A stretch of DNA of 64,000 nt from Bradyrhizobium glycinis. Its GTDB lineage: Bacteria; Pseudomonadota; Alphaproteobacteria; Rhizobiales; Xanthobacteraceae. The stretch's first letter is position 1; every line of letters starts with the position of its first letter. The position numbers were made by a program, and so were the translations under genes. Below are positions 1 through 64,000 of the stretch, piece after piece. Where the stretch lies: the NCBI RefSeq assembly GCF_016031655.1, contig NZ_JACCHQ010000013.1, positions 62,001 to 126,000 on the forward strand. The letters are read 5' to 3'. The notes beneath the pieces are model-generated. The model worked only from the letters and a program-made list of their open reading frames with translations. It ran no database searches and was not told the origin of the DNA.

Positions 1-178
1 TCGACGGCTTTTCCGTTTCGGCGCCACCGCAAGGCCTTACGACCGGCAATGGGCATGTTATCACGAACCGGCTTTTGGCAACGATGGCAAGGTGCCGCTC
101 CGACATCTGGCGACGGTCGCCTCGTACGCCGCAATTGGCAGTTGCAAAAACATTAACCTCCGGCGATGCTGGCGCTTG

Positions 179-892
179 ATGCCCGCCAAGCCGGACCACG
201 ACAAGAGCAAGCCTGAGGATACGCCGCATTATCACGGCCACCGTGAGCGGCTGCGCGAGCGCTTCTACAGCGCGGGCGCGGATGCGCTGAGCGATTACGA
301 GCTGCTCGAGATGGCGCTGTTTCCGGCGCTCCCACGGCGTGACACCAAGCCGCTCGCCAAGACGCTGATCAAGACCTTCGGCTCGTTCGCCGAGGTCGTG
401 CATGCGCCGGTGGCGCGCCTGCGCGAGGTCGACGGGGTCGGCGAGTCCGCGGTCAACCAGCTCAAGCTGATCGCCGCGGCGGCGCATCGCGTCGCAAAGG
501 GCGAGGTCAACAGCCGCAATGCGCTGTCATCCTGGAACGAGGTGATCGCTTATTGCCGCACCAGCATGGCGTTTGCCGACAAGGAGCAATTCCGCCTGCT
601 GTTCCTGGACAAGCGCAACCAGCTGATCGCCGACGAGGTGCAGCAGACCGGCACGGTCGACCACACTCCGGTCTATCCGCGCGAGGTGATCAAGCGCGCG
701 CTGGAATTATCGGCGACCGCTCTGATCCTGGTGCACAACCATCCTAGCGGCGATCCCTCGCCCTCGCAGGCCGACATCCAGATGACCAAGGCGATCATCG
801 ATATCGCAAAGCCGCTGGGGATTGCCGTGCACGACCACATTATCGTCGGCAAGAGCGGGCATGCGAGCCTGCGCGGGCTGCGGTTGATCTAG
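179..892 (+). CDS. radC: DNA repair protein RadC (JAB/JAMM domain)
   Basis: RadC-family protein of 237 aa. Near residues 186-199 it carries the JAMM-type metal site [14 protein letters not shown], preceded by the helix-hairpin-helix-like segment [18 protein letters not shown] that is usual in this family. The frame is open back to position 92, but the ATG at 179 ([11 protein letters not shown]) fits the family N-terminus better, because the upstream residues look like non-coding translation. RadC proteins are linked to DNA repair or recombination, but their biochemical role is unsettled. The gene converges on the Sel1 gene, with stop codons 6 bp apart. No gene was recognised in bases 1-178. 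Confidence 0.93.
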
Positions 893-898
893 GCCAAA

Positions 899-1603
899 TC
901 AGAACGCCTGGTTTTTGGCGGCTCTCAAGTGGTCTTCCGCGGCTGTGATGCCGGCGAATGCCTTGAGCGTCAGAGCGGTCGGCTTCGGCTTCCATTCGGC
1001 AACCAGTTTCTCGGCCTTCTCGAGCTCCGGCTTCGACAACAGGGAAGCCATCTCGTTGACATTCTTGGCCGGCGCCACCTTCGAGAGCTTGAAATAGGCA
1101 TACGACAGGGAGAGATCCCTCGGCGTGCCCTTTCCTGCGGAATATGCCCGGGACAGGCTGAAGAGGGCGCTGGGAAGGCCCTGGTCGCCCGCCATCTTCC
1201 ACCATTTCAGCGCTTCTTCCGAATTTCCTTGCCGGTCATACATGAGCGCGACATCGTGCTGGGCACGCGCGTAACCGGCCTTGGCGGCCACAAGCTTGTA
1301 CTTCAATGCCTGATCTGGATCGGTTGCGACGACGCCCACGCCTTGCCCGTCATAATAACAGCCGAGCTTGTAGGCTCCGAGCGGATCGTTGGCCGCAGCC
1401 GATTTTTGAAACCACTCGAATGCCTGGCTGCGATCCTGCTGCGTGCCGATGCCGTTATTGTGCATCATGCCGACATGATATTGCGCCTCCGCATCTCCGC
1501 GATTGGCCAGCGCGACCATCGCATTGAAGGTGCGGGTGTCATTCGCGCCGGCGGGCGTTGCGAAAAGCAGAAGGCCCAAAAAGGCCAGGCCAACGAATTT
1601 CAT
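899..1603 (-). CDS. Exported Sel1-like repeat protein
   Basis: 234 aa starting MKFVGLAFLGLLLFATPAGA, a clear Sec signal peptide, so probably periplasmic. The body contains about three to four Sel1/TPR-like helical repeats, for example GDAEAQYHVGMMHNNGIG, DPLGAYKLGCYYDGQGVG and SALFSLSRAYSAGKGTPRD. Such repeats are protein-protein interaction scaffolds. The start at 1603 was chosen because the signal peptide begins there; the frame extends 9 codons upstream. The partner and function cannot be told from sequence. Confidence 0.85.
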   Translation of the reverse strand: MKFVGLAFLGLLLFATPAGANDTRTFNAMVALANRGDAEAQYHVGMMHNNGIGTQQDRSQAFEWFQKSAAANDPLGAYKLGCYYDGQGVGVVATDPDQALKYKLVAAKAGYARAQHDVALMYDRQGNSEEALKWWKMAGDQGLPSALFSLSRAYSAGKGTPRDLSLSYAYFKLSKVAPAKNVNEMASLLSKPELEKAEKLVAEWKPKPTALTLKAFAGITAAEDHLRAAKNQAF

Positions 1604-1718
1604 GTCAAAGCCCGATCGAGTCTGAACCATTCCGTCTTGGTCGCTCGAGACGGAGAAAAAGTTCGAAATCCGACGGATTCCAAAATCAGCGATTCTTGGC
1701 CGGTCCGGGTCCGTCCCA

Positions 1719-2093
1719 TCAGGGCTCCACCCAGCGCTGCACCGCCTCGGCGGTGTCAGCAGGCGTGGTGTTGAAGCAGATCGCGGCGTCCGGCGCCAAA
1801 CGGTGGACGAGGTTGAGCACCTTCTCGAACAGCAGCAGACGCTCCCTGGGCTCGCGCAGGCCGGCGCCGATCACGATGCAGTCGAAGCGCTCATCGCGCA
1901 GCGCGGCCACCACACCGGCTTCGGCTGTGGCATCGAGATCGATCAGGCAGCTCGTGACCTCGAAGCCGAGATCGCGCAGGCGCAACAGCTGCGCCTCGAT
2001 ATAGTCGCGCAGGAGCTCCGGCGTCAGCTGCGGGAATGTGTTGTAGTTGGCATTGCCGGGTTCGATGCCGATCGCGAGGACGCGCTTGGCCAT
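1719..2093 (-). CDS. Conserved hypothetical protein, alpha/beta fold likely
   Basis: 124 aa, not recognised as a named family. The pattern of a hydrophobic strand at the N-terminus (KRVLAIGIEP), a long helix, a second strand (VTSCLIDLDATAE) and a third (FDCIVIGAGLRE) suggests a small Rossmann-like or receiver-like alpha/beta domain. It lacks the conserved Asp/Lys set of response regulators. The start MAKRVL at 2093 was preferred to the one three codons upstream. It has no signal peptide or membrane segment and is probably cytoplasmic. Confidence 0.7.
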   Translation of the reverse strand: MAKRVLAIGIEPGNANYNTFPQLTPELLRDYIEAQLLRLRDLGFEVTSCLIDLDATAEAGVVAALRDERFDCIVIGAGLREPRERLLLFEKVLNLVHRLAPDAAICFNTTPADTAEAVQRWVEP

Positions 2094-2347
2094 GCAGGAC
2101 ACTCCTTGCCGGACCGTCTCGCCTCGCTAACGGAAAGATGGCCGTGCCGGTTCCCTGAGCGGTGGCCGCCTCGCCCTGGTTCTACCGATGATTTCCCGCC
2201 CAAGCTGTAAGCCATTTCACATGCGCCGGGCCGGTGAGCTGCCAGACTTTCGGCAGATCACGCTGGTCTCGGGCACCGATCACGACGCCTGACTAACTTT
2301 GGTTTGCACGGCAAGTCGATCATTCAATCAATTTGCGGGAGCGGAAG

Positions 2348-3742
2348 ATGATCTCATTCGAGAGTTTCAAGAACGAATACGAGCGGAATTGGGCCGGTCT
2401 CGAAATCCGGCCCGGGCGCCTTGCCGAGGCGAATGCCATCGCCCGCAAGGCGCTCAACAGCAAGGCGACGTATCAGCAGATCGAGCGGCTGACCGGCGTT
2501 CCCTGGTACTTTACCGCGCTCTGCCACTACCGGGAATCCAATTTCGATTTCGACACCTATCTGGGCAACGGCGAGTCGCTTCATCGCACGACGACGATCG
2601 TTCCGAAAGGGCGTGGTCCGTTCGCCACCTTCGTGGATGGCGCCGTGGACGCGTTCAGAATCGAGAACTTCATCGGCGCCCGCGATTGGGGCATCGCGCG
2701 GATGCTCTTCCGCCTCGAGGCGTTCAACGGCTTCGGCTATCATTCCAAGGGCGTCAATTCGCCCTATCTCTACGGCGGCTCGACCCTGTACGGCCCACCG
2801 GAAGCACGAGCCGGAAAATTCGTCCGCGACCATGTGTTCGATCCCGGTCATGTCGATGGCCAGCTCGGCACGGCGGTGATCCTGCGTGCGATGATGGCGC
2901 TGGATTCGTCGATCACGCTCGACGACGGCCCGCAATTCGCCGGTCGCACCGAGCCCGAGGACGATGTGGCCTCGACGGTCGTTCTGATGCAGCAGGCGCT
3001 GAACAAACTCGGCGCCAATCCGCCGCTGGTCGAGGACGGCATCTGCGGGCCGAAGACCAGGGCCGCCGTCTCGCTGTTTCAGCAGCAGAACGGCCTGAGG
3101 GACACAGGATTGCTCGACGCCGCGACAGTCGCCGCCATCACGCGCGCGATGCAGCAGCCGGGCCCGGCCGGACAGACAAGCGATCTCTCGCAGATCCTTA
3201 AGCGGTTGGAAGACCTCACACAAGTGCTGCGACCGCCCGCAAGCGGCGGGACGCTGCCGGCGATCGTGCCGGGCAACACATTGCCCGCCACCAACGATCC
3301 CGTCAGCCTGTTCGAACGGCTGTTCTCCCTGATCAACAAGACGGCGCCGATGCCGGGACCCGTTGCCCCGATGAACCCCGCCCCCGTCGATCAGCTGAAG
3401 CAGGTCGTCGATTTGCTCAGCACCCTGCTCGACAACGGCGGCGGCAAGCCGATGCTCGGCCAGGTCAACGGCGCACTCGGCGAGACGATCGGCAAGCTGC
3501 TCGACGGCAAGAAGACCGCGCTCGGCCTCGGCGGCTCGCTGATCACCGCGCTGCTATCGTCGGTGACGGCAAGCCCGAATGCGGGCGGCCTTGCCGGGCT
3601 GCTCGGAACGATCGTGTCGGCAGTGCCCGGCCTTGGCCAGTTCGCGATGCCGATCTCGCTCGCGCTCGCCGCCTGGGGTGTGCTCGGCAAGATGGAAAAA
3701 TGGGCGCAAGGCACCGCGCCGCGGCCGAAGGTGACGACGTAA
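2348..3742 (+). CDS. Lysozyme-like protein with peptidoglycan-binding domain and hydrophobic C-terminus
   Basis: 464 aa. The N-terminal part (about residues 1-195) resembles the COG5526 lysozyme-like family, with the segment ALCHYRESNFDFDTYLGNG likely holding the catalytic Glu. A PG_binding_1-type domain follows (about 215-270; DGICGPKTRAAVSLFQQQNG). A Pro-rich linker then leads to a C-terminal region rich in Gly/Ala/Leu (GLAGLLGTIVSAVPGLG) that could insert in a membrane. The ATG at 2348 has a purine-rich ribosome site (GGGAGCGGAAG), and no signal peptide is visible. The architecture is endolysin-like, but no phage genes lie nearby. Confidence 0.8.
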   Translation: MISFESFKNEYERNWAGLEIRPGRLAEANAIARKALNSKATYQQIERLTGVPWYFTALCHYRESNFDFDTYLGNGESLHRTTTIVPKGRGPFATFVDGAVDAFRIENFIGARDWGIARMLFRLEAFNGFGYHSKGVNSPYLYGGSTLYGPPEARAGKFVRDHVFDPGHVDGQLGTAVILRAMMALDSSITLDDGPQFAGRTEPEDDVASTVVLMQQALNKLGANPPLVEDGICGPKTRAAVSLFQQQNGLRDTGLLDAATVAAITRAMQQPGPAGQTSDLSQILKRLEDLTQVLRPPASGGTLPAIVPGNTLPATNDPVSLFERLFSLINKTAPMPGPVAPMNPAPVDQLKQVVDLLSTLLDNGGGKPMLGQVNGALGETIGKLLDGKKTALGLGGSLITALLSSVTASPNAGGLAGLLGTIVSAVPGLGQFAMPISLALAAWGVLGKMEKWAQGTAPRPKVTT

Positions 3743-3776
3743 GGAGATCGGGCTCGGGATGCTTCTCCAGGAATAG

Positions 3777-3875
3777 GTGCGCTCCCTGCCCACTTGCGGG
3801 TGAGGGTTGGGGAGAGGGTATCCCCACAATCGAGAACCCGCGAGAGGAGAAAGCCCTCACCCGGCGCTCGCCCTC
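3777..3875. repeat. Palindromic intergenic repeat, family A (copy 1)
   Basis: Inverted-repeat element of the CTCTCCC...GGGAGAGG type with a GGGTGAGGG/CCCTCACCC outer arm and GCGCGAAGCGCC-like segments. Seven related copies occur in this window, always between genes. This copy fills the gap between the lysozyme-like gene and the inhibitor-like gene, which converge. Confidence 0.65.
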
Positions 3876-3877
3876 GC

Positions 3878-4570
3878 CTACTGGCGCAGCATGATCAGGG
3901 GATCGGCGGTGTCGGGGACGCGGCGCCACTGGGCGTTGTCGTCGGCCTCGAACTGCCAGGCGTCGCCTGATTTCGACATCAGGATGATCTGGCCGCGCTC
4001 GAGCCGCCATTGCGTCGGGTTGAACTGCGCGATCGCGGCGTCGCATCTCGGCTTCAGGAAGACCTGGAAATTGTCCGGGCCCGCTTCGGTGTTGGTCAGC
4101 GTCAGCCCGCACACCGGCTGGCCGTTGCGGCGCACCATGGACCAGTCGCCGATCATCTGGTCCATCGACTTCGCCATCGAACGCGCGGCGGCGAGATCCT
4201 GCAGAATGTAGACGCCCTCGCCCTGGCGCAGGCCCTCGAAGATGCCGGCCTCGACCTCGGTGAAATCGATCACGGCTTCGCCGGTCGCATCCTGCAGGCG
4301 CACGATGTCGAGGCCCCTCACGCTCCAGGCTACGATGTCCTTGGTGAAGGGCAGCGCGGTCTTGCAGGCCGGCTCCAGCTCCAGCTTGAAACCCTGGCCA
4401 GCGGCGTCACCCTTGAGCGTGACGACGCAGGTCTTGCTGCGCTCGGTGGTCGAGAGCTCCCACTGTCCGGGCATCTGCTTCTTCAGGCTCGTCGCATCCT
4501 GCGCATGCGCGATGCCGACCGAGGCTAGATAAGCCGCGACGGCGAATGCGACGAGGCGAAGAGAGATCAT
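3878..4570 (-). CDS. Exported protein with two AprI/Inh-type (metalloprotease inhibitor-like) domains
   Basis: 230 aa with signal peptide MISLRLVAFAVAAYLASVGI ending AHAQ. Two tandem copies of an AprI/Inh-like beta-barrel unit can be read: GQWELSTTERSKTCVVTLKG to about residue 115, and GDWSMVRRNGQPVCGLTLTN to the end. Each begins G-x-W and has a Cys pair (KTC...PAC; PVC...PRC) that could form a disulfide. Known family members inhibit secreted serralysin-type proteases in the periplasm. No protease gene is adjacent. The start codon overlaps the dehydrogenase stop by one base (TGATG), so it is the last gene of that operon. Confidence 0.8.
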   Translation of the reverse strand: MISLRLVAFAVAAYLASVGIAHAQDATSLKKQMPGQWELSTTERSKTCVVTLKGDAAGQGFKLELEPACKTALPFTKDIVAWSVRGLDIVRLQDATGEAVIDFTEVEAGIFEGLRQGEGVYILQDLAAARSMAKSMDQMIGDWSMVRRNGQPVCGLTLTNTEAGPDNFQVFLKPRCDAAIAQFNPTQWRLERGQIILMSKSGDAWQFEADDNAQWRRVPDTADPLIMLRQ

Positions 4571-5559
4571 CAGCGCCCCTTGACCGGCGTTTCCGCAACC
4601 GGGGTCAGCGGCGCCTTGCCGGCGAACCAGGCCTTGAGATTGTCGACTACGAGTTGGTCCATGGCGTTGCGCGTCACCACTGAGGCGGAGCCGATATGCG
4701 GCAGCAGCACCACGTTCTGCATGGACTTGAGCTCGTCGGGCACGTTCGGCTCGGCCGCGAACACGTCGAGGCCGGCGGCGAGAATGGTGCCCGACTTCAG
4801 CGCCTCGATCAGCGCGGGCTCGTCGACCACCGAGCCGCGGGCGACGTTGACCAGCACGCCGCGCGGACCGAGCGCCTTGAGCACCTCGGCATTGATCATC
4901 TTGCTGGTCGAGGCGCCGCCGGGCACGATCACAACAAGCGTGTCGACGGCTTTCGCCATCTCGATCAGGTCAGGGTAGTGCTTGTAGGCAACGTCCTTGG
5001 AGGGGTTGCGCGAGTGGTAGACCACCGGCACCAGCGAGGCATCGAGCCGGCGCGCGATGGCCTGGCCGATCCGGCCCATGCCGACGATGCCGACCTTGCG
5101 GTCGCGCAGCGAGCCGACGCTGAGCGGATAGTTCTGGGTCTGCCAGAGCCCGGACCGCACATAGCGGTCGGCCTTGATGAACTCGCGCAACGTCGCGATC
5201 AGAAGGCCCATCGCGACGTCGGCGACCTCCTCGGTCAAGACGTCCGGCGTGTTGGTGACGACGATGTTGTGCTCGGCCGCATATTTGGCATCGATGTGGT
5301 CGTAGCCGACGCCGAAGCTTGCCACCATCTCGATGTTGGGCAGCTGCGACAGCGAGTCCTTGTCCGCGCGCACGGTGTGGTAGGTCACCGCGACGCCGCG
5401 GATCCTGTCGCGGACCGCGGGCGTCAGCCGCTCGAGATCGCCGCGCGTCTCCGCCTTGTGCACGACGAAATGATCGGAAAAGCCGTTCTCGAGGATCGGC
5501 CGCACCGGCCCATAGATCAGAAGGTCGATCTTTTCGGACGAAATCGAACCGGCAGCCAT
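4570..5559 (-). CDS. D-isomer-specific 2-hydroxyacid dehydrogenase (glyoxylate/hydroxypyruvate reductase-like)
   Basis: 329 aa NAD(P)H-dependent 2-hydroxyacid dehydrogenase. The dinucleotide fold motif is GMGRIGQAIARRL. The catalytic triad residues are visible as Arg in ARGSVVDEPAL, Glu in DVFAAEPNVPDEL and His in LLPHIGSAS. It interconverts 2-keto and D-2-hydroxy acids such as glyoxylate/glycolate or hydroxypyruvate/glycerate; the exact substrate is not readable. It overlaps the ABC permease gene upstream by one base and the inhibitor-like gene downstream by one base. It may therefore process the imported compound. Confidence 0.9.
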   Translation of the reverse strand: MAAGSISSEKIDLLIYGPVRPILENGFSDHFVVHKAETRGDLERLTPAVRDRIRGVAVTYHTVRADKDSLSQLPNIEMVASFGVGYDHIDAKYAAEHNIVVTNTPDVLTEEVADVAMGLLIATLREFIKADRYVRSGLWQTQNYPLSVGSLRDRKVGIVGMGRIGQAIARRLDASLVPVVYHSRNPSKDVAYKHYPDLIEMAKAVDTLVVIVPGGASTSKMINAEVLKALGPRGVLVNVARGSVVDEPALIEALKSGTILAAGLDVFAAEPNVPDELKSMQNVVLLPHIGSASVVTRNAMDQLVVDNLKAWFAGKAPLTPVAETPVKGR

Positions 5560-6377
5560 CAGTTTTCCTTTCCAAGCGCGCTCTCATGCCAGCGCCGTAA
5601 AACGAGGTGGGAAACTAGCGCCAGCACCCCATAGATGACAATCCCGGCCAGCGACAACAGAAGCAGCGCGGCGAACATGCGGGGTATGTTCAAGCGATAG
5701 CCTGACTCGGCGATCCTGTAGGCGAGCCCGGAGCCGGCGCCGGCCGTTCCGGCCGCGATCTCGGCCACGACCGCGCCGATCAGCGACAGTCCGCCGGCGA
5801 TGCGCAGGCCGCCGAGAATGTAGGGCAGCGCCGCCGGCAGCTTGAGAAAGCGCAGGGTCTGCGGCTTCGATGCGCCATAGAGCTGGAACAGGCCGGCGAG
5901 ATTGCGGTCCACCGAGTTCAGCCCGAGCGTGGTGTTCGACAGCACCGGGAAGAATGCGACGATGAAGGCGCAGACGACGACCGCGGTCTGCTGCTCCAGA
6001 TAGATCAGCAGGAGCGGCGCGATCGCGATGACAGGCGTCACCTGGAGCACGATGGCATAGGGGAACAGCGAATATTCCACCCATTTCGACTGATTGAACA
6101 GCAGCGCCAGCGCGATGCCGCCGATGCTGGCGGCGACAAAGCCTTCGAGCGTGGTTGCAAGCGTGGTCGCCAGCGATTGTGACAGCACCGCCCAGTCCTT
6201 GATCAGTGTCAGCACGATGATTGAGGGCGCCGGCAGCACGTAGGGCGGGATCTCCCGGATGCGGACCACGAGTTCCCAGGCAAGGAGGCCGGCCGCGAAG
6301 ACGATGACGGGCAGCACCAAGCGCAGCGCGCGTTGCGCATGGGACGATTTTGCGGGCACAGGAGCTTGCGCGCTCAT
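5559..6377 (-). CDS. ABC transporter permease, NitT/TauT (SsuC-like) family
   Basis: 272 aa integral membrane permease of the BPD_transp_1 type. Several hydrophobic segments are seen (for example LVLPVIVFAAGLLAWELVV at the N-terminus). The EAA-like cytoplasmic loop is around FLKLPAALPYILGGLRIAGG. The ATG at 6377 gives a 4-bp ATGA overlap with the ATP-binding gene, which decides the start. With that gene and the binding protein it forms a complete importer of the nitrate/sulfonate/pyrimidine-precursor class. Confidence 0.9.
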   Translation of the reverse strand: MSAQAPVPAKSSHAQRALRLVLPVIVFAAGLLAWELVVRIREIPPYVLPAPSIIVLTLIKDWAVLSQSLATTLATTLEGFVAASIGGIALALLFNQSKWVEYSLFPYAIVLQVTPVIAIAPLLLIYLEQQTAVVVCAFIVAFFPVLSNTTLGLNSVDRNLAGLFQLYGASKPQTLRFLKLPAALPYILGGLRIAGGLSLIGAVVAEIAAGTAGAGSGLAYRIAESGYRLNIPRMFAALLLLSLAGIVIYGVLALVSHLVLRRWHESALGKEN

Positions 6378-7189
6378 AGCGTCGATTGCTCCGAATAGGA
6401 CGGCGCCAGCGCGGCGGACACGCGTCGGCAATAATCGGAATAGGCCGCCGAGGTGCGAAACTCCTCACCGCGCGGCTCGACCGTCTCGATACGGATGTCG
6501 GCCTGGATGCGGCCGGGGCGCGCCGTCATGACCACGACGCGCTGCGACAGATAGACCGATTCGAACACCGAATGGGTGACGAAGATGACGGTCTTGCGCA
6601 GGGACCGCCACAGCGCGAGCAGATCGTTGTTGAGGCGGAAGCGCGTGATCTCGTCGAGCGCGGCGAACGGCTCGTCCATCAGGAGGATATCCGGATCGGT
6701 GACGAGCGCACGCGCCAGCGACACCCGCATCTTCATGCCGCCGGAGAGCTCGCGCGGAAAGCTATCCGCGAAATCGGCAAGGCCGACGCTGGCCAAAGCC
6801 GCATCGGCACGCGCGCGCCCCTCCGCCTTCGGCACGCCGCCGAGCTTTAGCGGCAGCCGCACGTTCTCACGGACGTTGGCCCAGGGCATCAGGGTCGGCT
6901 CCTGGAACACGAAGCCGATGCCGTGGCCGGGCTGTGGCACGCCCTCGTGCCGTGCCACCCGCACCGTGCCCGATGACGGCGCGCTGAGCTCGGCGATCAG
7001 CCGCAACACCGTCGACTTGCCGCAGCCGGACGGGCCCAGCAGCGAGATGAACTCGCCCTTGCGGACGGCAAGGTCGAACGGGCCGAGCGCCATCACGCCG
7101 TTGTCGTAAACCTTCGTCACGCCGCGCAGGCTGACGGCGAGAGCCGTCAGGCTGGCCTCGACGGCGGGCGACGGATTGCGCTCTACCAT
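6374..7189 (-). CDS. ABC transporter ATP-binding protein, NitT/TauT (SsuB-like) family
   Basis: 271 aa ATPase with all expected motifs: Walker A GPSGCGKST, Q-loop FVFQEPTLMPW, signature LSGGMKMRVSLARAL, Walker B ILLMDEPFAALDE and the switch His in VTHSVFES. It energises the importer with the neighbouring permease. The ATG at 7189 (MVERNPSPAVEA) was chosen because the frame further upstream runs into an intergenic palindromic repeat. Confidence 0.92.
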   Translation of the reverse strand: MVERNPSPAVEASLTALAVSLRGVTKVYDNGVMALGPFDLAVRKGEFISLLGPSGCGKSTVLRLIAELSAPSSGTVRVARHEGVPQPGHGIGFVFQEPTLMPWANVRENVRLPLKLGGVPKAEGRARADAALASVGLADFADSFPRELSGGMKMRVSLARALVTDPDILLMDEPFAALDEITRFRLNNDLLALWRSLRKTVIFVTHSVFESVYLSQRVVVMTARPGRIQADIRIETVEPRGEEFRTSAAYSDYCRRVSAALAPSYSEQSTL

Positions 7190-7220
7190 TGAGAGCGGGC
7201 TGCTGTGTTTCGGGCCCCCT

Positions 7221-7350
7221 TCACCTCTCCCCAACGGGGAGAGGTCGCGCCGAAGGCGCGGGTGAGGGGCCTCAGGTCCCACGAGAGAGCGTAACCCCTC
7301 ACCCGCATCGCATCTTGTGATGCGATGCGACCTCTCCCTTCGGGAGAGGT
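7221..7350. repeat. Palindromic intergenic repeat, family A (copy 2)
   Basis: Long inverted repeat: CACCTCTCCCCAACGGGGAG with GCGCCGAAGGCGCG on the left, and CCCTCACCCGCATCGCATC, CCTCTCCCTTCGGGAGAGGT on the right. It separates the binding-protein gene (7390-8412) from the ATPase of the same importer. It could therefore form a transcript hairpin that sets their relative expression. Confidence 0.75.
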
Positions 7351-7389
7351 GAGCCCCAGTCGCACCGGCGTGCCCGATCTCAGCATGCG

Positions 7390-8412
7390 TTACGGCTTGT
7401 TCGGGCGCAGCTCGACCCCGACGCCCTTGTTGACGAAGCGCAGCGTGTAGGACTTGCGATAGTCGAGATCCGCCTTCACGACGCCGGCCTTGACCATCTT
7501 GTTGAAGAAGGAGGCATAGCGCTCGTCGCTCATCGCACCGATGCCGTTCTTCAAGCTGTCGCCGGAATCGACGATGCCGTGCTCCTTCATCTTGGCGACG
7601 GAATAGGCCAGGAGATCGTCGGTCATCTCCGGGTTCAGCTGCTTGATCAGGGCATTGCCGGCGGAATTGTCGCGGTAGATGTAATTGTACCAGCCGATCA
7701 TGGAGGCATCGACGAAGCGCTGGACCAGGTCAGGCTTCTTCTCGACGATCTCGCGGCGGGTCTCGATCAGCGTCGAATAGGTGTTGAAGCCGTAATCGGC
7801 AAGCAGCAGCACATTGGGCTTGAAGCCGGCGGCCTTCTCGACCGCGAAGGGCTCGGAGGTGACGTAACCCTGCATGGCGCTCTTGGGATTGGCGATGAAG
7901 GGCTGCGGATTGAAATTGTAGGGGCGGACGTTCTTCTCGCTGAAGCCATATTCGGATTTCAGCCATTGGAAATAGCTGGTCATGCCTTCCTTGGAGACGA
8001 ACAGCGTCAGCGGCTTGAGGTCCTCGATCTTGGTGACCTTGGCGTCGGGCTGCGTCAGCATCACCTGCGGATCCTTCTGGAACACCGCGGCGATGGTGAC
8101 GACGGGGACGTTGTTGGCGACGGCGTCGAACGACATCAGCGTATTCGCGGCCATGAAGAAATCGATCTTGCCGGCGATCAGCAGCATCCGGTTGTTCTCG
8201 TTGGGACCGCCGGGGACGATGGTGACGTCGAGGCCGTATTTCTTGTAGGTGCCGTCGGCGACCGCCTGGAAGAAGCCGCCATGCTCGGCCTCGGCGACCC
8301 AGTTGGTGCCGAAGGTGACCTTGTCGAGCGTCTCGGCACGCGCCGAGATGCTTCCGACCCAAGCGGCCATCAGGCCCGCAATTAACGCTCGCCGCAGATG
8401 AAAGGGGGTCAT
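7390..8412 (-). CDS. ABC transporter substrate-binding protein, NMT1/THI5-like
   Basis: 340 aa with a signal peptide (HLRRALIAGLMAAWVGSISA, cleavage after ARA). The mature start KVTFGTNWVAEAEHGGFFQA matches the NMT1/THI5-like type, which includes pyrimidine-precursor and riboflavin binding proteins as well as nitrate/sulfonate ones. It is the first gene of the operon with ATPase, permease, dehydrogenase and inhibitor-like protein. The start was set at the ATG at 8412, directly before the signal peptide; the frame extends 60 codons further but through promoter sequence. Confidence 0.88.
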   Translation of the reverse strand: MTPFHLRRALIAGLMAAWVGSISARAETLDKVTFGTNWVAEAEHGGFFQAVADGTYKKYGLDVTIVPGGPNENNRMLLIAGKIDFFMAANTLMSFDAVANNVPVVTIAAVFQKDPQVMLTQPDAKVTKIEDLKPLTLFVSKEGMTSYFQWLKSEYGFSEKNVRPYNFNPQPFIANPKSAMQGYVTSEPFAVEKAAGFKPNVLLLADYGFNTYSTLIETRREIVEKKPDLVQRFVDASMIGWYNYIYRDNSAGNALIKQLNPEMTDDLLAYSVAKMKEHGIVDSGDSLKNGIGAMSDERYASFFNKMVKAGVVKADLDYRKSYTLRFVNKGVGVELRPNKP

Positions 8413-8476
8413 GATGGCACTCCGTCGATCTTGGCTGGCCGATATGAAGGCAACGCGATAAAACTGCATGACATTC

Positions 8477-8507
8477 GGGGACGCGCGCCGACGAGGTCCG
8501 CGTCCCC
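8477..8507. promoter_or_regulatory. Inverted repeat in divergent promoter region (possible operator)
   Basis: Perfect 9-bp arms GGGGACGCG and CGCGTCCCC separated by 13 bp, between the divergent starts of the binding-protein gene (8412) and the creatininase-family gene (8552). The position suits a regulator or a hairpin controlling both. No regulator gene is adjacent, so this is inference only. Confidence 0.4.
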
Positions 8508-8551
8508 TCATACCCCAAATTACGTGACAAATTCGGGCAAAGAAACCCACG

Positions 8552-9358
8552 ATGACGCCACCTCGCGACTGGATCGACATCAACTGGGCCAATGCGGCCC
8601 CTGTGGATGTGTCGCGCTGGATCGCGGTGCTGCCGTTGGCGGCAACCGAGCAGCACGGCCCGCATCTGCCGCTGACGACGGACGTGCTGATCGCAGACGC
8701 TTATCTGGCACGTGTGCGCCAGCTGTTGCCCGAGCGCGTTCCAGCCAGCTTCCTCCCCGTTGAGCCGATCGGGATTTCCACCGAGCATATCGACTATCCG
8801 GGCACGCAAACGCTGCCGACCGAAATTGCGCTGAAAAAATGGACAGGGATCGGCGCGGAGGTTGCGCGCCGCGGCGTGAGGAAGCTCGTCATCGTCACCA
8901 GCCATGGCGGCAACAGCGCGGCGATGATGCTGGTTGCGCAGGACCTTCGCGCGCATCACAAGCTGCTCGTGGTGACGACGTCGTGGTCGCGGCTCTCAGG
9001 CGCCGACAAACTGTTCCCGGCCGCTGAAGTGCGGCACGGCATTCACGGCGGCGCGGTCGAGACCTCGATCATGCTGGCGCGCTATCCGGATCAGGTACGC
9101 AAGGATGCGATCGCCGATTTTCCCGCGAGCAGCATCGCGATGGAGCAGCAGTACCGCTGGCTGTCGACTCAGCGGCCGGCGCCCTTCGCCTGGCAGGCGC
9201 AGGATCTCAACGCCAGCGGCGCCGTCGGCAACGCGACGCTGGCGCAGCCTGAGAAGGGCGAGCAGCTACTCGACCAGGGCGCGACGGCGTTCTGCGAGCT
9301 GTTGGGCGAAGTCGATAACTTCGACGTGAACAGGCTTGCCAAGGGCCCCCTGGGCTAG
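8552..9358 (+). CDS. Creatininase-family amidohydrolase
   Basis: 268 aa with the family metal-binding motif EQHGPHLPLTTDVLIAD near the N-terminus, SHGGNSAAMMLVAQDLRA in the middle and HGIHGGAVETSIMLARYPD further on. These supply the Glu, His and Asp ligands of the usual two-metal site. Relatives hydrolyse creatinine or deformylate pyrimidine intermediates of flavin/F420 pathways, so the substrate here is open. It is divergent from the THI5-like importer, so it may act on what that importer brings in. Confidence 0.88.
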   Translation: MTPPRDWIDINWANAAPVDVSRWIAVLPLAATEQHGPHLPLTTDVLIADAYLARVRQLLPERVPASFLPVEPIGISTEHIDYPGTQTLPTEIALKKWTGIGAEVARRGVRKLVIVTSHGGNSAAMMLVAQDLRAHHKLLVVTTSWSRLSGADKLFPAAEVRHGIHGGAVETSIMLARYPDQVRKDAIADFPASSIAMEQQYRWLSTQRPAPFAWQAQDLNASGAVGNATLAQPEKGEQLLDQGATAFCELLGEVDNFDVNRLAKGPLG

Positions 9359-9498
9359 CCCGCATCTTCCTGGATTTGTTCAGGAAAGATCGAGTCTTCG
9401 CGAGCACATTTGCGGTCTTCGAACCAGGCGCGAGGAACCTCCGTCCAACTGGGCACGCGGGCCACAACGGACCGCCTCAACCCCGGATGGAGTTTCAC

Positions 9499-9762
9499 AT
9501 GTCGATCAAGACCAAGATTGCCGCCGCAGCTCTCGCTGCCCTCGCCGTCACCGGCAGCATCGCGTCCACCACCACCTCGGCCGAAGCCAAGCAGCCCGGC
9601 TGGGTCTGGGGTGTCGGTGCCGGCATCGCCACCGCCGCCGTCGTCGGCTCCGCGATCGCCGCCAGCAACGATCCCTATTACCACGGCTATCACCGCTGCG
9701 GCTGGGTCGCCCAGTACAACGCCTTCGGCCAGTATGTCGGCCGCGTCCGCACCTGCTACTGA
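9499..9762 (+). CDS. Small exported protein, function unknown
   Basis: 87 aa: signal peptide MSIKTKIAAAALAALAVTGS with cleavage near AEA, a Gly/Ala-rich hydrophobic stretch (WGVGAGIATAAVVGSAIAAS), then a Tyr/His-rich tail with two Cys (HRCGWVAQYN and VRTCY). The hydrophobic stretch may anchor it in a membrane. The ATG at 9499 starts the signal peptide. A strong hairpin terminator follows. The type is common among small rhizobial secreted proteins but I cannot name a function. Confidence 0.75.
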   Translation: MSIKTKIAAAALAALAVTGSIASTTTSAEAKQPGWVWGVGAGIATAAVVGSAIAASNDPYYHGYHRCGWVAQYNAFGQYVGRVRTCY

Positions 9763-9838
9763 TCTGAGTATCTGAGGCCGATCTCCACGTGGATCCTGCG
9801 TCCGACACGGGCGCCTCATCCACCCCGTGTCGTGCCCC

Positions 9839-9882
9839 GACCCCGCCCGGATGTCCCCCCCGGGCGGGGTCATTCGTTTTTG
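9839..9882 (+). terminator. Rho-independent terminator
   Basis: A 12-bp perfect stem, GACCCCGCCCGG pairing with CCGGGCGGGGTC (positions 9839-9850 and 9860-9871), followed by ATTCGTTTTT. It lies 77 bp after the stop of the small exported protein. Confidence 0.85.
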
Positions 9883-9974
9883 GGACTGCCAGAACAGCCC
9901 AACAATGACTCAGACGGTCCTTCCGGTTGCACGTTTTGCGTGTCAGGATGCGAACGGGTAGCTGGAGGGCGAGC

Positions 9975-10928
9975 GTGAATTGGCGGGTCTCAGTTGGATC
10001 GATCCTGACGGCGATCCTGACATCGGCACAAGCATTTCCCGACCCGGCCCCACAGCCGAAAACACTGGCCCAGGGCGACAGCCGCCCCGCCGTGGACCTC
10101 GAACTCGGGATCGCGGTCGACATTTCCTACTCGATGGAGCCGGATGACCTGGCAGCCCAACGCGACGGCTATGCCAAGGCCATTGTCTCGGAGGAGTTTC
10201 TCCGAGCGGTGCGAGCCGGTCCTGCCGGCAAGATCGCGCTGACCTATTTCGAATGGTCATCGACCAGCGACCAGAAAATAATCGTTCCCTGGCGGCGGAT
10301 CGACGGGCCGGGTACGGCTGAGGCGGTCGCAACTGAAATCGCCAATGCACCGATCCGCCGCGGTTCGCGCACCTCGATTTCAAGTGCAATTAAGTTCGCC
10401 GCGTCGCTGTTCGAGCAGAATCCCTACAGTGGTCCGCGCCGTATCATCGACGTCTCGGGCGATGGTCCCAACAGCAATGGCGATCCGGTCACCTCAGCGC
10501 GCGACACAGCATTGCAGCAGGGCATCGTCATCACCGGCCTGCCGGTCATGACCAACGCGACACCCGCTGCTCCAACAGACTTTCAACATATCGACCATAT
10601 CGATTGGTACTATGAGGATTGCGTGATCGGTGGCCCGGGTTCCTTTGTTGTGCCGATCACCAGCCGCGAAGATTTCAAGGCGGCGATCCGGACCAAGCTG
10701 GCTCTCGAGGTGGCGGGCCTCATGCCAGATCGATCGCCTGCCCCCTCTACAGACAAGAAGCCGCGCGTTCTCTGCACGATCGGTGAGAAACTCTGGCAGG
10801 AGCGCTGGGGCGCGATCGTGCCGGCGAGCAATAGTCCGGCGATGAGCAAACCGGCGGCGAGCAATTCGTCCAGCAAGGAGGACGCGCTGCTCGACAAGAA
10901 GATCAAGGGCATCTGTCGCGGCTGCTAG
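9975..10928 (+). CDS. DUF1194 (VWA-like) exported protein with C-terminal CRGC tail
   Basis: 317 aa. The segment ELGIAVDISYSMEPDDLAAQ carries a DxSxS-type metal site of a von Willebrand A-like fold, as in DUF1194 proteins, and RRIIDVSGDGPNSNGDPVT follows later. The N-terminus (SVGSILTAILTSAQAFPDPA) is signal-peptide-like. The GTG at 9975 was chosen because GGAGGGCGAGC lies just upstream; a TTG at 9927 is the alternative. The last residues are KKIKGICRGC, a tail shared with the protein at 36753-37025. A perfect hairpin follows the stop. Confidence 0.85.
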   Translation: MNWRVSVGSILTAILTSAQAFPDPAPQPKTLAQGDSRPAVDLELGIAVDISYSMEPDDLAAQRDGYAKAIVSEEFLRAVRAGPAGKIALTYFEWSSTSDQKIIVPWRRIDGPGTAEAVATEIANAPIRRGSRTSISSAIKFAASLFEQNPYSGPRRIIDVSGDGPNSNGDPVTSARDTALQQGIVITGLPVMTNATPAAPTDFQHIDHIDWYYEDCVIGGPGSFVVPITSREDFKAAIRTKLALEVAGLMPDRSPAPSTDKKPRVLCTIGEKLWQERWGAIVPASNSPAMSKPAASNSSSKEDALLDKKIKGICRGC

Positions 10929-10939
10929 GTGCTTCTGCC

Positions 10940-10961
10940 GGCCGGCGGCCGACCGCCGGCC
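10940..10961 (+). terminator. GC-rich hairpin after DUF1194 gene
   Basis: Perfect 9-bp stem GGCCGGCGG / CCGCCGGCC with a 4-nt loop, starting 12 bp after the stop codon. There is no T-run, so termination would be weak or Rho-assisted. Confidence 0.55.
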
Positions 10962-11296
10962 TTCGGCATCCCGCTTGCTCCTCCCATTTGCTTGGCCTCC
11001 GATGAGTCCCTGCAGAGGCCGGCCTCCGCTCGGACAGTAGGTGACGGGCGGCGAGGCGTTGTTGCAGCCGCGTCACACAGCGGTGCGAACCCTCCTCTGC
11101 GGCGATGCGCATCAGTTGCTATTGCGAATTAATCGCAATAAGGTTTGTCGCAGGTTCAGGAACTTGGGACGGAGTCGGGGCGAATCGAGATCATCTCGAC
11201 CGGTCGCCCCAATCACGAGGGCCTGATGACAGAATCGCCGCGACCCGGCAGGGATATTGCGGCGGGTGGGACCACAAGCGTTTGGGGGCGTGCGTT
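10962..11296. other. Intergenic region upstream of porin
   Basis: About 335 bp with no convincing gene. Its one clear element is the Fur-box-like palindrome at 11120-11140. The porin frame is open from 11105, but that translation looks non-coding until the signal peptide. Confidence 0.5.
11120..11140. promoter_or_regulatory. Fur-box-like palindrome
   Basis: Perfect 8-bp inverted arms TATTGCGA and TCGCAATA around ATTAA. The core TTGCGAAT...TCGCAA matches the TTGCGAATNATTCGCAA form widely reported for Fur-type iron regulator sites at all but one position. It lies 157 bp upstream of the chosen porin start. Regulator identity is inference from the motif only. Confidence 0.55.
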
Positions 11297-13297
11297 TTGG
11301 CGTTGAGAGGTCACAGACATCGGTGCTTGCACACGGCCGTGGTGATTGCCACGGGCGTGCTGGCTTTTCCCACCGCCGGCCGCGCGGCCGATCTGCCGCT
11401 GAAGGCGCCGGCCTTGAGAGCGGTCTATGACTGGACCGGCCTCTATATCGGCGCGCATGCCGGCTATGGCCGCGGCTCGTCGCACTTTGCGCTGAACGAC
11501 GGCACCGCACTCAGCGGCAGCGGCGTTTTCAGCGGCATGATCGGCGGCGTGCAGGCGGGGTACAATTACCGCCTCAACTCCGGCTGGCTGGTCGGCGTCG
11601 AAGGCGATTTCTCGTTTCCCAACTACATCACGTCGAACTCGATCGTCTCGTTCCTGGCAACGCCCGCCAACATCGTCACCCAGCAATGGGACTACACTGC
11701 GAGCCTGCGCGGCCGCGTCGGCTACACCAGCGGGCCGTGGCTCGTCTACGCCACCGGCGGCTTCGCCTTTATGGGCGAGCGCTATTTCGACGCGCCGGCC
11801 TCCGGCGCCGAAATCCCGAAGGTCCTGAACACGCGGCCCGGCTGGGTCGCAGGCGCCGGCGTCGAATACGGCTTCGCGCCGCATTGGAGCGCGCGGCTCG
11901 AATATCTCTACAGCCGCTTCGATGGCGCCAACGTCGCCTTCTCCACGGGCGCGCAATACACCTCCTCGTCGCTCGATTTCCAGCAGGTTAGGCTCGGCCT
12001 CAACCGCAAGGTCGATTGGCCCGGTCTGCCGAGCTACGATCCGAAGAGCTCGCTGATCGACACGGAATCGGACCGCTGGGAGATCCACGGCCAGAGCACC
12101 TATCTGCCGCAAGGCTATCCCTCGTTTCCCGCGCTCTACACCGGGCCGAACTCGCTGTCGCCGTCGCGGCAGGCCAAGGCGACGTGGAGCAACAGCCTGT
12201 TCCTGAACGCGCGGCTCTGGGACGGCGGCGAGGTCTATTACAATCCCGAATTGCTGCAGGGATTTGGACTGAGCGACACCGTGGGCGTGGCCGGCTTCCC
12301 GAACGGCGAGGCGCAGAAGTCGAACTTCCCCTATCCGCACTACAACACCTCGCGCCTGTTCGTGCGCCAGACCTTCGGCTTTGGTGGCGAGCAGGAGGAG
12401 CTTGCCAGCAGCCAGCTACAGCTCGGACAGAAGGTCGACGTGTCGCGCCTCACCTTGCAGGCCGGCAAGTTCGCCGTGGTCGACGTGTTCGACGGCAATG
12501 CCTATGCCAAGGACACCCGCAAGGACTTCATGAACTGGTCGCTCTGGGCGCCTGGCGCCTTCGACTATTCCGCCGACAAGGTCGGCCTCACCTACGGCGT
12601 CACCGCCGAGCTCAACCAGAAGCACTGGGCGCTGCGCGGCGGCTATTTCCTGATGGTCTCCGAGTCCAATTCGAATCATTTCGACACCAGGGTCGGCGAG
12701 CGCGGCCAGTACGTGCTCGAGCTCGAGACGCGCTTCTCGCTGCTCGGCCAGCCCGGCAAGCTCAGGACCATGGGCTGGCTCGACAGCGCCAACATGGGCA
12801 GCTTCCGCGAGACGCTGGACAATCCCGCGCTCAATCTCGACATCGCGCAGACCCGGCGCGGCCGCGTGAAGTACGGCTATGTGCTCAACCTCGAACAGGC
12901 GATCACGGACGATGTCGGGCTGTTCGGCCGCTGGAGCTGGAACGACGGCCGGTTCGAAACGCTGGCCTTCACCGACATCCATCGCAGCCTGTCCGCGGGC
13001 TTGTCGATCAAGGGCGCGAGATGGGGCCGGCCGGACGACGTGATCGGCGTCGGCGGCGCGATCAACGCGATCTCGCAGGATTATCGCGACTTCCTCGCCG
13101 CCGGCGGCACGGGCGTGCTCATCGGCGACGGTGCGCTGAACTACCGCAAGGAGCGCATCCTCGAAACCTATTACGCCTATGCGGTGAACAAGAACATCAC
13201 CCTCACCGCCGACTACCAGCTCATCGTCAATCCCGCCTACAACGCCGACCGCGGACCGGTGTCGGTGTTTTCGGGACGGCTGCACGGGGAGTTCTGA
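11297..13297 (+). CDS. Fused outer-membrane protein: Omp25/31-type barrel plus OprB-type carbohydrate porin
   Basis: About 666 aa. After a signal peptide (AVVIATGVLAFPTAGRA) comes an Omp25/31-like beta-barrel segment (YDWTGLYIGAHAGYGRGSSH to about LEYLYSRFDGANVAF, roughly 35-235). An OprB-like carbohydrate porin domain follows to the C-terminus (SDRWEIHGQSTYLPQGYPSF, NALYTGPNS-type start, SVFSGRLHGEF end). The terminal Phe is typical of BAM-dependent barrels. The start is uncertain: TTG at 11297 precedes a suitable signal peptide, while an ATG at 11105 is open but implausible. The protein would sit in the outer membrane and pass small solutes. The two-barrel layout is unusual in length for either family. 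Confidence 0.85.
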   Translation: MALRGHRHRCLHTAVVIATGVLAFPTAGRAADLPLKAPALRAVYDWTGLYIGAHAGYGRGSSHFALNDGTALSGSGVFSGMIGGVQAGYNYRLNSGWLVGVEGDFSFPNYITSNSIVSFLATPANIVTQQWDYTASLRGRVGYTSGPWLVYATGGFAFMGERYFDAPASGAEIPKVLNTRPGWVAGAGVEYGFAPHWSARLEYLYSRFDGANVAFSTGAQYTSSSLDFQQVRLGLNRKVDWPGLPSYDPKSSLIDTESDRWEIHGQSTYLPQGYPSFPALYTGPNSLSPSRQAKATWSNSLFLNARLWDGGEVYYNPELLQGFGLSDTVGVAGFPNGEAQKSNFPYPHYNTSRLFVRQTFGFGGEQEELASSQLQLGQKVDVSRLTLQAGKFAVVDVFDGNAYAKDTRKDFMNWSLWAPGAFDYSADKVGLTYGVTAELNQKHWALRGGYFLMVSESNSNHFDTRVGERGQYVLELETRFSLLGQPGKLRTMGWLDSANMGSFRETLDNPALNLDIAQTRRGRVKYGYVLNLEQAITDDVGLFGRWSWNDGRFETLAFTDIHRSLSAGLSIKGARWGRPDDVIGVGGAINAISQDYRDFLAAGGTGVLIGDGALNYRKERILETYYAYAVNKNITLTADYQLIVNPAYNADRGPVSVFSGRLHGEF

Positions 13298-13336
13298 GCG
13301 CGGGTCGGGTGCGATGAAATCGGGTGGTGGCCGTTT

Positions 13337-13467
13337 CACCTCTCCCGCTTGCGGGAGAGGTCGGCGCGAAGCGCCGGGAGAGGGCTTTCTCCTCTCGGAG
13401 ATTGTCCCATTGTGGAAGCACCCTCTCCCCGACCCTCTCCCGCAAGCGGGAGGGGGAGCGCACCTCC
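13337..13467. repeat. Palindromic intergenic repeat, family A (copy 3)
   Basis: CACCTCTCCCGCTTGCGGGA with GGCGCGAAGCGCC and a matching right half ending CTCTCCCGCAAGCGGGAGGG. It lies between the convergent porin and chemoreceptor genes and may serve as a two-way terminator. Confidence 0.75.
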
Positions 13468-13499
13468 GTTGCAGCGATCAACTCTCATATCGCGACGTC

Positions 13500-15579
13500 C
13501 TACGCCGCGCGGATCGCATCCAGGAATTTTCCGACCTCGGTCTTGAGGCGGCCGCTTTCGCCCGAAAGCGACCTTGCCGATGCGAGCACGTTGGTGGAGG
13601 CCGATCCGGTCTGGCTCGCGCCGCGCTGCACGTCGACGATGCTGGCGGAGACCTGCTGGGTGCCGCGCGCGGCCTGCTGCACGTTGCGTGAGATCTCGCG
13701 CGTCGCCGCGCCCTGCTCCTCGACCGCCGCGGCGATTGCGGACGCGATCTCGGACATGCGGGCGATGGTGTCGCCGATCGACTTGATGGCGCCGACGGAG
13801 TCTTCGGTCGCGGCCTGGATGCCCGAAATCTGCTGACTGATCTCGCCGGTGGCCTTGGCGGTCTGCTCGGCCAACGCCTTGACCTCGGAGGCGACGACGG
13901 CAAAACCGCGACCGGCCTCGCCGGCGCGCGCCGCCTCGATGGTGGCATTGAGCGCCAGAAGGTTGGTCTGGCCCGCGATCTGGCTGATGAGCTCGACGAC
14001 GTCGCCGATCCGGCCTGCGGCCCTGGCGAGCTCGCCGACATGCTCGTTGGTCCGCCCGGCCTGCTGCACGGCCTCGCCGGCGATGCGCGCGGAATCCTGA
14101 ACCTGACGGCCGATCTCGTCGACCGACGAGGCCATCTCCTCGGCCGCGGCGGCAACCGTCTGCACGTTGGTGGAAGCCTGCTCGGAGGCGGCGGCGACGG
14201 TCGCCGTGACCTTTTCCGATTGCTCGGCTGTGCTCGTCAGCGTCCCCGCGGAGGCTTCCAGCCCCGAGGATGCCGACGAGACGGTGTTGATGACGTCGCC
14301 AATCATGGCTTCGAACTCGCGCGCAATCTGATCCATGCGTTGGCTGCGCTTCAGCTTCACTTCCGCTTCGATCGCAGCCGCCTCGTCGGCGGACTTCTTG
14401 GCGAGCAGCGAATCCTTGAAATGCTGGAGCGAGCCGGCGACCTGGCCGATCTCGTCGCTGCGGCCCGTCGCGGGAATCTCGACCTCATGCTGCCCGGCGG
14501 CGAGCGCTGCGATCACATCGGCGATCCGGCCGAGCGGCGCCACCACGCGCCTGCGCAGCATGATGGTCACGGCACCGAGCGTCCCGAGCAGGGCCAGCAC
14601 GGCGACACCGGCGAGCGCGAGCATCGCCAGCGCGCCGTCGCGCGCGGCGGTGGCGCGCTCGGCGGCTTCCGCCAGCGCCGCGTCGCGCACGCCGTAGAAC
14701 ATCTGAATGGCCGGCACGATGATCTTCGCCAGCTCGTCCGCGGTGCCACCGTACTTGCCGTCACCCCTAGCTGCAGGAAGCTCCTTGTCCACGGCGACCG
14801 CGGCCTCCGAAATAGGATTCCGTGGCCGCCTTCAGCGCGGCCGCGATGCGGGCGGGATGTCCAAGCTGCTCGAGACCGGCCTCGATGCGCTCGCGGTCGG
14901 CCTCGACGCGTCCCTGCATGCGGTCCATCAACGACAGTTCGGCCGCGGTGAGTGGACGGCGCGCGGACAGCGCCGGCGACAGCGTGGCGGCGCGGCTGCC
15001 GGCCGAAACGCGCAGATCCTGTGCCGTTCGCGCCAGGCTCAACAGCGCCGCAAGCGAGGAATCGGCGTTGATGACCTTCGCCTCAAGCTTGTTCATGACC
15101 GGTTCGATGTGGCCGATGACCGCGGCAACGCCGGGGAGGAAGCCCTTTGTCGCGGCGCTGTCGCGCGCCGCCAGGGGAACGCTCATCGCGCGATCGGCCG
15201 CATTGGTGATGTCCTTCAGCCGCCGCGCGGCCCGGTCGAGATTCTCGGCAATCGCGCCGCCGTCATCCAGCACCGAGATGGCGCGCCTTGCGGCCTCGAA
15301 GCCCGCCTCGGCCGTTTTCGCGGCCTTCGCGGCAGCTTCGAGCTGCGCCTGCGTTGCGGCGCTTTCCTGGAAGATCGGTCCGATATAGGGAGCGCGAAGG
15401 CTGGCGACGTGCTGGTTGGCCATCAGCGTCGCGCCGAACGCCTCCACCGTTTTGATGGCGTCGGAGCGGTTCGTGAAGATGCGAGCCTGAGGTATCAGCA
15501 CCTCGGCGCCGAGAATGAGTGCAAATACCGTCACCGTCAGCATCGACAGCGCGAAGAGCTTTCCGATCCGCATCCTCAA
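13500..15579 (-). pseudogene. Methyl-accepting chemotaxis protein, split by a frameshift
   Basis: Two overlapping minus-strand reading frames make one chemoreceptor. The 5' part (15579 to 14767) gives MRMRIGKLFALSMLTVTVFA, a first membrane helix and a long periplasmic helical sensor domain, ending [17 protein letters not shown]. The 3' part (14792 or earlier to 13500) continues with [16 protein letters not shown], the second membrane helix, a HAMP domain and the signalling tip region [20 protein letters not shown]. Dropping one base in the GGCC run at about 14801-14806 joins ESYFGG to AVAVDKELP in a single frame of about 690 codons. So there is a one-base insertion or a sequence error. Confidence 0.85.
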
Positions 15580-15814
15580 GTCCCCGAATATATTTCTGCA
15601 ATCGCGAAAATTAGCCGGCGGCCACTAAGGGCTCGTTAAGCAACGATCCGTAGTTCCGCGGTGACAAGCCGGTCCGGACGGCTGGGGAACGTTGTCGCGC
15701 ACGGGTTCCCTTTCGGCGGCGAATAAGCAGAATCGCCAGCACTTCCGCACTGAATACCTATATCAATGGCTTGCGCGGCATCCCGGCCACACTTGCTTAC
15801 CTTCGGAACGTCAA

Positions 15815-17110
15815 ATGCTCTCGCTCGAACTCGTCATCGTCGTCGTCCTGATCGTCGTCAACGGCCTGCTCTCCATGTCCGAGCTCGCCGTGGTGTCGTC
15901 GCGTCCGGCACGGCTGTCGCTGCTCGCGGCGAAGGGCGTGCGCGGCGCCGAGCGGGCGCTGACGCTGGCGGCCGATCCCGGCAAGTTCCTCTCCACAGTG
16001 CAGATCGGCATCACGCTGGTCGGCGTGCTCTCCGGCGCGTTCTCGGGCGCGACGCTCGGGCAGCGGCTGACGCAATGGCTGCTCGAGCTCGGCCTGTCCC
16101 CAGGCATTGCCGACATCGTCGGCGTCGGCATCGTGGTCACGCTGATCACCTACGCCACCTTGATCGTCGGCGAGCTGGTTCCGAAGCAGGTGGCGCTGCG
16201 CGACCCTGAAAGCATCGCGGTGCGGGTCGCGCCGGCGATGCACGCGCTTGCGAAAATATCGCTGCCGCTCGTCTTTCTGCTCGACGTCTCCGGCAAGCTG
16301 ATTCTCGCGCTGCTCGGCCGCGGCGGCAAGGCCGAGGAGAAGGTCTCGGAGGACGAGATCCATCACCTCGTCAGCGAGGCCGAGAGCGCGGGCGTGCTCG
16401 AGCCCGGCGAGAAGGAGATGATCGCCGGCGTGATGCGGCTCGGCGACCGGCCGGTCGGCGCGGTCATGACGCCGCGCACCGAGGTCGACGAGATCGACCT
16501 AAACGACGATCCCGCCGCCATCCAGGAGATCATCGCCAAGAGCCCGCATTCGCGCTTTCCCGTCTCCGACGGCGATCGCGACAAGCCGATCGGCGTGCTG
16601 CAGGCCAAGGATTTGCTGATTGCCTATATGAACGAACGCAACCCGGACCTGCGCGCGCTCGTGCGCGAGGCGCCCGGCATCCCGGTGTCGGCAGATGCGC
16701 GCGACGTGCTGACCATCCTGAAAGCGGCCCCGGTTCACGTCGGGCTCGTCTATGACGAATACGGCGGCTTCGAAGGCATGGTGACGGCCGCCGACATCCT
16801 CGAGTCGATCGTCGGCGCCTTTCATTCCGAGGAGGGACCGCCCGAGCCGGCCTTCATCAGGCGCGACGACGACTCGCTGCTGATCTCCGGCTGGATGCCG
16901 GCCGACGAGTTCGGCGAACTGCTCGGCATCGAGCTGCCGCCGCATCGCTACAACACGGTCGCAGGCCTCGTGCTGCAACAGTTCAACATGCTGCCCAATG
17001 TCGGCGACGCCTTCGATTTCGGCGGCTGGCATATCGAGGTGGTCGATCTCGACGGGCGAAGGATCGACAAGATTTTGGCAAGCCGGCTGGGCGAGCAGGC
17101 GGCGGCGTGA
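15815..17110 (+). CDS. CNNM/CorC-type transmembrane protein with CBS pair (hemolysin family)
   Basis: 431 aa. An N-terminal CNNM (DUF21) domain has several membrane helices (LELVIVVVLIVVNGLLSMSE, ADIVGVGIVVTLITYATLIV). A CBS-domain pair follows (MTPRTEVDEIDLNDDPAAIQ, then VGLVYDEYGGFEGMVTAADI), and a C-terminal CorC_HlyC domain ends with DFGGWHIEVVDLDGRRIDKI. Family members are linked to Mg2+/Co2+ efflux or homeostasis; the hemolysin name is historical. The ATG at 15815 directly precedes the first membrane helix. Confidence 0.9.
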   Translation: MLSLELVIVVVLIVVNGLLSMSELAVVSSRPARLSLLAAKGVRGAERALTLAADPGKFLSTVQIGITLVGVLSGAFSGATLGQRLTQWLLELGLSPGIADIVGVGIVVTLITYATLIVGELVPKQVALRDPESIAVRVAPAMHALAKISLPLVFLLDVSGKLILALLGRGGKAEEKVSEDEIHHLVSEAESAGVLEPGEKEMIAGVMRLGDRPVGAVMTPRTEVDEIDLNDDPAAIQEIIAKSPHSRFPVSDGDRDKPIGVLQAKDLLIAYMNERNPDLRALVREAPGIPVSADARDVLTILKAAPVHVGLVYDEYGGFEGMVTAADILESIVGAFHSEEGPPEPAFIRRDDDSLLISGWMPADEFGELLGIELPPHRYNTVAGLVLQQFNMLPNVGDAFDFGGWHIEVVDLDGRRIDKILASRLGEQAAA

Positions 17111-17121
17111 GTAACTTCTCT

Positions 17122-17316
17122 CGTCGTCCCGGACAAGCGCGCCCCAAGCGCGCGCCGATCCGGGACCCATACTCCCAGTAAGCAGTTTGGCGAAGACTGG
17201 GCGTTCGGTACTGCGACCAACCGCAACGAGAGATCACGCGTTATGGGTCCCGGATCGGCGCTCCGCTCTCGACAACGCTGCGCGTTGTCGAGAGCGGAGC
17301 TTGTCCGGGACGACAG
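17122..17316. repeat. Palindromic intergenic repeat, family B (copy 1)
   Basis: Both ends carry inverted forms of GTCGTCCCGGACAAGCGCGC and the inside has GATCCGGGACCCATA / TATGGGTCCCGGATCGGCGC. Six copies of this element are present in the window. The copy here sits between the convergent CNNM and PilZ genes. Confidence 0.8.
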
Positions 17317-17350
17317 CTGAATATGCGGTGAGAGCTCGAGCCAAGCCCGC

Positions 17351-17590
17351 TCACCCGAACCTCACGCCGATCCGCTTTTCCTTGCGCCAGACTACGGTGC
17401 AGGGCAGATGCCTGTGGTCGGCCTGGACGAACAGGGTGAAATGATCGGGAATCCCGACGGGGCTGGTGACGCCGAGTGCGGCGCCGGTATCCGAGAGATT
17501 GCGGACGGTGCAGTCGATCGCACCGCCGCCGAACTCGATCGTTCCGGCCTTCAGCACCCGATGTCGGGCTTTGTCGCGTCGCTCGTCCAT
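17351..17590 (-). CDS. Single-domain PilZ protein (c-di-GMP binding)
   Basis: 79 aa. The N-terminus has the RxxxR motif (RRDKARHRVLKAG), followed by NLSDTGAALGV, which matches the (D/N)xSxxG element of PilZ domains. Both elements bind cyclic di-GMP in known members. The protein is a lone PilZ domain with no output domain, so it probably acts on a partner protein. No motility or polysaccharide gene lies adjacent, apart from the broken chemoreceptor 2 kb away. Confidence 0.88.
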   Translation of the reverse strand: MDERRDKARHRVLKAGTIEFGGGAIDCTVRNLSDTGAALGVTSPVGIPDHFTLFVQADHRHLPCTVVWRKEKRIGVRFG

Positions 17591-17687
17591 GGGGCGAATC
17601 TACACCCAAAGCTAAACGAGACTTTAAACCCACCCTCCGCCCTTGGCAATTTGACGCCCCTGGCCCACGGCAGAAGCGGCCGGTATC

Positions 17688-19313
17688 TCACAGAACCGGC
17701 TGGAACGTCTCGGCGCGCGCCATCTGCCAGGCGTCGCGGAACCGCGGGTCTTCCGTGCCTTCGAGCAGCTCGCCCGGACGCAGCGCCGGATAAAGCTGCG
17801 CGAAGGACTTCACCTGGGTCGTCGACGTCCGTTGGCTGAAATGGATCGGCCGCAGCTGCTGCGGATGTTCGAGCCCGGCCGCGGCGATCAGCTCGGTCAG
17901 CGAGTGCAGCGTGGCATGGTGATAATTGGCTACGCGGTCGATCTTGAGCGGCACGTAGAGTGCGCGCGCCCGCGTCGGATCCTGCGTCGCCACCCCGGTC
18001 GGGCAGCGGTCGGTGTGGCAGCTCAACGACTGAATGCAGCCGAGCGAGAACATGAAGCCGCGCGCCGAATTGCACCAATCGGCGCCGATTGCCATGGCGC
18101 GCGCCATGTCGAAGGCGGTCGCGATCTTGCCAGAGGCGCCGATCTTGATGCGGTCGCGCGCATTGATGCCGACCAGCGCGTTGTGGACGAAATTGACGCC
18201 CTCGCGCATCGGCATGCCCAGATGATCCATGAACTCCAGCGGCGCCGCGCCGGTGCCGCCCTCATTGCCGTCGACGACGATGAAATCGGGATAGATGCCG
18301 GTCTGAAGCATCGCCTTGCAAATCGCCAGGAACTCCCAGGGATGGCCGATACACAGCTTGAAGCCGGCCGGCTTGCCGCCCGAGAGGCGGCGCATCTCGG
18401 CGATGAACTGCATCATGCCCACGGGCGTCGAGAAGGCGCGGTGTGAGGCCGGCGAGATGCAGTCTTCGCCCATAGCGACGCCGCGGATCTTGGAAATCTC
18501 CTCCGAGACCTTTGCCGCCGGCAGCACGCCGCCATGACCGGGCTTGGCGCCCTGGCTGATCTTGAGCTCGACCATCTTGATCTGGTCGTCGCCGGCGACG
18601 CGCGCGAACGCTTCGGGATCGAAGCTGCCGTCGAGATGACGGCAGCCGAAATAGCCCGAGCCGATCTCCCAGATGATGTCACCGCCCATCTCGCGGTGAT
18701 AGGGGCTGACGCCGCCCTCGCCGGTGTCGTGCGCGAAGCCGCCCTTCTTGGCGCCGGCATTCAATGCCCGCACCGCATTCGGGCTGAGCGCGCCGAAGCT
18801 CATCGCGGAGATGTTGAACACCGAGGCCGAATAGGGCTTTGCGCAATCAGGCCCACCGATCACGACGCGGAATTTCTCCGTCGCATGCGCCTTCGGCGAG
18901 ACCGAGTGATGCATCCACTCGTAGCCCTCGCGATAGACGTCCTCCTGGGTGCCGAAAGGACGCTTGTCGAGCTCCATCTTGGCGCGCTGATAGACCACCG
19001 CGCGGGTGTCGCGCGAGAACGGCATGCCGTCCTTCTCGCTCTCGAAGAAATATTGCCGCATCTCGGGGCGGATCTCTTCAAGCAGGAAGCGGATATGCGC
19101 CGAGATCGGGTAGTTGCGCAGCACCGCGTGGCTCTTCTGCAGGAGATCGCGGATGCCGAGCAGCGTCAGCGCGCCGAAGATCAGGATCGGCACCAGCAGG
19201 ATGTCGAAGATCTTGCGGTCGACGATACCGATGCCGATCAGGAGCGCGGTGACCACCGCGCAGATCGTCAGCACGATGAAGCGCGGCGAGAAGGGCAGCA
19301 GCAGGGTTTCCAT
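17688..19313 (-). CDS. Membrane-anchored FMN-binding glutamate synthase-like protein
   Basis: 541 aa. Two hydrophobic helices at the N-terminus (FIVLTICAVVTALLIGIGIV and FDILLVPILIFGALTLLGI) precede a glutamate-synthase central/FMN domain: SFGALSPNAVRALNAGAKKG, GAKPGHGGVLPAAKVSEE, VDGNEGGTGAAPLEFMDHLG. The sequence CIQSLSCHTDRC gives the C-x5-C-x4-C spacing of the GltB 3Fe-4S site, followed by PTGVATQDP. There is no glutaminase domain, so it is not a full GltB. The ATG at 19313 has a strong GGAGGAGGGG ribosome site. The reaction is unknown. Confidence 0.88.
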   Translation of the reverse strand: METLLLPFSPRFIVLTICAVVTALLIGIGIVDRKIFDILLVPILIFGALTLLGIRDLLQKSHAVLRNYPISAHIRFLLEEIRPEMRQYFFESEKDGMPFSRDTRAVVYQRAKMELDKRPFGTQEDVYREGYEWMHHSVSPKAHATEKFRVVIGGPDCAKPYSASVFNISAMSFGALSPNAVRALNAGAKKGGFAHDTGEGGVSPYHREMGGDIIWEIGSGYFGCRHLDGSFDPEAFARVAGDDQIKMVELKISQGAKPGHGGVLPAAKVSEEISKIRGVAMGEDCISPASHRAFSTPVGMMQFIAEMRRLSGGKPAGFKLCIGHPWEFLAICKAMLQTGIYPDFIVVDGNEGGTGAAPLEFMDHLGMPMREGVNFVHNALVGINARDRIKIGASGKIATAFDMARAMAIGADWCNSARGFMFSLGCIQSLSCHTDRCPTGVATQDPTRARALYVPLKIDRVANYHHATLHSLTELIAAAGLEHPQQLRPIHFSQRTSTTQVKSFAQLYPALRPGELLEGTEDPRFRDAWQMARAETFQPVL

Positions 19314-19781
19314 GATCCCCTCCTCCGCCAGCGGCAGACGTTTGGGGGATGAGTGGTGGGAGGATTCCTGCGTCTTGTTGTCGTCGGCCACGATTCCGGT
19401 CCTCTCGCCAGCATGAGGCGGTACGATACGCCTTCGCCTGTCATACGGATATGACGCGGCCCTTGTTTCAGGCTAGCGAATTCGGCCGAGACAAATCAAT
19501 CAGCCGGACGGACGGATTTTGCGGTGCAACAGAGGGGTGGGATGGAAGAGGACCACAGCGGCCACAAGATCGGCTGTCATCCGGGCAAGCGTAAGCGCGA
19601 CACGGGATCCATAACCACGGGATTTCGTGGCTGAAGGAAAGCCGTCACTCCAAGTCTTCGCATAACCACTCCCTGTGGTTATGGGTCCCGGATCGGCGCG
19701 CGCTTTAGGCGCGCTTGTCCGGGACGACGGCGGAGTTCAAAGCCTGGCAGGCCGGCACGAACACCGGGCTGCAAACAGAGC
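19314..19781. other. Intergenic region with a family B repeat
   Basis: 468 bp without a convincing gene. The half next to 19313 should hold the promoter of the flavoprotein gene, and the distal half (19574-19729) is a family B repeat. A short inverted pair TCATA-CGGA-TATGA lies at 19441-19454. Nothing else was recognised. Confidence 0.5.
19574..19729. repeat. Palindromic intergenic repeat, family B (copy 2, left arm degenerate)
   Basis: The right end TGTGGTTATGGGTCCCGGAT followed by GGCGCGC...GCGCGCTTGTCCGGGACGAC is typical. The left arm is degraded (GTCATCCGGGCAAGCG, GGGATCCATAACCACGGG). Confidence 0.7.
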
Positions 19782-20555
19782 TTACCGCTCGACGAAGGCC
19801 TTCTCGATCACGAAATGGCCGGGCTTGTTGCCGCTTCCTTCGACGAAGTCGCGGCTCTCGAACATCGCCTTGAGCTCTTCGAGCATCGCCGGGCTGCCGC
19901 ACATCATGATGCGGTCGGTTGCGATGTCGAGCGGGCCCTGCCCGATGTCGTCGAAGATCTGCTCGGAGTTGATCAGATCGGTGATGCGGCCGCGGTTCCG
20001 GAACGGCTCGCGGGTCACGGTCGGATAATAGACGAGCTTGTCGGCGAGCAGCTCGCCGAACAGCTCATCCTCGCGCAGGGTCGCGACCAGCTTCTCGCCA
20101 TAGGCGAGCTCGGAGACCTGGCGGCAGCCATGCACCAGCACGATGGACTCGAACTGGTCGTAGACGTCGGGGTCCTTGATCAGGCTGGCGAAGGGCGCAA
20201 GGCCGGTGCCGGTCGAGAGCAGCATCAGCCGCTTGCCGGGAAGCAGGTTGTCGGTGATCAGCGTGCCGGTCGCCTTGCGGCCGACCAGGATGGTGTCGCC
20301 TTCCTTGATCTTCTGCAGACGCGAGGTCAGCGGGCCGTCCTGCACCTTGATCGAGAAGAACTCGAGCTCTTCCTCGTGGTTGGCGCTCGCCATGCTGTAG
20401 GCCCGCAGCAGCGGACGGCCATCGACCTCGAGGCCGATCATGGCGAACTGGCCGTTCTGGAACCGGAAGCCGGTATCGCGGGTGGCGCGGAAGCTGAACA
20501 GCGTGTCAGTCCAGTGGTGGACGGAAAGAACCTTCTCTCGGTAAAACGCGCTCAT
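19782..20555 (-). CDS. fpr: Ferredoxin--NADP+ reductase
   Basis: 257 aa, the usual size for the bacterial FNR subclass. The FAD-binding motif is RAYSMASANHEEELEFFSIK, the NADP-binding Gly-rich motif is LLSTGTGLAPFASLIKD, and the C-terminus is GHFVIEKAFVER, typical of alphaproteobacterial Fpr. It exchanges electrons between NADPH and ferredoxin/flavodoxin in the cytoplasm. The start MSAFYREKVLSVHHW at 20555 is the family start; the longer open frame is spurious. An 11-bp palindrome TATTCCGAATA lies at 20565-20575, just upstream. Confidence 0.93.
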   Translation of the reverse strand: MSAFYREKVLSVHHWTDTLFSFRATRDTGFRFQNGQFAMIGLEVDGRPLLRAYSMASANHEEELEFFSIKVQDGPLTSRLQKIKEGDTILVGRKATGTLITDNLLPGKRLMLLSTGTGLAPFASLIKDPDVYDQFESIVLVHGCRQVSELAYGEKLVATLREDELFGELLADKLVYYPTVTREPFRNRGRITDLINSEQIFDDIGQGPLDIATDRIMMCGSPAMLEELKAMFESRDFVEGSGNKPGHFVIEKAFVER

Positions 20556-20928
20556 GATTTTCGATATTCCGAATAACTGCGGTTTTAGGGCAAAAGCGTT
20601 GCCCGGCCCTGAAATCGGGGCGGTCACCATTTGCCATGGCGGAGGATTTCGCGTGTGTGATCTACGCCATTGAGACCAATAATCAACCTCGTTTCGGATG
20701 CAATTGATGCCGGTCAAACCGGCATTTGCGGCAGAACTGGTCACATCATTAAGAAATCCGCTGCCCGGCGCGTGTGGAGGATAATTTCTTTTCCCTTACG
20801 GGCGTCATGGCAGCACTTAATTTCCGCCGCGCTCGCGGGAATTTCATTAAGAATAGCTCTGATTTTCACCCCGGTTTGGCGCCGATGCCCGCATTTTTGC
20901 GGCTTTTGGCGACAGGAACACGAACACC
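20556..20928. other. Divergent intergenic region
   Basis: 373 bp between fpr and the ATP-grasp gene. No convincing gene was seen. It holds the TATTCCGAATA palindrome near fpr and a perfect hairpin (ATGCCGGT-CAA-ACCGGCAT) at 20707-20725. Promoters for both flanking genes must lie here. Confidence 0.5.
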
Positions 20929-21732
20929 ATGGCAAGCGGCGAGCGAATCTTCGTTTCTGCGATCAGGCGCTATTGCGCGGAGCGGGGCATCGCGGTCGAT
21001 GTCCGCTCCGATGGCTGGCTGATCGCGATGCGCCGGGGGCCGCGGCGCCATTTCGCCTTCGGCTACGACATCGGCCTCAACAGCGCCATCGCCCATCGCC
21101 TCGCCAACGACAAATCAGCCACCGCCGAGGCGCTGACGCTGGCGGAAGTGCCCTGTGTTCCGCATCGGCTGTTCCTCAATCCGAAGCTGGGCGTGCATGT
21201 CGCCGGCGCCGATTGGCGCGAGGCGATGCTGGCGCTGCTCGCCCAAAATCCGCAAGGCGTGGTGGTGAAGCCGAACGAGGGGACATCAGGGCGATCGGTG
21301 TTCAAGGTGACGACGGAGGCGGATCTCGACCACGCGGCCAGCGAGGTCTTTTCGATGAGCACGGGGCTCGTGATCTCGCCCTATGTCGCGATCGAGGAGG
21401 AGGTCCGCGTGGTGCTGCTCGATGAGGTGCCCCTCGTCGTCTACAGCAAGCAGCGCGGCGCGGATTGGCGGCACAACCTCGATGCCGGCGCAAAGCCGGT
21501 GTTGCTGGAGGACGGCGAAGTTCGCGCGGCCTGCGTGAAGCTCGCGATCGATGCCGCGCGCGCCATCGGCATTGTCTTTGCTTCGATCGACGTGGTTCGC
21601 GTGAACGGTGAATGGAAGGTGCTCGAGATCAATTCCGGCGTGATGATGGAGACGCTGGGCAAGCTGCATCCGGAGCTGGTGCAGGCGGCGTATGACGCGG
21701 CGCTGGACCGGGTGTTTGGGAATGCGAGCTGA
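20929..21732 (+). CDS. ATP-grasp domain protein, product unknown
   Basis: 267 aa with an ATP-grasp fold. GVVVKPNEGTSGRSVFKV is the glycine-rich ATP loop with its Lys, EEEVRVVLLDEVPLVVYSK holds the adenine/Mg region, and SIDVVRVNGEWKVLEINSGV is the metal-binding DxN-type end. It is closest in look to RimK/cyanophycin-synthetase-like ligases that join an amino group to a carboxylate via an acyl-phosphate. No partner biosynthesis genes are adjacent. The ATG at 20929 gives a full N-terminal domain. Confidence 0.82.
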   Translation: MASGERIFVSAIRRYCAERGIAVDVRSDGWLIAMRRGPRRHFAFGYDIGLNSAIAHRLANDKSATAEALTLAEVPCVPHRLFLNPKLGVHVAGADWREAMLALLAQNPQGVVVKPNEGTSGRSVFKVTTEADLDHAASEVFSMSTGLVISPYVAIEEEVRVVLLDEVPLVVYSKQRGADWRHNLDAGAKPVLLEDGEVRAACVKLAIDAARAIGIVFASIDVVRVNGEWKVLEINSGVMMETLGKLHPELVQAAYDAALDRVFGNAS

Positions 21733-21749
21733 GCGCCAAGCGCGCGGTG

Positions 21750-21895
21750 CAACCCTTCTCCCCTTGTGGGAGAAGGTGGCGCGAAGCGCCGGATGAGGGG
21801 TTCTTTCCGCTCGCAAGACTGCTCGTGGAGATAGAGACCCCTCACCCGGCTTCGCTTTCGCGAAGCCACCCTCTCCCACAAGGGGAGAGGGTGCA
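21750..21895. repeat. Palindromic intergenic repeat, family A (copy 4)
   Basis: CTTCTCCCCTTGTGGGAGAA with GGCGCGAAGCGCCGGATGAG on the left, and CCCTCACCCGGC with CCCTCTCCCACAAGGGGAGA on the right. It separates the convergent ATP-grasp and binding-protein genes. Confidence 0.78.
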
Positions 21896-21907
21896 CCGAA
21901 ATCGCCG

Positions 21908-22849
21908 CTAATTCTTCGCACTCGCTGAATCGTCCATCGCCCTGAACGCTTCCTCCAGCTGCAGCGAGATCGGCACGTTCAGGCGCTCGCCTGTGGGCAG
22001 CCGCGCGGTGAACCATTTGTTGTAGAGCGGGACGAGGTCGCGGTTGGAGCCGAGCTTGCGGAAAGCGCGCTCGACCACGGCTGCGAGTTGCGGATCGCCC
22101 TTGCGGAACATGATGCCGTAGGGGTCATAGGACAGATAGTCCCCGACCACTCGGAAATATTCCTGCGCCTTGTGGCGCGCGATCAGGCCGTAGAGCAGGA
22201 TGTCGTCGGTCGCGAATGCATCGGCCTTGCCGTCGTTCACCATCCGGAACGACTGCTCGTGATCCGGCGCGGTCACGATGTTGAGGCCGAGCGAGAGCTT
22301 CTTGTCGACGGCGTGGATGGCCTGCTCGTTGGTCGTGCCCTTGGTGACCACGACGGTCCGGCCCTTCAAATCCGCAACACCGGAAACAGCCGCTCCCTTC
22401 GGCACCATCAGCTTGGTGCCGGCGACGAATATCAGCGGCGAGAAGGCGACGCGCTTGCCGCGCTCGGCATTGGCCGTGGTCGAGCCGCATTCCAGATCGA
22501 TCTTGTTCTGGAGCACGGCGTCAATGCGGTCGTCCGAGGTCACCTTGACGTAGTCGATCCTGAGATTGGGATCGTCGACCTCAATGCCGATCTCCTCGAC
22601 GATGGCTTCGCACAGTTCGAGGCTGTAGCCGATCGGCCGCCCCGACTGGTCGAGGAACGAGAACGGCGGTGAGCTCTCGCGATAGCCGAGCCGCACGGTG
22701 TGGGCCGACTTGATGGCCGACAGCGTCGGGCTGAGCCCTTCGCTGACGGTCTGGGCGAGTACCGACGTCGCGAACAAGGAGATCGCGAGCAACGATGCGG
22801 CGAGCAAGAGGACGCCCGACCTCAGCGGCCTTGCCAATATCCGGCCCAT
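21908..22849 (-). CDS. Periplasmic amino-acid-type substrate-binding protein (SBP_bac_3, GltI-like)
   Basis: 313 aa with an N-terminal signal peptide (LLLAASLLAISLFATSVLA). The mature part follows the SBP_bac_3 pattern: HTVRLGYRESSPPFSFLDQS near the start, then GYSLELCEAIVEEIGIEV and VAFSPLIFVAGTKLMVP, similar to glutamate/aspartate binding proteins. There is no ABC permease or ATPase nearby. The only transport partner is the DAACS carrier, whose stop lies 9 bp upstream of this start on the same strand. Confidence 0.87.
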   Translation of the reverse strand: MGRILARPLRSGVLLLAASLLAISLFATSVLAQTVSEGLSPTLSAIKSAHTVRLGYRESSPPFSFLDQSGRPIGYSLELCEAIVEEIGIEVDDPNLRIDYVKVTSDDRIDAVLQNKIDLECGSTTANAERGKRVAFSPLIFVAGTKLMVPKGAAVSGVADLKGRTVVVTKGTTNEQAIHAVDKKLSLGLNIVTAPDHEQSFRMVNDGKADAFATDDILLYGLIARHKAQEYFRVVGDYLSYDPYGIMFRKGDPQLAAVVERAFRKLGSNRDLVPLYNKWFTARLPTGERLNVPISLQLEEAFRAMDDSASAKN

Positions 22850-22858
22850 GGCCCGCTC

Positions 22859-24157
22859 CTACCCATGGCCGGCCATCGCGGGCACCTCGCCCGGGACCAT
22901 GTCCTCGGGCACGACATCGCCGGGACCAAGCTCGTGCTCGGGGCCGAGCTCGCCCTCCCATTTGGCCACGACCGAGGTCGCAAGCGTGTTGCCGATCACG
23001 TTGGTGGCACTGCGGCCCATGTCGAGGAAGGTGTCGATGCCCATGATCATCAAGAGGCCCGCCTCGGGGATGTTGAACTGCGCCAGCGTCGAGGCGATCA
23101 CGACGAGAGAGGCGCGCGGCACGCCGGCGACGCCCTTCGAGGTGATCATCAGCGTCGCCAGCATCGCGAGCTGGGTGCCGAGCGGCATGTCGATGTGATA
23201 GCTCTGCGCGATGAAGACGGCCGCGAAAGTGCAGTACATCATCGTGCCGTCGAGATTGAAGGAATAGCCGAGCGGCAGCACGAAGCTCGAGATTCGCGAC
23301 GAGGCGCCGAAGCGGTTGAGCGCCTCGAGCGTCTTCGGATAGGCCGCCTCCGAACTCGCGGTCGAGAACGCGATCATCAGGGGCTCGCGAACCAGCTTCA
23401 AGAGATGGCTGTAGCGCGGCCCGATCACGATGAAGCCGACGACGATCAGGATGGCCCACAGGATCGCCAGCGAGAGATAGAAGCCGCCCATGAACACGAC
23501 GAGCTTCCACAGCACGGCGAGACCGTTCTTGGCCACCGTCGCGGTGATCGCCGCCCACACCGCGAGCGGCGCGAACAGCATGACGTAGCTCGTCACCTTC
23601 AGCATGATGTGGCCGACGTCGTCAATCAGCGCCAGGATCGACTTGGAGCGCTCCGGCATCGCGCCCATCGCTACCGAGAAGAACACCGCGAAGATCACGA
23701 TCTGCAGAATCTCGTTCTGCGCCATCGCATCGGCGATCGAGGTCGGAATCAGATGGGTCAGGAACTTCTCGATGGAGAAGGCCGAGACCGGCAGGCCGGT
23801 CGATTGGCCCGCTGCGGGCAGCGTGCCGGGAAAGTTGGCGCCGGGCTGCAGCAGATTGACCATGATCAGGCCGAGCAGCAGCGAGACGAAGGAGGCGCTG
23901 ACGAACCAGCCCATGGTCTTGGCGAAAATGCGGCCGAGCTTGGAGCCCGAGCCCATATGGGCGATGCCGCCGACCAGGGTCGCGAACACCAGGGGCGCGA
24001 TGATCATCTTGATCAGGCGCAGGAACATCATGGCGATCAGGTTGATGGAGGAGGCCCAGTCGGCACGCGTGTCGGGCAGGAAATTGTAGATCGCCGAGCC
24101 CATGACGATGCCCAGCACCATCGCGGCCAGAATGTATTGTGTGAATCTGTTGGACAT
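22859..24157 (-). CDS. Dicarboxylate/amino acid:cation symporter (DAACS family)
   Basis: 432 aa secondary carrier with about eight membrane helices plus re-entrant loops. Diagnostic pieces are the Ser-rich loop STASSEAAYPKTLEALNRFG, the GYSFNLDGTMMYCTFAAVFI motif with the N-x-DG-T cation/substrate site, and GVPRASLVVIASTLAQFNIP. It imports C4-dicarboxylates or acidic amino acids with H+ or Na+. The C-terminus adds an acidic, Pro/Gly-rich tail of about 30 residues (GPGDVVPEDMVPGEVPAMAG). It forms an operon with the binding protein downstream. Confidence 0.9.
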   Translation of the reverse strand: MSNRFTQYILAAMVLGIVMGSAIYNFLPDTRADWASSINLIAMMFLRLIKMIIAPLVFATLVGGIAHMGSGSKLGRIFAKTMGWFVSASFVSLLLGLIMVNLLQPGANFPGTLPAAGQSTGLPVSAFSIEKFLTHLIPTSIADAMAQNEILQIVIFAVFFSVAMGAMPERSKSILALIDDVGHIMLKVTSYVMLFAPLAVWAAITATVAKNGLAVLWKLVVFMGGFYLSLAILWAILIVVGFIVIGPRYSHLLKLVREPLMIAFSTASSEAAYPKTLEALNRFGASSRISSFVLPLGYSFNLDGTMMYCTFAAVFIAQSYHIDMPLGTQLAMLATLMITSKGVAGVPRASLVVIASTLAQFNIPEAGLLMIMGIDTFLDMGRSATNVIGNTLATSVVAKWEGELGPEHELGPGDVVPEDMVPGEVPAMAGHG

Positions 24158-24205
24158 CGCTTACCCTCACATGCTCCGGCGCTTCATGATGTCGCAGATG
24201 TCCCA

Positions 24206-24234
24206 GCGACGCAACACGCTTTGCGTGTGGTCGC
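24206..24234. other. Nested hairpin between divergent genes
   Basis: Inner perfect arms ACACGC-TTT-GCGTGT and outer arms GCGAC/GTCGC form a two-part stem, followed on the plus strand by GTTTTC. It lies between the DAACS gene and the oxidoreductase gene. It may be a leader hairpin, attenuator or repeat remnant; the sequence does not decide. Confidence 0.35.
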
Positions 24235-24368
24235 GTTTTCGGGATGTTCCCGTTGTGAAATGGAATGCGGCGATCTAGCCTTCATACAGCGCACAACACA
24301 TGCGGCCTGCATGTTTTCTTTGCGGCGGCTGCATCAATAATCGTCAAGCAAATGGAGAGGGAAACGCC

Positions 24369-25376
24369 ATGAGCGGCAGCATCAATCGCCAGATCCTGCT
24401 GGTGGAAAAGCCCACCGGCAAGCTCGGTCCCGAACATTTCAAGATGGTCGAGGGCGCGATGCCGGAGCCGAAGGACGGCGAGGCCTTGCTGCGCGTACGA
24501 TACATCTCGCTCGACGCGGCCAATCGCGCCTGGATGCACGGCGCGACCTATCGTTCCGCCGTCGAAGCCAACAGCGTGATGGCCGGCGGCGCCATCGCCG
24601 AGGTCGTCAGCTCGAAGGCAGCTGGGCTTGCGCCCGGCGACATCGTATTCGGCGACACCGGCTGGCAGGAATTTGCCGCCGTGCCGGCGAAGCATCTGAC
24701 CAAAATGCCGAAGCTCGAGCCGATGACGCACCTGCTCAGCGTGTTCGGCATCGCCGGTCTCACCGCCTATTTCGGCCTGCTGGAGATCGGCAAGCCCAAA
24801 GAGGGAGAAACGGTCGTGGTCTCCGCGGCCGCAGGCTCGGTCGGCTCGATCGTCGGACAGATCGCCAAGATCAGGGGATGCCGCATCGTCGGCATCGCCG
24901 GCGGCACTGAGAAGTGCAACTGGCTGACCGCCGAGCTCGGTTTCGATGCCGCCGTGGATTACAAGGATGGCGCGGTGTTCAAGGCGCTGCGCGCCGCAGC
25001 TCCCAAAGGCATCGACGTCTATTTCGACAATGTCGGCGGCGACATCCTCGAAGCCTGCCTGCCCCAGATGAACAATTACGGCCGCATCGCCTGCTGTGGC
25101 GCGATCTCGCAATATGACGGGGTGCCGGCCGTACACGGCCCGCGCGGCGTACCCGGCCTGATCGTGGTGAAGCGGCTGACCATGCAGGGCTTCATCGTGA
25201 TGGACTACATGAAGGACAGCGAGCGCGCGCTGGCTGATCTGCAGGCCTGGGTGAAATCCGGCAAGCTCAAGGTGCAGGAGGACATTCTCGACGGACTCGA
25301 GAACACGCCGAGAGCGCTGATTGGTTTGCTTGCAGGCGAGAACCGCGGCAAGCGCATGGTGAGACTGACGACGTAA
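24369..25376 (+). CDS. NADP-dependent oxidoreductase, CurA/leukotriene-B4 dehydrogenase-like MDR family
   Basis: 335 aa medium-chain reductase without the zinc-binding residues. The NADPH-binding region is SAAAGSVGSIVGQIAKIRGC, followed by GGTEKCNWLTAELGFDAAVD and YFDNVGGDILEACLPQMNNY, the family signature. Such enzymes reduce the double bond of alpha,beta-unsaturated ketones or aldehydes in the cytoplasm. The ATG at 24369 (MSGSINRQILLVEKPTG) follows GGAGAGGGAAACGCC, a good ribosome site. It is transcribed divergently from the DAACS carrier. Confidence 0.92.
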   Translation: MSGSINRQILLVEKPTGKLGPEHFKMVEGAMPEPKDGEALLRVRYISLDAANRAWMHGATYRSAVEANSVMAGGAIAEVVSSKAAGLAPGDIVFGDTGWQEFAAVPAKHLTKMPKLEPMTHLLSVFGIAGLTAYFGLLEIGKPKEGETVVVSAAAGSVGSIVGQIAKIRGCRIVGIAGGTEKCNWLTAELGFDAAVDYKDGAVFKALRAAAPKGIDVYFDNVGGDILEACLPQMNNYGRIACCGAISQYDGVPAVHGPRGVPGLIVVKRLTMQGFIVMDYMKDSERALADLQAWVKSGKLKVQEDILDGLENTPRALIGLLAGENRGKRMVRLTT

Positions 25377-25523
25377 TCGCGTCCCAATTGCGCCGGCATT
25401 ATCCACTTGCGGTAGAGGCCAAAGCGGCCAAAGATGCCGCTCGCGAGCTGACCCTCGCGACGATTGCGCTTGCATATTTTTTCAGGATGGTCGGCGTTCC
25501 CGATCGGGCAGGAATTCATTCAA

Positions 25524-26342
25524 ATGTTCAACACGTTGAAGCATGCATCGACGCGCACGGCGTTGCTGGTGACAGCACTCTTCGCAACTGCAACAGGAGC
25601 GTTCGCGCAGACCGAGGCCCAGAAGAGCGCCATCCGGTCCGCATGCCGCTCGGACTTCATGGCGCATTGCGCGAGCGTGACGCCCGGCGGAGTGGAGGCG
25701 GTTCAATGCCTCGCCAAGAACATGTCGAGCCTGTCGTCGGGCTGCCAGGCTGCGGTTCGCGCGGTCGAGCCGGCCGCCGCGCCGAAGACCGAAGCAGCGC
25801 CCGCCAAATCCGAACCTGCCAAATCCGAGCCGGCCAAAACGGAGGCGGCGCCCGCCGCCGAGCCAGCGGCCAAGCCGGGAGCGGCAGCCACCCCGAAGGC
25901 AGCTGCAGCAAAGCAGCCGAGCCCCGCGCAGGTTTCCGCGATCAAGAGCGCCTGCCGCGGCGACTATCCCAAGGTCTGCGCCAGCGTGCCGCCCGGCGGA
26001 GCGCCCGCGATCGAATGCCTCGAGAAGAACAAGGCAAAGGTGTCGGCCGGTTGCGCCAAGGCCGTGAATGCGGCGTTCGGTGGCGAAGCAGCCGCGCCCA
26101 CTTCCGCTGCCGCACCGGCCGCCGCGGCGGCGCCTGCCGCGGCACCGGCCGCCATCGTGCTGCGGCCATTGCTCCCGCGCGAAGAGCTGTTCATCGTGCG
26201 GTCGGCTTGCGGCGCCGACATCCGCACCCTCTGCGCCGGCGTGGCGCCCGGCGGCGGCCGGATCATCCAATGCATTTCCAACCGGGCGGCATCGCTCTCG
26301 CCGGCCTGCAAGGAGGTGCTCGCGCCTTTCGCCGCCAGATAG
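25524..26342 (+). CDS. Exported protein with three cysteine-rich (GLG1-like) repeats
   Basis: 272 aa: signal peptide (RTALLVTALFATATGAFAQ), then three units of about 42 residues with the pattern (I/V)xSAC-x3-(D/Y)-x3-(C)-x-(S/G)-V-x-PGG-x4-QC(L/I)-x10-C. They begin SAIRSACRSDFMAHCASVTP, SAIKSACRGDYPKVCASVPP and FIVRSACGADIRTLCAGVAP. Each unit has four Cys. The linkers are Ala/Pro/Lys-rich, with a repeated KSEPA element. The unit resembles the Cys-rich GLG1 repeat. The protein is probably periplasmic, with disulfides inside each unit; the function is unknown. Confidence 0.83.
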   Translation: MFNTLKHASTRTALLVTALFATATGAFAQTEAQKSAIRSACRSDFMAHCASVTPGGVEAVQCLAKNMSSLSSGCQAAVRAVEPAAAPKTEAAPAKSEPAKSEPAKTEAAPAAEPAAKPGAAATPKAAAAKQPSPAQVSAIKSACRGDYPKVCASVPPGGAPAIECLEKNKAKVSAGCAKAVNAAFGGEAAAPTSAAAPAAAAAPAAAPAAIVLRPLLPREELFIVRSACGADIRTLCAGVAPGGGRIIQCISNRAASLSPACKEVLAPFAAR

Positions 26343-26470
26343 AGCGGAGTGGATGATGTTCATCCGCAGCACGGAGATGAATTGCGGCGTGCGCGACCGG
26401 ATGTTCGCACGCTGACGCGGATACTCTCTTCAGACCCAGTTTCGATCACGACAAGCCCCGGGAGGACAAC

Positions 26471-26686
26471 ATGCGTTCATTGCTGCTCGTTGCTTCTGCG
26501 CTCCTCGCCTTCGCCGCCACCATGACCTTTGAGGCCACCGACGCTAATGCGGTGGTGTGCGCCCGAGGCGTCGTTCGCGCCGGTTGCGCTGGCCCGAACG
26601 CGGCCGTGGTCGTCCGCAAGCCGGTGCCGGCGGTCCGCTGCACCAGGGTTCTGGTGAACGGGGTCTATGTAAAGCGCTGCGTCTGA
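26471..26686 (+). CDS. Small exported cysteine-containing protein
   Basis: 71 aa: signal peptide MRSLLLVASALLAFAATMTF ending near ANA, and a short mature part with four Cys (VVCARGVVRAGCAGPN and VRCTRVLVNGVYVKRCV). GGAGGACAAC precedes the ATG, a good ribosome site. The size and Cys pairs suggest a disulfide-bonded periplasmic or cell-surface peptide. I do not recognise a function. Confidence 0.75.
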   Translation: MRSLLLVASALLAFAATMTFEATDANAVVCARGVVRAGCAGPNAAVVVRKPVPAVRCTRVLVNGVYVKRCV

Positions 26687-26834
26687 CCCCCGGTGGCCAA
26701 TCCGCCCCGGTTTGGCTATGATTCGCACCTGACGGTTTCGGACCCGCAAGAGCGTGTCCGGACACGTGCTTTGACGTGCCGCGCGCTGCCGATAATTCTG
26801 CTGGCGCCGGACGCCGGAGCACATTAGTCTACCC

Positions 26835-26858
26835 CTAGATAGTAAGTATACTGTCAAT
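26835..26858 (+). promoter_or_regulatory. Operator/-10 site upstream of the aryl-CoA hydroxylase gene
   Basis: 24 bp, CTAGATAGTA then AGTATACTGTCAAT-type sequence, identical at 22 of 24 positions with the site at 31156-31179. The palindromic core AGTATACT contains a -10-like TATACT at 26847-26852. It ends 14 bp before the TTG start. It is probably bound by the MarR protein encoded at 29873-30385 (inference). Confidence 0.75.
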
Positions 26859-26872
26859 TAGGGAGGCAGACG

Positions 26873-28036
26873 TTGCGGATCGCCGTGATTGGCGGGGGGC
26901 CTGGTGGGCTCTACTTCGCCTATCTCTGGAAGAAGCGTCACCCCGAGGATCAGGTCGACCTGTTCGAACAGAACCCGGCCGACGCGACCTGGGGCTTTGG
27001 CGTCGTGTTCTCCGACCAGGCGCTGGAGTTCCTGCGCGCGGATGACCCCGAGACGGTCGATGCGATCGCCCCGCACATGGAGAGCTGGGAGAACATCACG
27101 CTGAACCTTCACGGCGACAGCGTCGCCATCGACGGCGTCGGCTTCTCCTCGATCGGGCGGCTGGAGTTGCTCAAGTTCCTGCAGCAGCGCGCGTTCGATG
27201 TCGGCGTCGCGCCGCGCTTCGACACGCAGATCCAGACGATCGACCAGCTCAACGGCCACGATCTGATCGTCGCCGCCGACGGGCTGAACTCGCTGGTGCG
27301 CCGCGCCTATGAGGGCGATTTCGGCACCTCGCTGTCCTACTCATCCAACAAGTTCGTCTGGTACGGCACCTCGAAACGCTTCGACACGCTGTCGCAGACC
27401 TTCGTGAAGACCGAGCGCGGCGCCTTCAACGCCCATCACTACCGCTATTCGCCGACCATGAGTACCTTCCTGGTCGAATGCGATCACGCCACCTGGCAGG
27501 CCTATGGCTTCGCCTACAAGGACGTCGAGCAGTCCAAGGGCGTCTGCGAGGAGGTGTTCGCCGACACGCTCGGCGGCCATTGTCTCGTCTCCAACAAATC
27601 GGTCTGGCGCAACTTCCCCTGGGTCTGGAACGAGCACTGGTCGTTCAAGAACATGGTGCTGCTCGGGGATGCCCTGCATTCGGCGCATTTCTCGATCGGC
27701 TCGGGCACGCGGCTCGCGATCGAGGACGCCATCGCCCTCGTCAAGGCGCTGGAGTCGGATGCGCATCTTGCGACCGCGCTGCATCGCTATCAGGCCGCGC
27801 GCAAGCCCATCGTGCAGAAGCTCGTCAACGCCGCGCGCACCAGTGCGTTCTGGTACGAACATTTCGCCGAGCACATGAAGCTGCCCCTGATGGACTTCGC
27901 CTACAGCTACATCACCCGCTCCGGCCGCATCGACGATTCCCGGCTGCGTGCGATGTCGCCGGCCTTCATGGCGCGCTACGAGGCGACCAGGAACGGCGGA
28001 GACGGCGCCGAACACAACGGCGGAGATGCGGCATGA
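26873..28036 (+). CDS. FAD-dependent aromatic hydroxylase, salicylyl-CoA 5-hydroxylase-like
   Basis: 387 aa group A flavin monooxygenase. The FAD fold is IAVIGGGPGGLYFAYLWKK, the DG motif is DLIVAADGLNSLVRRAYEG and the GD motif is MVLLGDALHSAHFSIGSGT. It looks like the N-terminal monooxygenase half of aminobenzoyl-CoA monooxygenase/reductases and like salicylyl-CoA 5-hydroxylase, but has no reductase half. With the CoA ligase and gentisate dioxygenase nearby it probably hydroxylates an aryl-CoA (salicylyl-, benzoyl- or 3-hydroxybenzoyl-CoA). The start is TTG at 26873 behind AGGGAGGCAG. The stop overlaps the ligase start by 4 bp (ATGA). Confidence 0.85.
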   Translation: MRIAVIGGGPGGLYFAYLWKKRHPEDQVDLFEQNPADATWGFGVVFSDQALEFLRADDPETVDAIAPHMESWENITLNLHGDSVAIDGVGFSSIGRLELLKFLQQRAFDVGVAPRFDTQIQTIDQLNGHDLIVAADGLNSLVRRAYEGDFGTSLSYSSNKFVWYGTSKRFDTLSQTFVKTERGAFNAHHYRYSPTMSTFLVECDHATWQAYGFAYKDVEQSKGVCEEVFADTLGGHCLVSNKSVWRNFPWVWNEHWSFKNMVLLGDALHSAHFSIGSGTRLAIEDAIALVKALESDAHLATALHRYQAARKPIVQKLVNAARTSAFWYEHFAEHMKLPLMDFAYSYITRSGRIDDSRLRAMSPAFMARYEATRNGGDGAEHNGGDAA

Positions 28037-29646
28037 GCCACGACATCCGTGACCAGGTGCCCGCGGACAGCGAAGGCGCGCGCGAGATCGGCTTTGCCGT
28101 TCCCGACATCTACAATGCCGGCCGCGTGCTGTTCGACAATCTCGGCAAGGGCCGCGGCGACAAGCTCGCGCTCCTGGGGCCGGCAGGCGCGCGCACTTAT
28201 GCCGAGCTCTGCGCGGAGGCCTGCCGCTGGGGCAACGGTTTGGCTTCGCTTGGCCTTGCTCGCGGCGATCGCGTGCTGTTGTTTCTCGACGACACGCCGG
28301 CCTACCCCGCTGCCTTCTTCGGCGCGGTGCGCGCCGGCTTCGTGCCGCTGCTGATCAACACGTTGACGCCGCCGGACCTGTTGCAGTTCTATCTCTCCGA
28401 TTCCGGCGCGAGCGTCGCGGTGGCGGATGCAGAATTCGCGGCGCGCTTCAATGCCGAGGCTTGCAAGGAGACGAAGCTGCAGACGCTGATCGTCGCCAAT
28501 GGCGCGGCCGGCGAGCACGCGGCGCCGCGGGCGCTCGCGGCGGCGAGCTGGCTCGCGCAGTTTCCGACCGAGCTTCCGGAAGCGCCCACGCAGCGCGACG
28601 AAATGGCGTTCTGGATGTACTCCTCCGGCTCGACCGGACGGCCCAAGGGCATCGTTCACCTGCAGCACGACATGGCCTACAGCGATGCCGCCTTTGCGCG
28701 GAACGTGCTGAAGCTGACGCCCGACGACATCTGCTTCTCGGTGCCGAAGATCTTCTTCGCCTACGGCTTCGGCAATTCCGTCACCTTCCCATTCGCGGCC
28801 GGCGCCGCAACGCTGCTGCTGCCGGGCCAGCCGAAGCCGGCCTCGATCTTCGCGGCGATCGAGCAGTATAAGCCGACGGTCTTCTTCGGCCTGCCGACGC
28901 TGTACACCGCGCTGACCAAGGCAGAGGGCGCGGAGAAGACGGATTTCTCGTCGCTGCGCATGGCGCTCTCCGCCGCCGAGGTGCTCTCGGCCGAGGTCTT
29001 CAACGGCTGGAAGACGCTCACAGGACTTGAAATCATCGAAGGCCTCGGCTCGACCGAGGTGCTGCACATCTATCTCTCCAACCGGCCCGAGCGGAAGAAG
29101 CTCGGCGCCGCGGGCCTGCGCGTCCCCGGCTACGAGGTCGCGCTGCGCGACAAGGACGGCCGCGACGTCGGCGACAACGAGGAAGGGATTCTGTGGGTGC
29201 GCGGCGATTCCAACACGCCGCTGTACTGGAACCGGCCGGACAAATCCGCCGAGACGATTCGCGAGGGCGGCTGGATCTACACCGGTGATCGCTTCGTGCG
29301 GGATGCCGACGGCTTCCACTTCTTCCGCGGCCGCGCCGACGATCTCATCAAGATCTCCGGCCAGTGGGTCTATCCGCTCGAGGTGGAGCTGTGTCTCGCC
29401 GATCACCCCGACATCCGCGAATGCGCGGTGTTCGCCGCCGAGCTGCCGGACCGTCGCATGACACTGAAGGCGGTGGTGGTGATGAATAACCGTGCGGTCG
29501 ACCAGAGTGAGGCGACGCGCAAGCTGCAGGACTATGTCAAGGGCAAGCTGCTGCCGTACAAATATCCGCGCGAGGTGGTCTTCATGGACGAGCTGCCGAA
29601 GACCGGCACGGGGAAGATCGATCGGCAGGCGTTGTTGAGGATGTGA
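28033..29646 (+). CDS. Benzoate/salicylate--CoA ligase family enzyme
   Basis: 537 aa adenylate-forming ligase of the benzoate-CoA ligase family. It has the P-loop MYSSGSTGRPKGIVHLQHD, GLGSTEVLHIYLSN, the hinge region YTGDRFVRDADGFHFFRGRA with DDLIKISGQWVYPLEVE, and the catalytic Lys in PKTGTGKIDRQALL. It activates an aromatic carboxylate to its CoA thioester with ATP. The gene follows the flavin hydroxylase with an ATGA overlap. The two probably work in series: ligase first, then ring hydroxylation of the CoA ester. Exact acid specificity cannot be read. Confidence 0.9.
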   Translation: MSHDIRDQVPADSEGAREIGFAVPDIYNAGRVLFDNLGKGRGDKLALLGPAGARTYAELCAEACRWGNGLASLGLARGDRVLLFLDDTPAYPAAFFGAVRAGFVPLLINTLTPPDLLQFYLSDSGASVAVADAEFAARFNAEACKETKLQTLIVANGAAGEHAAPRALAAASWLAQFPTELPEAPTQRDEMAFWMYSSGSTGRPKGIVHLQHDMAYSDAAFARNVLKLTPDDICFSVPKIFFAYGFGNSVTFPFAAGAATLLLPGQPKPASIFAAIEQYKPTVFFGLPTLYTALTKAEGAEKTDFSSLRMALSAAEVLSAEVFNGWKTLTGLEIIEGLGSTEVLHIYLSNRPERKKLGAAGLRVPGYEVALRDKDGRDVGDNEEGILWVRGDSNTPLYWNRPDKSAETIREGGWIYTGDRFVRDADGFHFFRGRADDLIKISGQWVYPLEVELCLADHPDIRECAVFAAELPDRRMTLKAVVVMNNRAVDQSEATRKLQDYVKGKLLPYKYPREVVFMDELPKTGTGKIDRQALLRM

Positions 29647-29672
29647 GGCGATAGTGCCGCCACACATTCAGT

Positions 29673-29835
29673 GTCGTCCCGGACAAGCGCGCCTCAAGCG
29701 CGCGCCGATCCGGGACCCATAGCCACAGGCGGACGTGGTTGCGGGGACTCGGAGTTATCTTTTCGCGCCCAACTCCTTCCTGTGGTTATGGGTCCCGGAT
29801 CTGCGCTCCGCTTCGCGGCGCTTGTCCGGGACGAC
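29673..29835. repeat. Palindromic intergenic repeat, family B (copy 3)
   Basis: Starts GTCGTCCCGGACAAGCGCGC and ends GGCGCTTGTCCGGGACGAC, with GATCCGGGACCCATAGCCAC and CTGTGGTTATGGGTCCCGG inside. It lies between the convergent CoA-ligase and MarR genes. Confidence 0.8.
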
Positions 29836-29872
29836 AGTGAGAATGAGGCGCCAGCACAGCCTCACACCACCC

Positions 29873-30385
29873 TCACCCACCCTTCCCCAGATGCTCCAGC
29901 GCGTCCTCGGCACGCAGCGGCACGCGGGAGGCCTCGTTGTTGAGATCGACCAGCTGCGCCAGCAGACCCATCAGCGCCTTGCGGTCGGCGGGCTTGAGCG
30001 GCTCCAGCATCCGCCCTTGCGCGCGCTCGACGGCGGGGATGATCTCGCGCAGGATCGCAGCGCCGGACTTGGTCAGATAGAGCAGCTTGATCCGCTTGTC
30101 CTCGGGTGCCGGCTTGCGCTCGATATAGGCCTTGGCCTGCAGCCGTTCGATCACGCTGCCGAGCGTCGAGCGGTCGAAGGCGATCACCGCCGACAGCCGC
30201 GTCGCGTCGATGCCGGGATGGGTGTGGATTGCGACCAGCGCGGCATATTGCACCGGGGTGAGGTCGAACGCCTTGCACTCCTCCATGAAGATCGAGACCG
30301 CGATCTGCTGCATGCGCCGGAACAGATAGCCCGGCGCGGCATAGACCGCGTCCATCGCGATCGGAAGAAGAGGCTTACTCGGCAT
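29873..30385 (-). CDS. MarR-family transcriptional regulator of the aryl-CoA/gentisate genes
   Basis: 170 aa. The winged helix-turn-helix can be read as LTPVQYAALVAIHTHPGID, TRLSAVIAFDRSTLGSVIER and the wing KPAPEDKRIKLLYLTKSGAA, the standard MarR layout. MarR proteins often bind palindromes and release them when an aromatic acid or its CoA ester binds. The gene starts at 30385, inside the last 11 bp of the GST gene, so the two are co-transcribed. The likely targets are the matching operators at 26835 and 31156. Confidence 0.9.
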   Translation of the reverse strand: MPSKPLLPIAMDAVYAAPGYLFRRMQQIAVSIFMEECKAFDLTPVQYAALVAIHTHPGIDATRLSAVIAFDRSTLGSVIERLQAKAYIERKPAPEDKRIKLLYLTKSGAAILREIIPAVERAQGRMLEPLKPADRKALMGLLAQLVDLNNEASRVPLRAEDALEHLGKGG

Positions 30386-31007
30386 CGGGTTGCTTCTCCG
30401 GTGCGGCATCGGCAAACGCCGGCAGCGCCTTGGCGGCGGCCTCCGCCTGGAGCAGACGGGGATAGGCGGAGACATCGACGCCGAAGCGGCGCGCATTGCC
30501 GAGCTGCGGCACGAGGCAGAGATCGGCCAGCGTCGGAGCATCGCCGAAGCAGAACGGACCCGGCTCGGCCTTGATCAGCGTCTCGCAGGCCGACAGGCCC
30601 TCGCGATTGACCCAGGCGGCCCAGTCCTGAACTTTCTCCTCGGGCAGGCCGAGCTCGCGCAGCCGCGCCAGCACCTTCAGGTTCTGCACCGGATGGGTGT
30701 CGCAGGCGATCGCCAGCGCGAAGGCGCGCACCTTGGCGCGGCGCAGCGGATCTTTCGGCAGCAGCGGTGGATTGGGATGGGTCTCGTCGAGCCATTCGAT
30801 GATGGCCACCGATTGCGTCAGCACTCCTCCCGCATCATCCTCCAGCGTCGGCACCAGGCCTTGCGGGTTGATGGCGAGATAGCTGGGCGCGCATTGCTCG
30901 CCCTTGCGCAAATGATGCGGCAGATGCTCGGCGCCGAGCCCCTTGAGGTTCAGCGCGATCCGCACGCGGTAGGCGGCGCTGGAGCGGAAATAGCCGTGCA
31001 GCTTCAT
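30375..31007 (-). CDS. maiA: Zeta-class glutathione S-transferase: maleylpyruvate/maleylacetoacetate isomerase
   Basis: 210 aa. The N-terminus MKLHGYFRSSAAYRVRIALN contains the SS(A/C)xxRVRIAL motif of zeta-class GSTs, with Ser as the glutathione-activating residue. NPQGLVPTLEDDAG and LTQSVAIIEWLDETHPNPPL complete the thioredoxin-like domain. In gentisate breakdown this enzyme class isomerises maleylpyruvate to fumarylpyruvate using glutathione. That role fits the gentisate dioxygenase gene across the divergent promoter. It overlaps the MarR gene by 11 bp. Confidence 0.9.
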   Translation of the reverse strand: MKLHGYFRSSAAYRVRIALNLKGLGAEHLPHHLRKGEQCAPSYLAINPQGLVPTLEDDAGGVLTQSVAIIEWLDETHPNPPLLPKDPLRRAKVRAFALAIACDTHPVQNLKVLARLRELGLPEEKVQDWAAWVNREGLSACETLIKAEPGPFCFGDAPTLADLCLVPQLGNARRFGVDVSAYPRLLQAEAAAKALPAFADAAPEKQPDAE

Positions 31008-31027
31008 GGAGAGCCCTCCCTGTCTGT

Positions 31028-31122
31028 TATTCCGGGGCTCGCGAAGCGAGAGCCCGGAATCCATACTCCCGATCGTGGGTATGGATTCCGGGCTCGACGC
31101 TGGCGCGTCGCCCCGGAATGAC
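31028..31122. repeat. Palindromic intergenic repeat, family C (copy 1)
   Basis: ATTCCGGGGCTCGCGAAGCG with GAGCCCGGAATCCATA, mirrored by TATGGATTCCGGGCTC and CGCCCCGGAATGAC. It lies in the divergent region just upstream of the GST start and before the gentisate promoter. Confidence 0.75.
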
Positions 31123-31144
31123 GATCTTGTATGTCATCCGTCAC

Positions 31145-31173
31145 ATTGACGCTACCTAGATCGTCAGTATACT
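31145..31173 (+). promoter_or_regulatory. Sigma-70-type promoter of the gentisate dioxygenase gene
   Basis: -35 TTGACG at 31145-31150, a 17-bp spacer and -10 TATACT at 31168-31173, 33 bp upstream of the ATG at 31206. The -10 lies within the palindromic operator core, so binding of a repressor would block RNA polymerase. Confidence 0.7.
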
Positions 31174-31179
31174 GTCAAT
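31156..31179. promoter_or_regulatory. Operator in the divergent GST-MarR / gentisate dioxygenase region
   Basis: Second copy of the 24-bp element, 22/24 identical to 26835-26858. Here the core CAGTATACTG is a perfect 10-bp palindrome. The wider 22-bp stretch (31159-31180) is an imperfect palindrome mismatched at two base pairs only. It sits between the two divergent starts and could control both. The MarR protein is the obvious candidate binder. Confidence 0.75.
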
Positions 31180-31205
31180 CAACAAAACGACCGGGAGCCG
31201 CAACC

Positions 31206-32246
31206 ATGGAAGCCGTGACCAAGACGCCGGAACGCGAGGCGTTCTACAAGAAGATCGACGGCGAAAACCTCACCGCGCTGTGGACGGTGATGAGCGACCT
31301 GATCACGCCGGAGCCGAAAAGCGCGTGCCGGCCGCACCTCTGGAAGTTCGACGTCATCCGCGACTACATGCTCGAAGCCGGCAAGCTGATCACGGCCAAG
31401 GAAGCCGAGCGGCGCGTGTTGGTGCTGGAGAACCCGGGGCTGCGCGGGCAATCCAAGATCACGACCTCGCTCTATGCCGGCGTCCAGATGGTGGTGCCCG
31501 GCGATGTCGCGCCCGCACACCGGCACAGCCAGTCGGCGCTGCGCTTCGTGCTCGAAGGCAAGGGCGCCCACACCGCGGTCGACGGCGAGCGCACCGCGAT
31601 GGAGCCTGGCGACTTCATCATCACGCCGTCGATGACCTGGCACGATCATTCCAACGAGACCGATCAGCCGATGTTCTGGCTCGACGGCCTCGACATCCCC
31701 CTGGTGCAGTTCTTCGACTGCTCCTTTGCCGAAGGCGCGAAGGAAGATCAGCAGAAGATCACCAAGCCCGCGGGCGACAGCTTTGCCCGCTACGGCCACA
31801 ACCTCTTGCCCGTCGACGTGAAGCGGAGCTCGAAGACTTCGCCGATCTTCAGCTATCCCTATGCCTACACGCGCGAGGCGCTGGAGAAAGCCAGGACGCG
31901 CCAGGAATGGGACGCCTGCCACGGCCTCAAGCTGAAGTTCAGCAATCCCGAGACCGGCGATTTCGCGATGCCGACCATCGGCACCTTCATCCAGCTGCTG
32001 CCGAAGGGTTTTGGCACCGCGCGCTATCGTTCGACGGACGCAACGGTGTTCTGCCCGATCGAGGGCAAGGGCCGCAGCCGCATCGGCAATACGGTGTTCG
32101 AATGGGGCCCGCGCGATCTGTTCGTGGTGCCGAGCTGGCATTGGCTGACGCACGAGGCTGATGATGACGCCGTGCTGTTCAGCTTCTCGGATCGGCCGGT
32201 GCAGCAGAAGCTGGATCTGTTCAGGGAAGATCGCGGCAACGCGTGA
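31206..32246 (+). CDS. Gentisate 1,2-dioxygenase
   Basis: 346 aa bicupin ring-cleaving dioxygenase. The first cupin has the Fe-binding His pair in PAHRHSQSALRFVLEGKGAH and MEPGDFIITPSMTWHDHSNE. The second cupin covers ATVFCPIEGKGRSRIGNTVF and VVPSWHWLTHEADDDAVLF. It cleaves gentisate to maleylpyruvate with O2 and Fe(II). The ATG at 31206 follows GGGAG at a good distance. It is divergent from the GST-MarR pair and shares its operator with the hydroxylase-ligase operon. Confidence 0.92.
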   Translation: MEAVTKTPEREAFYKKIDGENLTALWTVMSDLITPEPKSACRPHLWKFDVIRDYMLEAGKLITAKEAERRVLVLENPGLRGQSKITTSLYAGVQMVVPGDVAPAHRHSQSALRFVLEGKGAHTAVDGERTAMEPGDFIITPSMTWHDHSNETDQPMFWLDGLDIPLVQFFDCSFAEGAKEDQQKITKPAGDSFARYGHNLLPVDVKRSSKTSPIFSYPYAYTREALEKARTRQEWDACHGLKLKFSNPETGDFAMPTIGTFIQLLPKGFGTARYRSTDATVFCPIEGKGRSRIGNTVFEWGPRDLFVVPSWHWLTHEADDDAVLFSFSDRPVQQKLDLFREDRGNA

Positions 32247-32253
32247 CGGTCTC

Positions 32254-32343
32254 GTAGGGTGGATTAGCCGAAGGCGTAATCCACTATCCGCTCCTCTGCG
32301 GTGAAGTGAGGTGGTGGATTACGCTTCGCTAATCCACCCTACG
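32254..32343. repeat. Palindromic intergenic repeat, family D
   Basis: GTAGGGTGGATTAGCCGAAG followed by GCGTAATCCAC, mirrored by GTGGATTACGCTTCGCTAAT and CCACCCTAC, a long cruciform-type element. It lies between the convergent gentisate dioxygenase and ABC permease genes. Confidence 0.8.
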
Positions 32344-32359
32344 GCGCCGGTGATTGCCG

Positions 32360-33184
32360 CTACCGCCAGTGCAACAGCCGCATCTCCAGCCAGCCGATCA
32401 CCTTCCCGACCACGAGGCCGAACACCGACAGGATCACGACGCCGGCGAGCAGCTGATCGGTCTGCATCAGGTTGCCGGCCTGCAGCACGAAGGCGCCGAT
32501 GCCGTATTGGGCTCCGATCATCTCGGCGCTGACGACCAGCAGCAGCGCGACGGAGGCGGTGATGCGGAAGCCGGCGAGGATCGCCGGCAGCGCGCCCGGC
32601 CAGATCACCTTGCGCACGATGGTGGCAAACGGAACGTTGAAACTCTGCGCCATGCGGATCAGGTTGCGCGGCACGGCATCGACGCCGCTATAGACCGAGA
32701 TCGCGGTCGAGAAGAACACCCCTAACGCAATGGTCGCGATCTTCGGCTCTTCGCCGATGCCGAGCCAGAGAATGAGCAGCGGCAGCAGCGCGATCTTCGG
32801 AATCGGAAACAGCGCCGAGATGAAGGTGATGCCGACGCTGCGCGCGAGTCGCGACAGGCCGATGGCGAAGCCGACGGCGACGCCGGCCGCCGTTCCCAAG
32901 AGCCAGCCGACGCCGATCCGCAGCAGCGAGGCCGAAACATGCTGCCAGAGTGCGCCGGAGACCGCGAGCTGATAGATCGCGCGGACAATTGCGGAAGGAG
33001 TCGGCAGAAACAGCGCATTGACGAGGCCGGCGCTGCCGGCGGCCTGCCAGATCGCGATGACGAGGCCGAGCGCGATCCAGCCGCCATACCTGCTCGACGC
33101 AGGAACGAAACCGGCGCCACGAAAGTGGACGCGCCGTGTCGGCTCGTTCTTGGCCGTCGTGTCCGTTGCCGCGCGATCAAGCAT
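32360..33184 (-). CDS. ABC transporter permease, NitT/TauT family
   Basis: 274 aa permease with about six hydrophobic segments (GGWIALGLVIAIWQAAGSAG, VGWLLGTAAGVAVGFAIGLS) and the cytoplasmic coupling loop KVIWPGALPAILAGFRITAS. It is the last gene of a minus-strand operon after binding protein and ATPase. The ATG at 33184 overlaps the ATPase end by 8 bp. It ends beside the gentisate dioxygenase, which hints at aromatic acid uptake, though the family also carries nitrate, sulfonates and pyrimidines. Confidence 0.9.
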   Translation of the reverse strand: MLDRAATDTTAKNEPTRRVHFRGAGFVPASSRYGGWIALGLVIAIWQAAGSAGLVNALFLPTPSAIVRAIYQLAVSGALWQHVSASLLRIGVGWLLGTAAGVAVGFAIGLSRLARSVGITFISALFPIPKIALLPLLILWLGIGEEPKIATIALGVFFSTAISVYSGVDAVPRNLIRMAQSFNVPFATIVRKVIWPGALPAILAGFRITASVALLLVVSAEMIGAQYGIGAFVLQAGNLMQTDQLLAGVVILSVFGLVVGKVIGWLEMRLLHWR

Positions 33185-33950
33185 GCTGGACCTCACGCTC
33201 GGCATCGATCGCCTCGTTGCGGATCAGCGACCAGATCTGATTCTGCAGCGCCAGCAGCTTTTCGCGCGCCGCCGCTTCGCCGCGCGCCGCGCGCGCCATC
33301 GGCACGGTCACGACCTCGCGGATGCGGCCGGGACGCCGCGACAGCACCACGATGCGGTCGGCCAGCCGCGCGGCCTCTTCGAGATTGTGGGTGACGTAGA
33401 CCGCGCCCATGCCGCCATCGGCGAGCAGGCGGATGAAATCCTCCATCAGCAGCTCGCGCGTCTGCGAATCCAGCGCCGAGAGCGGCTCGTCCATCAAGAG
33501 GATCGCGGGCCTCACCGCAAGCGCGCGCGAAATGCCGACGCGCTGGCGCATGCCGCCGGAGAGCTGCTTTGGGTAGGTCTGGCGAAAATCGGTGAGGCCG
33601 GTGCGGCACAAGGCATCCTCGACCAGCGCGCGGCGCTGCGCGGCCGAGAGCTGAGTGTGCAGCAGCGGGAATTCGACATTCTCCTCGACCGTGGCCCAGG
33701 GCAGCAGCGCAAAGTCCTGGAACACGAAGGTCAGCGGATTGAGACTGTCCGCCGGCGGCGCCCCGCGCAGCTCCGGCGCGCCGGAGGTCGGCTGCAAGAG
33801 GCCGCCGAGGATCGACAGGAGCGTGCTCTTGCCGCAGCCGGACGGCCCGACGATCGCCACCACCTCGCCGGCACCGACGGTGAACGAGACGTCGTCGAGC
33901 ACGGCGAGATCGCCGAAACGGTGGGTGATGTGGCTGGCGATCAGGTCCAT
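33177..33950 (-). CDS. ABC transporter ATP-binding protein, NitT/TauT family
   Basis: 257 aa with Walker A GPSGCGKSTLLSILGG, Q-loop FVFQDFALLPW, signature LSGGMRQRVGISRAL, Walker B ILLMDEPLSALD and the switch His in VTHNLEEAARLADR. It couples ATP hydrolysis to the permease that overlaps its 3' end. A family A repeat separates it from the binding-protein gene, just as in the other importer of this window. Confidence 0.92.
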   Translation of the reverse strand: MDLIASHITHRFGDLAVLDDVSFTVGAGEVVAIVGPSGCGKSTLLSILGGLLQPTSGAPELRGAPPADSLNPLTFVFQDFALLPWATVEENVEFPLLHTQLSAAQRRALVEDALCRTGLTDFRQTYPKQLSGGMRQRVGISRALAVRPAILLMDEPLSALDSQTRELLMEDFIRLLADGGMGAVYVTHNLEEAARLADRIVVLSRRPGRIREVVTVPMARAARGEAAAREKLLALQNQIWSLIRNEAIDAEREVQHA

Positions 33951-33969
33951 GCGGCGAACCCGCTCTTTT

Positions 33970-34204
33970 CACCCTCCCCTGGAGGGGGAGGGTCGGCTCG
34001 CATGTAGCGAAGCGAAATGCGGGCCGGGGTGGGGTGACGGTCTGTCCGCAGTGATACCGAGTATGAATGCACGCAAACTTTCGCCGAATGGTTTGACCAA
34101 ACGACGGACGGACCGCCGCCGTGGCTCACCCCACCCCGCTCGCTCCGGACGATGCTACGCATCGCCAGAGCGATCGATCCTCCCCCTCCAGGGGAGGGTG
34201 GCAC
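33970..34204. repeat. Palindromic intergenic repeat, family A-like (copy 5)
   Basis: Left part CACCCTCCCCTGGAGGGGGA with GCGAAGCGAAATGCGGGCCG and GGGGTGGGGTGA. Right part CACCCCACCCCGCTCGCTCC and TCCCCCTCCAGGGGAGGGTG. It is 235 bp long, the largest copy, and lies inside the importer operon between binding protein and ATPase. Confidence 0.72.
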
Positions 34205-34236
34205 ATCGACCGCGGCGAGAGACTGCATCTTCAACA

Positions 34237-35241
34237 TCAATCCGCCTTCACGAATTCCTTCGCAATGATCGCTTCCGCATCAAAGCCCTTGTCGACAAAG
34301 CCCTGCTCCTGCAGCCATTTGATCTGGTTGTCGACGTTCTTCACATCTAACTTGCCGTCGGGATCGATATAGGCGCAGTTGCCGACCACCTGCTCGACCG
34401 GCAGGTTGGTGTACTTGGCGATGATCTCCAGCAGCGGTTTTGTCTGCTCGTTGATCGGGGCGACACCATTCTTCATCGAAGCCAGAATGACATCGTGATA
34501 TTCGCGATCCGCTTTTGCGAGCACGCCGAGGAATTTCGTCACCAGCGCCTTGTTGGCCAGCGTCTTCGGCGAGGCGAATACCGCCCCCAGCTGCCAGGGC
34601 GTCTCGTCGCCGACCCAGCCCAGGAATTTCGCGCCGCCCTCGTCCATCAGCTTTCGCGCAGTCGAGATCGGCAGCAATGCGGCATCGACCGTCTCGCCCT
34701 TGAGCGCAGCGGCGGCATTCGACAGCGATTGCAGCGGCACGATCTTCACGTCCGCGAGCTTGAAGCCGTATTTGTCGGCGAGCAGGCCGAGCGAATAGTG
34801 GAAGCTCGATCCGACCTGCGTCATCGCTACGCGCTTGCCAGCGAGGTCTTTCGGCGTCTTCAGGCCGCTCGCATAGGCGTTGTTGCTGGCGAAATAGCCG
34901 ATCAGGGGATAGCCGGGCTTCTCGCGGCTCATGCCGCCGATCACCTTCAGCACCCCCTTGCCGCCGAGATTGTAGAGGCCGGCGGTGAAGGCGGTGACGC
35001 CGAAATCGACGTCTCCGGAGGTGGTGGCGACCGCAATCGGCTGCGCTGCATCGAAGAACTTCAGCTCGACCTCCAAGCCGGCCTCACGGAAATAGCCCTT
35101 GTCCAGCGCGATGAAGACCGGCGCCGATGAAGACAGGCGGAGCACGCCGATCCTGGCTTTCAGCGCATCCTCGGCCCGTGCCGTAGCCATAGCCATGATC
35201 GCCATCAGGCCCGCTACCGCGAGCCGCGCAATCCCGATCAT
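34237..35241 (-). CDS. ABC transporter substrate-binding protein, NitT/TauT family
   Basis: 334 aa with signal peptide MIGIARLAVAGLMAIMAMAT (cleavage near ARAE). The mature start RIGVLRLSSSAPVFIALDKG followed by YFREAGLEVELKFFDAAQPI is the NMT1/SsuA-like pattern. It would deliver a small, probably anionic, solute to the permease and ATPase downstream. It is 31 bp after the FAD oxidoreductase gene, so all four genes may be one operon. Confidence 0.88.
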   Translation of the reverse strand: MIGIARLAVAGLMAIMAMATARAEDALKARIGVLRLSSSAPVFIALDKGYFREAGLEVELKFFDAAQPIAVATTSGDVDFGVTAFTAGLYNLGGKGVLKVIGGMSREKPGYPLIGYFASNNAYASGLKTPKDLAGKRVAMTQVGSSFHYSLGLLADKYGFKLADVKIVPLQSLSNAAAALKGETVDAALLPISTARKLMDEGGAKFLGWVGDETPWQLGAVFASPKTLANKALVTKFLGVLAKADREYHDVILASMKNGVAPINEQTKPLLEIIAKYTNLPVEQVVGNCAYIDPDGKLDVKNVDNQIKWLQEQGFVDKGFDAEAIIAKEFVKAD

Positions 35242-35272
35242 CCCGTTTCCTCCGCGTTGTCTTGCAGTGCGT

Positions 35273-36640
35273 TTACAGGCCTTCGGGCACCGCCTGGTCC
35301 CGTCCGATGAAGGCGCCCTGTTGTTTCAACGTTTCCTGCAACTTTTCAATGGGGATTTCGCGTGGAATCCGGTTTCCGGACAGCGCCAGCGCGGCGGCGG
35401 AACCGGCGGCCTCGCCCATCGCGAAGCAGGCACCGGAGACCCGCGCGGCCGACTGACCCTCGTGGGTCATCGACGCACAGCGGCCGGCGACCAGGAGATT
35501 GTCGACGCCTTCCGGGACCAGCATCCGGTAAGGCAGCTCGTTATAGCCGCGCGATTCCGGGATCGGCGGGAAGGTGAAGACGACGTCGCCGGGCACATGG
35601 GCCTCGATCGGCCAGCCGTTGACGCCGATGGAATCCGCGAACGAGGCACAGCCGAGCACGTCCTCACCGCTGAGCTGATAGCCGCCCTTGATGCGGCGGG
35701 TCTCGCGGATACCGAGCTGTGGCGGCAGGTCGACGATGTAGGACTTTTCGAAGCCCGGCACCGCGCTGCGCAGGAATTCGTACGCGGCGAGCGCCTGCTT
35801 GCGGCCCTCGATCTCGCCGCGGGTGAGATCGTCGGGCTCGATGCCGTTGATGGCATGGCCGTCCTCGCGCGCCACCTGGGTGAAGTTCACCCGCCATTCG
35901 ATGCCGGACTTTTGCGGCCGAACGATCGCGCTTTTGCGCGGAAATCTGTGCGTGCCGGCCGCAACGGCCCTGTCCATCAATTGCGGAATGGTGCGCCAGG
36001 CCTCGCCGGCCTTGGCGGGATCGATGCCGTTGAGACGCAGCATCATTGAGGGATAGAGCGGGTGGCCGTGCTCGTCGCCGATCTCGAACGGCGCGCCGGC
36101 CCACACGGCGAGATCGCCGTCGCCGGAGCAGTCGATGAAGATCTCCGCGCGCACCGCCTGCCGGCCGGCCTTGGTTTCGACCAGCATCGCGTCGATGCGG
36201 CGCCCATCGGCCATGACGACGCCGGCGCCGAGCGCGTGGAAGAGCATATTCACCTTGTGGCTGGCGAGCAGCTCGTCGGCCGCGATCTTATAGGCGGCGG
36301 TGTCATAGGCCTGGGCAAAGACCTTTCCCAGGATCAGATGCGGCGCGTTGAGGCCGTTCAAGCGATCGATCCGCGCCAGCAGCTCCGAGGCCAAACCCTG
36401 CACCAGCCGCCGGTGCTCGCCATGGACATTGCCGTGCAGGCCGCAGAAATTGGTGACGCCGGCCGCGGTGCCCATGCCGCCGAGAAAGCCGTAGCGTTCG
36501 ATGAGCAGGATCTTCCGCCCCGCGCGCGCCGCTGCGGCTGCAGCGACGATGCCGGCCGGGCCGCCGCCGAGCACGACGACTTCATACTCGCCATAGAGCG
36601 GCACTTTGCGCGCTGGTTCATCGATCGTCGTGGCCCGCAT
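35273..36640 (-). CDS. FAD-dependent oxidoreductase (FAD_oxidored family)
   Basis: 455 aa. The N-terminal dinucleotide motif VVVLGGGPAGIVAAAAAARA with GRKILLIERYGFLGGMGTAA is typical of the PF12831-like flavoproteins. ENLLVAGRC-like VDNLLVAGRCASMTHEGQSA and GEAAGSAAALAL near the C-terminus complete the FAD site. The ATG at 36640 follows GGAAGGAACGCG. It is the first gene of the operon with a NitT/TauT importer. It likely oxidises or dehydrogenates the imported compound; the substrate is unknown. Confidence 0.88.
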   Translation of the reverse strand: MRATTIDEPARKVPLYGEYEVVVLGGGPAGIVAAAAAARAGRKILLIERYGFLGGMGTAAGVTNFCGLHGNVHGEHRRLVQGLASELLARIDRLNGLNAPHLILGKVFAQAYDTAAYKIAADELLASHKVNMLFHALGAGVVMADGRRIDAMLVETKAGRQAVRAEIFIDCSGDGDLAVWAGAPFEIGDEHGHPLYPSMMLRLNGIDPAKAGEAWRTIPQLMDRAVAAGTHRFPRKSAIVRPQKSGIEWRVNFTQVAREDGHAINGIEPDDLTRGEIEGRKQALAAYEFLRSAVPGFEKSYIVDLPPQLGIRETRRIKGGYQLSGEDVLGCASFADSIGVNGWPIEAHVPGDVVFTFPPIPESRGYNELPYRMLVPEGVDNLLVAGRCASMTHEGQSAARVSGACFAMGEAAGSAAALALSGNRIPREIPIEKLQETLKQQGAFIGRDQAVPEGL

Positions 36641-36752
36641 GGCGCGTTCCTTCCCGGAATCTGGTTCGAACTGGACCACGACTTAGCCGGGGGTCCTCGT
36701 CCTCGCAAGATCGCGGTTGCTCGCCACCGGTGAACCTGAGACAAGTGCGGCC

Positions 36753-37025
36753 ATGAATTCGATCGTCGTCAGATACTGCTTCGCCGCTTCTATGGCTTTC
36801 GCGATCGCGGCCGTTCCCGCCTCGGCCGTGGAGCAAAACTGCCGCTTCATCGAGGCCAAGCCCGATCGCGAAGCCTGCTACAAGCGGCAGGAGGAAGAAC
36901 TCGCGGTCAAGCGCAAGCCTGCACCTGCGACCGACGAGAGCAAGCCGCTCGAAACGCTGCGCCAATTGCGCCAGGACGACGATGCCGTCTATCGCAGCAT
37001 CAACAACATCTGCCGCGGCTGCTGA
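36753..37025 (+). CDS. Small exported protein with C-terminal ICRGC tail
   Basis: 90 aa: signal peptide MNSIVVRYCFAASMAFAIAA (cleavage near ASA), a charged middle with two Cys (EQNCRFIEAKPDREACYKRQ), and the C-terminus RSINNICRGC. The last ten residues match the pattern (K/R)-x-I-x-x-I-C-R-G-C at the end of the DUF1194 protein (9975-10928). No function is known to me. It converges on the enoyl-CoA hydratase gene with 3 bp between stops. Confidence 0.78.
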   Translation: MNSIVVRYCFAASMAFAIAAVPASAVEQNCRFIEAKPDREACYKRQEEELAVKRKPAPATDESKPLETLRQLRQDDDAVYRSINNICRGC

Positions 37026-37028
37026 CGC

Positions 37029-37832
37029 CTAATCTTTGCCACCACCCCACTCCGCCGCCCGCTTCTCGGCGAACGACGCAAGCCCTTCCGCGGCCTCCGC
37101 GCTCTGGCGCTTGAGCGCATGCAGCTGCACGAGCCGCGCATACGCGGCATCGTCCACGGCCATGCCGCCGAACGAACTCTCCAGCGCGAGCCGCTTGGTC
37201 TCGGCCATCGCCTCCGGTCCGTTGGCGAGCAGCTGCTCGACCACCTTGGCTCCGGCAGCCTCGAGGTCGGCGAGCGGCACCACCTCGTGAACAAGGCCGA
37301 TGCGGCGGGCGTCTTCGGCGCCGAAGCGCTCGCCGGTCAGCGCGTAGCGGCGGACCTGGCGGACGCCGATGGCATCGCAGAGTTGCGGGATGATGATCGC
37401 AGCGGTCAGCCCCCAGCGCACCTCGGTGATCGAGAACAGGGCGTTGTCGGCGGCAATCACGACATCGCAGGCCGCGATGACGCCGGTACCGCCGCCGAAG
37501 CAGCCGCCTTGCACCAGGGCGACGGTCGGGATCGGCAAGGTGTTGAGCCGCTGCACGGCTTCGAACGTCGCCCGCGAGGCCGCCTCGTTCGCCTCGCTCG
37601 ATTGCGGACGCACGCTGTTGATCCATTTGAGGTCGGCGCCGGCCTGAAAATGCTTGCCGTTGCCGCGAAGCACGACGACGCGCAGATTGGGCTTGCTGCC
37701 GAGGTCGTCCATGGCCGCGAGCACGCCTGAGATCAGCGCGCCGTCATAGGCATTGTTGACCTCGGGCCGGTTCAACGTGACGGTCGCCACCCCGCGTTGA
37801 TCGAGGCTCCACAGGACGGGGCTGGTACTCAT
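37029..37832 (-). CDS. Enoyl-CoA hydratase/isomerase (methylglutaconyl-CoA hydratase-like)
   Basis: 267 aa crotonase-fold protein. Oxyanion-hole pieces are HFQAGADLKWI and GGCFGGGTGVIAACD. By eye, the first catalytic Glu of classic hydratases is Gly (GGGTG), while the second is kept in FSITEVRWGL, the pattern seen in methylglutaconyl- and carboxygeranoyl-CoA hydratases. That suggests a role in leucine or acyclic terpene breakdown, but no carboxylase subunits are nearby. The ATG at 37832 (MSTSPVLWSLDQRG) was chosen; the frame runs on upstream without coding character. Confidence 0.88.
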   Translation of the reverse strand: MSTSPVLWSLDQRGVATVTLNRPEVNNAYDGALISGVLAAMDDLGSKPNLRVVVLRGNGKHFQAGADLKWINSVRPQSSEANEAASRATFEAVQRLNTLPIPTVALVQGGCFGGGTGVIAACDVVIAADNALFSITEVRWGLTAAIIIPQLCDAIGVRQVRRYALTGERFGAEDARRIGLVHEVVPLADLEAAGAKVVEQLLANGPEAMAETKRLALESSFGGMAVDDAAYARLVQLHALKRQSAEAAEGLASFAEKRAAEWGGGKD

Positions 37833-37983
37833 CGGCGGTCCTCCGGTTGTTTGCCGCGCACTATGGCCGAGGGCGCGTGCCCTGATCCATATCTTTCCGG
37901 CGTAGGGCGGCCGCGTCCATCGCATGGCGGCTTGTGTCATGCTGGCCGCGGGCGACACCACGGGATGGATACGGGATATCAAT

Positions 37984-38958
37984 ATGCGCATCTGCATTTT
38001 CGGCGCAGGCGCCGTCGGCAGCCACATTGCGGTACGGCTGGCGCGCGCCGGCCATGAGGTCAGTTGCGTGATGCGGGGGGCGCATCTGGAGGCAGCCCGC
38101 GCCACTGGCCTTAAGCTGCGCGTCGGCGATTCCGAGGTCGGCGCCAAGGTGAACGCATCAGGCGACCCGGCCCAGCTCGGCCCGCAGGACGTCGTGATCT
38201 CGACCCTGAAGGCGACCGCGCTTACCGGGCTGGTTTCCAGCATCAAGCCGCTGCTCCAGGACGACACTGCGATCGTGTTTGCGCAGAACGGCATTCCCTG
38301 GTGGTACGGTATCGGCCTGCCGCCGCGGCACCCGGCACCGCCCGACATTTCCTTCCTCGATCCCGGCGGGCGCCTGCGCGCCTGCATCCCGAAGGAGCGG
38401 ATCATCGGCGGCGTGATCTTCTCCTCCAACGAGGTGATCACGCCGGGCGTAGTCCAGAACCTGACGCCGGACCGCAACCGCCTCCTGATCGGCGAGTGCG
38501 ACGACCGCAATTGCGAGCGCATCACCAGGCTGCGCGGGGTCTTCAACGATGCGCGGCTGGAATCGCCGCCGGTCGCCGAGATCCGCGAGGCGATCTGGTC
38601 AAAGCTGCTGACCAACATGTCGCTGTCGGTGCTGTGCCTGCTCACCGGCCAGACCGCGCGCGGCGTGCGCGACGATCCCGCCTTTGCGGAGGTGATTCCG
38701 CGCATGCTGAACGAGGCCAACGAGATCGCCCAATACTTCATTCCCGAGGTCAAGCGTGCCACCCGCAGCGGCCCCGCCCCCAATCACAAGCCGTCGCTGC
38801 TGCAGGATTACGAGCTCGGCCGCGCCATGGAGATCGACGTGCTGGTGAAGGCGCCCCAGGCCTTCGCGCGCACCGCCGGCCTGTCGACGCCAACGCTCGA
38901 CCTGATCGCCGCGCTCGCGATCCAGAAGGCACGCGACAAGGGGCTTTATTCCGCGTGA
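37984..38958 (+). CDS. Ketopantoate reductase (ApbA/PanE) family protein, copy 1
   Basis: 324 aa with NADPH-binding N-terminus MRICIFGAGAVGSHIAVRLA, the central segment VIFAQNG-type DTAIVFAQNGIPWWYGIG, and a C-terminal ApbA_C domain with the likely catalytic Lys in AIWSKLLTNMSLSVLCLL. PanE reduces ketopantoate to pantoate for CoA synthesis. A second, divergent relative lies at 52007-53041 and neither is near other pan genes, so one or both may act on other 2-keto acids. The ATG at 37984 gives a start exactly at the Rossmann strand. Confidence 0.87.
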   Translation: MRICIFGAGAVGSHIAVRLARAGHEVSCVMRGAHLEAARATGLKLRVGDSEVGAKVNASGDPAQLGPQDVVISTLKATALTGLVSSIKPLLQDDTAIVFAQNGIPWWYGIGLPPRHPAPPDISFLDPGGRLRACIPKERIIGGVIFSSNEVITPGVVQNLTPDRNRLLIGECDDRNCERITRLRGVFNDARLESPPVAEIREAIWSKLLTNMSLSVLCLLTGQTARGVRDDPAFAEVIPRMLNEANEIAQYFIPEVKRATRSGPAPNHKPSLLQDYELGRAMEIDVLVKAPQAFARTAGLSTPTLDLIAALAIQKARDKGLYSA

Positions 38959-38961
38959 GCC

Positions 38962-39636
38962 TCAGGCGAGCGCGTCGATCCAGGTCGCGAGCGTGTCCAG
39001 CACCTCGGTGAGCGCCTCGTCATTGGTCCGGCCGGATTTCTTCAGCACCGCAAACGAATGGTCGCCGCCTTCGACCTCATGCAGCGTCGCCTTCCCGAGC
39101 CGCTCGATGACGGGCCTGAGATGGGCGAGATCGGCAAGCTCATCGCGCGTGCCTTGCAGGAACAGCATGGGGATGGCGATTGCCGCGAGGTGGTCGGCAC
39201 GCTCGCGCGACGGCTTCTTGGCGGCATGGAGGGGAAAGCCGAGGAAGGCGAGCCCTTTGACGTCGGGGAGCGGCGACTTCGACTGCGCCTGCGAGGTCAT
39301 ACGACCGCCGAACGATTTCCCGCCCGCGACAAGCTTCAGCCCCGGGCAGAGCCGCGCCGCCTCCGCGACCGCTGCGCGCACGGCTGCGTGCGCGACCGTC
39401 GGCGAATCGGGCCGTCCCAGCTTCTTTTCCATGTAGGGGAAATTGAAGCGGAATGTCGCGATGCCGCGATGCGCGAGACCTTCAGCAACCTTCTCCATGA
39501 ACGCATGCCGCATATCGGCGCCCGCACCGTGTGCCAGCACGTAGCAGGCGCGTGCCTTGGGCGGCTGCGTCAGGATCGCGTAGACCGTGCCGATGCGCTC
39601 GATGTCGAGCTTAAGATCTGTCGTCTCGTACGTCAT
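38962..39636 (-). CDS. Alpha/beta hydrolase (dienelactone-hydrolase-like, COG3571 type)
   Basis: 224 aa. The nucleophile Ser is in VAGGKSFGGRMTSQAQ, the acid in FLQGTRDELADL and the His in EVEGGDHSFAVLKKSGR, a normal catalytic triad order. VLAHGAGADMRHAFMEKVAE supplies the oxyanion region. It is cytoplasmic with no signal peptide. The substrate is unknown; the family is poorly characterised. It converges on the PanE-like gene with 3 bp between stops. Confidence 0.85.
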   Translation of the reverse strand: MTYETTDLKLDIERIGTVYAILTQPPKARACYVLAHGAGADMRHAFMEKVAEGLAHRGIATFRFNFPYMEKKLGRPDSPTVAHAAVRAAVAEAARLCPGLKLVAGGKSFGGRMTSQAQSKSPLPDVKGLAFLGFPLHAAKKPSRERADHLAAIAIPMLFLQGTRDELADLAHLRPVIERLGKATLHEVEGGDHSFAVLKKSGRTNDEALTEVLDTLATWIDALA

Positions 39637-39663
39637 GGGCGTCGTCGATCCTCGACTTGTCCC

Positions 39664-40314
39664 CTACCGGCGCGCGCCGCTCACGGGCCAAAGATAGTTG
39701 AGGACCTGATCGAGCGTCATTATGATCTCGCGGCGGCCGCCGTCCGTTTTCACGGAGCCGAATTTATCTTCGAGCGCAAGCTTGGCAAAGCCGTGAACGG
39801 TCGACCAGGCTGCCGCAGCTGCGGTCTTCGCCTGCTTCGGCGTGCTGCCGACCAGTTCGGCGACGACGATCTCGAAGGCATGGCCCGCGGCTCTGCTCGC
39901 CTGCCTGAGGCGCGCATCATCGGCGACCAGGCGCTTGTTCGCGAACATCATCTGAAAACGGCCGGGATGTCTCAGCGCAAACTCGACATAAGCAAGGCCC
40001 TGGGCGTGAAGCTTGTCGCGCGGGCCCTGCTTGCCGGAGGCCGCCTCCCGCAAGGCGTCGGCAAGCGCGTCGTAGCCGCGGATCGCCACCTCGGTCAAAA
40101 GGCCCGGTGCGTTGCCGAAATGATGTGACGGGGCGGCCGGCGAAACGCCGGCGCGGCGGGCGGCCTCGCGCAGCGTGAAGCCTTCGGCCCCCTGCTCGGC
40201 GAGAATGGCTTCGCTCGCCGCGATCAACGCCTCCTGCAATTCGCCATGGTGATAGCCGGGCGCCGGCTTCGGGCGCGTGGTGCTGCGTTTGGCGGGGGAG
40301 GCCTGCTTCTTCAT
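39664..40314 (-). CDS. TetR-family transcriptional regulator
   Basis: 216 aa. The N-terminal helix-turn-helix is FTLREAARRAGVSPAAPSHH with FGNAPGLLTEVAIRGYDALA, a TetR_N domain. The C-terminal ligand domain belongs to the WHG-type subgroup (AAAAWSTVHGFAKLALEDKF). The ATG at 40314 was chosen over a start four codons upstream. Two copies of a long palindromic operator lie just upstream, one touching its own start, so it most likely represses itself and the SDR gene opposite. Confidence 0.9.
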   Translation of the reverse strand: MKKQASPAKRSTTRPKPAPGYHHGELQEALIAASEAILAEQGAEGFTLREAARRAGVSPAAPSHHFGNAPGLLTEVAIRGYDALADALREAASGKQGPRDKLHAQGLAYVEFALRHPGRFQMMFANKRLVADDARLRQASRAAGHAFEIVVAELVGSTPKQAKTAAAAAWSTVHGFAKLALEDKFGSVKTDGGRREIIMTLDQVLNYLWPVSGARR

Positions 40315-40315
40315 G

Positions 40316-40337
40316 TAACTTGACACTGTTCAGATTG
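40316..40337. promoter_or_regulatory. TetR operator copy 1
   Basis: TAACTTGACACTGTTCAGAT and two further bases, matching 18 of 22 positions of the stronger site at 40347-40368. It begins 2 bp upstream of the regulator's ATG and contains a plus-strand -35-like TTGACA (40320-40325), so it can affect both divergent genes. Confidence 0.65.
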
Positions 40338-40345
40338 CGCCGTAT

Positions 40346-40368
40346 CTATCTTAACACTGTTTAGATAG
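40346..40368. promoter_or_regulatory. TetR operator copy 2 (near-perfect 23-bp palindrome)
   Basis: Arms CTATCTTAACA and TGTTTAGATAG around a central C, mismatched at only one base pair. It lies 19 bp upstream of the SDR start and 31 bp (three helical turns) from copy 1, the usual arrangement for cooperative TetR dimers. Confidence 0.8.
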
Positions 40369-40386
40369 GGCGAGCTGGAGTTCGAA

Positions 40387-41331
40387 ATGGCCGAAATGCA
40401 GGATAGCACCGTGGCGAGCCCGGTAAAGCGTCGTCATCTGGTCGGGGGAGCGGCTTTGGGCATGCTTGCCGGCGCCGCCGGCGGCTTCGCCGGTGGCGTG
40501 GCCCTCGGTCAGGGCGCGACGCTGCCCCAGCAGAAGCCGAGCGGAAAACGCCGATTTGTCGACAAGGTCGTCATCGTGACGGGCGGCACCTCCGGGATCG
40601 GGCGGGCCGCGACGCTGATGTTCGCGGCCGAGGGCGGCCTCGTCGCATTCTGCGGGCGCAACGCCGAGCGAGGCAAGCAGGTGGAGACCGAGGTGCGCGA
40701 GGCCGGGGGCCAAGCGATCTTCGTTCGTGCCGACGTCCGCAATGAGGCGGAGGTCAAGGCTCTGGTCGACACGACCATCCAACGCTACGGGCAGCTCGAC
40801 GTCGCCTTCAACAATGCCGGCATTTCCATCGAGAAGCCGCTGCATGAATACAGCGCGGCCGAATTCGACGACGTGATCGGCACGGATCTGCGCGGCGTGT
40901 TCTTGTCGATGAAATATCAAATCCCGCACATGCTGGAGAAAGGCGGCTCGATCGTCGTCACCTCCTCGTCGAACGCCATTGCAACGTCGGCCAAGCGCTC
41001 GGCCTATTCGGCGGCCAAGCGAGGACTGGTCGGCCTGGTGCAGGCCGCCGCACTCGACTACGCAAAGCATGGCATCCGCATCAACACGCTGGTCCCCGGC
41101 ACCACGGACACTCCGATGATCCGCCGGCTCGCCGGTATGGAGGGCCTGCCCGATGCCGCCTGGCACGTCGGCATCGCGCAATGGGCCAAATCCAATGTCC
41201 CCGGGTTGCAGCGCGTGGCAACGCCCGAGGAGATCGCGGCTTTCGCGCTGGTGCTGGCCTCCGACGATCATCCCTACACGACCGGCGGCCAGTTCGTGAT
41301 CGACGGCGGCAAGACCGCTCATGGGGGCTAA
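40387..41331 (+). CDS. Short-chain dehydrogenase with Tat-like N-terminal signal
   Basis: 314 aa classical SDR: cofactor motif VTGGTSGIGRAATLMFAAEG, NNAG in FNNAGISIEKPLH, catalytic Ser in VVTSSSNAIATSA and Tyr/Lys in YSAAKRGLV. Unusually it has about 50 extra N-terminal residues with KRRHLVGGAALGMLAGAAGG, a twin-arginine-like signal or membrane anchor. SDRs are normally cytoplasmic, and a Tat signal would allow export with cofactor bound. Expression is probably controlled by the divergent TetR gene through the two operators between them. Confidence 0.9.
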   Translation: MAEMQDSTVASPVKRRHLVGGAALGMLAGAAGGFAGGVALGQGATLPQQKPSGKRRFVDKVVIVTGGTSGIGRAATLMFAAEGGLVAFCGRNAERGKQVETEVREAGGQAIFVRADVRNEAEVKALVDTTIQRYGQLDVAFNNAGISIEKPLHEYSAAEFDDVIGTDLRGVFLSMKYQIPHMLEKGGSIVVTSSSNAIATSAKRSAYSAAKRGLVGLVQAAALDYAKHGIRINTLVPGTTDTPMIRRLAGMEGLPDAAWHVGIAQWAKSNVPGLQRVATPEEIAAFALVLASDDHPYTTGGQFVIDGGKTAHGG

Positions 41332-41433
41332 AGCGCGATGCGATAAGCATGAATCGTCATCGCGCTTTAGGTTATTGTTTGAGCATGATCTTTTCGGAAA
41401 ACCGCTGCACACTTTTCCGGATCATGCTCTAGA
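41330..41433. repeat. Palindromic intergenic repeat, family E
   Basis: Two nested inverted pairs: AAAGCGCGATGCGATAAGCA with GAATCGTCATCGCGCTTT, then GAGCATGATCTTTTCGGAAA with CTTTTCCGGATCATGCTC. The GATCATGCTC element is widespread in rhizobial genomes. It follows the SDR stop directly and may act as its terminator. Confidence 0.75.
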
Positions 41434-41569
41434 TCGGACGCAGCCTGAAAACACAATTCATGGCGATCCCGGTGGGCGTACGAAAGGGCACGGCTTGCGC
41501 CGGTGCCGGCCGTTGTGGCAGGCCTGACGCGGGCTGTCGCAAGGCGCGACATCACCGATCGAGGTTTCC

Positions 41570-42715
41570 ATGCCCTACCGCTCCTCCTGGATGACCGAAG
41601 AGCTCGACGTCTTCCGCGACCAGTTCCGGAAATATCTCGCCAAGGACCTGGCGCCGCATGCCGAGAAGTGGCGCGAGCAGAAGATGGTCGACCGCTTCGC
41701 CTGGCGCGGGCTCGGTGAGATGGGCGCGCTGCTCGCGAGCGTGCCGGAGGAATATGGCGGCCTCGGCGCGACCTTCGCCTATGACGCCGCCGTGCTCGAC
41801 GATCTCGAGAGCACAGTGCCGGAGCTGACCACCGGCGTCTCTGTGCACAGCGCCATCGTCGCACATTACATCCTCAACTACGGCTCGGAGGAGCAGAAGA
41901 AGCGCTGGCTGCCGAAGATGGCGTCCGGCGAGATGGTCGGCGCCATCGCCATGACCGAGCCCGGTACCGGCTCGGATCTGCAAGCCGTGAAAACCACGGC
42001 GAAGAAGCAGGGCAATTCCTACGTCATCAACGGCCAGAAGACCTTCATCACCAACGGCCAGGCAGCCGATCTCGTCATCGTGGTCGCGCGCACCGGCGAG
42101 CTAGGTGCCAAAGGCATTTCGCTGATCGTGGTCGAGACCGCGGGCGCGGACGGTTACAAGCGCGGGCGCAACCTCGACAAGATCGGCCTGCACGCCTCCG
42201 ATACGTCGGAGCTGTTCTTCGACAATGTCACCGTGCCGCCGGAAAACCTGCTCGGCAAGGAGGAAGGCCAGGGTTTTGTCCAGCTGATGCAGCAATTGCC
42301 GCAGGAGCGGCTTGCGCTCGCGGTCGGCGCCGTCGCCTCGATGGAGCGCGCGGTCAAGCTCACCACCGACTACACCAAGGAGCGGAAGGCGTTCGGCCAG
42401 CCGCTGATGGATTTCCAGAACACCGCCTTCACGCTGGCCGAGCGCAAGACCGAGGCCATGATCGCGCGCGTCTTCGTCGATTGGTGCATCGAGCGCCTGA
42501 TCGCAAAAGACCTCGACACGGTGACGGCCTCAATGGCGAAATATTGGTGCTCGGAGAAGCAGGTCGAGACCGCCGATGAATGCCTGCAGCTGTTCGGCGG
42601 CTACGGCTACATGCAGGAATACCCGATCTCCCGCATCTTCATCGATTCCCGCATCCAGAAGATCTATGGCGGCACCAACGAAATCATGAAGCTCTTGATC
42701 GCGAGATCGCTGTAA
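41570..42715 (+). CDS. Acyl-CoA dehydrogenase (long-chain-like)
   Basis: 381 aa. The FAD/substrate motifs are AMTEPGTGSDLQAVKTTAKK and YVINGQKTFITNGQAADLVI, with the C-terminal KIYGGTNEIMKLLIARSL. Position 376 of the MCAD numbering is Gly here. A Glu in LPQERLALAVGAV lines up by eye with the catalytic Glu of long-chain and isovaleryl-CoA dehydrogenases, so the enzyme should be active. It oxidises acyl-CoA to enoyl-CoA, passing electrons to ETF. The ATG at 41570 follows GATCGAGGTTTCC. No operon partner is close. Confidence 0.92.
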   Translation: MPYRSSWMTEELDVFRDQFRKYLAKDLAPHAEKWREQKMVDRFAWRGLGEMGALLASVPEEYGGLGATFAYDAAVLDDLESTVPELTTGVSVHSAIVAHYILNYGSEEQKKRWLPKMASGEMVGAIAMTEPGTGSDLQAVKTTAKKQGNSYVINGQKTFITNGQAADLVIVVARTGELGAKGISLIVVETAGADGYKRGRNLDKIGLHASDTSELFFDNVTVPPENLLGKEEGQGFVQLMQQLPQERLALAVGAVASMERAVKLTTDYTKERKAFGQPLMDFQNTAFTLAERKTEAMIARVFVDWCIERLIAKDLDTVTASMAKYWCSEKQVETADECLQLFGGYGYMQEYPISRIFIDSRIQKIYGGTNEIMKLLIARSL

Positions 42716-42765
42716 TCAGGTCGCTGTCGGGGAGAGGCACGCGCGCTTGCACGGCAATCCCAACT

Positions 42766-42931
42766 CGTCGTCCCGGACAAGCGAAGCGGAGCGGAGCGCC
42801 GATCCGGGATCCATAGCCACAGGCAGAAGTTGTGACGAAGACTCGGAGTTATGACTTCGCACGACAACTAGATCCTGTGGTTATGGGTCCCGGATCTGCG
42901 CGCGCTTGAGCGCGCTTGTCCGGGACGACGA
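42766..42931. repeat. Palindromic intergenic repeat, family B (copy 4)
   Basis: GTCGTCCCGGACAAGCGAAG to GCGCGCTTGTCCGGGACGAC, with GATCCGGGATCCATAGCCAC and CTGTGGTTATGGGTCCCGG inside. It sits between the convergent acyl-CoA dehydrogenase and AraC genes. Confidence 0.8.
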
Positions 42932-42985
42932 GCGGAGATCGGGGCCTAAGGCGTTGCCATAGGCGGCCCGCACACTAACTCCCCC

Positions 42986-43966
42986 TCACCGCGCGCGCCA
43001 GTCGCGCGGCCGGCAGCCGAAGCGCTGCTTGAAGCGGCGGGTGAAGTGGGAGAGGTCTGAGAAGCCCCAATCGAACGCGATGGTGCCGATCGCCTGGTCG
43101 GCCTTCGCAGGATCGCTCAGGTCACGTGCCGCGCCGTCCAACCTACGGTCCATGACGTAGTCCGAGAATGTGGTGCCTGCGCGCTCGAACAATTTGTGCA
43201 CGTAGCGTTCGCTGATGCCGATGGCACGCGCGACGTCCGCAACCGCAAGGCGCTGCTCGGAGAGCCACTCATGCACGGCGCGGCGAAGCGCGAGCGCGGT
43301 CGCGTCGGCAAAGCTGGCGGCCTCGGCCGTCTGCGCACGCGCGCGGCGCGACAGGCTCAGCGCCACGAGGTCGAGCAGCACGCCGAACAGCCTGACGGCT
43401 TCGCCTTCCGTCATCCGCAGCGCGCCGGCATTCAGCGATCGCGCGGTCTCGACGATGAGATGGCCGACGAAGGGATCGTCGGACACGCGCTCCACCCTGA
43501 AGTCGAAGGATGGCGGCAGCCGGTCACGCAGTTCGCGCGAAGGCACCCAGAAGGATGCAACCTGCAGCGTCGGCCCGCGATCATGCAACAAGGTCACTTC
43601 CCGGTCGCTGTCGCAGATGCCGACCTGGCCGCGCGACAGGCTGACGTCGCAGCCGCCCTGGACCATGCGGCAGCGGCCGGCGAGCTTGAAGTTCAGATAG
43701 AAGCAGCTTTCAGTCGACGCAGCGATGTCCGCGCGCGAGCGATGCACGGTGTGCTCGGGAAAGACCACGCGGTTGATGGCACCGCTGCCGAACTTGATCG
43801 CCTCGACCTTCGCCGGGAAGCGTGAGGTGGTTGCCGATTCCGGCGTCAGGTTCATGAATGCCTGGCAGATCGCTTCGCGATAGTAGGAGAACTGCTCCTC
43901 CGGCCGCGTTTCGCCGGTGTCCCAGACCAGACGACGGGGCCGGCTTTCGGAATTGAGCTGCTCCAT
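42986..43966 (-). CDS. AraC-family transcriptional regulator
   Basis: 326 aa. The N-terminal half matches the AraC-binding-like (FeaR-type) sensor pattern (SYYREAICQAFMNLTPESAT, QVGICDSDREVTLLHDRGPT). The C-terminal double helix-turn-helix is AVADVARAIGISERYVHKLF, followed by IAFDWGFSDLSHFTRRFKQR and ending FGCRPRDWRAR. The ATG at 43966 has GGAG 7 bp upstream; a GTG at 44011 is the alternative. It is divergent from the alpha/beta hydrolase gene, its likely target. Confidence 0.9.
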   Translation of the reverse strand: MEQLNSESRPRRLVWDTGETRPEEQFSYYREAICQAFMNLTPESATTSRFPAKVEAIKFGSGAINRVVFPEHTVHRSRADIAASTESCFYLNFKLAGRCRMVQGGCDVSLSRGQVGICDSDREVTLLHDRGPTLQVASFWVPSRELRDRLPPSFDFRVERVSDDPFVGHLIVETARSLNAGALRMTEGEAVRLFGVLLDLVALSLSRRARAQTAEAASFADATALALRRAVHEWLSEQRLAVADVARAIGISERYVHKLFERAGTTFSDYVMDRRLDGAARDLSDPAKADQAIGTIAFDWGFSDLSHFTRRFKQRFGCRPRDWRAR

Positions 43967-44127
43967 CAGTTCGCTCCAGGACCAATCCGGTTCAGCGTCA
44001 GACAAGCGCACAACGCGCCCAGCGGTTCAGTATGGCGGCAACGACGACATCGACCGGCGTTCAGCCGGCAAATCCGGGCAAGGTCATCGCCGCGCCGATC
44101 TAAGCAGTCTTCCGAGGGAGCCACAAC

Positions 44128-44853
44128 ATGTCGACCTACGTTCTCGTCCATGGCGCCTGGCACACAGGTGCCGAACTCGAGCCGGTCGCCGCGCCGATCC
44201 GCGCGGCCGGCCATCAGGTCCATACCCCCACCATCAAGGGCAACCGTCCGGGCGATGCCAAGACGACCGGGCTGAAGGAAGCGATCCAATCGATCGCCGA
44301 CTACCTTGCCGAGAATAATCTGAAGGACGTCATCCTGCTCGGGCATTCCTATGGCGGCATGGTCATCACGGGGGTGGCCGACCTCGTGCCGGAGCGCATC
44401 CGTCGCCTGGTCTACTGGAATGCTTTCGTGCCCAACGACGGCGAATGCCTCAACGACATGGTGCCGCCGCACTATATCGGGCTGTTCGACGCCATCGCGG
44501 CCGAGCGCGGCGACGGCTCGGTGGTGCTGCCCTTCCCGATCTGGCGCGAGGCCTTCATCAACGATGCCGATCTGGAGACGGCGCAGCGCGCTTATGACGT
44601 GCTCAACCCGCATCCGCTGGCGACCTTCAGCGACAAGATCGCGCTCAAGAGCAATCCGGCCGAGATGCCGCTGGCCAAATCCTACATCAACTGCACCGAG
44701 GATACCGCACTGCCGCACAGCCATGGCTGGCATCCGCGCCTGTCGGAGAAGCTCGGCCTGTTCCGCCTGGTGCAGGTGCCGGGAAGCCACGAGCTATGCT
44801 TCTCCGATCCGGCACGGCTCGCCAAGGCGATCATGGAGGCGGGCCGCGACTGA
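44128..44853 (+). CDS. Alpha/beta hydrolase (esterase-like)
   Basis: 241 aa. It begins STYVLVHGAWHTGAELEP with the HGxW oxyanion motif; the nucleophile Ser is in LLGHSYGGMVITGVADL and the catalytic His in VQVPGSHELCFSDPARLA. The layout is that of small plant/bacterial esterases such as methyl-salicylate esterase or hydroxynitrile-lyase relatives. It has no signal peptide. The divergent AraC regulator suggests induction by the substrate or a related compound. Confidence 0.88.
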   Translation: MSTYVLVHGAWHTGAELEPVAAPIRAAGHQVHTPTIKGNRPGDAKTTGLKEAIQSIADYLAENNLKDVILLGHSYGGMVITGVADLVPERIRRLVYWNAFVPNDGECLNDMVPPHYIGLFDAIAAERGDGSVVLPFPIWREAFINDADLETAQRAYDVLNPHPLATFSDKIALKSNPAEMPLAKSYINCTEDTALPHSHGWHPRLSEKLGLFRLVQVPGSHELCFSDPARLAKAIMEAGRD

Positions 44854-44941
44854 CGGCCACGACGCCGTGATCTCGTAGTGCGATGCCGACGGCGAGATCG
44901 ACCAGCGCAAATCGATCGCACTCGTCGGCATGTAGCGATCG

Positions 44942-46081
44942 TCAATTCGGATGCCACCAGCGGCCGCCGACGACGACACCTTCGGACACGATCTTGCGAT
45001 TCCCCGTCAGGTGCTCGCCAACGACGTCTTCGTAGTCGAACTGGCCGCGGCTGACCGATATCAGCGTGGCGTCGCCGACGCTGCCGGGCTTGAGGCTGCC
45101 GAGCTCGGGACGTCGCAGCGCCATCGCCGCATTCACGGTCGACGCCGCGATCACATCCGGCAGCTCCATGCCCATGCACAAGAACTTCGACATGGTCGTG
45201 ACCTGGTCATAGGCCGGGCCGTCGATGCAAAGCTGATGGATGTCGGAGGAGATGGTGTCGGGATAGAAGCCGTTGGCGAGCATGGCGCGCGCGGTCTTGA
45301 ACGCGAACGAGCCCTTGCCGTGGCCGATGTCGAACAGCACGCCGCGCTCGCGCGCCTCGAGCACCGCCTTCTTCACGGTGCCTTGCGCCGTCGCCGGCGT
45401 ATTGGGGAAAGGGCGGAACGCATGGGTCAGCACGTCGCCGGGACGCAGCCGCGCCAGCACCTCCTCATAGCTCGGCGGCGGATGGTCGATATGCGCCATC
45501 AGCGGCATGCCGACCTCCTTCGCGACCTCGAGGGCGATGTCGAGCGGCACCGCGCCCGACGTGCCCGACGAATGCAGGCCCACGCGCACCTTGATGCCGA
45601 CGATGAGATCGCGGTTGGCATCGGCCACCTCGGCCGCCTCGATCGGATTCATCAGGCGCAGCTCCTCGCTCTCGCCGACCATGATCCGGTGCGAGAAGCC
45701 GAAGATGCCGGCATGCGAGACGTGCAGATAGGCGAGGATGCGGACCTGGCTCGGCTCGATCACATGCTTGCGGAAGCCGGCGAAATTGCCCGGACCGGCG
45801 CTGCCGGTATCGACCGCCGTGGTAACGCCAGAGAGGCGGCAGAACTCCTCGGCATCGATGCCGAGCGAGGTGCCGCCCCAGTAGACATGGGTGTGGAGAT
45901 CAATCAGTCCCGGCGTGACGATATAGCGCGCCACGTCGCGCACCTCGGTGCCCGGATCGGCCTTGAGCCCGGTGCCGATGGCCGCGACCTTGCCGCCGGC
46001 AAAGGCGACATCGGTCACGGCATCGAGCTTCTGCGAGGGGTCGACCACGCGGCCACCGCGCAGGATCAGGTCAAAAGGCAT
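44942..46081 (-). CDS. Amidohydrolase/deacetylase-family metallohydrolase
   Basis: 379 aa of the amidohydrolase superfamily. The first metal ligands are in TPGLIDLHTHVYWGGTSLG, another His in MPLMAHIDHPPPSYEEVL, and further motifs are LFDIGHGKGSFAFKTARAM and TISSDIHQLCIDGPAYDQ with the likely catalytic Asp. It starts MPFDLILRGGRVVDPSQKLD, the beta-sandwich typical of dihydroorotase/N-acyl-amino-acid deacetylase relatives. The ATG at 46081 follows CCGGAGACCCCG. It hydrolyses a cyclic amide or N-acyl bond; the substrate is open. Confidence 0.88.
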   Translation of the reverse strand: MPFDLILRGGRVVDPSQKLDAVTDVAFAGGKVAAIGTGLKADPGTEVRDVARYIVTPGLIDLHTHVYWGGTSLGIDAEEFCRLSGVTTAVDTGSAGPGNFAGFRKHVIEPSQVRILAYLHVSHAGIFGFSHRIMVGESEELRLMNPIEAAEVADANRDLIVGIKVRVGLHSSGTSGAVPLDIALEVAKEVGMPLMAHIDHPPPSYEEVLARLRPGDVLTHAFRPFPNTPATAQGTVKKAVLEARERGVLFDIGHGKGSFAFKTARAMLANGFYPDTISSDIHQLCIDGPAYDQVTTMSKFLCMGMELPDVIAASTVNAAMALRRPELGSLKPGSVGDATLISVSRGQFDYEDVVGEHLTGNRKIVSEGVVVGGRWWHPN

Positions 46082-46208
46082 CGGGGTCTCCGGATTTGGG
46101 GGGTATTGCAGGGGGCCATACGCCGGGGCCACCTTCCCGCCTATAGCAAATCTTGCACCAACCAAGCAAAGCGCCGGGACGATCCCGAACAGGGCAGGCT
46201 GATATCGA

Positions 46209-47402
46209 TCAGCCGTACTTGCGCCACTCACCGAAGTCCTTTTCAACGAACGCGGCGGCAGCTTTTGCAGCGGCATGAAGCCAATCGCGATCGCGCTCGT
46301 CCAGGTCATCGGTGATCTTCTTCGACGTGCCCGTCGCCGCGTGAACGGCGCCGACCTCGAAGCCCATGGCGTAGAGCAGCTTGAGCTCCAGCCGCATATT
46401 TGCGTGATCACGAAGATTGATCTTCCGCGAATCGGGGGCGATGCGCCGGATCATGAAGCCGCTTTGACGTTGAACCGCCAGGTGCGGATCGGGAGCCCGA
46501 TACAGACCGCGCGCGAGCTTCAGAAATCGAGACTTGCCCTGCATTTCATGGGCCCAGTCCCAAGCCGACGGCACCAGGGCCTTCGCCTCCCTGACGACCT
46601 GGCCACCGCGCCAGTCGGCGACGGCGACGAAACGCGGGCGGCCCAAACTGCCGGCTCCTGCCGAACGTGTGCCGAAGTGACTGAACGAGGCGCCGCGCGG
46701 CAGATTTTTGCGGAGCGCCGCGGCGACGGGAGGCGGCGCCGGCAGCGGCATCCCCTTGCGGCGGTATTGCTTCACTTCGTCCCAGAACTCCGCACGCTCT
46801 TCGTCGGTGCACGCAACGAACTTACGCATCCAGCTTGCGTCTTCATCCAGAAGCGAGGGCCTCGGATGCTGGAGACCGTTCTTGTAACCGTAGAGAATCG
46901 CCTTTGCGGCGTCCCCATTCCCGATGTGGGTCATGGTCCGCCCTTTCTTTTTCTTCGCCTTGGGTGCAAGCCGGGCACTTGCCGCGAGGCGCACGAGATC
47001 GAAGGGATAGGGAATGCTCGCAGCCTCATCGAAATCGTTGACACCCCAGACGAGGCGTCCCTCAGCATCGCGCCAGGTCCCGAAATTCTCGATATGCATA
47101 TCGCCCACGGACAACACGCGCGGCGCCCCCCTCAGGTCCGGGCACAGCGCTTCGATACACCTCGCCCAGCGGAAGAAGGTTGCGCGAAGGAAGACGAACG
47201 GATCCTCCTTCATCTTCTTGTGCTTCTCCTCGAGATCAGGCTCGACGACCCTGCATTGGGAGCGCAGCCAGCGCTCGAACGCTTTGTTGTCATCCAGAAA
47301 GGAACGCGGCTCGAGCCCGCCGCTCCCATTTGGCGTTTGCTTGATCACGGTGAGAGCTTCCTGAAGCGAGTAGTGATGCTGTGCCGGGCGCTGAATATTC
47401 AA
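46209..47402 (-). CDS. DUF2252 family protein
   Basis: 397 aa. It shows the family hallmarks GDMHIENFGTWRDAEG and WGVNDFDEAASIPYPFDLVR, which resemble the catalytic loop and DFD-like metal site of aminoglycoside phosphotransferase/kinase folds. DUF2252 members have no settled function. The start MNIQRPAQHHYSLQEALTV at 47402 is the only good one. The gene is followed by the amidohydrolase on the same strand, 127 bp away. Confidence 0.85.
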   Translation of the reverse strand: MNIQRPAQHHYSLQEALTVIKQTPNGSGGLEPRSFLDDNKAFERWLRSQCRVVEPDLEEKHKKMKEDPFVFLRATFFRWARCIEALCPDLRGAPRVLSVGDMHIENFGTWRDAEGRLVWGVNDFDEAASIPYPFDLVRLAASARLAPKAKKKKGRTMTHIGNGDAAKAILYGYKNGLQHPRPSLLDEDASWMRKFVACTDEERAEFWDEVKQYRRKGMPLPAPPPVAAALRKNLPRGASFSHFGTRSAGAGSLGRPRFVAVADWRGGQVVREAKALVPSAWDWAHEMQGKSRFLKLARGLYRAPDPHLAVQRQSGFMIRRIAPDSRKINLRDHANMRLELKLLYAMGFEVGAVHAATGTSKKITDDLDERDRDWLHAAAKAAAAFVEKDFGEWRKYG

Positions 47403-47580
47403 TTACAAAGCGAACAGGATAGTCCCGCAGCTACCGTTCGGCCAGCCCGGACGATACGACCTCGCCATCGGCAGCGGCGGGGGCGACTGGCGAAACACGC
47501 GGGCGAAGCTGAAGGATGGGGAAGATGGACGCAAGCGCGCCTGTGCGCACTCAACAATCACGTCAACCATCTGAGATAAC

Positions 47581-47657
<77 letters not shown>

Positions 47658-47798
47658 GCGGAACCCGGAGCTGCGGGTTCGGCCCCCTCATAGCAGAGCA
47701 GGATGCGGTTCGCCAGCCGCAAGGCGGACGAGATCATCTGCAGGCCGAGCAAGGCGCCCGTACAATGCGCCCAGGTCCCTCTTGGCGGAGCAGCCCAC

Positions 47799-48152
47799 AT
47801 GATCGAGAGCATCAGCGCCATCACGCTCGGCACCCATGACATGGCACGCGCCGTGCACTTCTACCGCTCGCTCGGATTCGAGCTTCTCTATGGCGGCGAA
47901 GCCGCAGCATTCACGAGCTTTCGCGCCGGCAGCGGCTATCTCAACCTGACGGCGCAGCCGGACGACAAGCGCTGGTCCTGGTGGGGCCGCGTCATCTTCC
48001 ATGTCGCCGATGTCGACGCCACCTACGAGCAGGCGCGCGCGGCGGGATGGCAGCCGTCGACCACGCCGCGTGATGCGGAATGGGGCGAACGCTACTTCCA
48101 CCTCACCGATCCCGATGGTCATGAACTCAGTTTCGCCCGCCGGTTGTCATGA
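47799..48152 (+). CDS. VOC-family (glyoxalase-like) protein
   Basis: 117 aa single VOC unit pair: ISAITLGTHDMARAVHFYRS at the start, RVIFHVADVDATYEQARAAG in the middle and YFHLTDPDGHELSFARRLS at the end. The His and Glu ligands are in place for a metal site. The family includes glyoxalases, fosfomycin-resistance enzymes and dioxygenases, so the reaction is open. The ATG at 47799 follows GGCGGAGCAG; the frame upstream is non-coding and enters the tRNA side. Confidence 0.87.
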   Translation: MIESISAITLGTHDMARAVHFYRSLGFELLYGGEAAAFTSFRAGSGYLNLTAQPDDKRWSWWGRVIFHVADVDATYEQARAAGWQPSTTPRDAEWGERYFHLTDPDGHELSFARRLS

Positions 48153-48278
48153 CCGGATAAGTCGCAGTCGCTGACGTTCCCCAGCGTGCAAGTAGCGCTG
48201 TCTCAGCCACTGTGGCAAGCTGGGCGCGGTTTCCTCAAGCGAGAATTGCATCTGGATTCCTAACCAGGGAGGACGACC

Positions 48279-48572
48279 ATGGTGACCTATGTCGTGCTGG
48301 GAAATTTCACTGATCAGGGAGTCCGCAACGTCAAGGACTCGCCGAAGCGGGCCGAGGCCTTCAAGGAGATGGCCAAGACGTTCGGCGTGACCGTGAAAGA
48401 GATCGTCTGGACGCAGGGACGATATGACGTTGTGACCGTTATCGAGGCTCCAGATGAGGCTGCCGCGATGTCGCTCAGCCTTAGTCTCAGCGCACTCGGC
48501 AATGTCCGCACCGAAACGCTGCGCGCGTTTTCGGCAGCGGATATGACAAAGATTGTTGGCAAGATGCTCTGA
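48279..48572 (+). CDS. GYD domain-containing protein
   Basis: 97 aa. The family GYD-type signature appears as WTQGRYDVVTVIEAPDEAAA, with a ferredoxin-like alpha/beta pattern (VTYVVLGNFTDQGVRNVKDS at the N-terminus). The function is unknown for the family; these are small cytoplasmic proteins. GGGAGGACGACC precedes the ATG at 48279, a strong ribosome site. Confidence 0.9.
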   Translation: MVTYVVLGNFTDQGVRNVKDSPKRAEAFKEMAKTFGVTVKEIVWTQGRYDVVTVIEAPDEAAAMSLSLSLSALGNVRTETLRAFSAADMTKIVGKML

Positions 48573-48611
48573 CGCTCAGGCCCGCGCGAGCGCACCGGAC
48601 CTGCCACCAGA

Positions 48612-48631
48612 CCCGGGATGGCAATCCCGGG
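48612..48631. terminator. Hairpin between convergent genes
   Basis: Perfect 8-bp stem CCCGGGAT/ATCCCGGG with a GGCA loop, between the convergent GYD and Bug-type genes. There is no T-run on either side. Confidence 0.5.
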
Positions 48632-48641
48632 CAGAGGCCTC

Positions 48642-49598
48642 TCACGCCTTGATGTTGTTGTCCTTCACCACCTTGCCCCAATAGGCGACCTGCTTATCGA
48701 AGAAGGTCTTGAACGCGGCGCCGTCCTGGAGCAGCAGCGTCATGTGCTGGGTGTCCTTGAGCTGGGCAGCGGTCGCGGGCTCGCTCAGGATCTCCTTGGA
48801 GGCTGCCGCGAAGGCTGCGACGACGTCGGGCGGCGTGCCTGCAGGGGCGAAGATGCCCCACCAGGCCAGCGTCTCGAAGTCCGGGAAGCCGGCCTCGATC
48901 GCGGTCTGCGTGTCCGGCAGGGCCGGCAGCCGCTCGCGGCCGAGCTGCAGGATCGGGCGCAGCATGTTGGTGCCAAGCTGGGCGGCGACCAGCGCTGCCG
49001 ATCCCGCGATGAGATCGACATGGCCGCCGAGCACGTCGTTCATGGCCGGCCCGCCGCCGCGATAGGGCACGTGCATGATCTCGACGCCGGCCTTGCTGCC
49101 GAGCACGGTCATGGCGAGATGGCCGAGCGTGCCGATGCCGACCGAGGCATATTTCACCGCACCGGGGCTCGCCTTGCAAGCGGCGACCACGTCGGCAAAG
49201 CTCTTGTAGGGGCGGCCGGCGCCGGCCGCGATCACGTAAGGTGCGGTGCCGATCAGCAGCACCGGCATCAGCTCGCGCTCGACATCGACCGGCGGCTTGT
49301 CGAGGATCGTCGGGATCACCGCGTGGGAATCGAACGTCACCAGGAAGGTCGAGCCGTCGGCCGGGCTCTTGGCGACCTGCGCCGCACCGAGCGCACCGGC
49401 CGCGCCCGATTTGTTCTCGACCACCACGATGCGACCAAGCTTGGTCTGCAGGTTCGTCTGCAGCAGCCGCGCCATGGCGTCGGTTGAACCGCCCGGCGGG
49501 AACGGCACCACCAGCGTGATTTTGCCGGCCTGCGCCATCACCGGCGTCAATGCGAGAATAGCCGGCGCGGCCAGCAGCGCCCGTCGTGTGATCGTCAT
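48642..49598 (-). CDS. Tripartite tricarboxylate transporter (Bug/TctC) substrate-binding protein
   Basis: 318 aa. The N-terminus MTITRRALLAAPAILALTPV is a Tat-like or Sec signal with a twin Arg. The mature part opens KITLVVPFPPGGSTDAMARL, the Bug-family signature, and later has HVPYRGGGPAMNDVLGGHVD. Bug proteins bind carboxylates or amides in the periplasm. The TctA/TctB membrane partners are not nearby, which is common for this family. It is the third gene of an operon after RraA-like and cupin genes. Confidence 0.9.
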   Translation of the reverse strand: MTITRRALLAAPAILALTPVMAQAGKITLVVPFPPGGSTDAMARLLQTNLQTKLGRIVVVENKSGAAGALGAAQVAKSPADGSTFLVTFDSHAVIPTILDKPPVDVERELMPVLLIGTAPYVIAAGAGRPYKSFADVVAACKASPGAVKYASVGIGTLGHLAMTVLGSKAGVEIMHVPYRGGGPAMNDVLGGHVDLIAGSAALVAAQLGTNMLRPILQLGRERLPALPDTQTAIEAGFPDFETLAWWGIFAPAGTPPDVVAAFAAASKEILSEPATAAQLKDTQHMTLLLQDGAAFKTFFDKQVAYWGKVVKDNNIKA

Positions 49599-49645
49599 GG
49601 TCCCCTCCCTTGTTGTTGCGCCCGGGTTTTGCTCTTTGGCGCCTC

Positions 49646-50017
49646 CTACGTCGTCCCGAAACCGGACCCCGCTTTCTTGTACTCTGGCCGAGGCGGACTG
49701 AAGATGTCCAGCACGCGGGCGCCGTCGGGACCGGCGCGCATGGTGTGCGGCACGTTCCCCGGCGTGCGCCAGAAATCACCCTTCTTCACCGGGATTTCCT
49801 CGTCGCCCTGGACGCGGATGGCGGAGCCGTCGAGCAGCACGCCCCACTGCTCCTCGGGGTGATGATGCAGCGTGCCTTGCGCATGCGGCGCCAGCGTCAC
49901 CACCGACAGCATCGCCTGCTCGCCGGAGAAGATCCGCGTGGTCACGCCGGCGGTGAGCTCGCGGAACAGCCCGTCGCTCGCATCATCGAGATTATGAAAC
50001 TCTTGCTTCTGGCTCAC
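49646..50017 (-). CDS. Cupin-domain protein
   Basis: 123 aa small cupin. Motif 1 is GTLHHHPEEQWGVLLDGSAI with HxH and Glu/Gln metal ligands, and motif 2 is DFWRTPGNVPHTMRAGPDGA with the third His. No signal peptide. In this operon (RraA-like upstream, Bug-type binding protein downstream) it may be a small isomerase or dioxygenase for the imported carboxylate, or a sensor; the sequence does not tell. Confidence 0.87.
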   Translation of the reverse strand: MSQKQEFHNLDDASDGLFRELTAGVTTRIFSGEQAMLSVVTLAPHAQGTLHHHPEEQWGVLLDGSAIRVQGDEEIPVKKGDFWRTPGNVPHTMRAGPDGARVLDIFSPPRPEYKKAGSGFGTT

Positions 50018-50043
50018 GCCGTCCTCCCCTTATGCACGCCAGA

Positions 50044-50682
50044 TCAGGCCTTGCCGTAAGCGCCCTGGTAACGGCCCTCGCGGATCGCCTTCAGCGTCTC
50101 CTCCTCGCGCGCGACCTGGACGCGCACGGCTTCCAGCAGGGCGGCCGCGCCGGCAGCGGGAAACGACACCACGCCATCCTCGTCGCCGACGACGATGTCG
50201 CCAGGCGCAATCACGCTTCCGCCGATCGTCACCGGCACGTTGATCTCGCCGGGACCGTTCTTGTACGGACCGCGATGGATCACCGCGCGGGCGTAGCAGG
50301 GGAAGTCGTCGGCCGCGAACGCCGCGACATCGCGGATCGCGCCATCGATGACGTAGCCTTCGGCTTTGCGCCATTGCGCGATGTTCTTCATGATCTCGCC
50401 AACCAGCGCGCGCGTCTCGTCGCCGCCGCCGTCGACCACGAGGACGTCGCCGGGACCGACGAGATCCAGCGCGCGGTGGATCGCGAGATTGTCGCCGGGG
50501 CGGGTGCGCACGGTGAAGGCCGTCCCCACCAGCTTGCCGCCGCGGTGATAAGGCCTCAGCCCCACTGCGCCGGGCAGCCGGGCGAGATTGTCCGAGATCA
50601 CCGAGGTCGGCGCGTCCCTGAAACCCTCGATGATACTTGTTGGCGGCTTCGGCACGCTGCTCGCTGCAATGGTGATCGGCAT
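50044..50682 (-). CDS. RraA-family protein (aldolase/oxaloacetate decarboxylase-like)
   Basis: 212 aa. GGGDETRALVGEIMKNIAQW and GYVIDGAIRDVAAFAADDFP contain the Gly-rich phosphate loop and the R-D pair used by 4-hydroxy-4-methyl-2-oxoglutarate aldolases for substrate and metal binding. Family members cleave HMG/CHA-type intermediates of protocatechuate or gallate breakdown, or decarboxylate oxaloacetate; others inhibit RNase E. Its place as first gene of an operon with a cupin and a Bug binding protein favours a catabolic aldolase. Confidence 0.87.
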   Translation of the reverse strand: MPITIAASSVPKPPTSIIEGFRDAPTSVISDNLARLPGAVGLRPYHRGGKLVGTAFTVRTRPGDNLAIHRALDLVGPGDVLVVDGGGDETRALVGEIMKNIAQWRKAEGYVIDGAIRDVAAFAADDFPCYARAVIHRGPYKNGPGEINVPVTIGGSVIAPGDIVVGDEDGVVSFPAAGAAALLEAVRVQVAREEETLKAIREGRYQGAYGKA

Positions 50683-50970
50683 GTCAGTCCTTCCGTGTTT
50701 GTCTTATTCAGCATGTGTCCGCTCGAAGGCCCGATCCGGAAGGCCGCCACTTCGCCTTCTTGGCATCGACCGCAGGGACTGAGGCGCTCGCAGCACGAGT
50801 GTAGCAGCCTGTCGGCAGGGCGCTGTGACTCCTGCGCCACGTCAAGCACAAAATGTCAGCATCGCAGCCCTGATTTTCCTGGGTTCCATGGGTGACAAGC
50901 CGGCAAGAAAGGGGCAAAAATCCGGCTCGACTCAGTTCGGGTTGCGTCTTGCAAGGAATGCTCTCTCAGA

Positions 50971-51594
50971 ATGTCGGCCGTGGTCACATCGCATCGCGCG
51001 GCGCTGCTTCTCGTTGCCGCAGCAGGATTTTTCCTGCTGGCGCAGGGGCATGCTGAGGCGCAATGGTGGAAACGCGCACCTGTCGATTTCGAGGAATGCG
51101 CCGACGCCGCCGAGAAGGCCGCAACCAAGGCGGAGAAGACGGCCGCCCTTGCCGATTGCAACGCCAAGTTTGCCGGCCGCCGCAAGCCAGGTGGCGGCTA
51201 TTCCTATTACGATTTCCTCCAGGATCGCACCTTCGACATCGCCGGCCCCAATCCGACGCCGGAGGAGCAGAAGAAGATCGACGAAGCCTATACGGCCTAT
51301 CTCGCCAGGCAGCGCCGCAGCAACGAAGCGGCGCAGGCTACCGCGCGGCAGCAGCGCGAACAGCAGGAGCAACAGGTGCAGCAGCTGCAGCAGGTTGCGC
51401 TGCGGACCGACGTCGCGCGCGTGCCGGTGCCGGTCGAGCGGCCGAAGGTGCAGCAGGCCGCAGGCGCGAGGCCGAAGGCTGCGCCTTGCGCCAAGGGCTC
51501 GTTCTCCTGCGAATGGCCGCGGCTGTCCGAAAGCTTGAACGACCTGAAGAAGCTGTTCAGCCCGACGCCGAGCAAGCTCGCGAAGAAGGGGTGA
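50971..51594 (+). CDS. Exported protein of unknown function with Gln-rich coiled-coil
   Basis: 207 aa: signal peptide (RAALLLVAAAGFFLLAQGHA, cleavage near AEA), a conserved N-terminal part WWKRAPVDFEECADAAEKAA with a Cys pair (FEEC...LADC), a Tyr-rich link (GGGYSYYDFLQDRTFDIAGP), then a Gln/Glu-rich helix likely to form a coiled coil (QREQQEQQVQQLQQ), and a C-terminal Cys pair (APCAKGSFSCEWPRL). No family was recognised. Probably periplasmic. Confidence 0.78.
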   Translation: MSAVVTSHRAALLLVAAAGFFLLAQGHAEAQWWKRAPVDFEECADAAEKAATKAEKTAALADCNAKFAGRRKPGGGYSYYDFLQDRTFDIAGPNPTPEEQKKIDEAYTAYLARQRRSNEAAQATARQQREQQEQQVQQLQQVALRTDVARVPVPVERPKVQQAAGARPKAAPCAKGSFSCEWPRLSESLNDLKKLFSPTPSKLAKKG

Positions 51595-51631
51595 GTTTCC
51601 TCGGCTTCATTCTGCTGCCGCGGCAACTTCG

Positions 51632-51799
51632 CTGTCGTCCCGGACAAGCGCGCCTCAAGCGCGCGTAGATCCGGGACCCATAGCCACCGAATCGAATTTG
51701 GCGAAGACTCGGAGTTACTAGCCTCGCGCCCAACTACATCCTATGGTTATGGGTCCCGGATCGGCGCGCGCTTTTGAGCGCGCTTGTCCGGGACGACAG
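51632..51799. repeat. Palindromic intergenic repeat, family B (copy 5)
   Basis: GTCGTCCCGGACAAGCGCGC to GCGCGCTTGTCCGGGACGAC with GATCCGGGACCCATAGCCAC and ATGGTTATGGGTCCCGGATC inside. It lies between convergent genes. Confidence 0.8.
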
Positions 51800-51813
51800 C
51801 CGAGTGTGTGGCT

Positions 51814-52017
51814 TCAGTTCGTGTGCTTCTTCTTGCCACGCTTCGGCTTGACCACCGGCGCTATTGTCGTCGGCGAAGCACCCAACTGCGACCTGCTCTC
51901 CTGCAACCGCCTGTCGTAGCCGGGGGAGTTCAAGACCGTCGGCGGCCTCGCAAGGGCGAGCGTCGATGCGCCGCAAAGCGCGGCAAGCGCGAGCCCGATG
52001 ATCAAGCTATGTTTCAT
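51814..52017 (-). CDS. Small exported basic protein
   Basis: 67 aa: signal peptide MKHSLIIGLALAALCGASTL (cleavage after ALA) and a short basic mature part ending KPKRGKKKHTN. Its ATG lies inside the last 11 bp of the ketopantoate-reductase-like gene (shared ATGAAACATAG), so it is translated from the same transcript. No function can be assigned. Confidence 0.65.
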   Translation of the reverse strand: MKHSLIIGLALAALCGASTLALARPPTVLNSPGYDRRLQESRSQLGASPTTIAPVVKPKRGKKKHTN

Positions 52018-53041
52018 CGCGTCCTCCTTGCGCTCCGGCCGACCCCCGAATCTGCCGCGGCGTCATGCGGAGCGGACCGTTGCCGGCCGCCTCGGCTTCC
52101 TTGATCAGCGCAACAATGCGGCGCATCAGCGGCACGGCTACATGGTTCTGCTCGGCGAGCGCGATGACCGCGCCTTGCAGATAGTCGATCTCGGTCTTGC
52201 GGCCCTGCTTCAGATCCTGCCACATCGAGGAGCGCGCCTCGGGATCGATCTTCATGGTCCGTCCGAGGATCGCGCTGAAGATCGCATCGGGCAGCCGCAG
52301 CAAGGCCGGAGACCAGCTCATCGGGATCGGCGTCGACGACACCGGCACGACGCCGGCGGCCTTCAGCGCGGCCAGCCCTTCCGCCATCTGGTCGGCGAAC
52401 AATCTTCGCCAGTCGCGGTTCGCCAGTTGCGCGGCGAGCGGCATGTCGGACAGCGCGCTCAGCGCGTTGTTGAGGTTGATGATCAGCTTGCCCCATTGCA
52501 CGCCTGTGATGTCGCGGCTTGCGCGCACGTTGAGGCCAGCGACCGAAAGCGCCGCGGCCGTATTCTCCGGATCCTCTCCGACGTGGATGGCGCCGGAGGT
52601 CGAGCGGTGGAAACGGCCATTGCCCATCGCGATCACGTTGAACGGAACCATGCCGGCGAGCACGTGGTAGCCACCGAGCCGCTCGCGCAGCACCGCGACA
52701 TTGCCGATGCCGTTCTGGAGCGAGATGATGACGGCATCCTCAGGCGCATGCTGCGCAATCTGATCGGCGACAGCGGCGGTGTCGGCGCTCTTCACCGTGA
52801 CCAGCACGATGCCCGCGCTGTGGAAGATCGAAGGGTCTTCCGACAGCGCCAGCTGGCCGGCGCCGAGCTTTTTCTCGGAGCCGTCGAAATCGGTCAGAAG
52901 CAGGCCGAACCGTTCGATCTCGCTCTTCACCCGCGGCCGCACCAGCAGCGCGACGCGCCGCCCCGCCGCGGCCAGCATGCCGCCGACGAAACAGCCGATG
53001 GCACCGGCGCCCGCCACCACGATCGGTCGATCCGCAACCAC
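52007..53041 (-). CDS. Ketopantoate reductase (ApbA/PanE) family protein, copy 2
   Basis: 344 aa. The N-terminal NADPH site is RPIVVAGAGAIGCFVGGMLA, then VILVTVKSADT-type GIVLVTVKSADTAAVADQIA and SLQNGIGNVAVLRERLGGY. The catalytic Lys region is GVQWGKLIINLNNALSALSD, followed by a C-terminal ApbA_C domain. The start is GTG at 53041 behind AGGGAGCAAGC; frames further upstream are non-coding. It could make pantoate or reduce another 2-keto acid, and it differs clearly from the copy at 37984-38958. Confidence 0.87.
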   Translation of the reverse strand: MVADRPIVVAGAGAIGCFVGGMLAAAGRRVALLVRPRVKSEIERFGLLLTDFDGSEKKLGAGQLALSEDPSIFHSAGIVLVTVKSADTAAVADQIAQHAPEDAVIISLQNGIGNVAVLRERLGGYHVLAGMVPFNVIAMGNGRFHRSTSGAIHVGEDPENTAAALSVAGLNVRASRDITGVQWGKLIINLNNALSALSDMPLAAQLANRDWRRLFADQMAEGLAALKAAGVVPVSSTPIPMSWSPALLRLPDAIFSAILGRTMKIDPEARSSMWQDLKQGRKTEIDYLQGAVIALAEQNHVAVPLMRRIVALIKEAEAAGNGPLRMTPRQIRGSAGAQGGRDET

Positions 53042-53201
53042 TAAGCTTGCTCCCTGAATGAACGGCCTTCGATAGCAGAGGCGAGGCCGACAACCAATCG
53101 GTGCATCTGACTTGTAACGGTCATGACCGCCCCATATGTTTTGGCCCCGGGGGCAGTCAGCGGCGAGCGCTCGCTTAACGAGAACGCCAAAGGAGAGCAC
53201 C

Positions 53202-53771
53202 ATGGGTCTACTCGACGTCCTCAACGGCATGCAGAACGGCCCGCGCGGTCCCTCTACGCCGAGCTCCGAGAAATCCTCCGGCGGCATGTCGCCAATGACC
53301 ATGGCGCTGCTCGGCCTGCTCGCCTGGAAGGCATTCAAGCATTTCACGACCAGCCAGTCAGGCTCGGCGCCGCAACCGTCACCATCGCCCGCACCGCCGC
53401 CGGTGAACGCGGGTGCAGGCGGCGGCAGCTTGAGCGACATGCTCAAGGGCGGCCTCGGCGGCCTGCTCGCGGGCGGCGCGGCCGGCAGCATTCTGAGCGG
53501 CGGGCTCGGCGATCTCCTCAACCAGCTGCAGCAGAGCGGCCACGGCGACACCGCCAGTTCCTGGGTCGGCAAGGGCGAGAACAAGCCGATCGCACCGGGC
53601 GATCTCGCCAGCGCACTCGGCGCCGACCAGATCGAGAGCCTGTCCGCCCAGAGCGGCCTGTCACGCGAAGAGCTGCTCTCCGGCCTCAGCCAATATCTGC
53701 CTCAGGTGGTCGACCATCTGACGCCGGATGGACGGCTACCGACCGAGAACGAACTCTCGGGCCGGATCTGA
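53202..53771 (+). CDS. YidB-family (DUF937) protein
   Basis: 189 aa. The N-terminus MGLLDVLNGMQNGPRGPSTP and a hydrophobic stretch PMTMALLGLLAWKAFKHF are followed by a Gly-rich segment (GGLLAGGAAGSILSGGLGDL). The conserved C-terminal part is SSWVGKGENKPIAPGDLASA to LPQVVDHLTPDGRLPTENEL, typical of YidB/DUF937 proteins of unknown function. AGGAGAG precedes the ATG at 53202. It is followed by the GlsB-type gene, probably as one transcript. Confidence 0.9.
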   Translation: MGLLDVLNGMQNGPRGPSTPSSEKSSGGMSPMTMALLGLLAWKAFKHFTTSQSGSAPQPSPSPAPPPVNAGAGGGSLSDMLKGGLGGLLAGGAAGSILSGGLGDLLNQLQQSGHGDTASSWVGKGENKPIAPGDLASALGADQIESLSAQSGLSREELLSGLSQYLPQVVDHLTPDGRLPTENELSGRI

Positions 53772-53799
53772 CGGCAGCCTGAGCAAGGGGAGCACACTC

Positions 53800-54072
53800 A
53801 TGAGCATGGGCGGCCTGTTGTGGATCATCCTCGTCGGCTTCGTCGCCGGCCTCATCGCCCGCTGGCTGGCGCCGGGGCCGAACAATCCGAGCGGCTTCAT
53901 CCTCACCACCATCCTCGGCATCGCCGGCGCATTCCTGGCGACCTTCGTCGGCCAGGCCATCGGGCATTACAGCCCCGACCAGGGCGCCGGCTTCATCACG
54001 GCGACGATCGGCGCGGTGGTGGTGCTGTTCATCTGGCACCGGCTGGTGTCGAGTGGCGTGATCAAGGGGTAG
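53800..54072 (+). CDS. GlsB/YeaQ/YmgE-family small membrane protein
   Basis: 90 aa with three hydrophobic segments (LLWIILVGFVAGLIARWLAP, GFILTTILGIAGAFLATFVG, GFITATIGAVVVLFIWHRLV). The Gly-rich helices are typical of the transglycosylase-associated/stress-response family. Related proteins appear under envelope or acid stress; the biochemical role is unknown. AAGGGGAGC precedes the ATG at 53800, 28 bp after the YidB-family stop. Confidence 0.9.
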   Translation: MSMGGLLWIILVGFVAGLIARWLAPGPNNPSGFILTTILGIAGAFLATFVGQAIGHYSPDQGAGFITATIGAVVVLFIWHRLVSSGVIKG

Positions 54073-54112
54073 TCACTGTCACGTTGTAGTGCGACCTATC
54101 AACCAGCTCGGT

Positions 54113-54277
54113 GGTCGTCCCGGACAAGCGCGCCCTAAGCGCGCGCCGATCCGGGACCCATAGCCCACAGGGAGGAGTTTGGCGAAGATTGACAACTCCG
54201 AGTCTTCGCCAAACCTCTTCCTGTGGTTATGGATCCCCGCCCCACGTGCGCAATTGCGCACTAGGCGGGGATGACAA
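54113..54277. repeat. Palindromic intergenic repeat, family B (copy 6, hybrid right end)
   Basis: The left half is typical (GTCGTCCCGGACAAGCGCGC, GATCCGGGACCCATAGCCCA). The right half instead ends TGGTTATGGATCCCCGCCCC and CTAGGCGGGGATGAC with an inserted GTGCGCAATTGCGCAC palindrome, so it is a hybrid with another repeat type. Confidence 0.75.
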
Positions 54278-54296
54278 CAGAGAATGCCGCGCGAGC

Positions 54297-55082
54297 TCAC
54301 GTCACCAAATGCATCCCCGCATCCATGCGCACGACCTCGCCGGTCATGTTGCTGGAAGCCGGCAGCGCCAGGAAGCAGACGAGCTGGGCGATGTCCTCCG
54401 CCGATGATGCGACCTTCAGCGGCACCTTCGCCACGACGCTGTCGCGCACCTGCTTGGCCTGCGCCTCGCCACGGCCCTTGGTGAACCAGGGCGTATCGAT
54501 GTAGCCGGGGCAGACGGTGTTGACGCGGATCAGCGGCGCCAGCGCGCGCGACAGCGACAGCGTCATGGTGTTGAGCGCACCCTTGCTCGCGGCGTACGCA
54601 ATCGACGAGCCGACGCCGCTGATGCCGGCGACTGAGGAGACGTTCACGACCGCAGACGGCCGCCCAGAAGCCTTGGCGGCGGCTTCAAGCAGGCTGCGCG
54701 CCGCGCGCACCATCTGGAACGGGCCGATGGTGTTGACGCCGTAGACCCGCTGGAAGTCTTCCGCCGACAAGCCATCGAGATCGGCGTGAGCCACATGCTT
54801 GGTGGTGCCGGCATTGTTGACGAGGATATCGAGCCGGCCCCAGCCGCTCGCCACTGCAACGATCTTGCGGCAATCCTCATCCTTCGAGACGTCGCCCTGT
54901 GCGACCAGCACCTCCGCGGCGCCCGCCTTGCGGCAGGTCTCGGCCGTCGCCTCGGCTTCCTTCTGGCTCGACGAATAGTTGATGACGAGCCGCGCCCCGC
55001 TGCGGGCGAGAATTTCCGCAGTCGCTGCACCCAGCCCGGATGCGGACCCCGTCACGATTGCGCACAAGCCCTCTTTTGCCAT
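54297..55082 (-). CDS. Short-chain dehydrogenase/reductase
   Basis: 261 aa classical SDR: cofactor motif VTGSASGLGAATAEILARSG, NNAG in DILVNNAGTTKHVAHA, Ser in VVNVSSVAGISGVGSS, Tyr/Lys in YAASKGALNTMTLSLS, and a closing VRMDAGMHLVT. It oxidises or reduces a hydroxy/keto group with NAD(P). It is divergent from the acyl-CoA dehydrogenase operon and faces a shared palindrome at 55156-55170, so it may oxidise a 3-hydroxyacyl intermediate of the same pathway. The start was set at the ATG at 55082. Confidence 0.9.
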   Translation of the reverse strand: MAKEGLCAIVTGSASGLGAATAEILARSGARLVINYSSSQKEAEATAETCRKAGAAEVLVAQGDVSKDEDCRKIVAVASGWGRLDILVNNAGTTKHVAHADLDGLSAEDFQRVYGVNTIGPFQMVRAARSLLEAAAKASGRPSAVVNVSSVAGISGVGSSIAYAASKGALNTMTLSLSRALAPLIRVNTVCPGYIDTPWFTKGRGEAQAKQVRDSVVAKVPLKVASSAEDIAQLVCFLALPASSNMTGEVVRMDAGMHLVT

Positions 55083-55155
55083 CCGGATTTCCTTCCCCTG
55101 TATCTGGTGTGGCGTCCTGTTTAGCGAGTTTGCCGCGCCCTGCAAATCGAACAAA

Positions 55156-55170
55156 CTCCGCTAAGCGGAA
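55156..55170. promoter_or_regulatory. TTCCGC-N3-GCGGAA-type palindrome, copy 1
   Basis: CTCCGCTAAGCGGAA, arms matching except for the first base. It lies between the divergent SDR (55082) and acyl-CoA dehydrogenase (55329) genes. A perfect version occurs at 61828-61842, at the far end of the same gene region. Sites of this shape are often used by IclR-type regulators, but none is encoded here. Confidence 0.55.
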
Positions 55171-55328
55171 TTAGCATTTCCTGAAGCCTGGCCCCATGCC
55201 GGCGCCGCAGATGGGCCTGCGATCAACGCTTGTCAGGGCCATGGCTTTTTCCGATCATCGGGCGCAAGAAGAGACTGCGCACTGGCCGATCAGACCGGAC
55301 GCGCCAATGGAAAGATACGGGGAACGCT

Positions 55329-56393
55329 GTGGCGGAGAGTGACAATATCGTCGTCGAGACCGCGGAGAAGATCTTCGCTGATCTCGCCGATCCGCAAACC
55401 ATCAACAACGACAAGACGAATTCCTGGCAGGCGCCGCTGTGGCAGGCACTGAGCGAAGCCGGCCTGCCGCTGGCCTGGGTGTCGGATGATCTCGGCGGCT
55501 CGGGCGCGAGCCTCGCCGACGGCTTTGCGCTGCTGAACGCTGCCGGCCGTTTCGCAGTCGCGGTGCCGCTGGCCGAGACCATGCTGGCGGGATGGCTGCT
55601 GGCGCAGGCGAAGATTGCTTCGCCCGAGGGCGAGATGACGGTCGTGCCGGCGTCCCCGAAGGACCGCATCGCCCTCGATGCCGACGGTGCGCTCTCCGGC
55701 CGTGCGCGCGGCGTGCCCTTCGCCAAAACGGCGAAGCATTTTGCGGTGCTGGCGCACGGCAAGGACGGTGTTTCCATCGCGCTGATCGACGCCGCGAAGG
55801 CGCGGATCGAGGCCGGGCTCAACGTCGGCTACGACCACAGCGACACCGTCACCCTCGACAAGGTCCGGCCCGTCGCCATCAAGCTCGCGCCGAAGGGCTT
55901 TGAGCAGACCCATCTGATGCTGATGGGCGGCGTCGCGCGCAGCCTGCAGATCGCAGGCGCGCTGGAATCGATGCTCGACATTTCCGTGCGCTATTCCAAC
56001 GAACGCGTCGCCTTCGAGAAGAAGATCTCGAAATTCCAGGCCGTGCAGCACAATCTCGCCCGCCTCGCCGGCGAATCCGCCGCGGCCCTCGCGGCGGCGA
56101 CGTCCGCCGCCGACGCCATCGCGAATGCAAGATCGTTCAACGACGAGATCTATCTCGAAGCCGCCTCCGCAAAGATCCGCTGCGCGGAAGCTGCCGAGAA
56201 AGGCGGCGGCATCGCGCATCAGGTCCATGGCGCGATCGGCTTCACCATGGAGCACATCCTGCACCGCTATTCGCTGCGCGCGCTGGCCTGGCGCGACGAT
56301 TTCGGCTCGGAAAGCTACTGGGCCGTCGAGCTCGGCAAGCTCGTCGCAAACCGTGGCGCCGACGAATTGTGGCCGCTCGTGGCATCGCGCTGA
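55329..56393 (+). CDS. Acyl-CoA dehydrogenase-like protein, small-subunit type
   Basis: 354 aa, shorter than usual. The N-terminal helix region is WQALSEAGLPLAWVSDDLGG and the C-terminal core is AHQVHGAIGFTMEHILHRYS. By eye it lacks the Glu that serves as base in the neighbouring subunit: the segment reads MLMGGVARSLQIAGAL. Such proteins usually pair with a catalytic partner in an alpha2beta2 complex, as known for steroid side-chain dehydrogenases. The start is GTG at 55329 behind GGGGAACGCT. It is followed by its likely partner 16 bp downstream. Confidence 0.87.
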   Translation: MAESDNIVVETAEKIFADLADPQTINNDKTNSWQAPLWQALSEAGLPLAWVSDDLGGSGASLADGFALLNAAGRFAVAVPLAETMLAGWLLAQAKIASPEGEMTVVPASPKDRIALDADGALSGRARGVPFAKTAKHFAVLAHGKDGVSIALIDAAKARIEAGLNVGYDHSDTVTLDKVRPVAIKLAPKGFEQTHLMLMGGVARSLQIAGALESMLDISVRYSNERVAFEKKISKFQAVQHNLARLAGESAAALAAATSAADAIANARSFNDEIYLEAASAKIRCAEAAEKGGGIAHQVHGAIGFTMEHILHRYSLRALAWRDDFGSESYWAVELGKLVANRGADELWPLVASR

Positions 56394-56409
56394 TCAGGGG
56401 ACGACCACA

Positions 56410-57570
56410 ATGACCGCTGCCCTCCGTTTCGATCCGATCCGCCTGCCCGAGAAGTGCGAGCAATTGCGCAAGGAAGTCCGCGCCTTCCTCGCCGAGGAGA
56501 TCGCCGCCGGCACTTTCGATCCGCATAAGCCCAACCGCGAAGACACCGACGCGCCGGAATTTTCCCGCCGGGTCGGCGCCAGGGGCTGGCTCGGCATGAC
56601 CTGGCCGAAAAAGTATGGCGGCCAGGAACGCTCCTTCCTCGAGCGCTACGTGGTGACCGAGGAGATGCGCGTCGCCAACGCGCCGACGCGGCGCTTCTTC
56701 GTCGCCGACCGCCAGAGCGGGCCGGTGCTTTTGAAATACGCGCCCGAGCACATCAAGATGGACATCCTGCCGCAGATCTGCCGCGGCGAGATCTGCTTTG
56801 CCATCGGCATGAGCGAGCCGAACTCCGGCTCCGATTTGTTCGCGGCGAAGACGCGCGCGACCAAGACCGACGGCGGCTATCTCATCAACGGCACCAAGAT
56901 CTGGACCTCTTCGGCGCATATCGCCGACTACATGATCGCGATCTTTCGGACCTCGCCGCCGACCAAGGAGAACCGCCGTCACGGCCTGACCCAGTTCCTG
57001 GTCAAGATGAAGCAGCCGGGCATCAAGGTGAACCCGATCGGCCAGATCACCGGCCAGTACGAGTTCAACGAGGTCGTCTTCACCGATCACTTCATCCCCG
57101 ATGACCATGTGCTCGGCGAAGTCGACGGCGCCTGGAAGCAGGCCACGAGCGAGCTCGCCTATGAGCGCTCGGGTCCCGAGCGCTTCCTCGAAACCCATTA
57201 CGTGCTGACCGAGCTTGTCCGCGCGGTCGGCCCCAACCCGGACACGCGCAGCGCGGAAGGAATCGGCCGCCTGGTCGCGCAGCTCCACACCATGCGGCGC
57301 ATGTCGGTCTCGGTTGCCGGCATGCTTGAAGCCGGCAAGGAGCCGGTGGTCGAGGCGTCCATCGTCAAGGACATCGGCACGATCTGGGAGCAGCAGCTGC
57401 CGCATCGCGTGCGCGATCTCGCCGCTTTCGTCGAGGAGACTGCGACCAATCGCGAGACCTTGGAGCGGCAGCTCGACTTCGCGATCAAGACCACACCAAA
57501 GCTCACCATCCAGGGCGGCACCACCGAGGTGCTGCGCGGCATCATCGCCCGCGGATTAGGTCTGCGCTGA
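56410..57570 (+). CDS. Acyl-CoA dehydrogenase, large-subunit type
   Basis: 386 aa. It has GMSEPNSGSDLFAAKTRATK and GGYLINGTKIWTSSAHIADY for FAD/acyl binding, and the C-terminus LTIQGGTTEVLRGIIARGLG. A Glu in YERSGPERFLETHYV sits where the base of long-chain type enzymes lies. It probably forms the catalytic half of a complex with the protein encoded just upstream. It would introduce a 2,3 double bond into an unusual, perhaps branched or cyclic, acyl-CoA. The ATG at 56410 starts MTAALRFDPIRLPEKCEQL. Confidence 0.9.
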   Translation: MTAALRFDPIRLPEKCEQLRKEVRAFLAEEIAAGTFDPHKPNREDTDAPEFSRRVGARGWLGMTWPKKYGGQERSFLERYVVTEEMRVANAPTRRFFVADRQSGPVLLKYAPEHIKMDILPQICRGEICFAIGMSEPNSGSDLFAAKTRATKTDGGYLINGTKIWTSSAHIADYMIAIFRTSPPTKENRRHGLTQFLVKMKQPGIKVNPIGQITGQYEFNEVVFTDHFIPDDHVLGEVDGAWKQATSELAYERSGPERFLETHYVLTELVRAVGPNPDTRSAEGIGRLVAQLHTMRRMSVSVAGMLEAGKEPVVEASIVKDIGTIWEQQLPHRVRDLAAFVEETATNRETLERQLDFAIKTTPKLTIQGGTTEVLRGIIARGLGLR

Positions 57571-57600
57571 ATGGGATCGAAACTCTGGCCTCGCGCTCCG

Positions 57601-57720
57601 TCCACCTCTCCCATCGGGAGAGGTCGATGTGCGTCAGCAAATCGGGTGAGGGGTTTTGCTCTCACGAGGGACCGCAGCCCCTCACCCGGCGCTACGCGCC
57701 GACCTGCATGGGAGAGGTGG
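57601..57720. repeat. Palindromic intergenic repeat, family A (copy 6)
   Basis: CACCTCTCCCATCGGGAGAG with GGGTGAGGGG on the left, and CCCCTCACCCGGCGCTACGC with CATGGGAGAGGTGG on the right. It lies within a plus-strand gene run between the dehydrogenase and crotonase genes. Confidence 0.72.
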
Positions 57721-57760
57721 TTCTTCGCTACGGACGCATCGAGATGTTTGGAGACTATCT

Positions 57761-58573
57761 ATGAGCACCTATCAAGATATCGGCGTCGAGAAGATCGGGC
57801 ATGTCGGCACCATCGAGATCCGCCGTCCCCCGCTCAACTTCTTCGACATCTCGCTGATCAACCAGATCGCGGACGCGCTTGACGAGTTCGACCGCGACGT
57901 CGAGATTCGTGCGTCCGTGCTCTCCGCGCAGGGGAAGGCGTTCTGCGCCGGTGCGAATTTCGGCGATCCGGCGCGGCAGGCCCAGGAGGCCCGCGAGGCC
58001 GAGAAGAAGGGCGATCCGGCCGACAGTCTCGGCCCGATCAACCATCTCTACATCCAGGCGGTCCGCATCTTCCGCGCCAAGAAGCCGATCGTTGCCGCTG
58101 TGCAGGGCGCGGCGATCGGTGGCGGGCTCGGACTTGCAGTGTCGGCCGATTTCCGCGTCACCTGTCCTGAAGCGCGCTTCTCCGCAAATTTCACAAAACT
58201 CGGCTTCCATCCCGGCTTCGGCCTGACCGTGACGCTGCCGGAGCTGATCGGCAAGAACAACGCCGAGCTGATGTTCTACACCAGCCGCCGCGTCACCGGC
58301 GAAGAAGCCTACAAATGGGGCCTCGCCAACGAGCTGGTGCCGCAGGACCAGGTCAAGGCGGCCGCGATGAAGCTCGCCGGCGAGATCGCCGAATGCTCCC
58401 CGCTCGGCCTGCTCTCCACCCGCGCGACGATGCGCAAGGACCTCGCCGACCGCGTGATGGCCGCGACCAACCACGAACTCGCCGAGCAGACGCGGCTGCG
58501 CGCGACGGAGGATTTCAAGGAAGGCGTCAAAGCCACGGAAGAGCGCCGCGTGGCGAATTTCAAGGGGCGGTGA
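57761..58573 (+). CDS. Crotonase-fold protein (enoyl-CoA hydratase/isomerase family), both catalytic Glu missing
   Basis: 270 aa. The family frame is clear: KAFCAGANFGDPARQAQEAR and VQGAAIGGGLGLAVSADFRV form the oxyanion hole. By eye alignment with rat enoyl-CoA hydratase, the two catalytic Glu are replaced (GGGLGLAV and NFTKLGFHPGFG). It is therefore unlikely to be a simple hydratase. Other members with such changes act as C-C hydrolases, dehalogenases or isomerases. The ATG at 57761 follows TTGGAGACTATCT. It sits with two dehydrogenase subunits upstream. Confidence 0.87.
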   Translation: MSTYQDIGVEKIGHVGTIEIRRPPLNFFDISLINQIADALDEFDRDVEIRASVLSAQGKAFCAGANFGDPARQAQEAREAEKKGDPADSLGPINHLYIQAVRIFRAKKPIVAAVQGAAIGGGLGLAVSADFRVTCPEARFSANFTKLGFHPGFGLTVTLPELIGKNNAELMFYTSRRVTGEEAYKWGLANELVPQDQVKAAAMKLAGEIAECSPLGLLSTRATMRKDLADRVMAATNHELAEQTRLRATEDFKEGVKATEERRVANFKGR

Positions 58574-58600
58574 TCGGGGCGATGAACGCTCTCATCTTCC

Positions 58601-58746
58601 TTCTCCCCTTGTGGGAGAAGGTGGCGCGAAGCGCCGGATGAGGGGTTATCTCCGAGGGCTCCACTGCAAGAGAGTTGCGCGCGGAGAGAACCCCTCACCC
58701 GTCTCGCCGCTTCGCGGCGAGCCACCCTCTCCCACAAGGGGAGAGG
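58601..58746. repeat. Palindromic intergenic repeat, family A (copy 7)
   Basis: CTTCTCCCCTTGTGGGAGAA with GGCGCGAAGCGCCGGATGAG, and CCCTCACCCGTCTCGCCGCT with CCCTCTCCCACAAGGGGAGA. It is nearly identical in its arms to copy 4 (21750-21895) and lies between convergent genes. Confidence 0.78.
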
Positions 58747-58764
58747 GGAAGCGCCGGCAAACCT

Positions 58765-59517
58765 CTAACTCACGCGGAACGTCACTCCGCCGAGCAAGAA
58801 CTCATTGCCCGCAACCGCGAGGCCCTTTGCCTTGGCGGTATGCAGCACCTGCGCCACGTCAGTCACACGAAACTCCAGCGCACTCATGATCTCGCTGGCG
58901 CCCTTCACGAAGCCAAAGGTCGCGTTGGACAGTTTCAGTTCGGTGCCTTCAGGCGCAATGCCGATGATCCTGCCCCAATGCTCGGCCAGCCCTTGCGGAT
59001 CCGGGCTCTGCATCTCCACCGCCGTCAGCGCCTGCGTCACATCCTTGCGGATGAACTTTTGCCAGTCCGGTCCGGCCGGAGGATACGGCCCGAGGATATC
59101 GTCGCTGCCTGCGGTGTGATTGAACTCGATGAAGGCGGCGCGGCAGTCGCGGGGGTGGAGCTGCACGCCGTGATAGGGCGCGTGGTCGATGACGTTGGCG
59201 GTGCGCACGCCGAGTGCATTGGCGTTGCGGCCGCGCGCGTCCGGATCGTCGCAGCAGAAGATCGCCATGTACCCGCCGCGGCCGCCGGTCTTCTCGATGA
59301 AGCGGCCGGCCGTGGTGCCGTCCTTGAACGGCGCGACCACCTCCAGCAGGATCGTGTCGACCGGGAGCAGCGCGTTCTCCAGGCCGTACTTGGCGACATT
59401 GCCGTCGCGGTAGCAGACGGAAAGGCCCATGATCCGACCGATGTCCGTGATGACAGGCTCGAGCTGCGGGGCGACCAGGCAGATCTGACGCAGCCGGATA
59501 TAGGGCGCCATGGTCAT
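58765..59517 (-). CDS. VOC-family protein with two domains
   Basis: 250 aa. Two VOC modules can be read: IRLRQICLVAPQLEPVITDI onward, and a second from about residue 135 (DVTQALTAVEMQSPDPQGLA) to the C-terminus LEFRVTDVAQVLHTAKAKGL. The His in YHGVQLHPRDCRAAFIEFNH may bind metal. The family holds dioxygenases and isomerases. Its ATG overlaps the stop of the crotonase gene upstream by 4 bp (ATGA), so the two act in one pathway. Confidence 0.85.
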   Translation of the reverse strand: MTMAPYIRLRQICLVAPQLEPVITDIGRIMGLSVCYRDGNVAKYGLENALLPVDTILLEVVAPFKDGTTAGRFIEKTGGRGGYMAIFCCDDPDARGRNANALGVRTANVIDHAPYHGVQLHPRDCRAAFIEFNHTAGSDDILGPYPPAGPDWQKFIRKDVTQALTAVEMQSPDPQGLAEHWGRIIGIAPEGTELKLSNATFGFVKGASEIMSALEFRVTDVAQVLHTAKAKGLAVAGNEFLLGGVTFRVS

Positions 59518-60302
59518 GCGCCCCTAAAGGTCGGCTTGCGCTTCTCGACGAAGGCCTTGGCGGCCTCCTTGTGATCCTCGGTGTCGCCGCAACGGGTGTG
59601 ATGGATCGCCTCGCCATCGAAGCAATCCTCCAAGGCCAGGTGCTCGGCATTATTGATGTTGCGCTTGATGAAGCCGAGCGCAATCGAGGGACCCTGCGCC
59701 AGCGACAGCGCGAGCTCGTGCGCGGCCGCGTCGATCTCGGCGTCGGGCACGACCTTCGTCACCATGCCGATGGCGTGCGCTTCCCTTGCCGTGAGCAACG
59801 GCGACATCAGATAGAGCTCGCGCGCCAGCGCGCTGCCGAGCAGCTGGGTGAGGAAATAGGTGCCGCCGTAATCACCGGAGAAGCCGACCTTGGCGAAGGC
59901 GGTGGTGATCTTGCAGGATTCGGAGGCGATCCGCAGGTCGCAAGACAGCGCCATCGACAGGCCCGCGCCGGCCGCCGCACCATCGAGCTGGGCCACGACG
60001 GGCTTCGGCATCTGATGCAGGATGCGCGAGACCTCCATGCCGCGGCGGAGATTAGCGAGCTTGTGCTCGAACGGCAGCGGCGCGCGCCCCTGAGCCATCG
60101 ATTTGACGTCGCCGCCGACACAGAACGAGCCGCCGGCGCCCTTGAACAGCACCGCCCGCACCTCGGGATCATCAGCCGCGCGCCGTGCCGCCTCGACCAG
60201 CCCGGCGACCATCTCGGAGTTGAGCGCGTTCTTCCGCTCCGGGCGATTCATGGTGATGGTGAGCAGCCCGCCTTCGAGCTTTTGCAGGACCATGTCGTTC
60301 AT
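59514..60302 (-). CDS. Enoyl-CoA hydratase/isomerase family protein (PaaG-like active site)
   Basis: 262 aa crotonase. GGSFCVGGDVKSMAQGRAPL and LDGAAAGAGLSMALSCDLRI build the acyl-CoA pocket. Both Glu positions of classic hydratases are changed, but KVGFSGDYGGTYFLTQLLGS keeps an Asp in the place used by PaaG-type ring-opened isomerases. So an isomerase is more likely than a hydratase. The gene is co-transcribed with the VOC gene and runs toward the convergent plus-strand crotonase. Confidence 0.88.
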   Translation of the reverse strand: MNDMVLQKLEGGLLTITMNRPERKNALNSEMVAGLVEAARRAADDPEVRAVLFKGAGGSFCVGGDVKSMAQGRAPLPFEHKLANLRRGMEVSRILHQMPKPVVAQLDGAAAGAGLSMALSCDLRIASESCKITTAFAKVGFSGDYGGTYFLTQLLGSALARELYLMSPLLTAREAHAIGMVTKVVPDAEIDAAAHELALSLAQGPSIALGFIKRNINNAEHLALEDCFDGEAIHHTRCGDTEDHKEAAKAFVEKRKPTFRGA

Positions 60303-60330
60303 GGGGACGTCTCCCTTCGTTGTTTTACTC

Positions 60331-60457
60331 TGTCATTCCGGGGCGCGCCCTTTGGCGCGAACTACGGTGCGCAATTGCGCACCTGAGCATCCATCCCTCG
60401 ATCGTCACTGCCGCCCGATGGATCCCGGGTTCTCGCTACGCGAGCCCCGGGATGACG
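60331..60457. repeat. Palindromic intergenic repeat, family C (copy 2, diverged)
   Basis: Outer ends GTCATTCCGGGGCGCG and GAGCCCCGGGATGACG are inverted, with inner GATCCCGGGTTCTCGCTACG and a GTGCGCAATTGCGCAC palindrome also seen in the hybrid repeat at 54113-54277. It separates the binding-protein gene from the crotonase gene on the same strand. Confidence 0.7.
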
Positions 60458-60464
60458 CTTCGCG

Positions 60465-61670
60465 TCACTTCTTCACCAGCGGGCAGCGCGACTGCTCCAG
60501 CGACTGGAACGCCTCGTTGCCGGGGACGGTGGCGAGCAGCTTGTAATCGTCCCAGCGGCCCTTGGACTCGGACGGCTTCTTCACCTCGAACAGGTACATG
60601 TCATGGATCATGCGGCCGTCCTCGCGGATCTTGCCATTCTTGGCGAAGAAGTCGTTGATCGGCGTCTCCTTCATCAGCTTGATCACCGCCGCGGCATCGG
60701 TCGTGCCGGCCGCCTTCACGGCTTTCAGGTAATGCGTGACGGAGGAATAGACGCCGGCCTGGGCCGAGGTCGGCACGCGCTTGGTGCGCTCCATGAAGCG
60801 CTTCGAGAATGCACGCGTGTCGTCGTTGAGATCCCAATAGAACGCTTCCGCGAGCAGCAGCCCCTGCGCGGTCTCGAGCCCGATCGAGTCGATATCGGTG
60901 ACGAACGCGAGCAGCGGCGAGACTTTCTGTCCGCCCTTGGTGATACCGAACTCCGCCGCCTGCTTGATGGCATTGATGGTATCGCCGCCGGCGTTCGCGA
61001 GCCCGATCACCTTGGCCTTGGAGGCCTGGGCCTGGAGCAGGAAGGACGAGAAATCCGACGTGTTGAGCGGGTGGCGGACGCTGCCAAGCACCTTGCCGCC
61101 GGTCTTGGTCACGACGGCGCTGGTGTCCTTCTCCAGATCCTGGCCGAAGGCGTAGTCGGCGGTGAGGAAGAACCAGCTGTCGAGACCGGACTTCACCGCC
61201 GCAAGACCGGTCACATTGGCCTGGCCGTAGGTGTCGAACACATAGTGGATGGTGTAGGGGCCGCAGGCCTCGTTGGTGAGACGGATCGAGCCCGGCCCGT
61301 TGAACATGATGATCTTGTTGCGCGCTTTCGCGATCTCGCCGGCGGCAAGCGCGGTCGCGGAGGCTGCGACGTCGTAGATCATCTCGACGCCCTGATTGTC
61401 GAGCATGTCGCGGGCGATGTTGGCGGAGAGATCGGCCTTGTTGAGATGGTCGGCCGCCAGCACCTGGATCTTGCGTCCCAGCACCTCGCCACCGAAATCC
61501 TCGACCGCCATCTTCGCCGCAGTCTCGCTCCCGGAGCCGGTGATATCTGCATAAAGGCTCGACATGTCGAGGATGCCGCCGATCTTCAGCGGCGGCTTTT
61601 CCTGAGCCTGTGCGGCGCTCGCATTGAGGGCAAACGCGGCGGCAAAAATGCCGGACAAAATAGTCTTCAT
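60465..61670 (-). CDS. ABC transporter substrate-binding protein (branched-chain amino acid/aromatic type)
   Basis: 401 aa with signal peptide (MKTILSGIFAAAFALNASAA, cleavage near AQA). The mature start is PLKIGGILDMSSLYADITGS, typical of Peripl_BP_6/LivJ-like proteins, and AFGQDLEKDTSAVVTKTGGK and GVYSSVTHYLKAVKAAGTTD follow. Many such orphans bind aromatic acids or acyl compounds. No permease or ATPase is in the window. The ATG at 61670 was chosen over an upstream TTG. A perfect palindrome (61828-61842) lies upstream. Confidence 0.88.
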   Translation of the reverse strand: MKTILSGIFAAAFALNASAAQAQEKPPLKIGGILDMSSLYADITGSGSETAAKMAVEDFGGEVLGRKIQVLAADHLNKADLSANIARDMLDNQGVEMIYDVAASATALAAGEIAKARNKIIMFNGPGSIRLTNEACGPYTIHYVFDTYGQANVTGLAAVKSGLDSWFFLTADYAFGQDLEKDTSAVVTKTGGKVLGSVRHPLNTSDFSSFLLQAQASKAKVIGLANAGGDTINAIKQAAEFGITKGGQKVSPLLAFVTDIDSIGLETAQGLLLAEAFYWDLNDDTRAFSKRFMERTKRVPTSAQAGVYSSVTHYLKAVKAAGTTDAAAVIKLMKETPINDFFAKNGKIREDGRMIHDMYLFEVKKPSESKGRWDDYKLLATVPGNEAFQSLEQSRCPLVKK

Positions 61671-61713
61671 CGAAAACAACCTCCCTTATCGCGCCGTGCT
61701 CTGATGGCGGCTT

Positions 61714-61755
61714 GGTTATTGCTCTTGGGTTATTGCTCTTGGCTATTCGCTGTTG
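61714..61755. repeat. 14-bp tandem repeat, three units
   Basis: GGTTATTGCTCTTG twice in perfect succession, then a diverged third unit GCTATTCGCTGTTG (11/14 matching). It lies 44 bp upstream of the binding-protein start, inside its likely leader. Confidence 0.75.
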
Positions 61756-61827
61756 CCGCAATCATGCCGCATGCGCAAGAGCGCAGCAAGCGCGCGCTGC
61801 GAGGCAGATGAATGATCAATGCGCGCT

Positions 61828-61842
61828 TTCCGCAAAGCGGAA
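61828..61842. promoter_or_regulatory. TTCCGC-N3-GCGGAA palindrome, copy 2
   Basis: TTCCGCAAAGCGGAA, perfect 6-bp arms. It lies 157 bp upstream of the binding-protein ATG. The partner site at 55156-55170 lies 158 bp upstream of the acyl-CoA dehydrogenase GTG. The equal spacing and shared sequence suggest one regulator. Confidence 0.6.
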
Positions 61843-61871
61843 TGCTGAGAAGACGGAAGATGTCTCGGCAT

Positions 61872-61959
61872 CGTCAGTGCGAGGAGCTCTTGCGACGAAG
61901 CAATCCAGAATCCCTCCGAGGAGGCACTCTGGATTGCTTCGCTTCGCTCGCAATGACGG
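61872..61959. repeat. Palindromic intergenic repeat, family F
   Basis: CGTCAGTGCGAGGAGCTCTT and CGACGAAGCAATCCAGA on the left; TCTGGATTGCTTCGCTTCGC and TCGCAATGACG on the right. This GCAATCCAGA-type stem-loop is a common rhizobial repeat. Confidence 0.75.
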
Positions 61960-62033
61960 AGTATGACGAAACCTCTTCGCGCCCTACTACGCATGAGGTA
62001 TGATTGCCGCGCAATGCAACCTCTCCGGATCAC

Positions 62034-62804
62034 GTGACGCAACGGCTTCGCTTCATCGTCGCATGTCTTCTCGTCGCAAGTAGCTCGGCATTCGCGAGCC
62101 CCTGCCAGTTCGAGTCCCAAGGCGAAGGCCGCGTCGCTGCCATCGTCGATGCGCGCAGCCTGCGTCTCGATGACGGGCGCGAGATCCGCCTCAGCGGCAT
62201 CGCGCCGACCGCGACCACGAAGCAGGCGCTGACCGCGCTGCTCGCCGGCCGCGACGTCATGCTGCGGAGCGCTGACGACACGCCCGATCGCTACGGCCGC
62301 CAGGGCGCACTGGTCTTCATCGGCGAAAGCGACATCTCGGTGCAGGCCATGCTGCTCGCCCGGGGCGATGCCATCGCCTCCGCCGAGATCGTGGACAAGG
62401 ACTGCGCGGCCGCCCTGATGGCGTCCGAAGCCGCAGCCCGGCGCCAAAAAATGGGCAGCTGGGCTGACCCGTCGGCCATAAAAAACGCGGAAAGTCCGGA
62501 CGATATTTTGGCGGAGATCGGGCGCTTTGCGGTAATCGAGGGCAAAGTCCTGTCGGTCCGGCAAGCTGGGGCAACGACCTACCTCAACTTCGGGCGGAAC
62601 TGGACACGTGGCTTTGCCGTGACTATTTCAAAGCGCAATCTAGCGGCGTTCGAAAGCGCTGGTATGACCCTTAAGTCCCTGGAGAATCGGCGTATTCGCG
62701 TTCGGGGCTGGGTTGAGGGGAATGCGGGGCCACGCATCGATGTGCGTCTCGTGGGGCAGATCGAGTTGCTGGGCGCAAACGAGCCGACAGGGGTAAGGCC
62801 TTAA
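62034..62804 (+). CDS. Exported SNase-like (thermonuclease-fold) protein
   Basis: 256 aa. It has a signal peptide (RLRFIVACLLVASSSAFA) and an SNase-like OB fold: GEGRVAAIVDARSLRLDDGR with EIRLSGIAPTA, then DRYGRQGALVFIGESDISVQ and AMLLARGDAIASAEI. The catalytic Arg pair of active nucleases is only partly visible (DRYGR), so activity is doubtful. A C-terminal part (FAVIEGKVLSVRQAGATTYL) looks like a second OB fold. The GTG at 62034 was chosen; TTG at 62004 is the alternative. Confidence 0.75.
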   Translation: MTQRLRFIVACLLVASSSAFASPCQFESQGEGRVAAIVDARSLRLDDGREIRLSGIAPTATTKQALTALLAGRDVMLRSADDTPDRYGRQGALVFIGESDISVQAMLLARGDAIASAEIVDKDCAAALMASEAAARRQKMGSWADPSAIKNAESPDDILAEIGRFAVIEGKVLSVRQAGATTYLNFGRNWTRGFAVTISKRNLAAFESAGMTLKSLENRRIRVRGWVEGNAGPRIDVRLVGQIELLGANEPTGVRP

Positions 62805-62830
62805 AACAGGCCAGGCACGGGTTAAGCGAC

Positions 62831-64000
62831 GTGAATGGGGTGCTAGAACGGCACGGACTGGGCGATTGCCGCCGCCTACGGGCTGCGCCGGCCGCGCTTT
62901 GCCTTGCGCTGGGCGGACTTCTCGCCGGCTGCGGCGATATGGGCCGGTTCCAGACTGCGGCGACCCCGGCAGCCGTCGCGATGCCGAAGCCGAAGCCCGC
63001 CGTCGCCCAAACCCCGGCCACCGAGAAGGAGCACGAGCGCATCCTGGCGAGCTATGGCGGGACCTATGACGATCCCAAGCTCGAGGCGCTCGTCAGCAAG
63101 ACCGTCGACCGGCTGGTCGCGGCCTCCGACCGGCCCGACCAGGGCTACAAGGTCACCATCCTCAATTCCGGGGCGGTGAACGCCTTTGCGCTGCCGAACG
63201 GCCAGCTCTATGTCACGCGAGGCCTGCTTGCGCTCGCCAGCGACACCTCCGAATTGTCCTCCGTGCTCAGCCACGAGATGGCGCATGTGCTGTCCAAGCA
63301 CGCGGCGATGCGCGAGGACCAGGCCCGCCAGGCCGCGATCGTCACCCGCGTCGTCACCGACATGAGCAACGATCCCGACCTCACTGCACTGGCGCTGGCC
63401 AAGACCAAGCTCACCATGGCGAGCTTCTCGCGCAAGCAGGAGTTCGAAGCCGACGGCATCGGCGTCGGTATCTCCGCCAAGGCGCATTTCGACCCCTACG
63501 GCGCGGCGCGCTTCCTGTCGGCAATGGAGCGAAATGCCGAGCTGAAGGCCGGCAAGAGCTCGCTCGATCCACGCGCGCAGGATTTCACCTCGTCGCATCC
63601 GGCAACCCCGGAACGCGTGCAGAACGCGCAGAACATTGCCCGCCAATACACGGCGCCTGAAGGTGCCGAGCGCGATCGCGAGAGCTATCTCGCCGCGATC
63701 GACAACCTCGTCTATGGCGAAGACCCCAGCGAAGGCTTCGTCCGCGGCCGGCGCTTCCTGCATCCGAAGCTCGGCTTCACCTTCCAGGCGCCGGATAATT
63801 TCACGCTCGACAACACCGCGCAGGCCGTGATCGGCGTGCGCGAGGGCGGCGCACAGGCGATGCGCTTCGACGTCGTGCGCGTGCCGGCCGAACAATCGCT
63901 CGGCGATTACCTCAACTCCGGCTGGATGGAAGGCGTCGAGAAGGCATCGACCGAGGATCTCACCATCAACGGCTTTCCGGCGGCGTCCGCCACCGCCAAG
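62831..64000 (+). CDS. M48-family metalloprotease lipoprotein (3' end outside window)
   Basis: 390 codons are visible and the gene runs past base 64000. The N-terminus has a lipobox LALGGLLAGCGDM, so it should be an outer- or inner-membrane lipoprotein. The zinc site is in LSSVLSHEMAHVLSKHAAMR (HEMAH) with the third ligand Glu in SRKQEFEADGIGVGI. The M48 domain begins near HERILASYGGTYDDPKLEAL. Relatives such as BepA/LoiP act in outer-membrane quality control. After the protease domain a further region continues (FLHPKLGFTFQAPDNFTLDN). The start GTG at 62831 is tentative; GTG at 62840 is also possible. Confidence 0.88.
   Translation, partial: MNGVLERHGLGDCRRLRAAPAALCLALGGLLAGCGDMGRFQTAATPAAVAMPKPKPAVAQTPATEKEHERILASYGGTYDDPKLEALVSKTVDRLVAASDRPDQGYKVTILNSGAVNAFALPNGQLYVTRGLLALASDTSELSSVLSHEMAHVLSKHAAMREDQARQAAIVTRVVTDMSNDPDLTALALAKTKLTMASFSRKQEFEADGIGVGISAKAHFDPYGAARFLSAMERNAELKAGKSSLDPRAQDFTSSHPATPERVQNAQNIARQYTAPEGAERDRESYLAAIDNLVYGEDPSEGFVRGRRFLHPKLGFTFQAPDNFTLDNTAQAVIGVREGGAQAMRFDVVRVPAEQSLGDYLNSGWMEGVEKASTEDLTINGFPAASATAK

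Follow-up and report, generated by a model that had tools for sequence, protein, structure and literature searches.

The window that we analysed, a stretch of 64,000 nucleotides from Bradyrhizobium glycinis, contains a cluster of five genes that lie where a preliminary description of the sequence had placed them (Table 1). The first, hyd, encodes a stand-alone protein that is related to salicylyl-CoA 5-hydroxylase over the N-terminal half of the latter (profile positions 1-387 of 768) and fails the model of the full bifunctional hydroxylase/oxidoreductase, NF006101, with 406 bits against a cut-off of 1078. Its stop codon is overlapped by the start of lig, for which the best solved relatives are benzoate-CoA ligase (4eat, 383 bits) and then anthranilate-CoA ligase (4wv3, 341 bits). 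The winged-helix domain of the marR product is clear (PF12802, 45.8 bits, cut-off 27; PF01047, 41.9 bits, cut-off 24.6); among the NCBIfam MarR models none reaches its cut-off, and no named equivalog fits. The gst gene overlaps the start of marR and exceeds the maleylacetoacetate isomerase model TIGR01262, a score that does not fix the substrate as maleylacetoacetate or maleylpyruvate. No fumarylpyruvate hydrolase was noticed among these five genes. The preliminary description had assigned the cluster to the breakdown of an aromatic acid by way of CoA esters and gentisate; the enzyme families fit that route, but hyd falls below the cut-off of its model, so that the substrate and reaction proposed for it are a prediction. 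Between lig and marR lies an inverted repeat (29642-29866) with 88-nt arms that are 77% complementary.

Table 1. Features of the gene cluster and its candidate operators (positions in the window)
Feature	Position	Strand	Evidence or remark
24-mer copy 1, CTAGATAGTAAGTATACTGTCAAT	26835-26858		
Operator 1 (candidate), ATAGTAAGTATACTGTCAAT	26839..26858		5' of hydroxylase-ligase operon; conserved upstream of hyd in relatives
TATACT, probable -10 of hydroxylase-ligase promoter	26847..26852	+	within operator 1; predicted from sequence
hyd, FAD monooxygenase, 387 aa, TTG start	26873..28036	+	NF006101, 406 bits
lig, benzoate-CoA-ligase family, 537 aa	28033..29646	+	TIGR02262, 492 bits, cut-off 375
marR, 170-aa regulator of the MarR family; would repress both promoters	29873..30385	-	PF01047, PF12802
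gst, maleylacetoacetate/maleylpyruvate isomerase-type GST	30375..31007	-	TIGR01262, 264 bits, cut-off 171
Dispersed palindromic repeat	31026..31124		between operator 2 and gst start
TTGACG, -35 of dioxygenase promoter	31146..31151	+	promoter scan
24-mer copy 2, CTAGATCGTCAGTATACTGTCAAT	31156-31179		
Operator 2 (candidate), ATCGTCAGTATACTGTCAAT	31160..31179		between gst-marR and gdo
TATACT, -10 of dioxygenase promoter	31168..31173	+	within operator 2; promoter scan
gdo, gentisate 1,2-dioxygenase, 346 aa	31206..32246	+	TIGR02272, 629 bits, cut-off 442

The CTAGATNGTNAGTATACTGTCAAT element occurs twice, as two 24-mers identical at 22 of 24 positions, and TATACT lies inside both sites; the positions, the degree of identity and the overlap with the -10 box all agree with what had been reported before. 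What is conserved is a dyad of 20 bp over the -10 box (consensus ATTGACAGTATACTGTCAAT), and the leading CTAG of the 24-mers is not retained in deeper relatives. The promoter scan scored the dioxygenase promoter, TTGACG-16-TATACT, at 10/12 and scored none at the hydroxylase site, where the -35 box would, judged by eye, be TTAGTC, 17 bp upstream. The second dyad is 152 bp from the GST start codon, with a repeated palindromic element in between. This repeat of about 100 bp is probably in the gst-marR leader; it has at least 80 matches in the genome (mostly counted on both strands, with 40 of 174 candidates scored), and the gst-gdo gap in some relatives (for example, L081) is too short to hold it.

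The motif is specific at sufficient length. Within the window the core AGTATACT occurs twice, against 0.01 expected, and the 7.79-Mb genome holds it in four places, as opposed to 18 occurrences of the same letters reversed. Two of the four are the window sites, one is on contig C14 and one is on contig C32, between MarR and monooxygenase genes; the C14 copy (L003:1501-1508) immediately follows a strong hairpin, with no aromatic gene recognised nearby. The 14-mer AGTATACTGTCAAT is restricted to the two window sites in the whole genome (G000), which extends to the genome the earlier remark that the motif occurs nowhere else; no scattered copies appear at 14 letters. Looser searches, with up to three mismatches, were uninformative because they return background-level counts: at 13 letters there were 151/140 matches against 115/152 for the control, no longer above it, and at 20 letters 69 of 70 genomes had a match, including two that have no marR (G333 and G340), with similar control counts.

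Across 60 congeneric genomes the exact 14-mer was matched 66 times, in 46 genomes (two matches in 20, one in 26 and none in 14), and the reversed control has none in any genome. In 19 of the 20 genomes with two matches, the pair shares a contig at a spacing of 4.1-5.6 kb; in the other, the matches are on two contigs. All 65 matches that were compared with marR positions or loci are at this cluster; the 66th is on contig C170 of G310. We found marR in 58 of the 60 genomes (G000 and 57 of the 59 others), and the two without it lack the 14-mer. A further 12 genomes have marR and lack the exact 14-mer; in the six of these that were examined, a dyad of at least 16/20 is present at gdo in all six and one of at least 15/20 at hyd in five. 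At the G345 locus (L281) there is no dyad at hyd.

To follow the sites in related loci we used the best 80 of 216 relatives from a scan of genome contigs, nearly all titled Bradyrhizobium and with close relatives over-represented. All 80 contain hyd, and lig, marR, gst and gdo are each present in 75. The exact AGTATACT core precedes hyd in 75 of the 80 loci and gdo in 61 of 75; in the remaining 14, the gdo site has AGTATGCT. In the 1,555,581 bp of these loci, 152 dyad matches of at least 16/20 lie within 80 bp upstream of hyd or gdo and none elsewhere, scores that are not independent tests because these same sites supplied the consensus and the rows are related to one another. The commonest base has a mean frequency of 0.87 in the hyd dyad, as against 0.55 and 0.61 in its flanks (20 rows), and of 0.91 in the gdo dyad, as against 0.54 and 0.53 (58 rows). 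Symmetric pairs at the centre average 6.7 of 10 in 18 distinct hyd 20-mers and 7.0 of 10 in 27 distinct gdo 20-mers, and 1.0-3.6 when the centre is slid by -12 to +8 bases; choosing the sites by likeness to a palindromic consensus favours such symmetry. The gdo site of one locus (L219) is a perfect palindrome. The right arm of the gdo site could owe part of its conservation to a role as -35 box (TTGACA) for divergent transcription of gst-marR.

These data bear on whether the two sites are alike merely as sigma-70 promoters with TATACT -10 boxes, as the TATACT within the core and the TTGACG-16-TATACT arrangement at gdo might suggest. The conservation, however, is symmetric and includes TGTCAAT downstream of the -10 box, and the dyad is absent from seven of eight hyd promoters that adjoin an IclR-type gene, so that we regard this explanation as highly improbable. 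In five of the 80 loci (L096, L097, L099, L122 and L132) lig does not follow hyd, and the exact operator core is lost in three of these five versus two of the 75 others, as if the operator decays after ligase loss. The cluster is also present, at 89-94% protein identity, in a record titled Frankia sp. RB7 (L139), which is probably a mislabelled Bradyrhizobium.

Genomes in which the cluster is divided are informative about its two halves. In G281 the halves share an 8.46-Mb contig, with hyd-lig at 1.05 Mb and marR-gst/gdo at 8.14 Mb; even if the contig is circular, more than 1.3 Mb separates them, and each half has a dyad (16/20 and 18/20). G040 has gst-marR on one contig and gdo on another, and at both the dyads stand in tandem, 15 bp apart; tandem dyads are also found at marR or gdo in G095, G112, G114 and G135, and in G043 as well. 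G064 carries hyd, lig and gdo a second time (68, 61 and 69%), with neither marR nor a dyad nearby; its marR is elsewhere in the genome.

Comparison therefore gives good support to the earlier proposal that one MarR protein would control all five genes: the dyads are specific and conserved, they co-occur with marR, and a split genome retains both. We consider it highly probable, on these comparative grounds, that the marR product, as a dimer, represses a small regulon through both dyads, and a local MarR regulon of this familiar type is very likely real. In the mechanism that we propose, the dimer would bind the dyads 26839-26858 and 31160-31179 when no inducer is present; because both dyads cover the -10 box, binding would block RNA polymerase at the hydroxylase-ligase and gentisate dioxygenase promoters. 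From the second site the dimer would also shut off gst-marR and so regulate its own synthesis. Release of the repressor would come from a free aromatic acid belonging to the pathway, whether gentisate, salicylate or 3-hydroxybenzoate, and the predicted route would run from aryl acid through aryl-CoA, gentisyl-CoA, gentisate and maleylpyruvate to fumarylpyruvate.

The proposed effector differs from the aryl-CoA implied in the preliminary description. The solved sequences closest to the window MarR are PcaV and BpsR (4fht and 6pcp), whose ligands differ from those proposed here. In BpsR, Arg26 contacts the carboxylate of 6-hydroxynicotinate (PMC6837509). R23 of the window MarR aligns with this carboxylate-binding arginine, and all 18 homologues aligned have an arginine there. 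PcaV presumably uses the same aligned arginine. MarR proteins 43-47% identical to the window MarR are encoded on plasmids of Azospirillum oryzae and Vitreoscilla filiformis, where the annotated neighbours are a 3-hydroxybenzoate 6-monooxygenase, a cupin dioxygenase, a fumarylacetoacetate hydrolase family protein and a maleylacetoacetate isomerase; the annotation of these plasmids, which is incomplete, shows no CoA ligase within 5 kb of either. The invariant arginine, together with these gentisate clusters in which no CoA ligase is annotated, favours, short of proof, a free aromatic acid as effector. An aryl-CoA thioester would be in keeping with the ligase belonging to the regulon and with CouR, which is released by p-coumaroyl-CoA (PMC4737184). 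Against it stand the arginine and the gentisate-cluster relatives just described, and CouR is a weaker match to the window MarR (44 bits) than BpsR (56 bits) or PcaV (54 bits); we thus consider the thioester unlikely and retain the free acid.

The closest other MarR of the genome, on contig C32, is 48% identical to the window MarR and has the trait of MobR that is absent at the window MarR, a divergent 3-hydroxybenzoate hydroxylase gene; the gene that it faces matches 3-hydroxybenzoate hydroxylase 2dkh with 942 bits (L229:7495-9984). The intergenic region between them contains AGTATACT and AGCATACT, 15 bp apart. We therefore weighed whether the window sites are bound mainly by this MobR-like paralogue, or by both proteins, with the 3-hydroxybenzoate and gentisate genes co-regulated. 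That the paralogue has this pair of motifs in its own intergenic region, that C32 is one of only four places in the genome with AGTATACT, and that the recognition helices are alike (FDRSTLG versus YDRTTIT) are all compatible with such sharing. The dyads, however, co-occur with the window-type marR and sit in its own promoter, and the best sites of the paralogue differ in their outer arms; control by the paralogue is accordingly very doubtful, and the window MarR is the preferred regulator. Because 3-hydroxybenzoate seems to have its own route here, through the C32 genes, salicylate may be a slightly better guess than 3-hydroxybenzoate for the substrate of hyd-lig. Around distant hydroxylase loci (L199) the neighbouring genes were uninformative on the substrate.

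The hydroxylase promoter differs among relatives according to the regulator gene nearby. Over 107 hyd loci (at least 66% identity; the rows are related and at least two are identical), a dyad of at least 15/20 is found at hyd in 95 of the 99 without a neighbouring IclR-type gene versus one of the eight with such a gene, and that one (L193, 15/20) resembles the repeat of about TTGYAYAATRT described below. In two loci (L195 and L216) marR is in the same locus, yet no dyad is found at hyd. In the genomes with tandem dyads, which belong to other genera, hyd-lig is without a clear dyad and carries instead a repeat that reads, by eye, approximately TTGYAYAATRT, and an IclR-type gene lies 87-579 bp from hyd-lig. 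The IclR-type gene of G040 scores 75 bits with the PcaR/PcaU/PobR model, below the cut-off of 285. In a locus of the same genome (L212, contig C2), hyd-lig adjoins a full-length bifunctional salicylyl-CoA 5-hydroxylase/oxidoreductase (NF006101, 1356 bits), with an IclR-type gene, a 3-hydroxyacyl-CoA dehydrogenase and branched-chain-type ABC transporter genes also among the neighbours.

From the difference in dyad frequency the hyd-lig module seems to have changed regulator, and the direction of the change is suggested by the IclR form being that of other genera. On the hyd tree the IclR and MarR labels cluster (8 changes versus a shuffled mean of 11.4, with 0 of 200 shuffles as low). We rejected the tree as a basis for a single or directed switch, given that the MarR label needs six changes and the backbone is poorly resolved. 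A fuller scenario is possible, although we would put it at somewhat less than an even chance as a whole: hyd-lig, run by an IclR-type regulator in neighbouring genera (approximately TTGYAYAATRT, twice), would have joined the Bradyrhizobium gentisate MarR regulon as a dyad grew over its -10 box; an ancestral pair of gdo dyads 15 bp apart would have shrunk to one, leaving the outer arm ATTGAC as a -35 box; and gentisate-type and MobR-type MarRs would share an operator code, with AGYATRCT cores that often lie 15 bp from each other. If this is true, the shared code could let two aromatic circuits of one cell cross-talk.

Several known systems resemble the one proposed here. MhbR of Burkholderia xenovorans LB400 and Polaromonas naphthalenivorans CJ2 is likewise a MarR beside gentisate-pathway genes and likewise a proposed repressor binding a palindrome at a promoter (PMC3572157); the site proposed in LB400, ATTGTTTCACAAACTAAT, is unlike the window dyad, MhbR faces a transporter gene, an arrangement that the window system does not share, and the MhbR route is a direct 6-hydroxylation of 3-hydroxybenzoate, as opposed to a CoA ligase plus hydroxylase. 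MobR has a counterpart of similar kind in the C32 paralogue, which faces a 3-hydroxybenzoate hydroxylase-like gene and has the same core as the window dyads, whereas the window regulator would control the gentisate, not the protocatechuate, route. In Streptomyces WA46 and Rhodococcus B4, salicylate is converted through salicylyl-CoA and gentisyl-CoA to gentisate (PMC4600096), and the window cluster would likewise use a ligase, then a CoA-ester hydroxylase, then gentisate dioxygenase; the window hydroxylase differs in having 387 aa and failing the curated model, its substrate being predicted. A MarR connected with auxin in Variovorax and Bradyrhizobium was set aside as a different regulator (PMC9613470).

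In the open-access literature we found no paper on this cluster and no description of the operator or of the regulator exchange, both of which look undescribed. The arrangement itself is ordinary in kind. The analysis offers a concrete 20-bp candidate operator and a five-gene candidate regulon in a genus of root symbionts, for which the breakdown of plant aromatic acids, possibly including the defence hormone salicylate, would matter; exchange of an IclR for a MarR regulator at one promoter across related genomes would be a tractable case of catabolic modules changing regulator.

Ten of 50 listed matches to plasmid-borne MarR homologues were examined for the operator. Ten matches of at least 14/20 were found, in five of the ten loci, compared with a shuffled mean of 0.62 and a maximum of 3 in 60 shuffles. 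The other five loci have no match at that threshold. Of the three plasmid loci with annotated gentisate-type neighbours, two are among these five, those of Cupriavidus (L285) and Vitreoscilla (L289); the operator is therefore not universal in this MarR subfamily. For G208 (L270), the two highest-scoring sites are about 2.4 kb from marR. On a plasmid of Azospirillum argentinense (L282), dyad-like sites of 14-15/20 occur in three intergenic regions around a related MarR, which suggests a wider regulon there.
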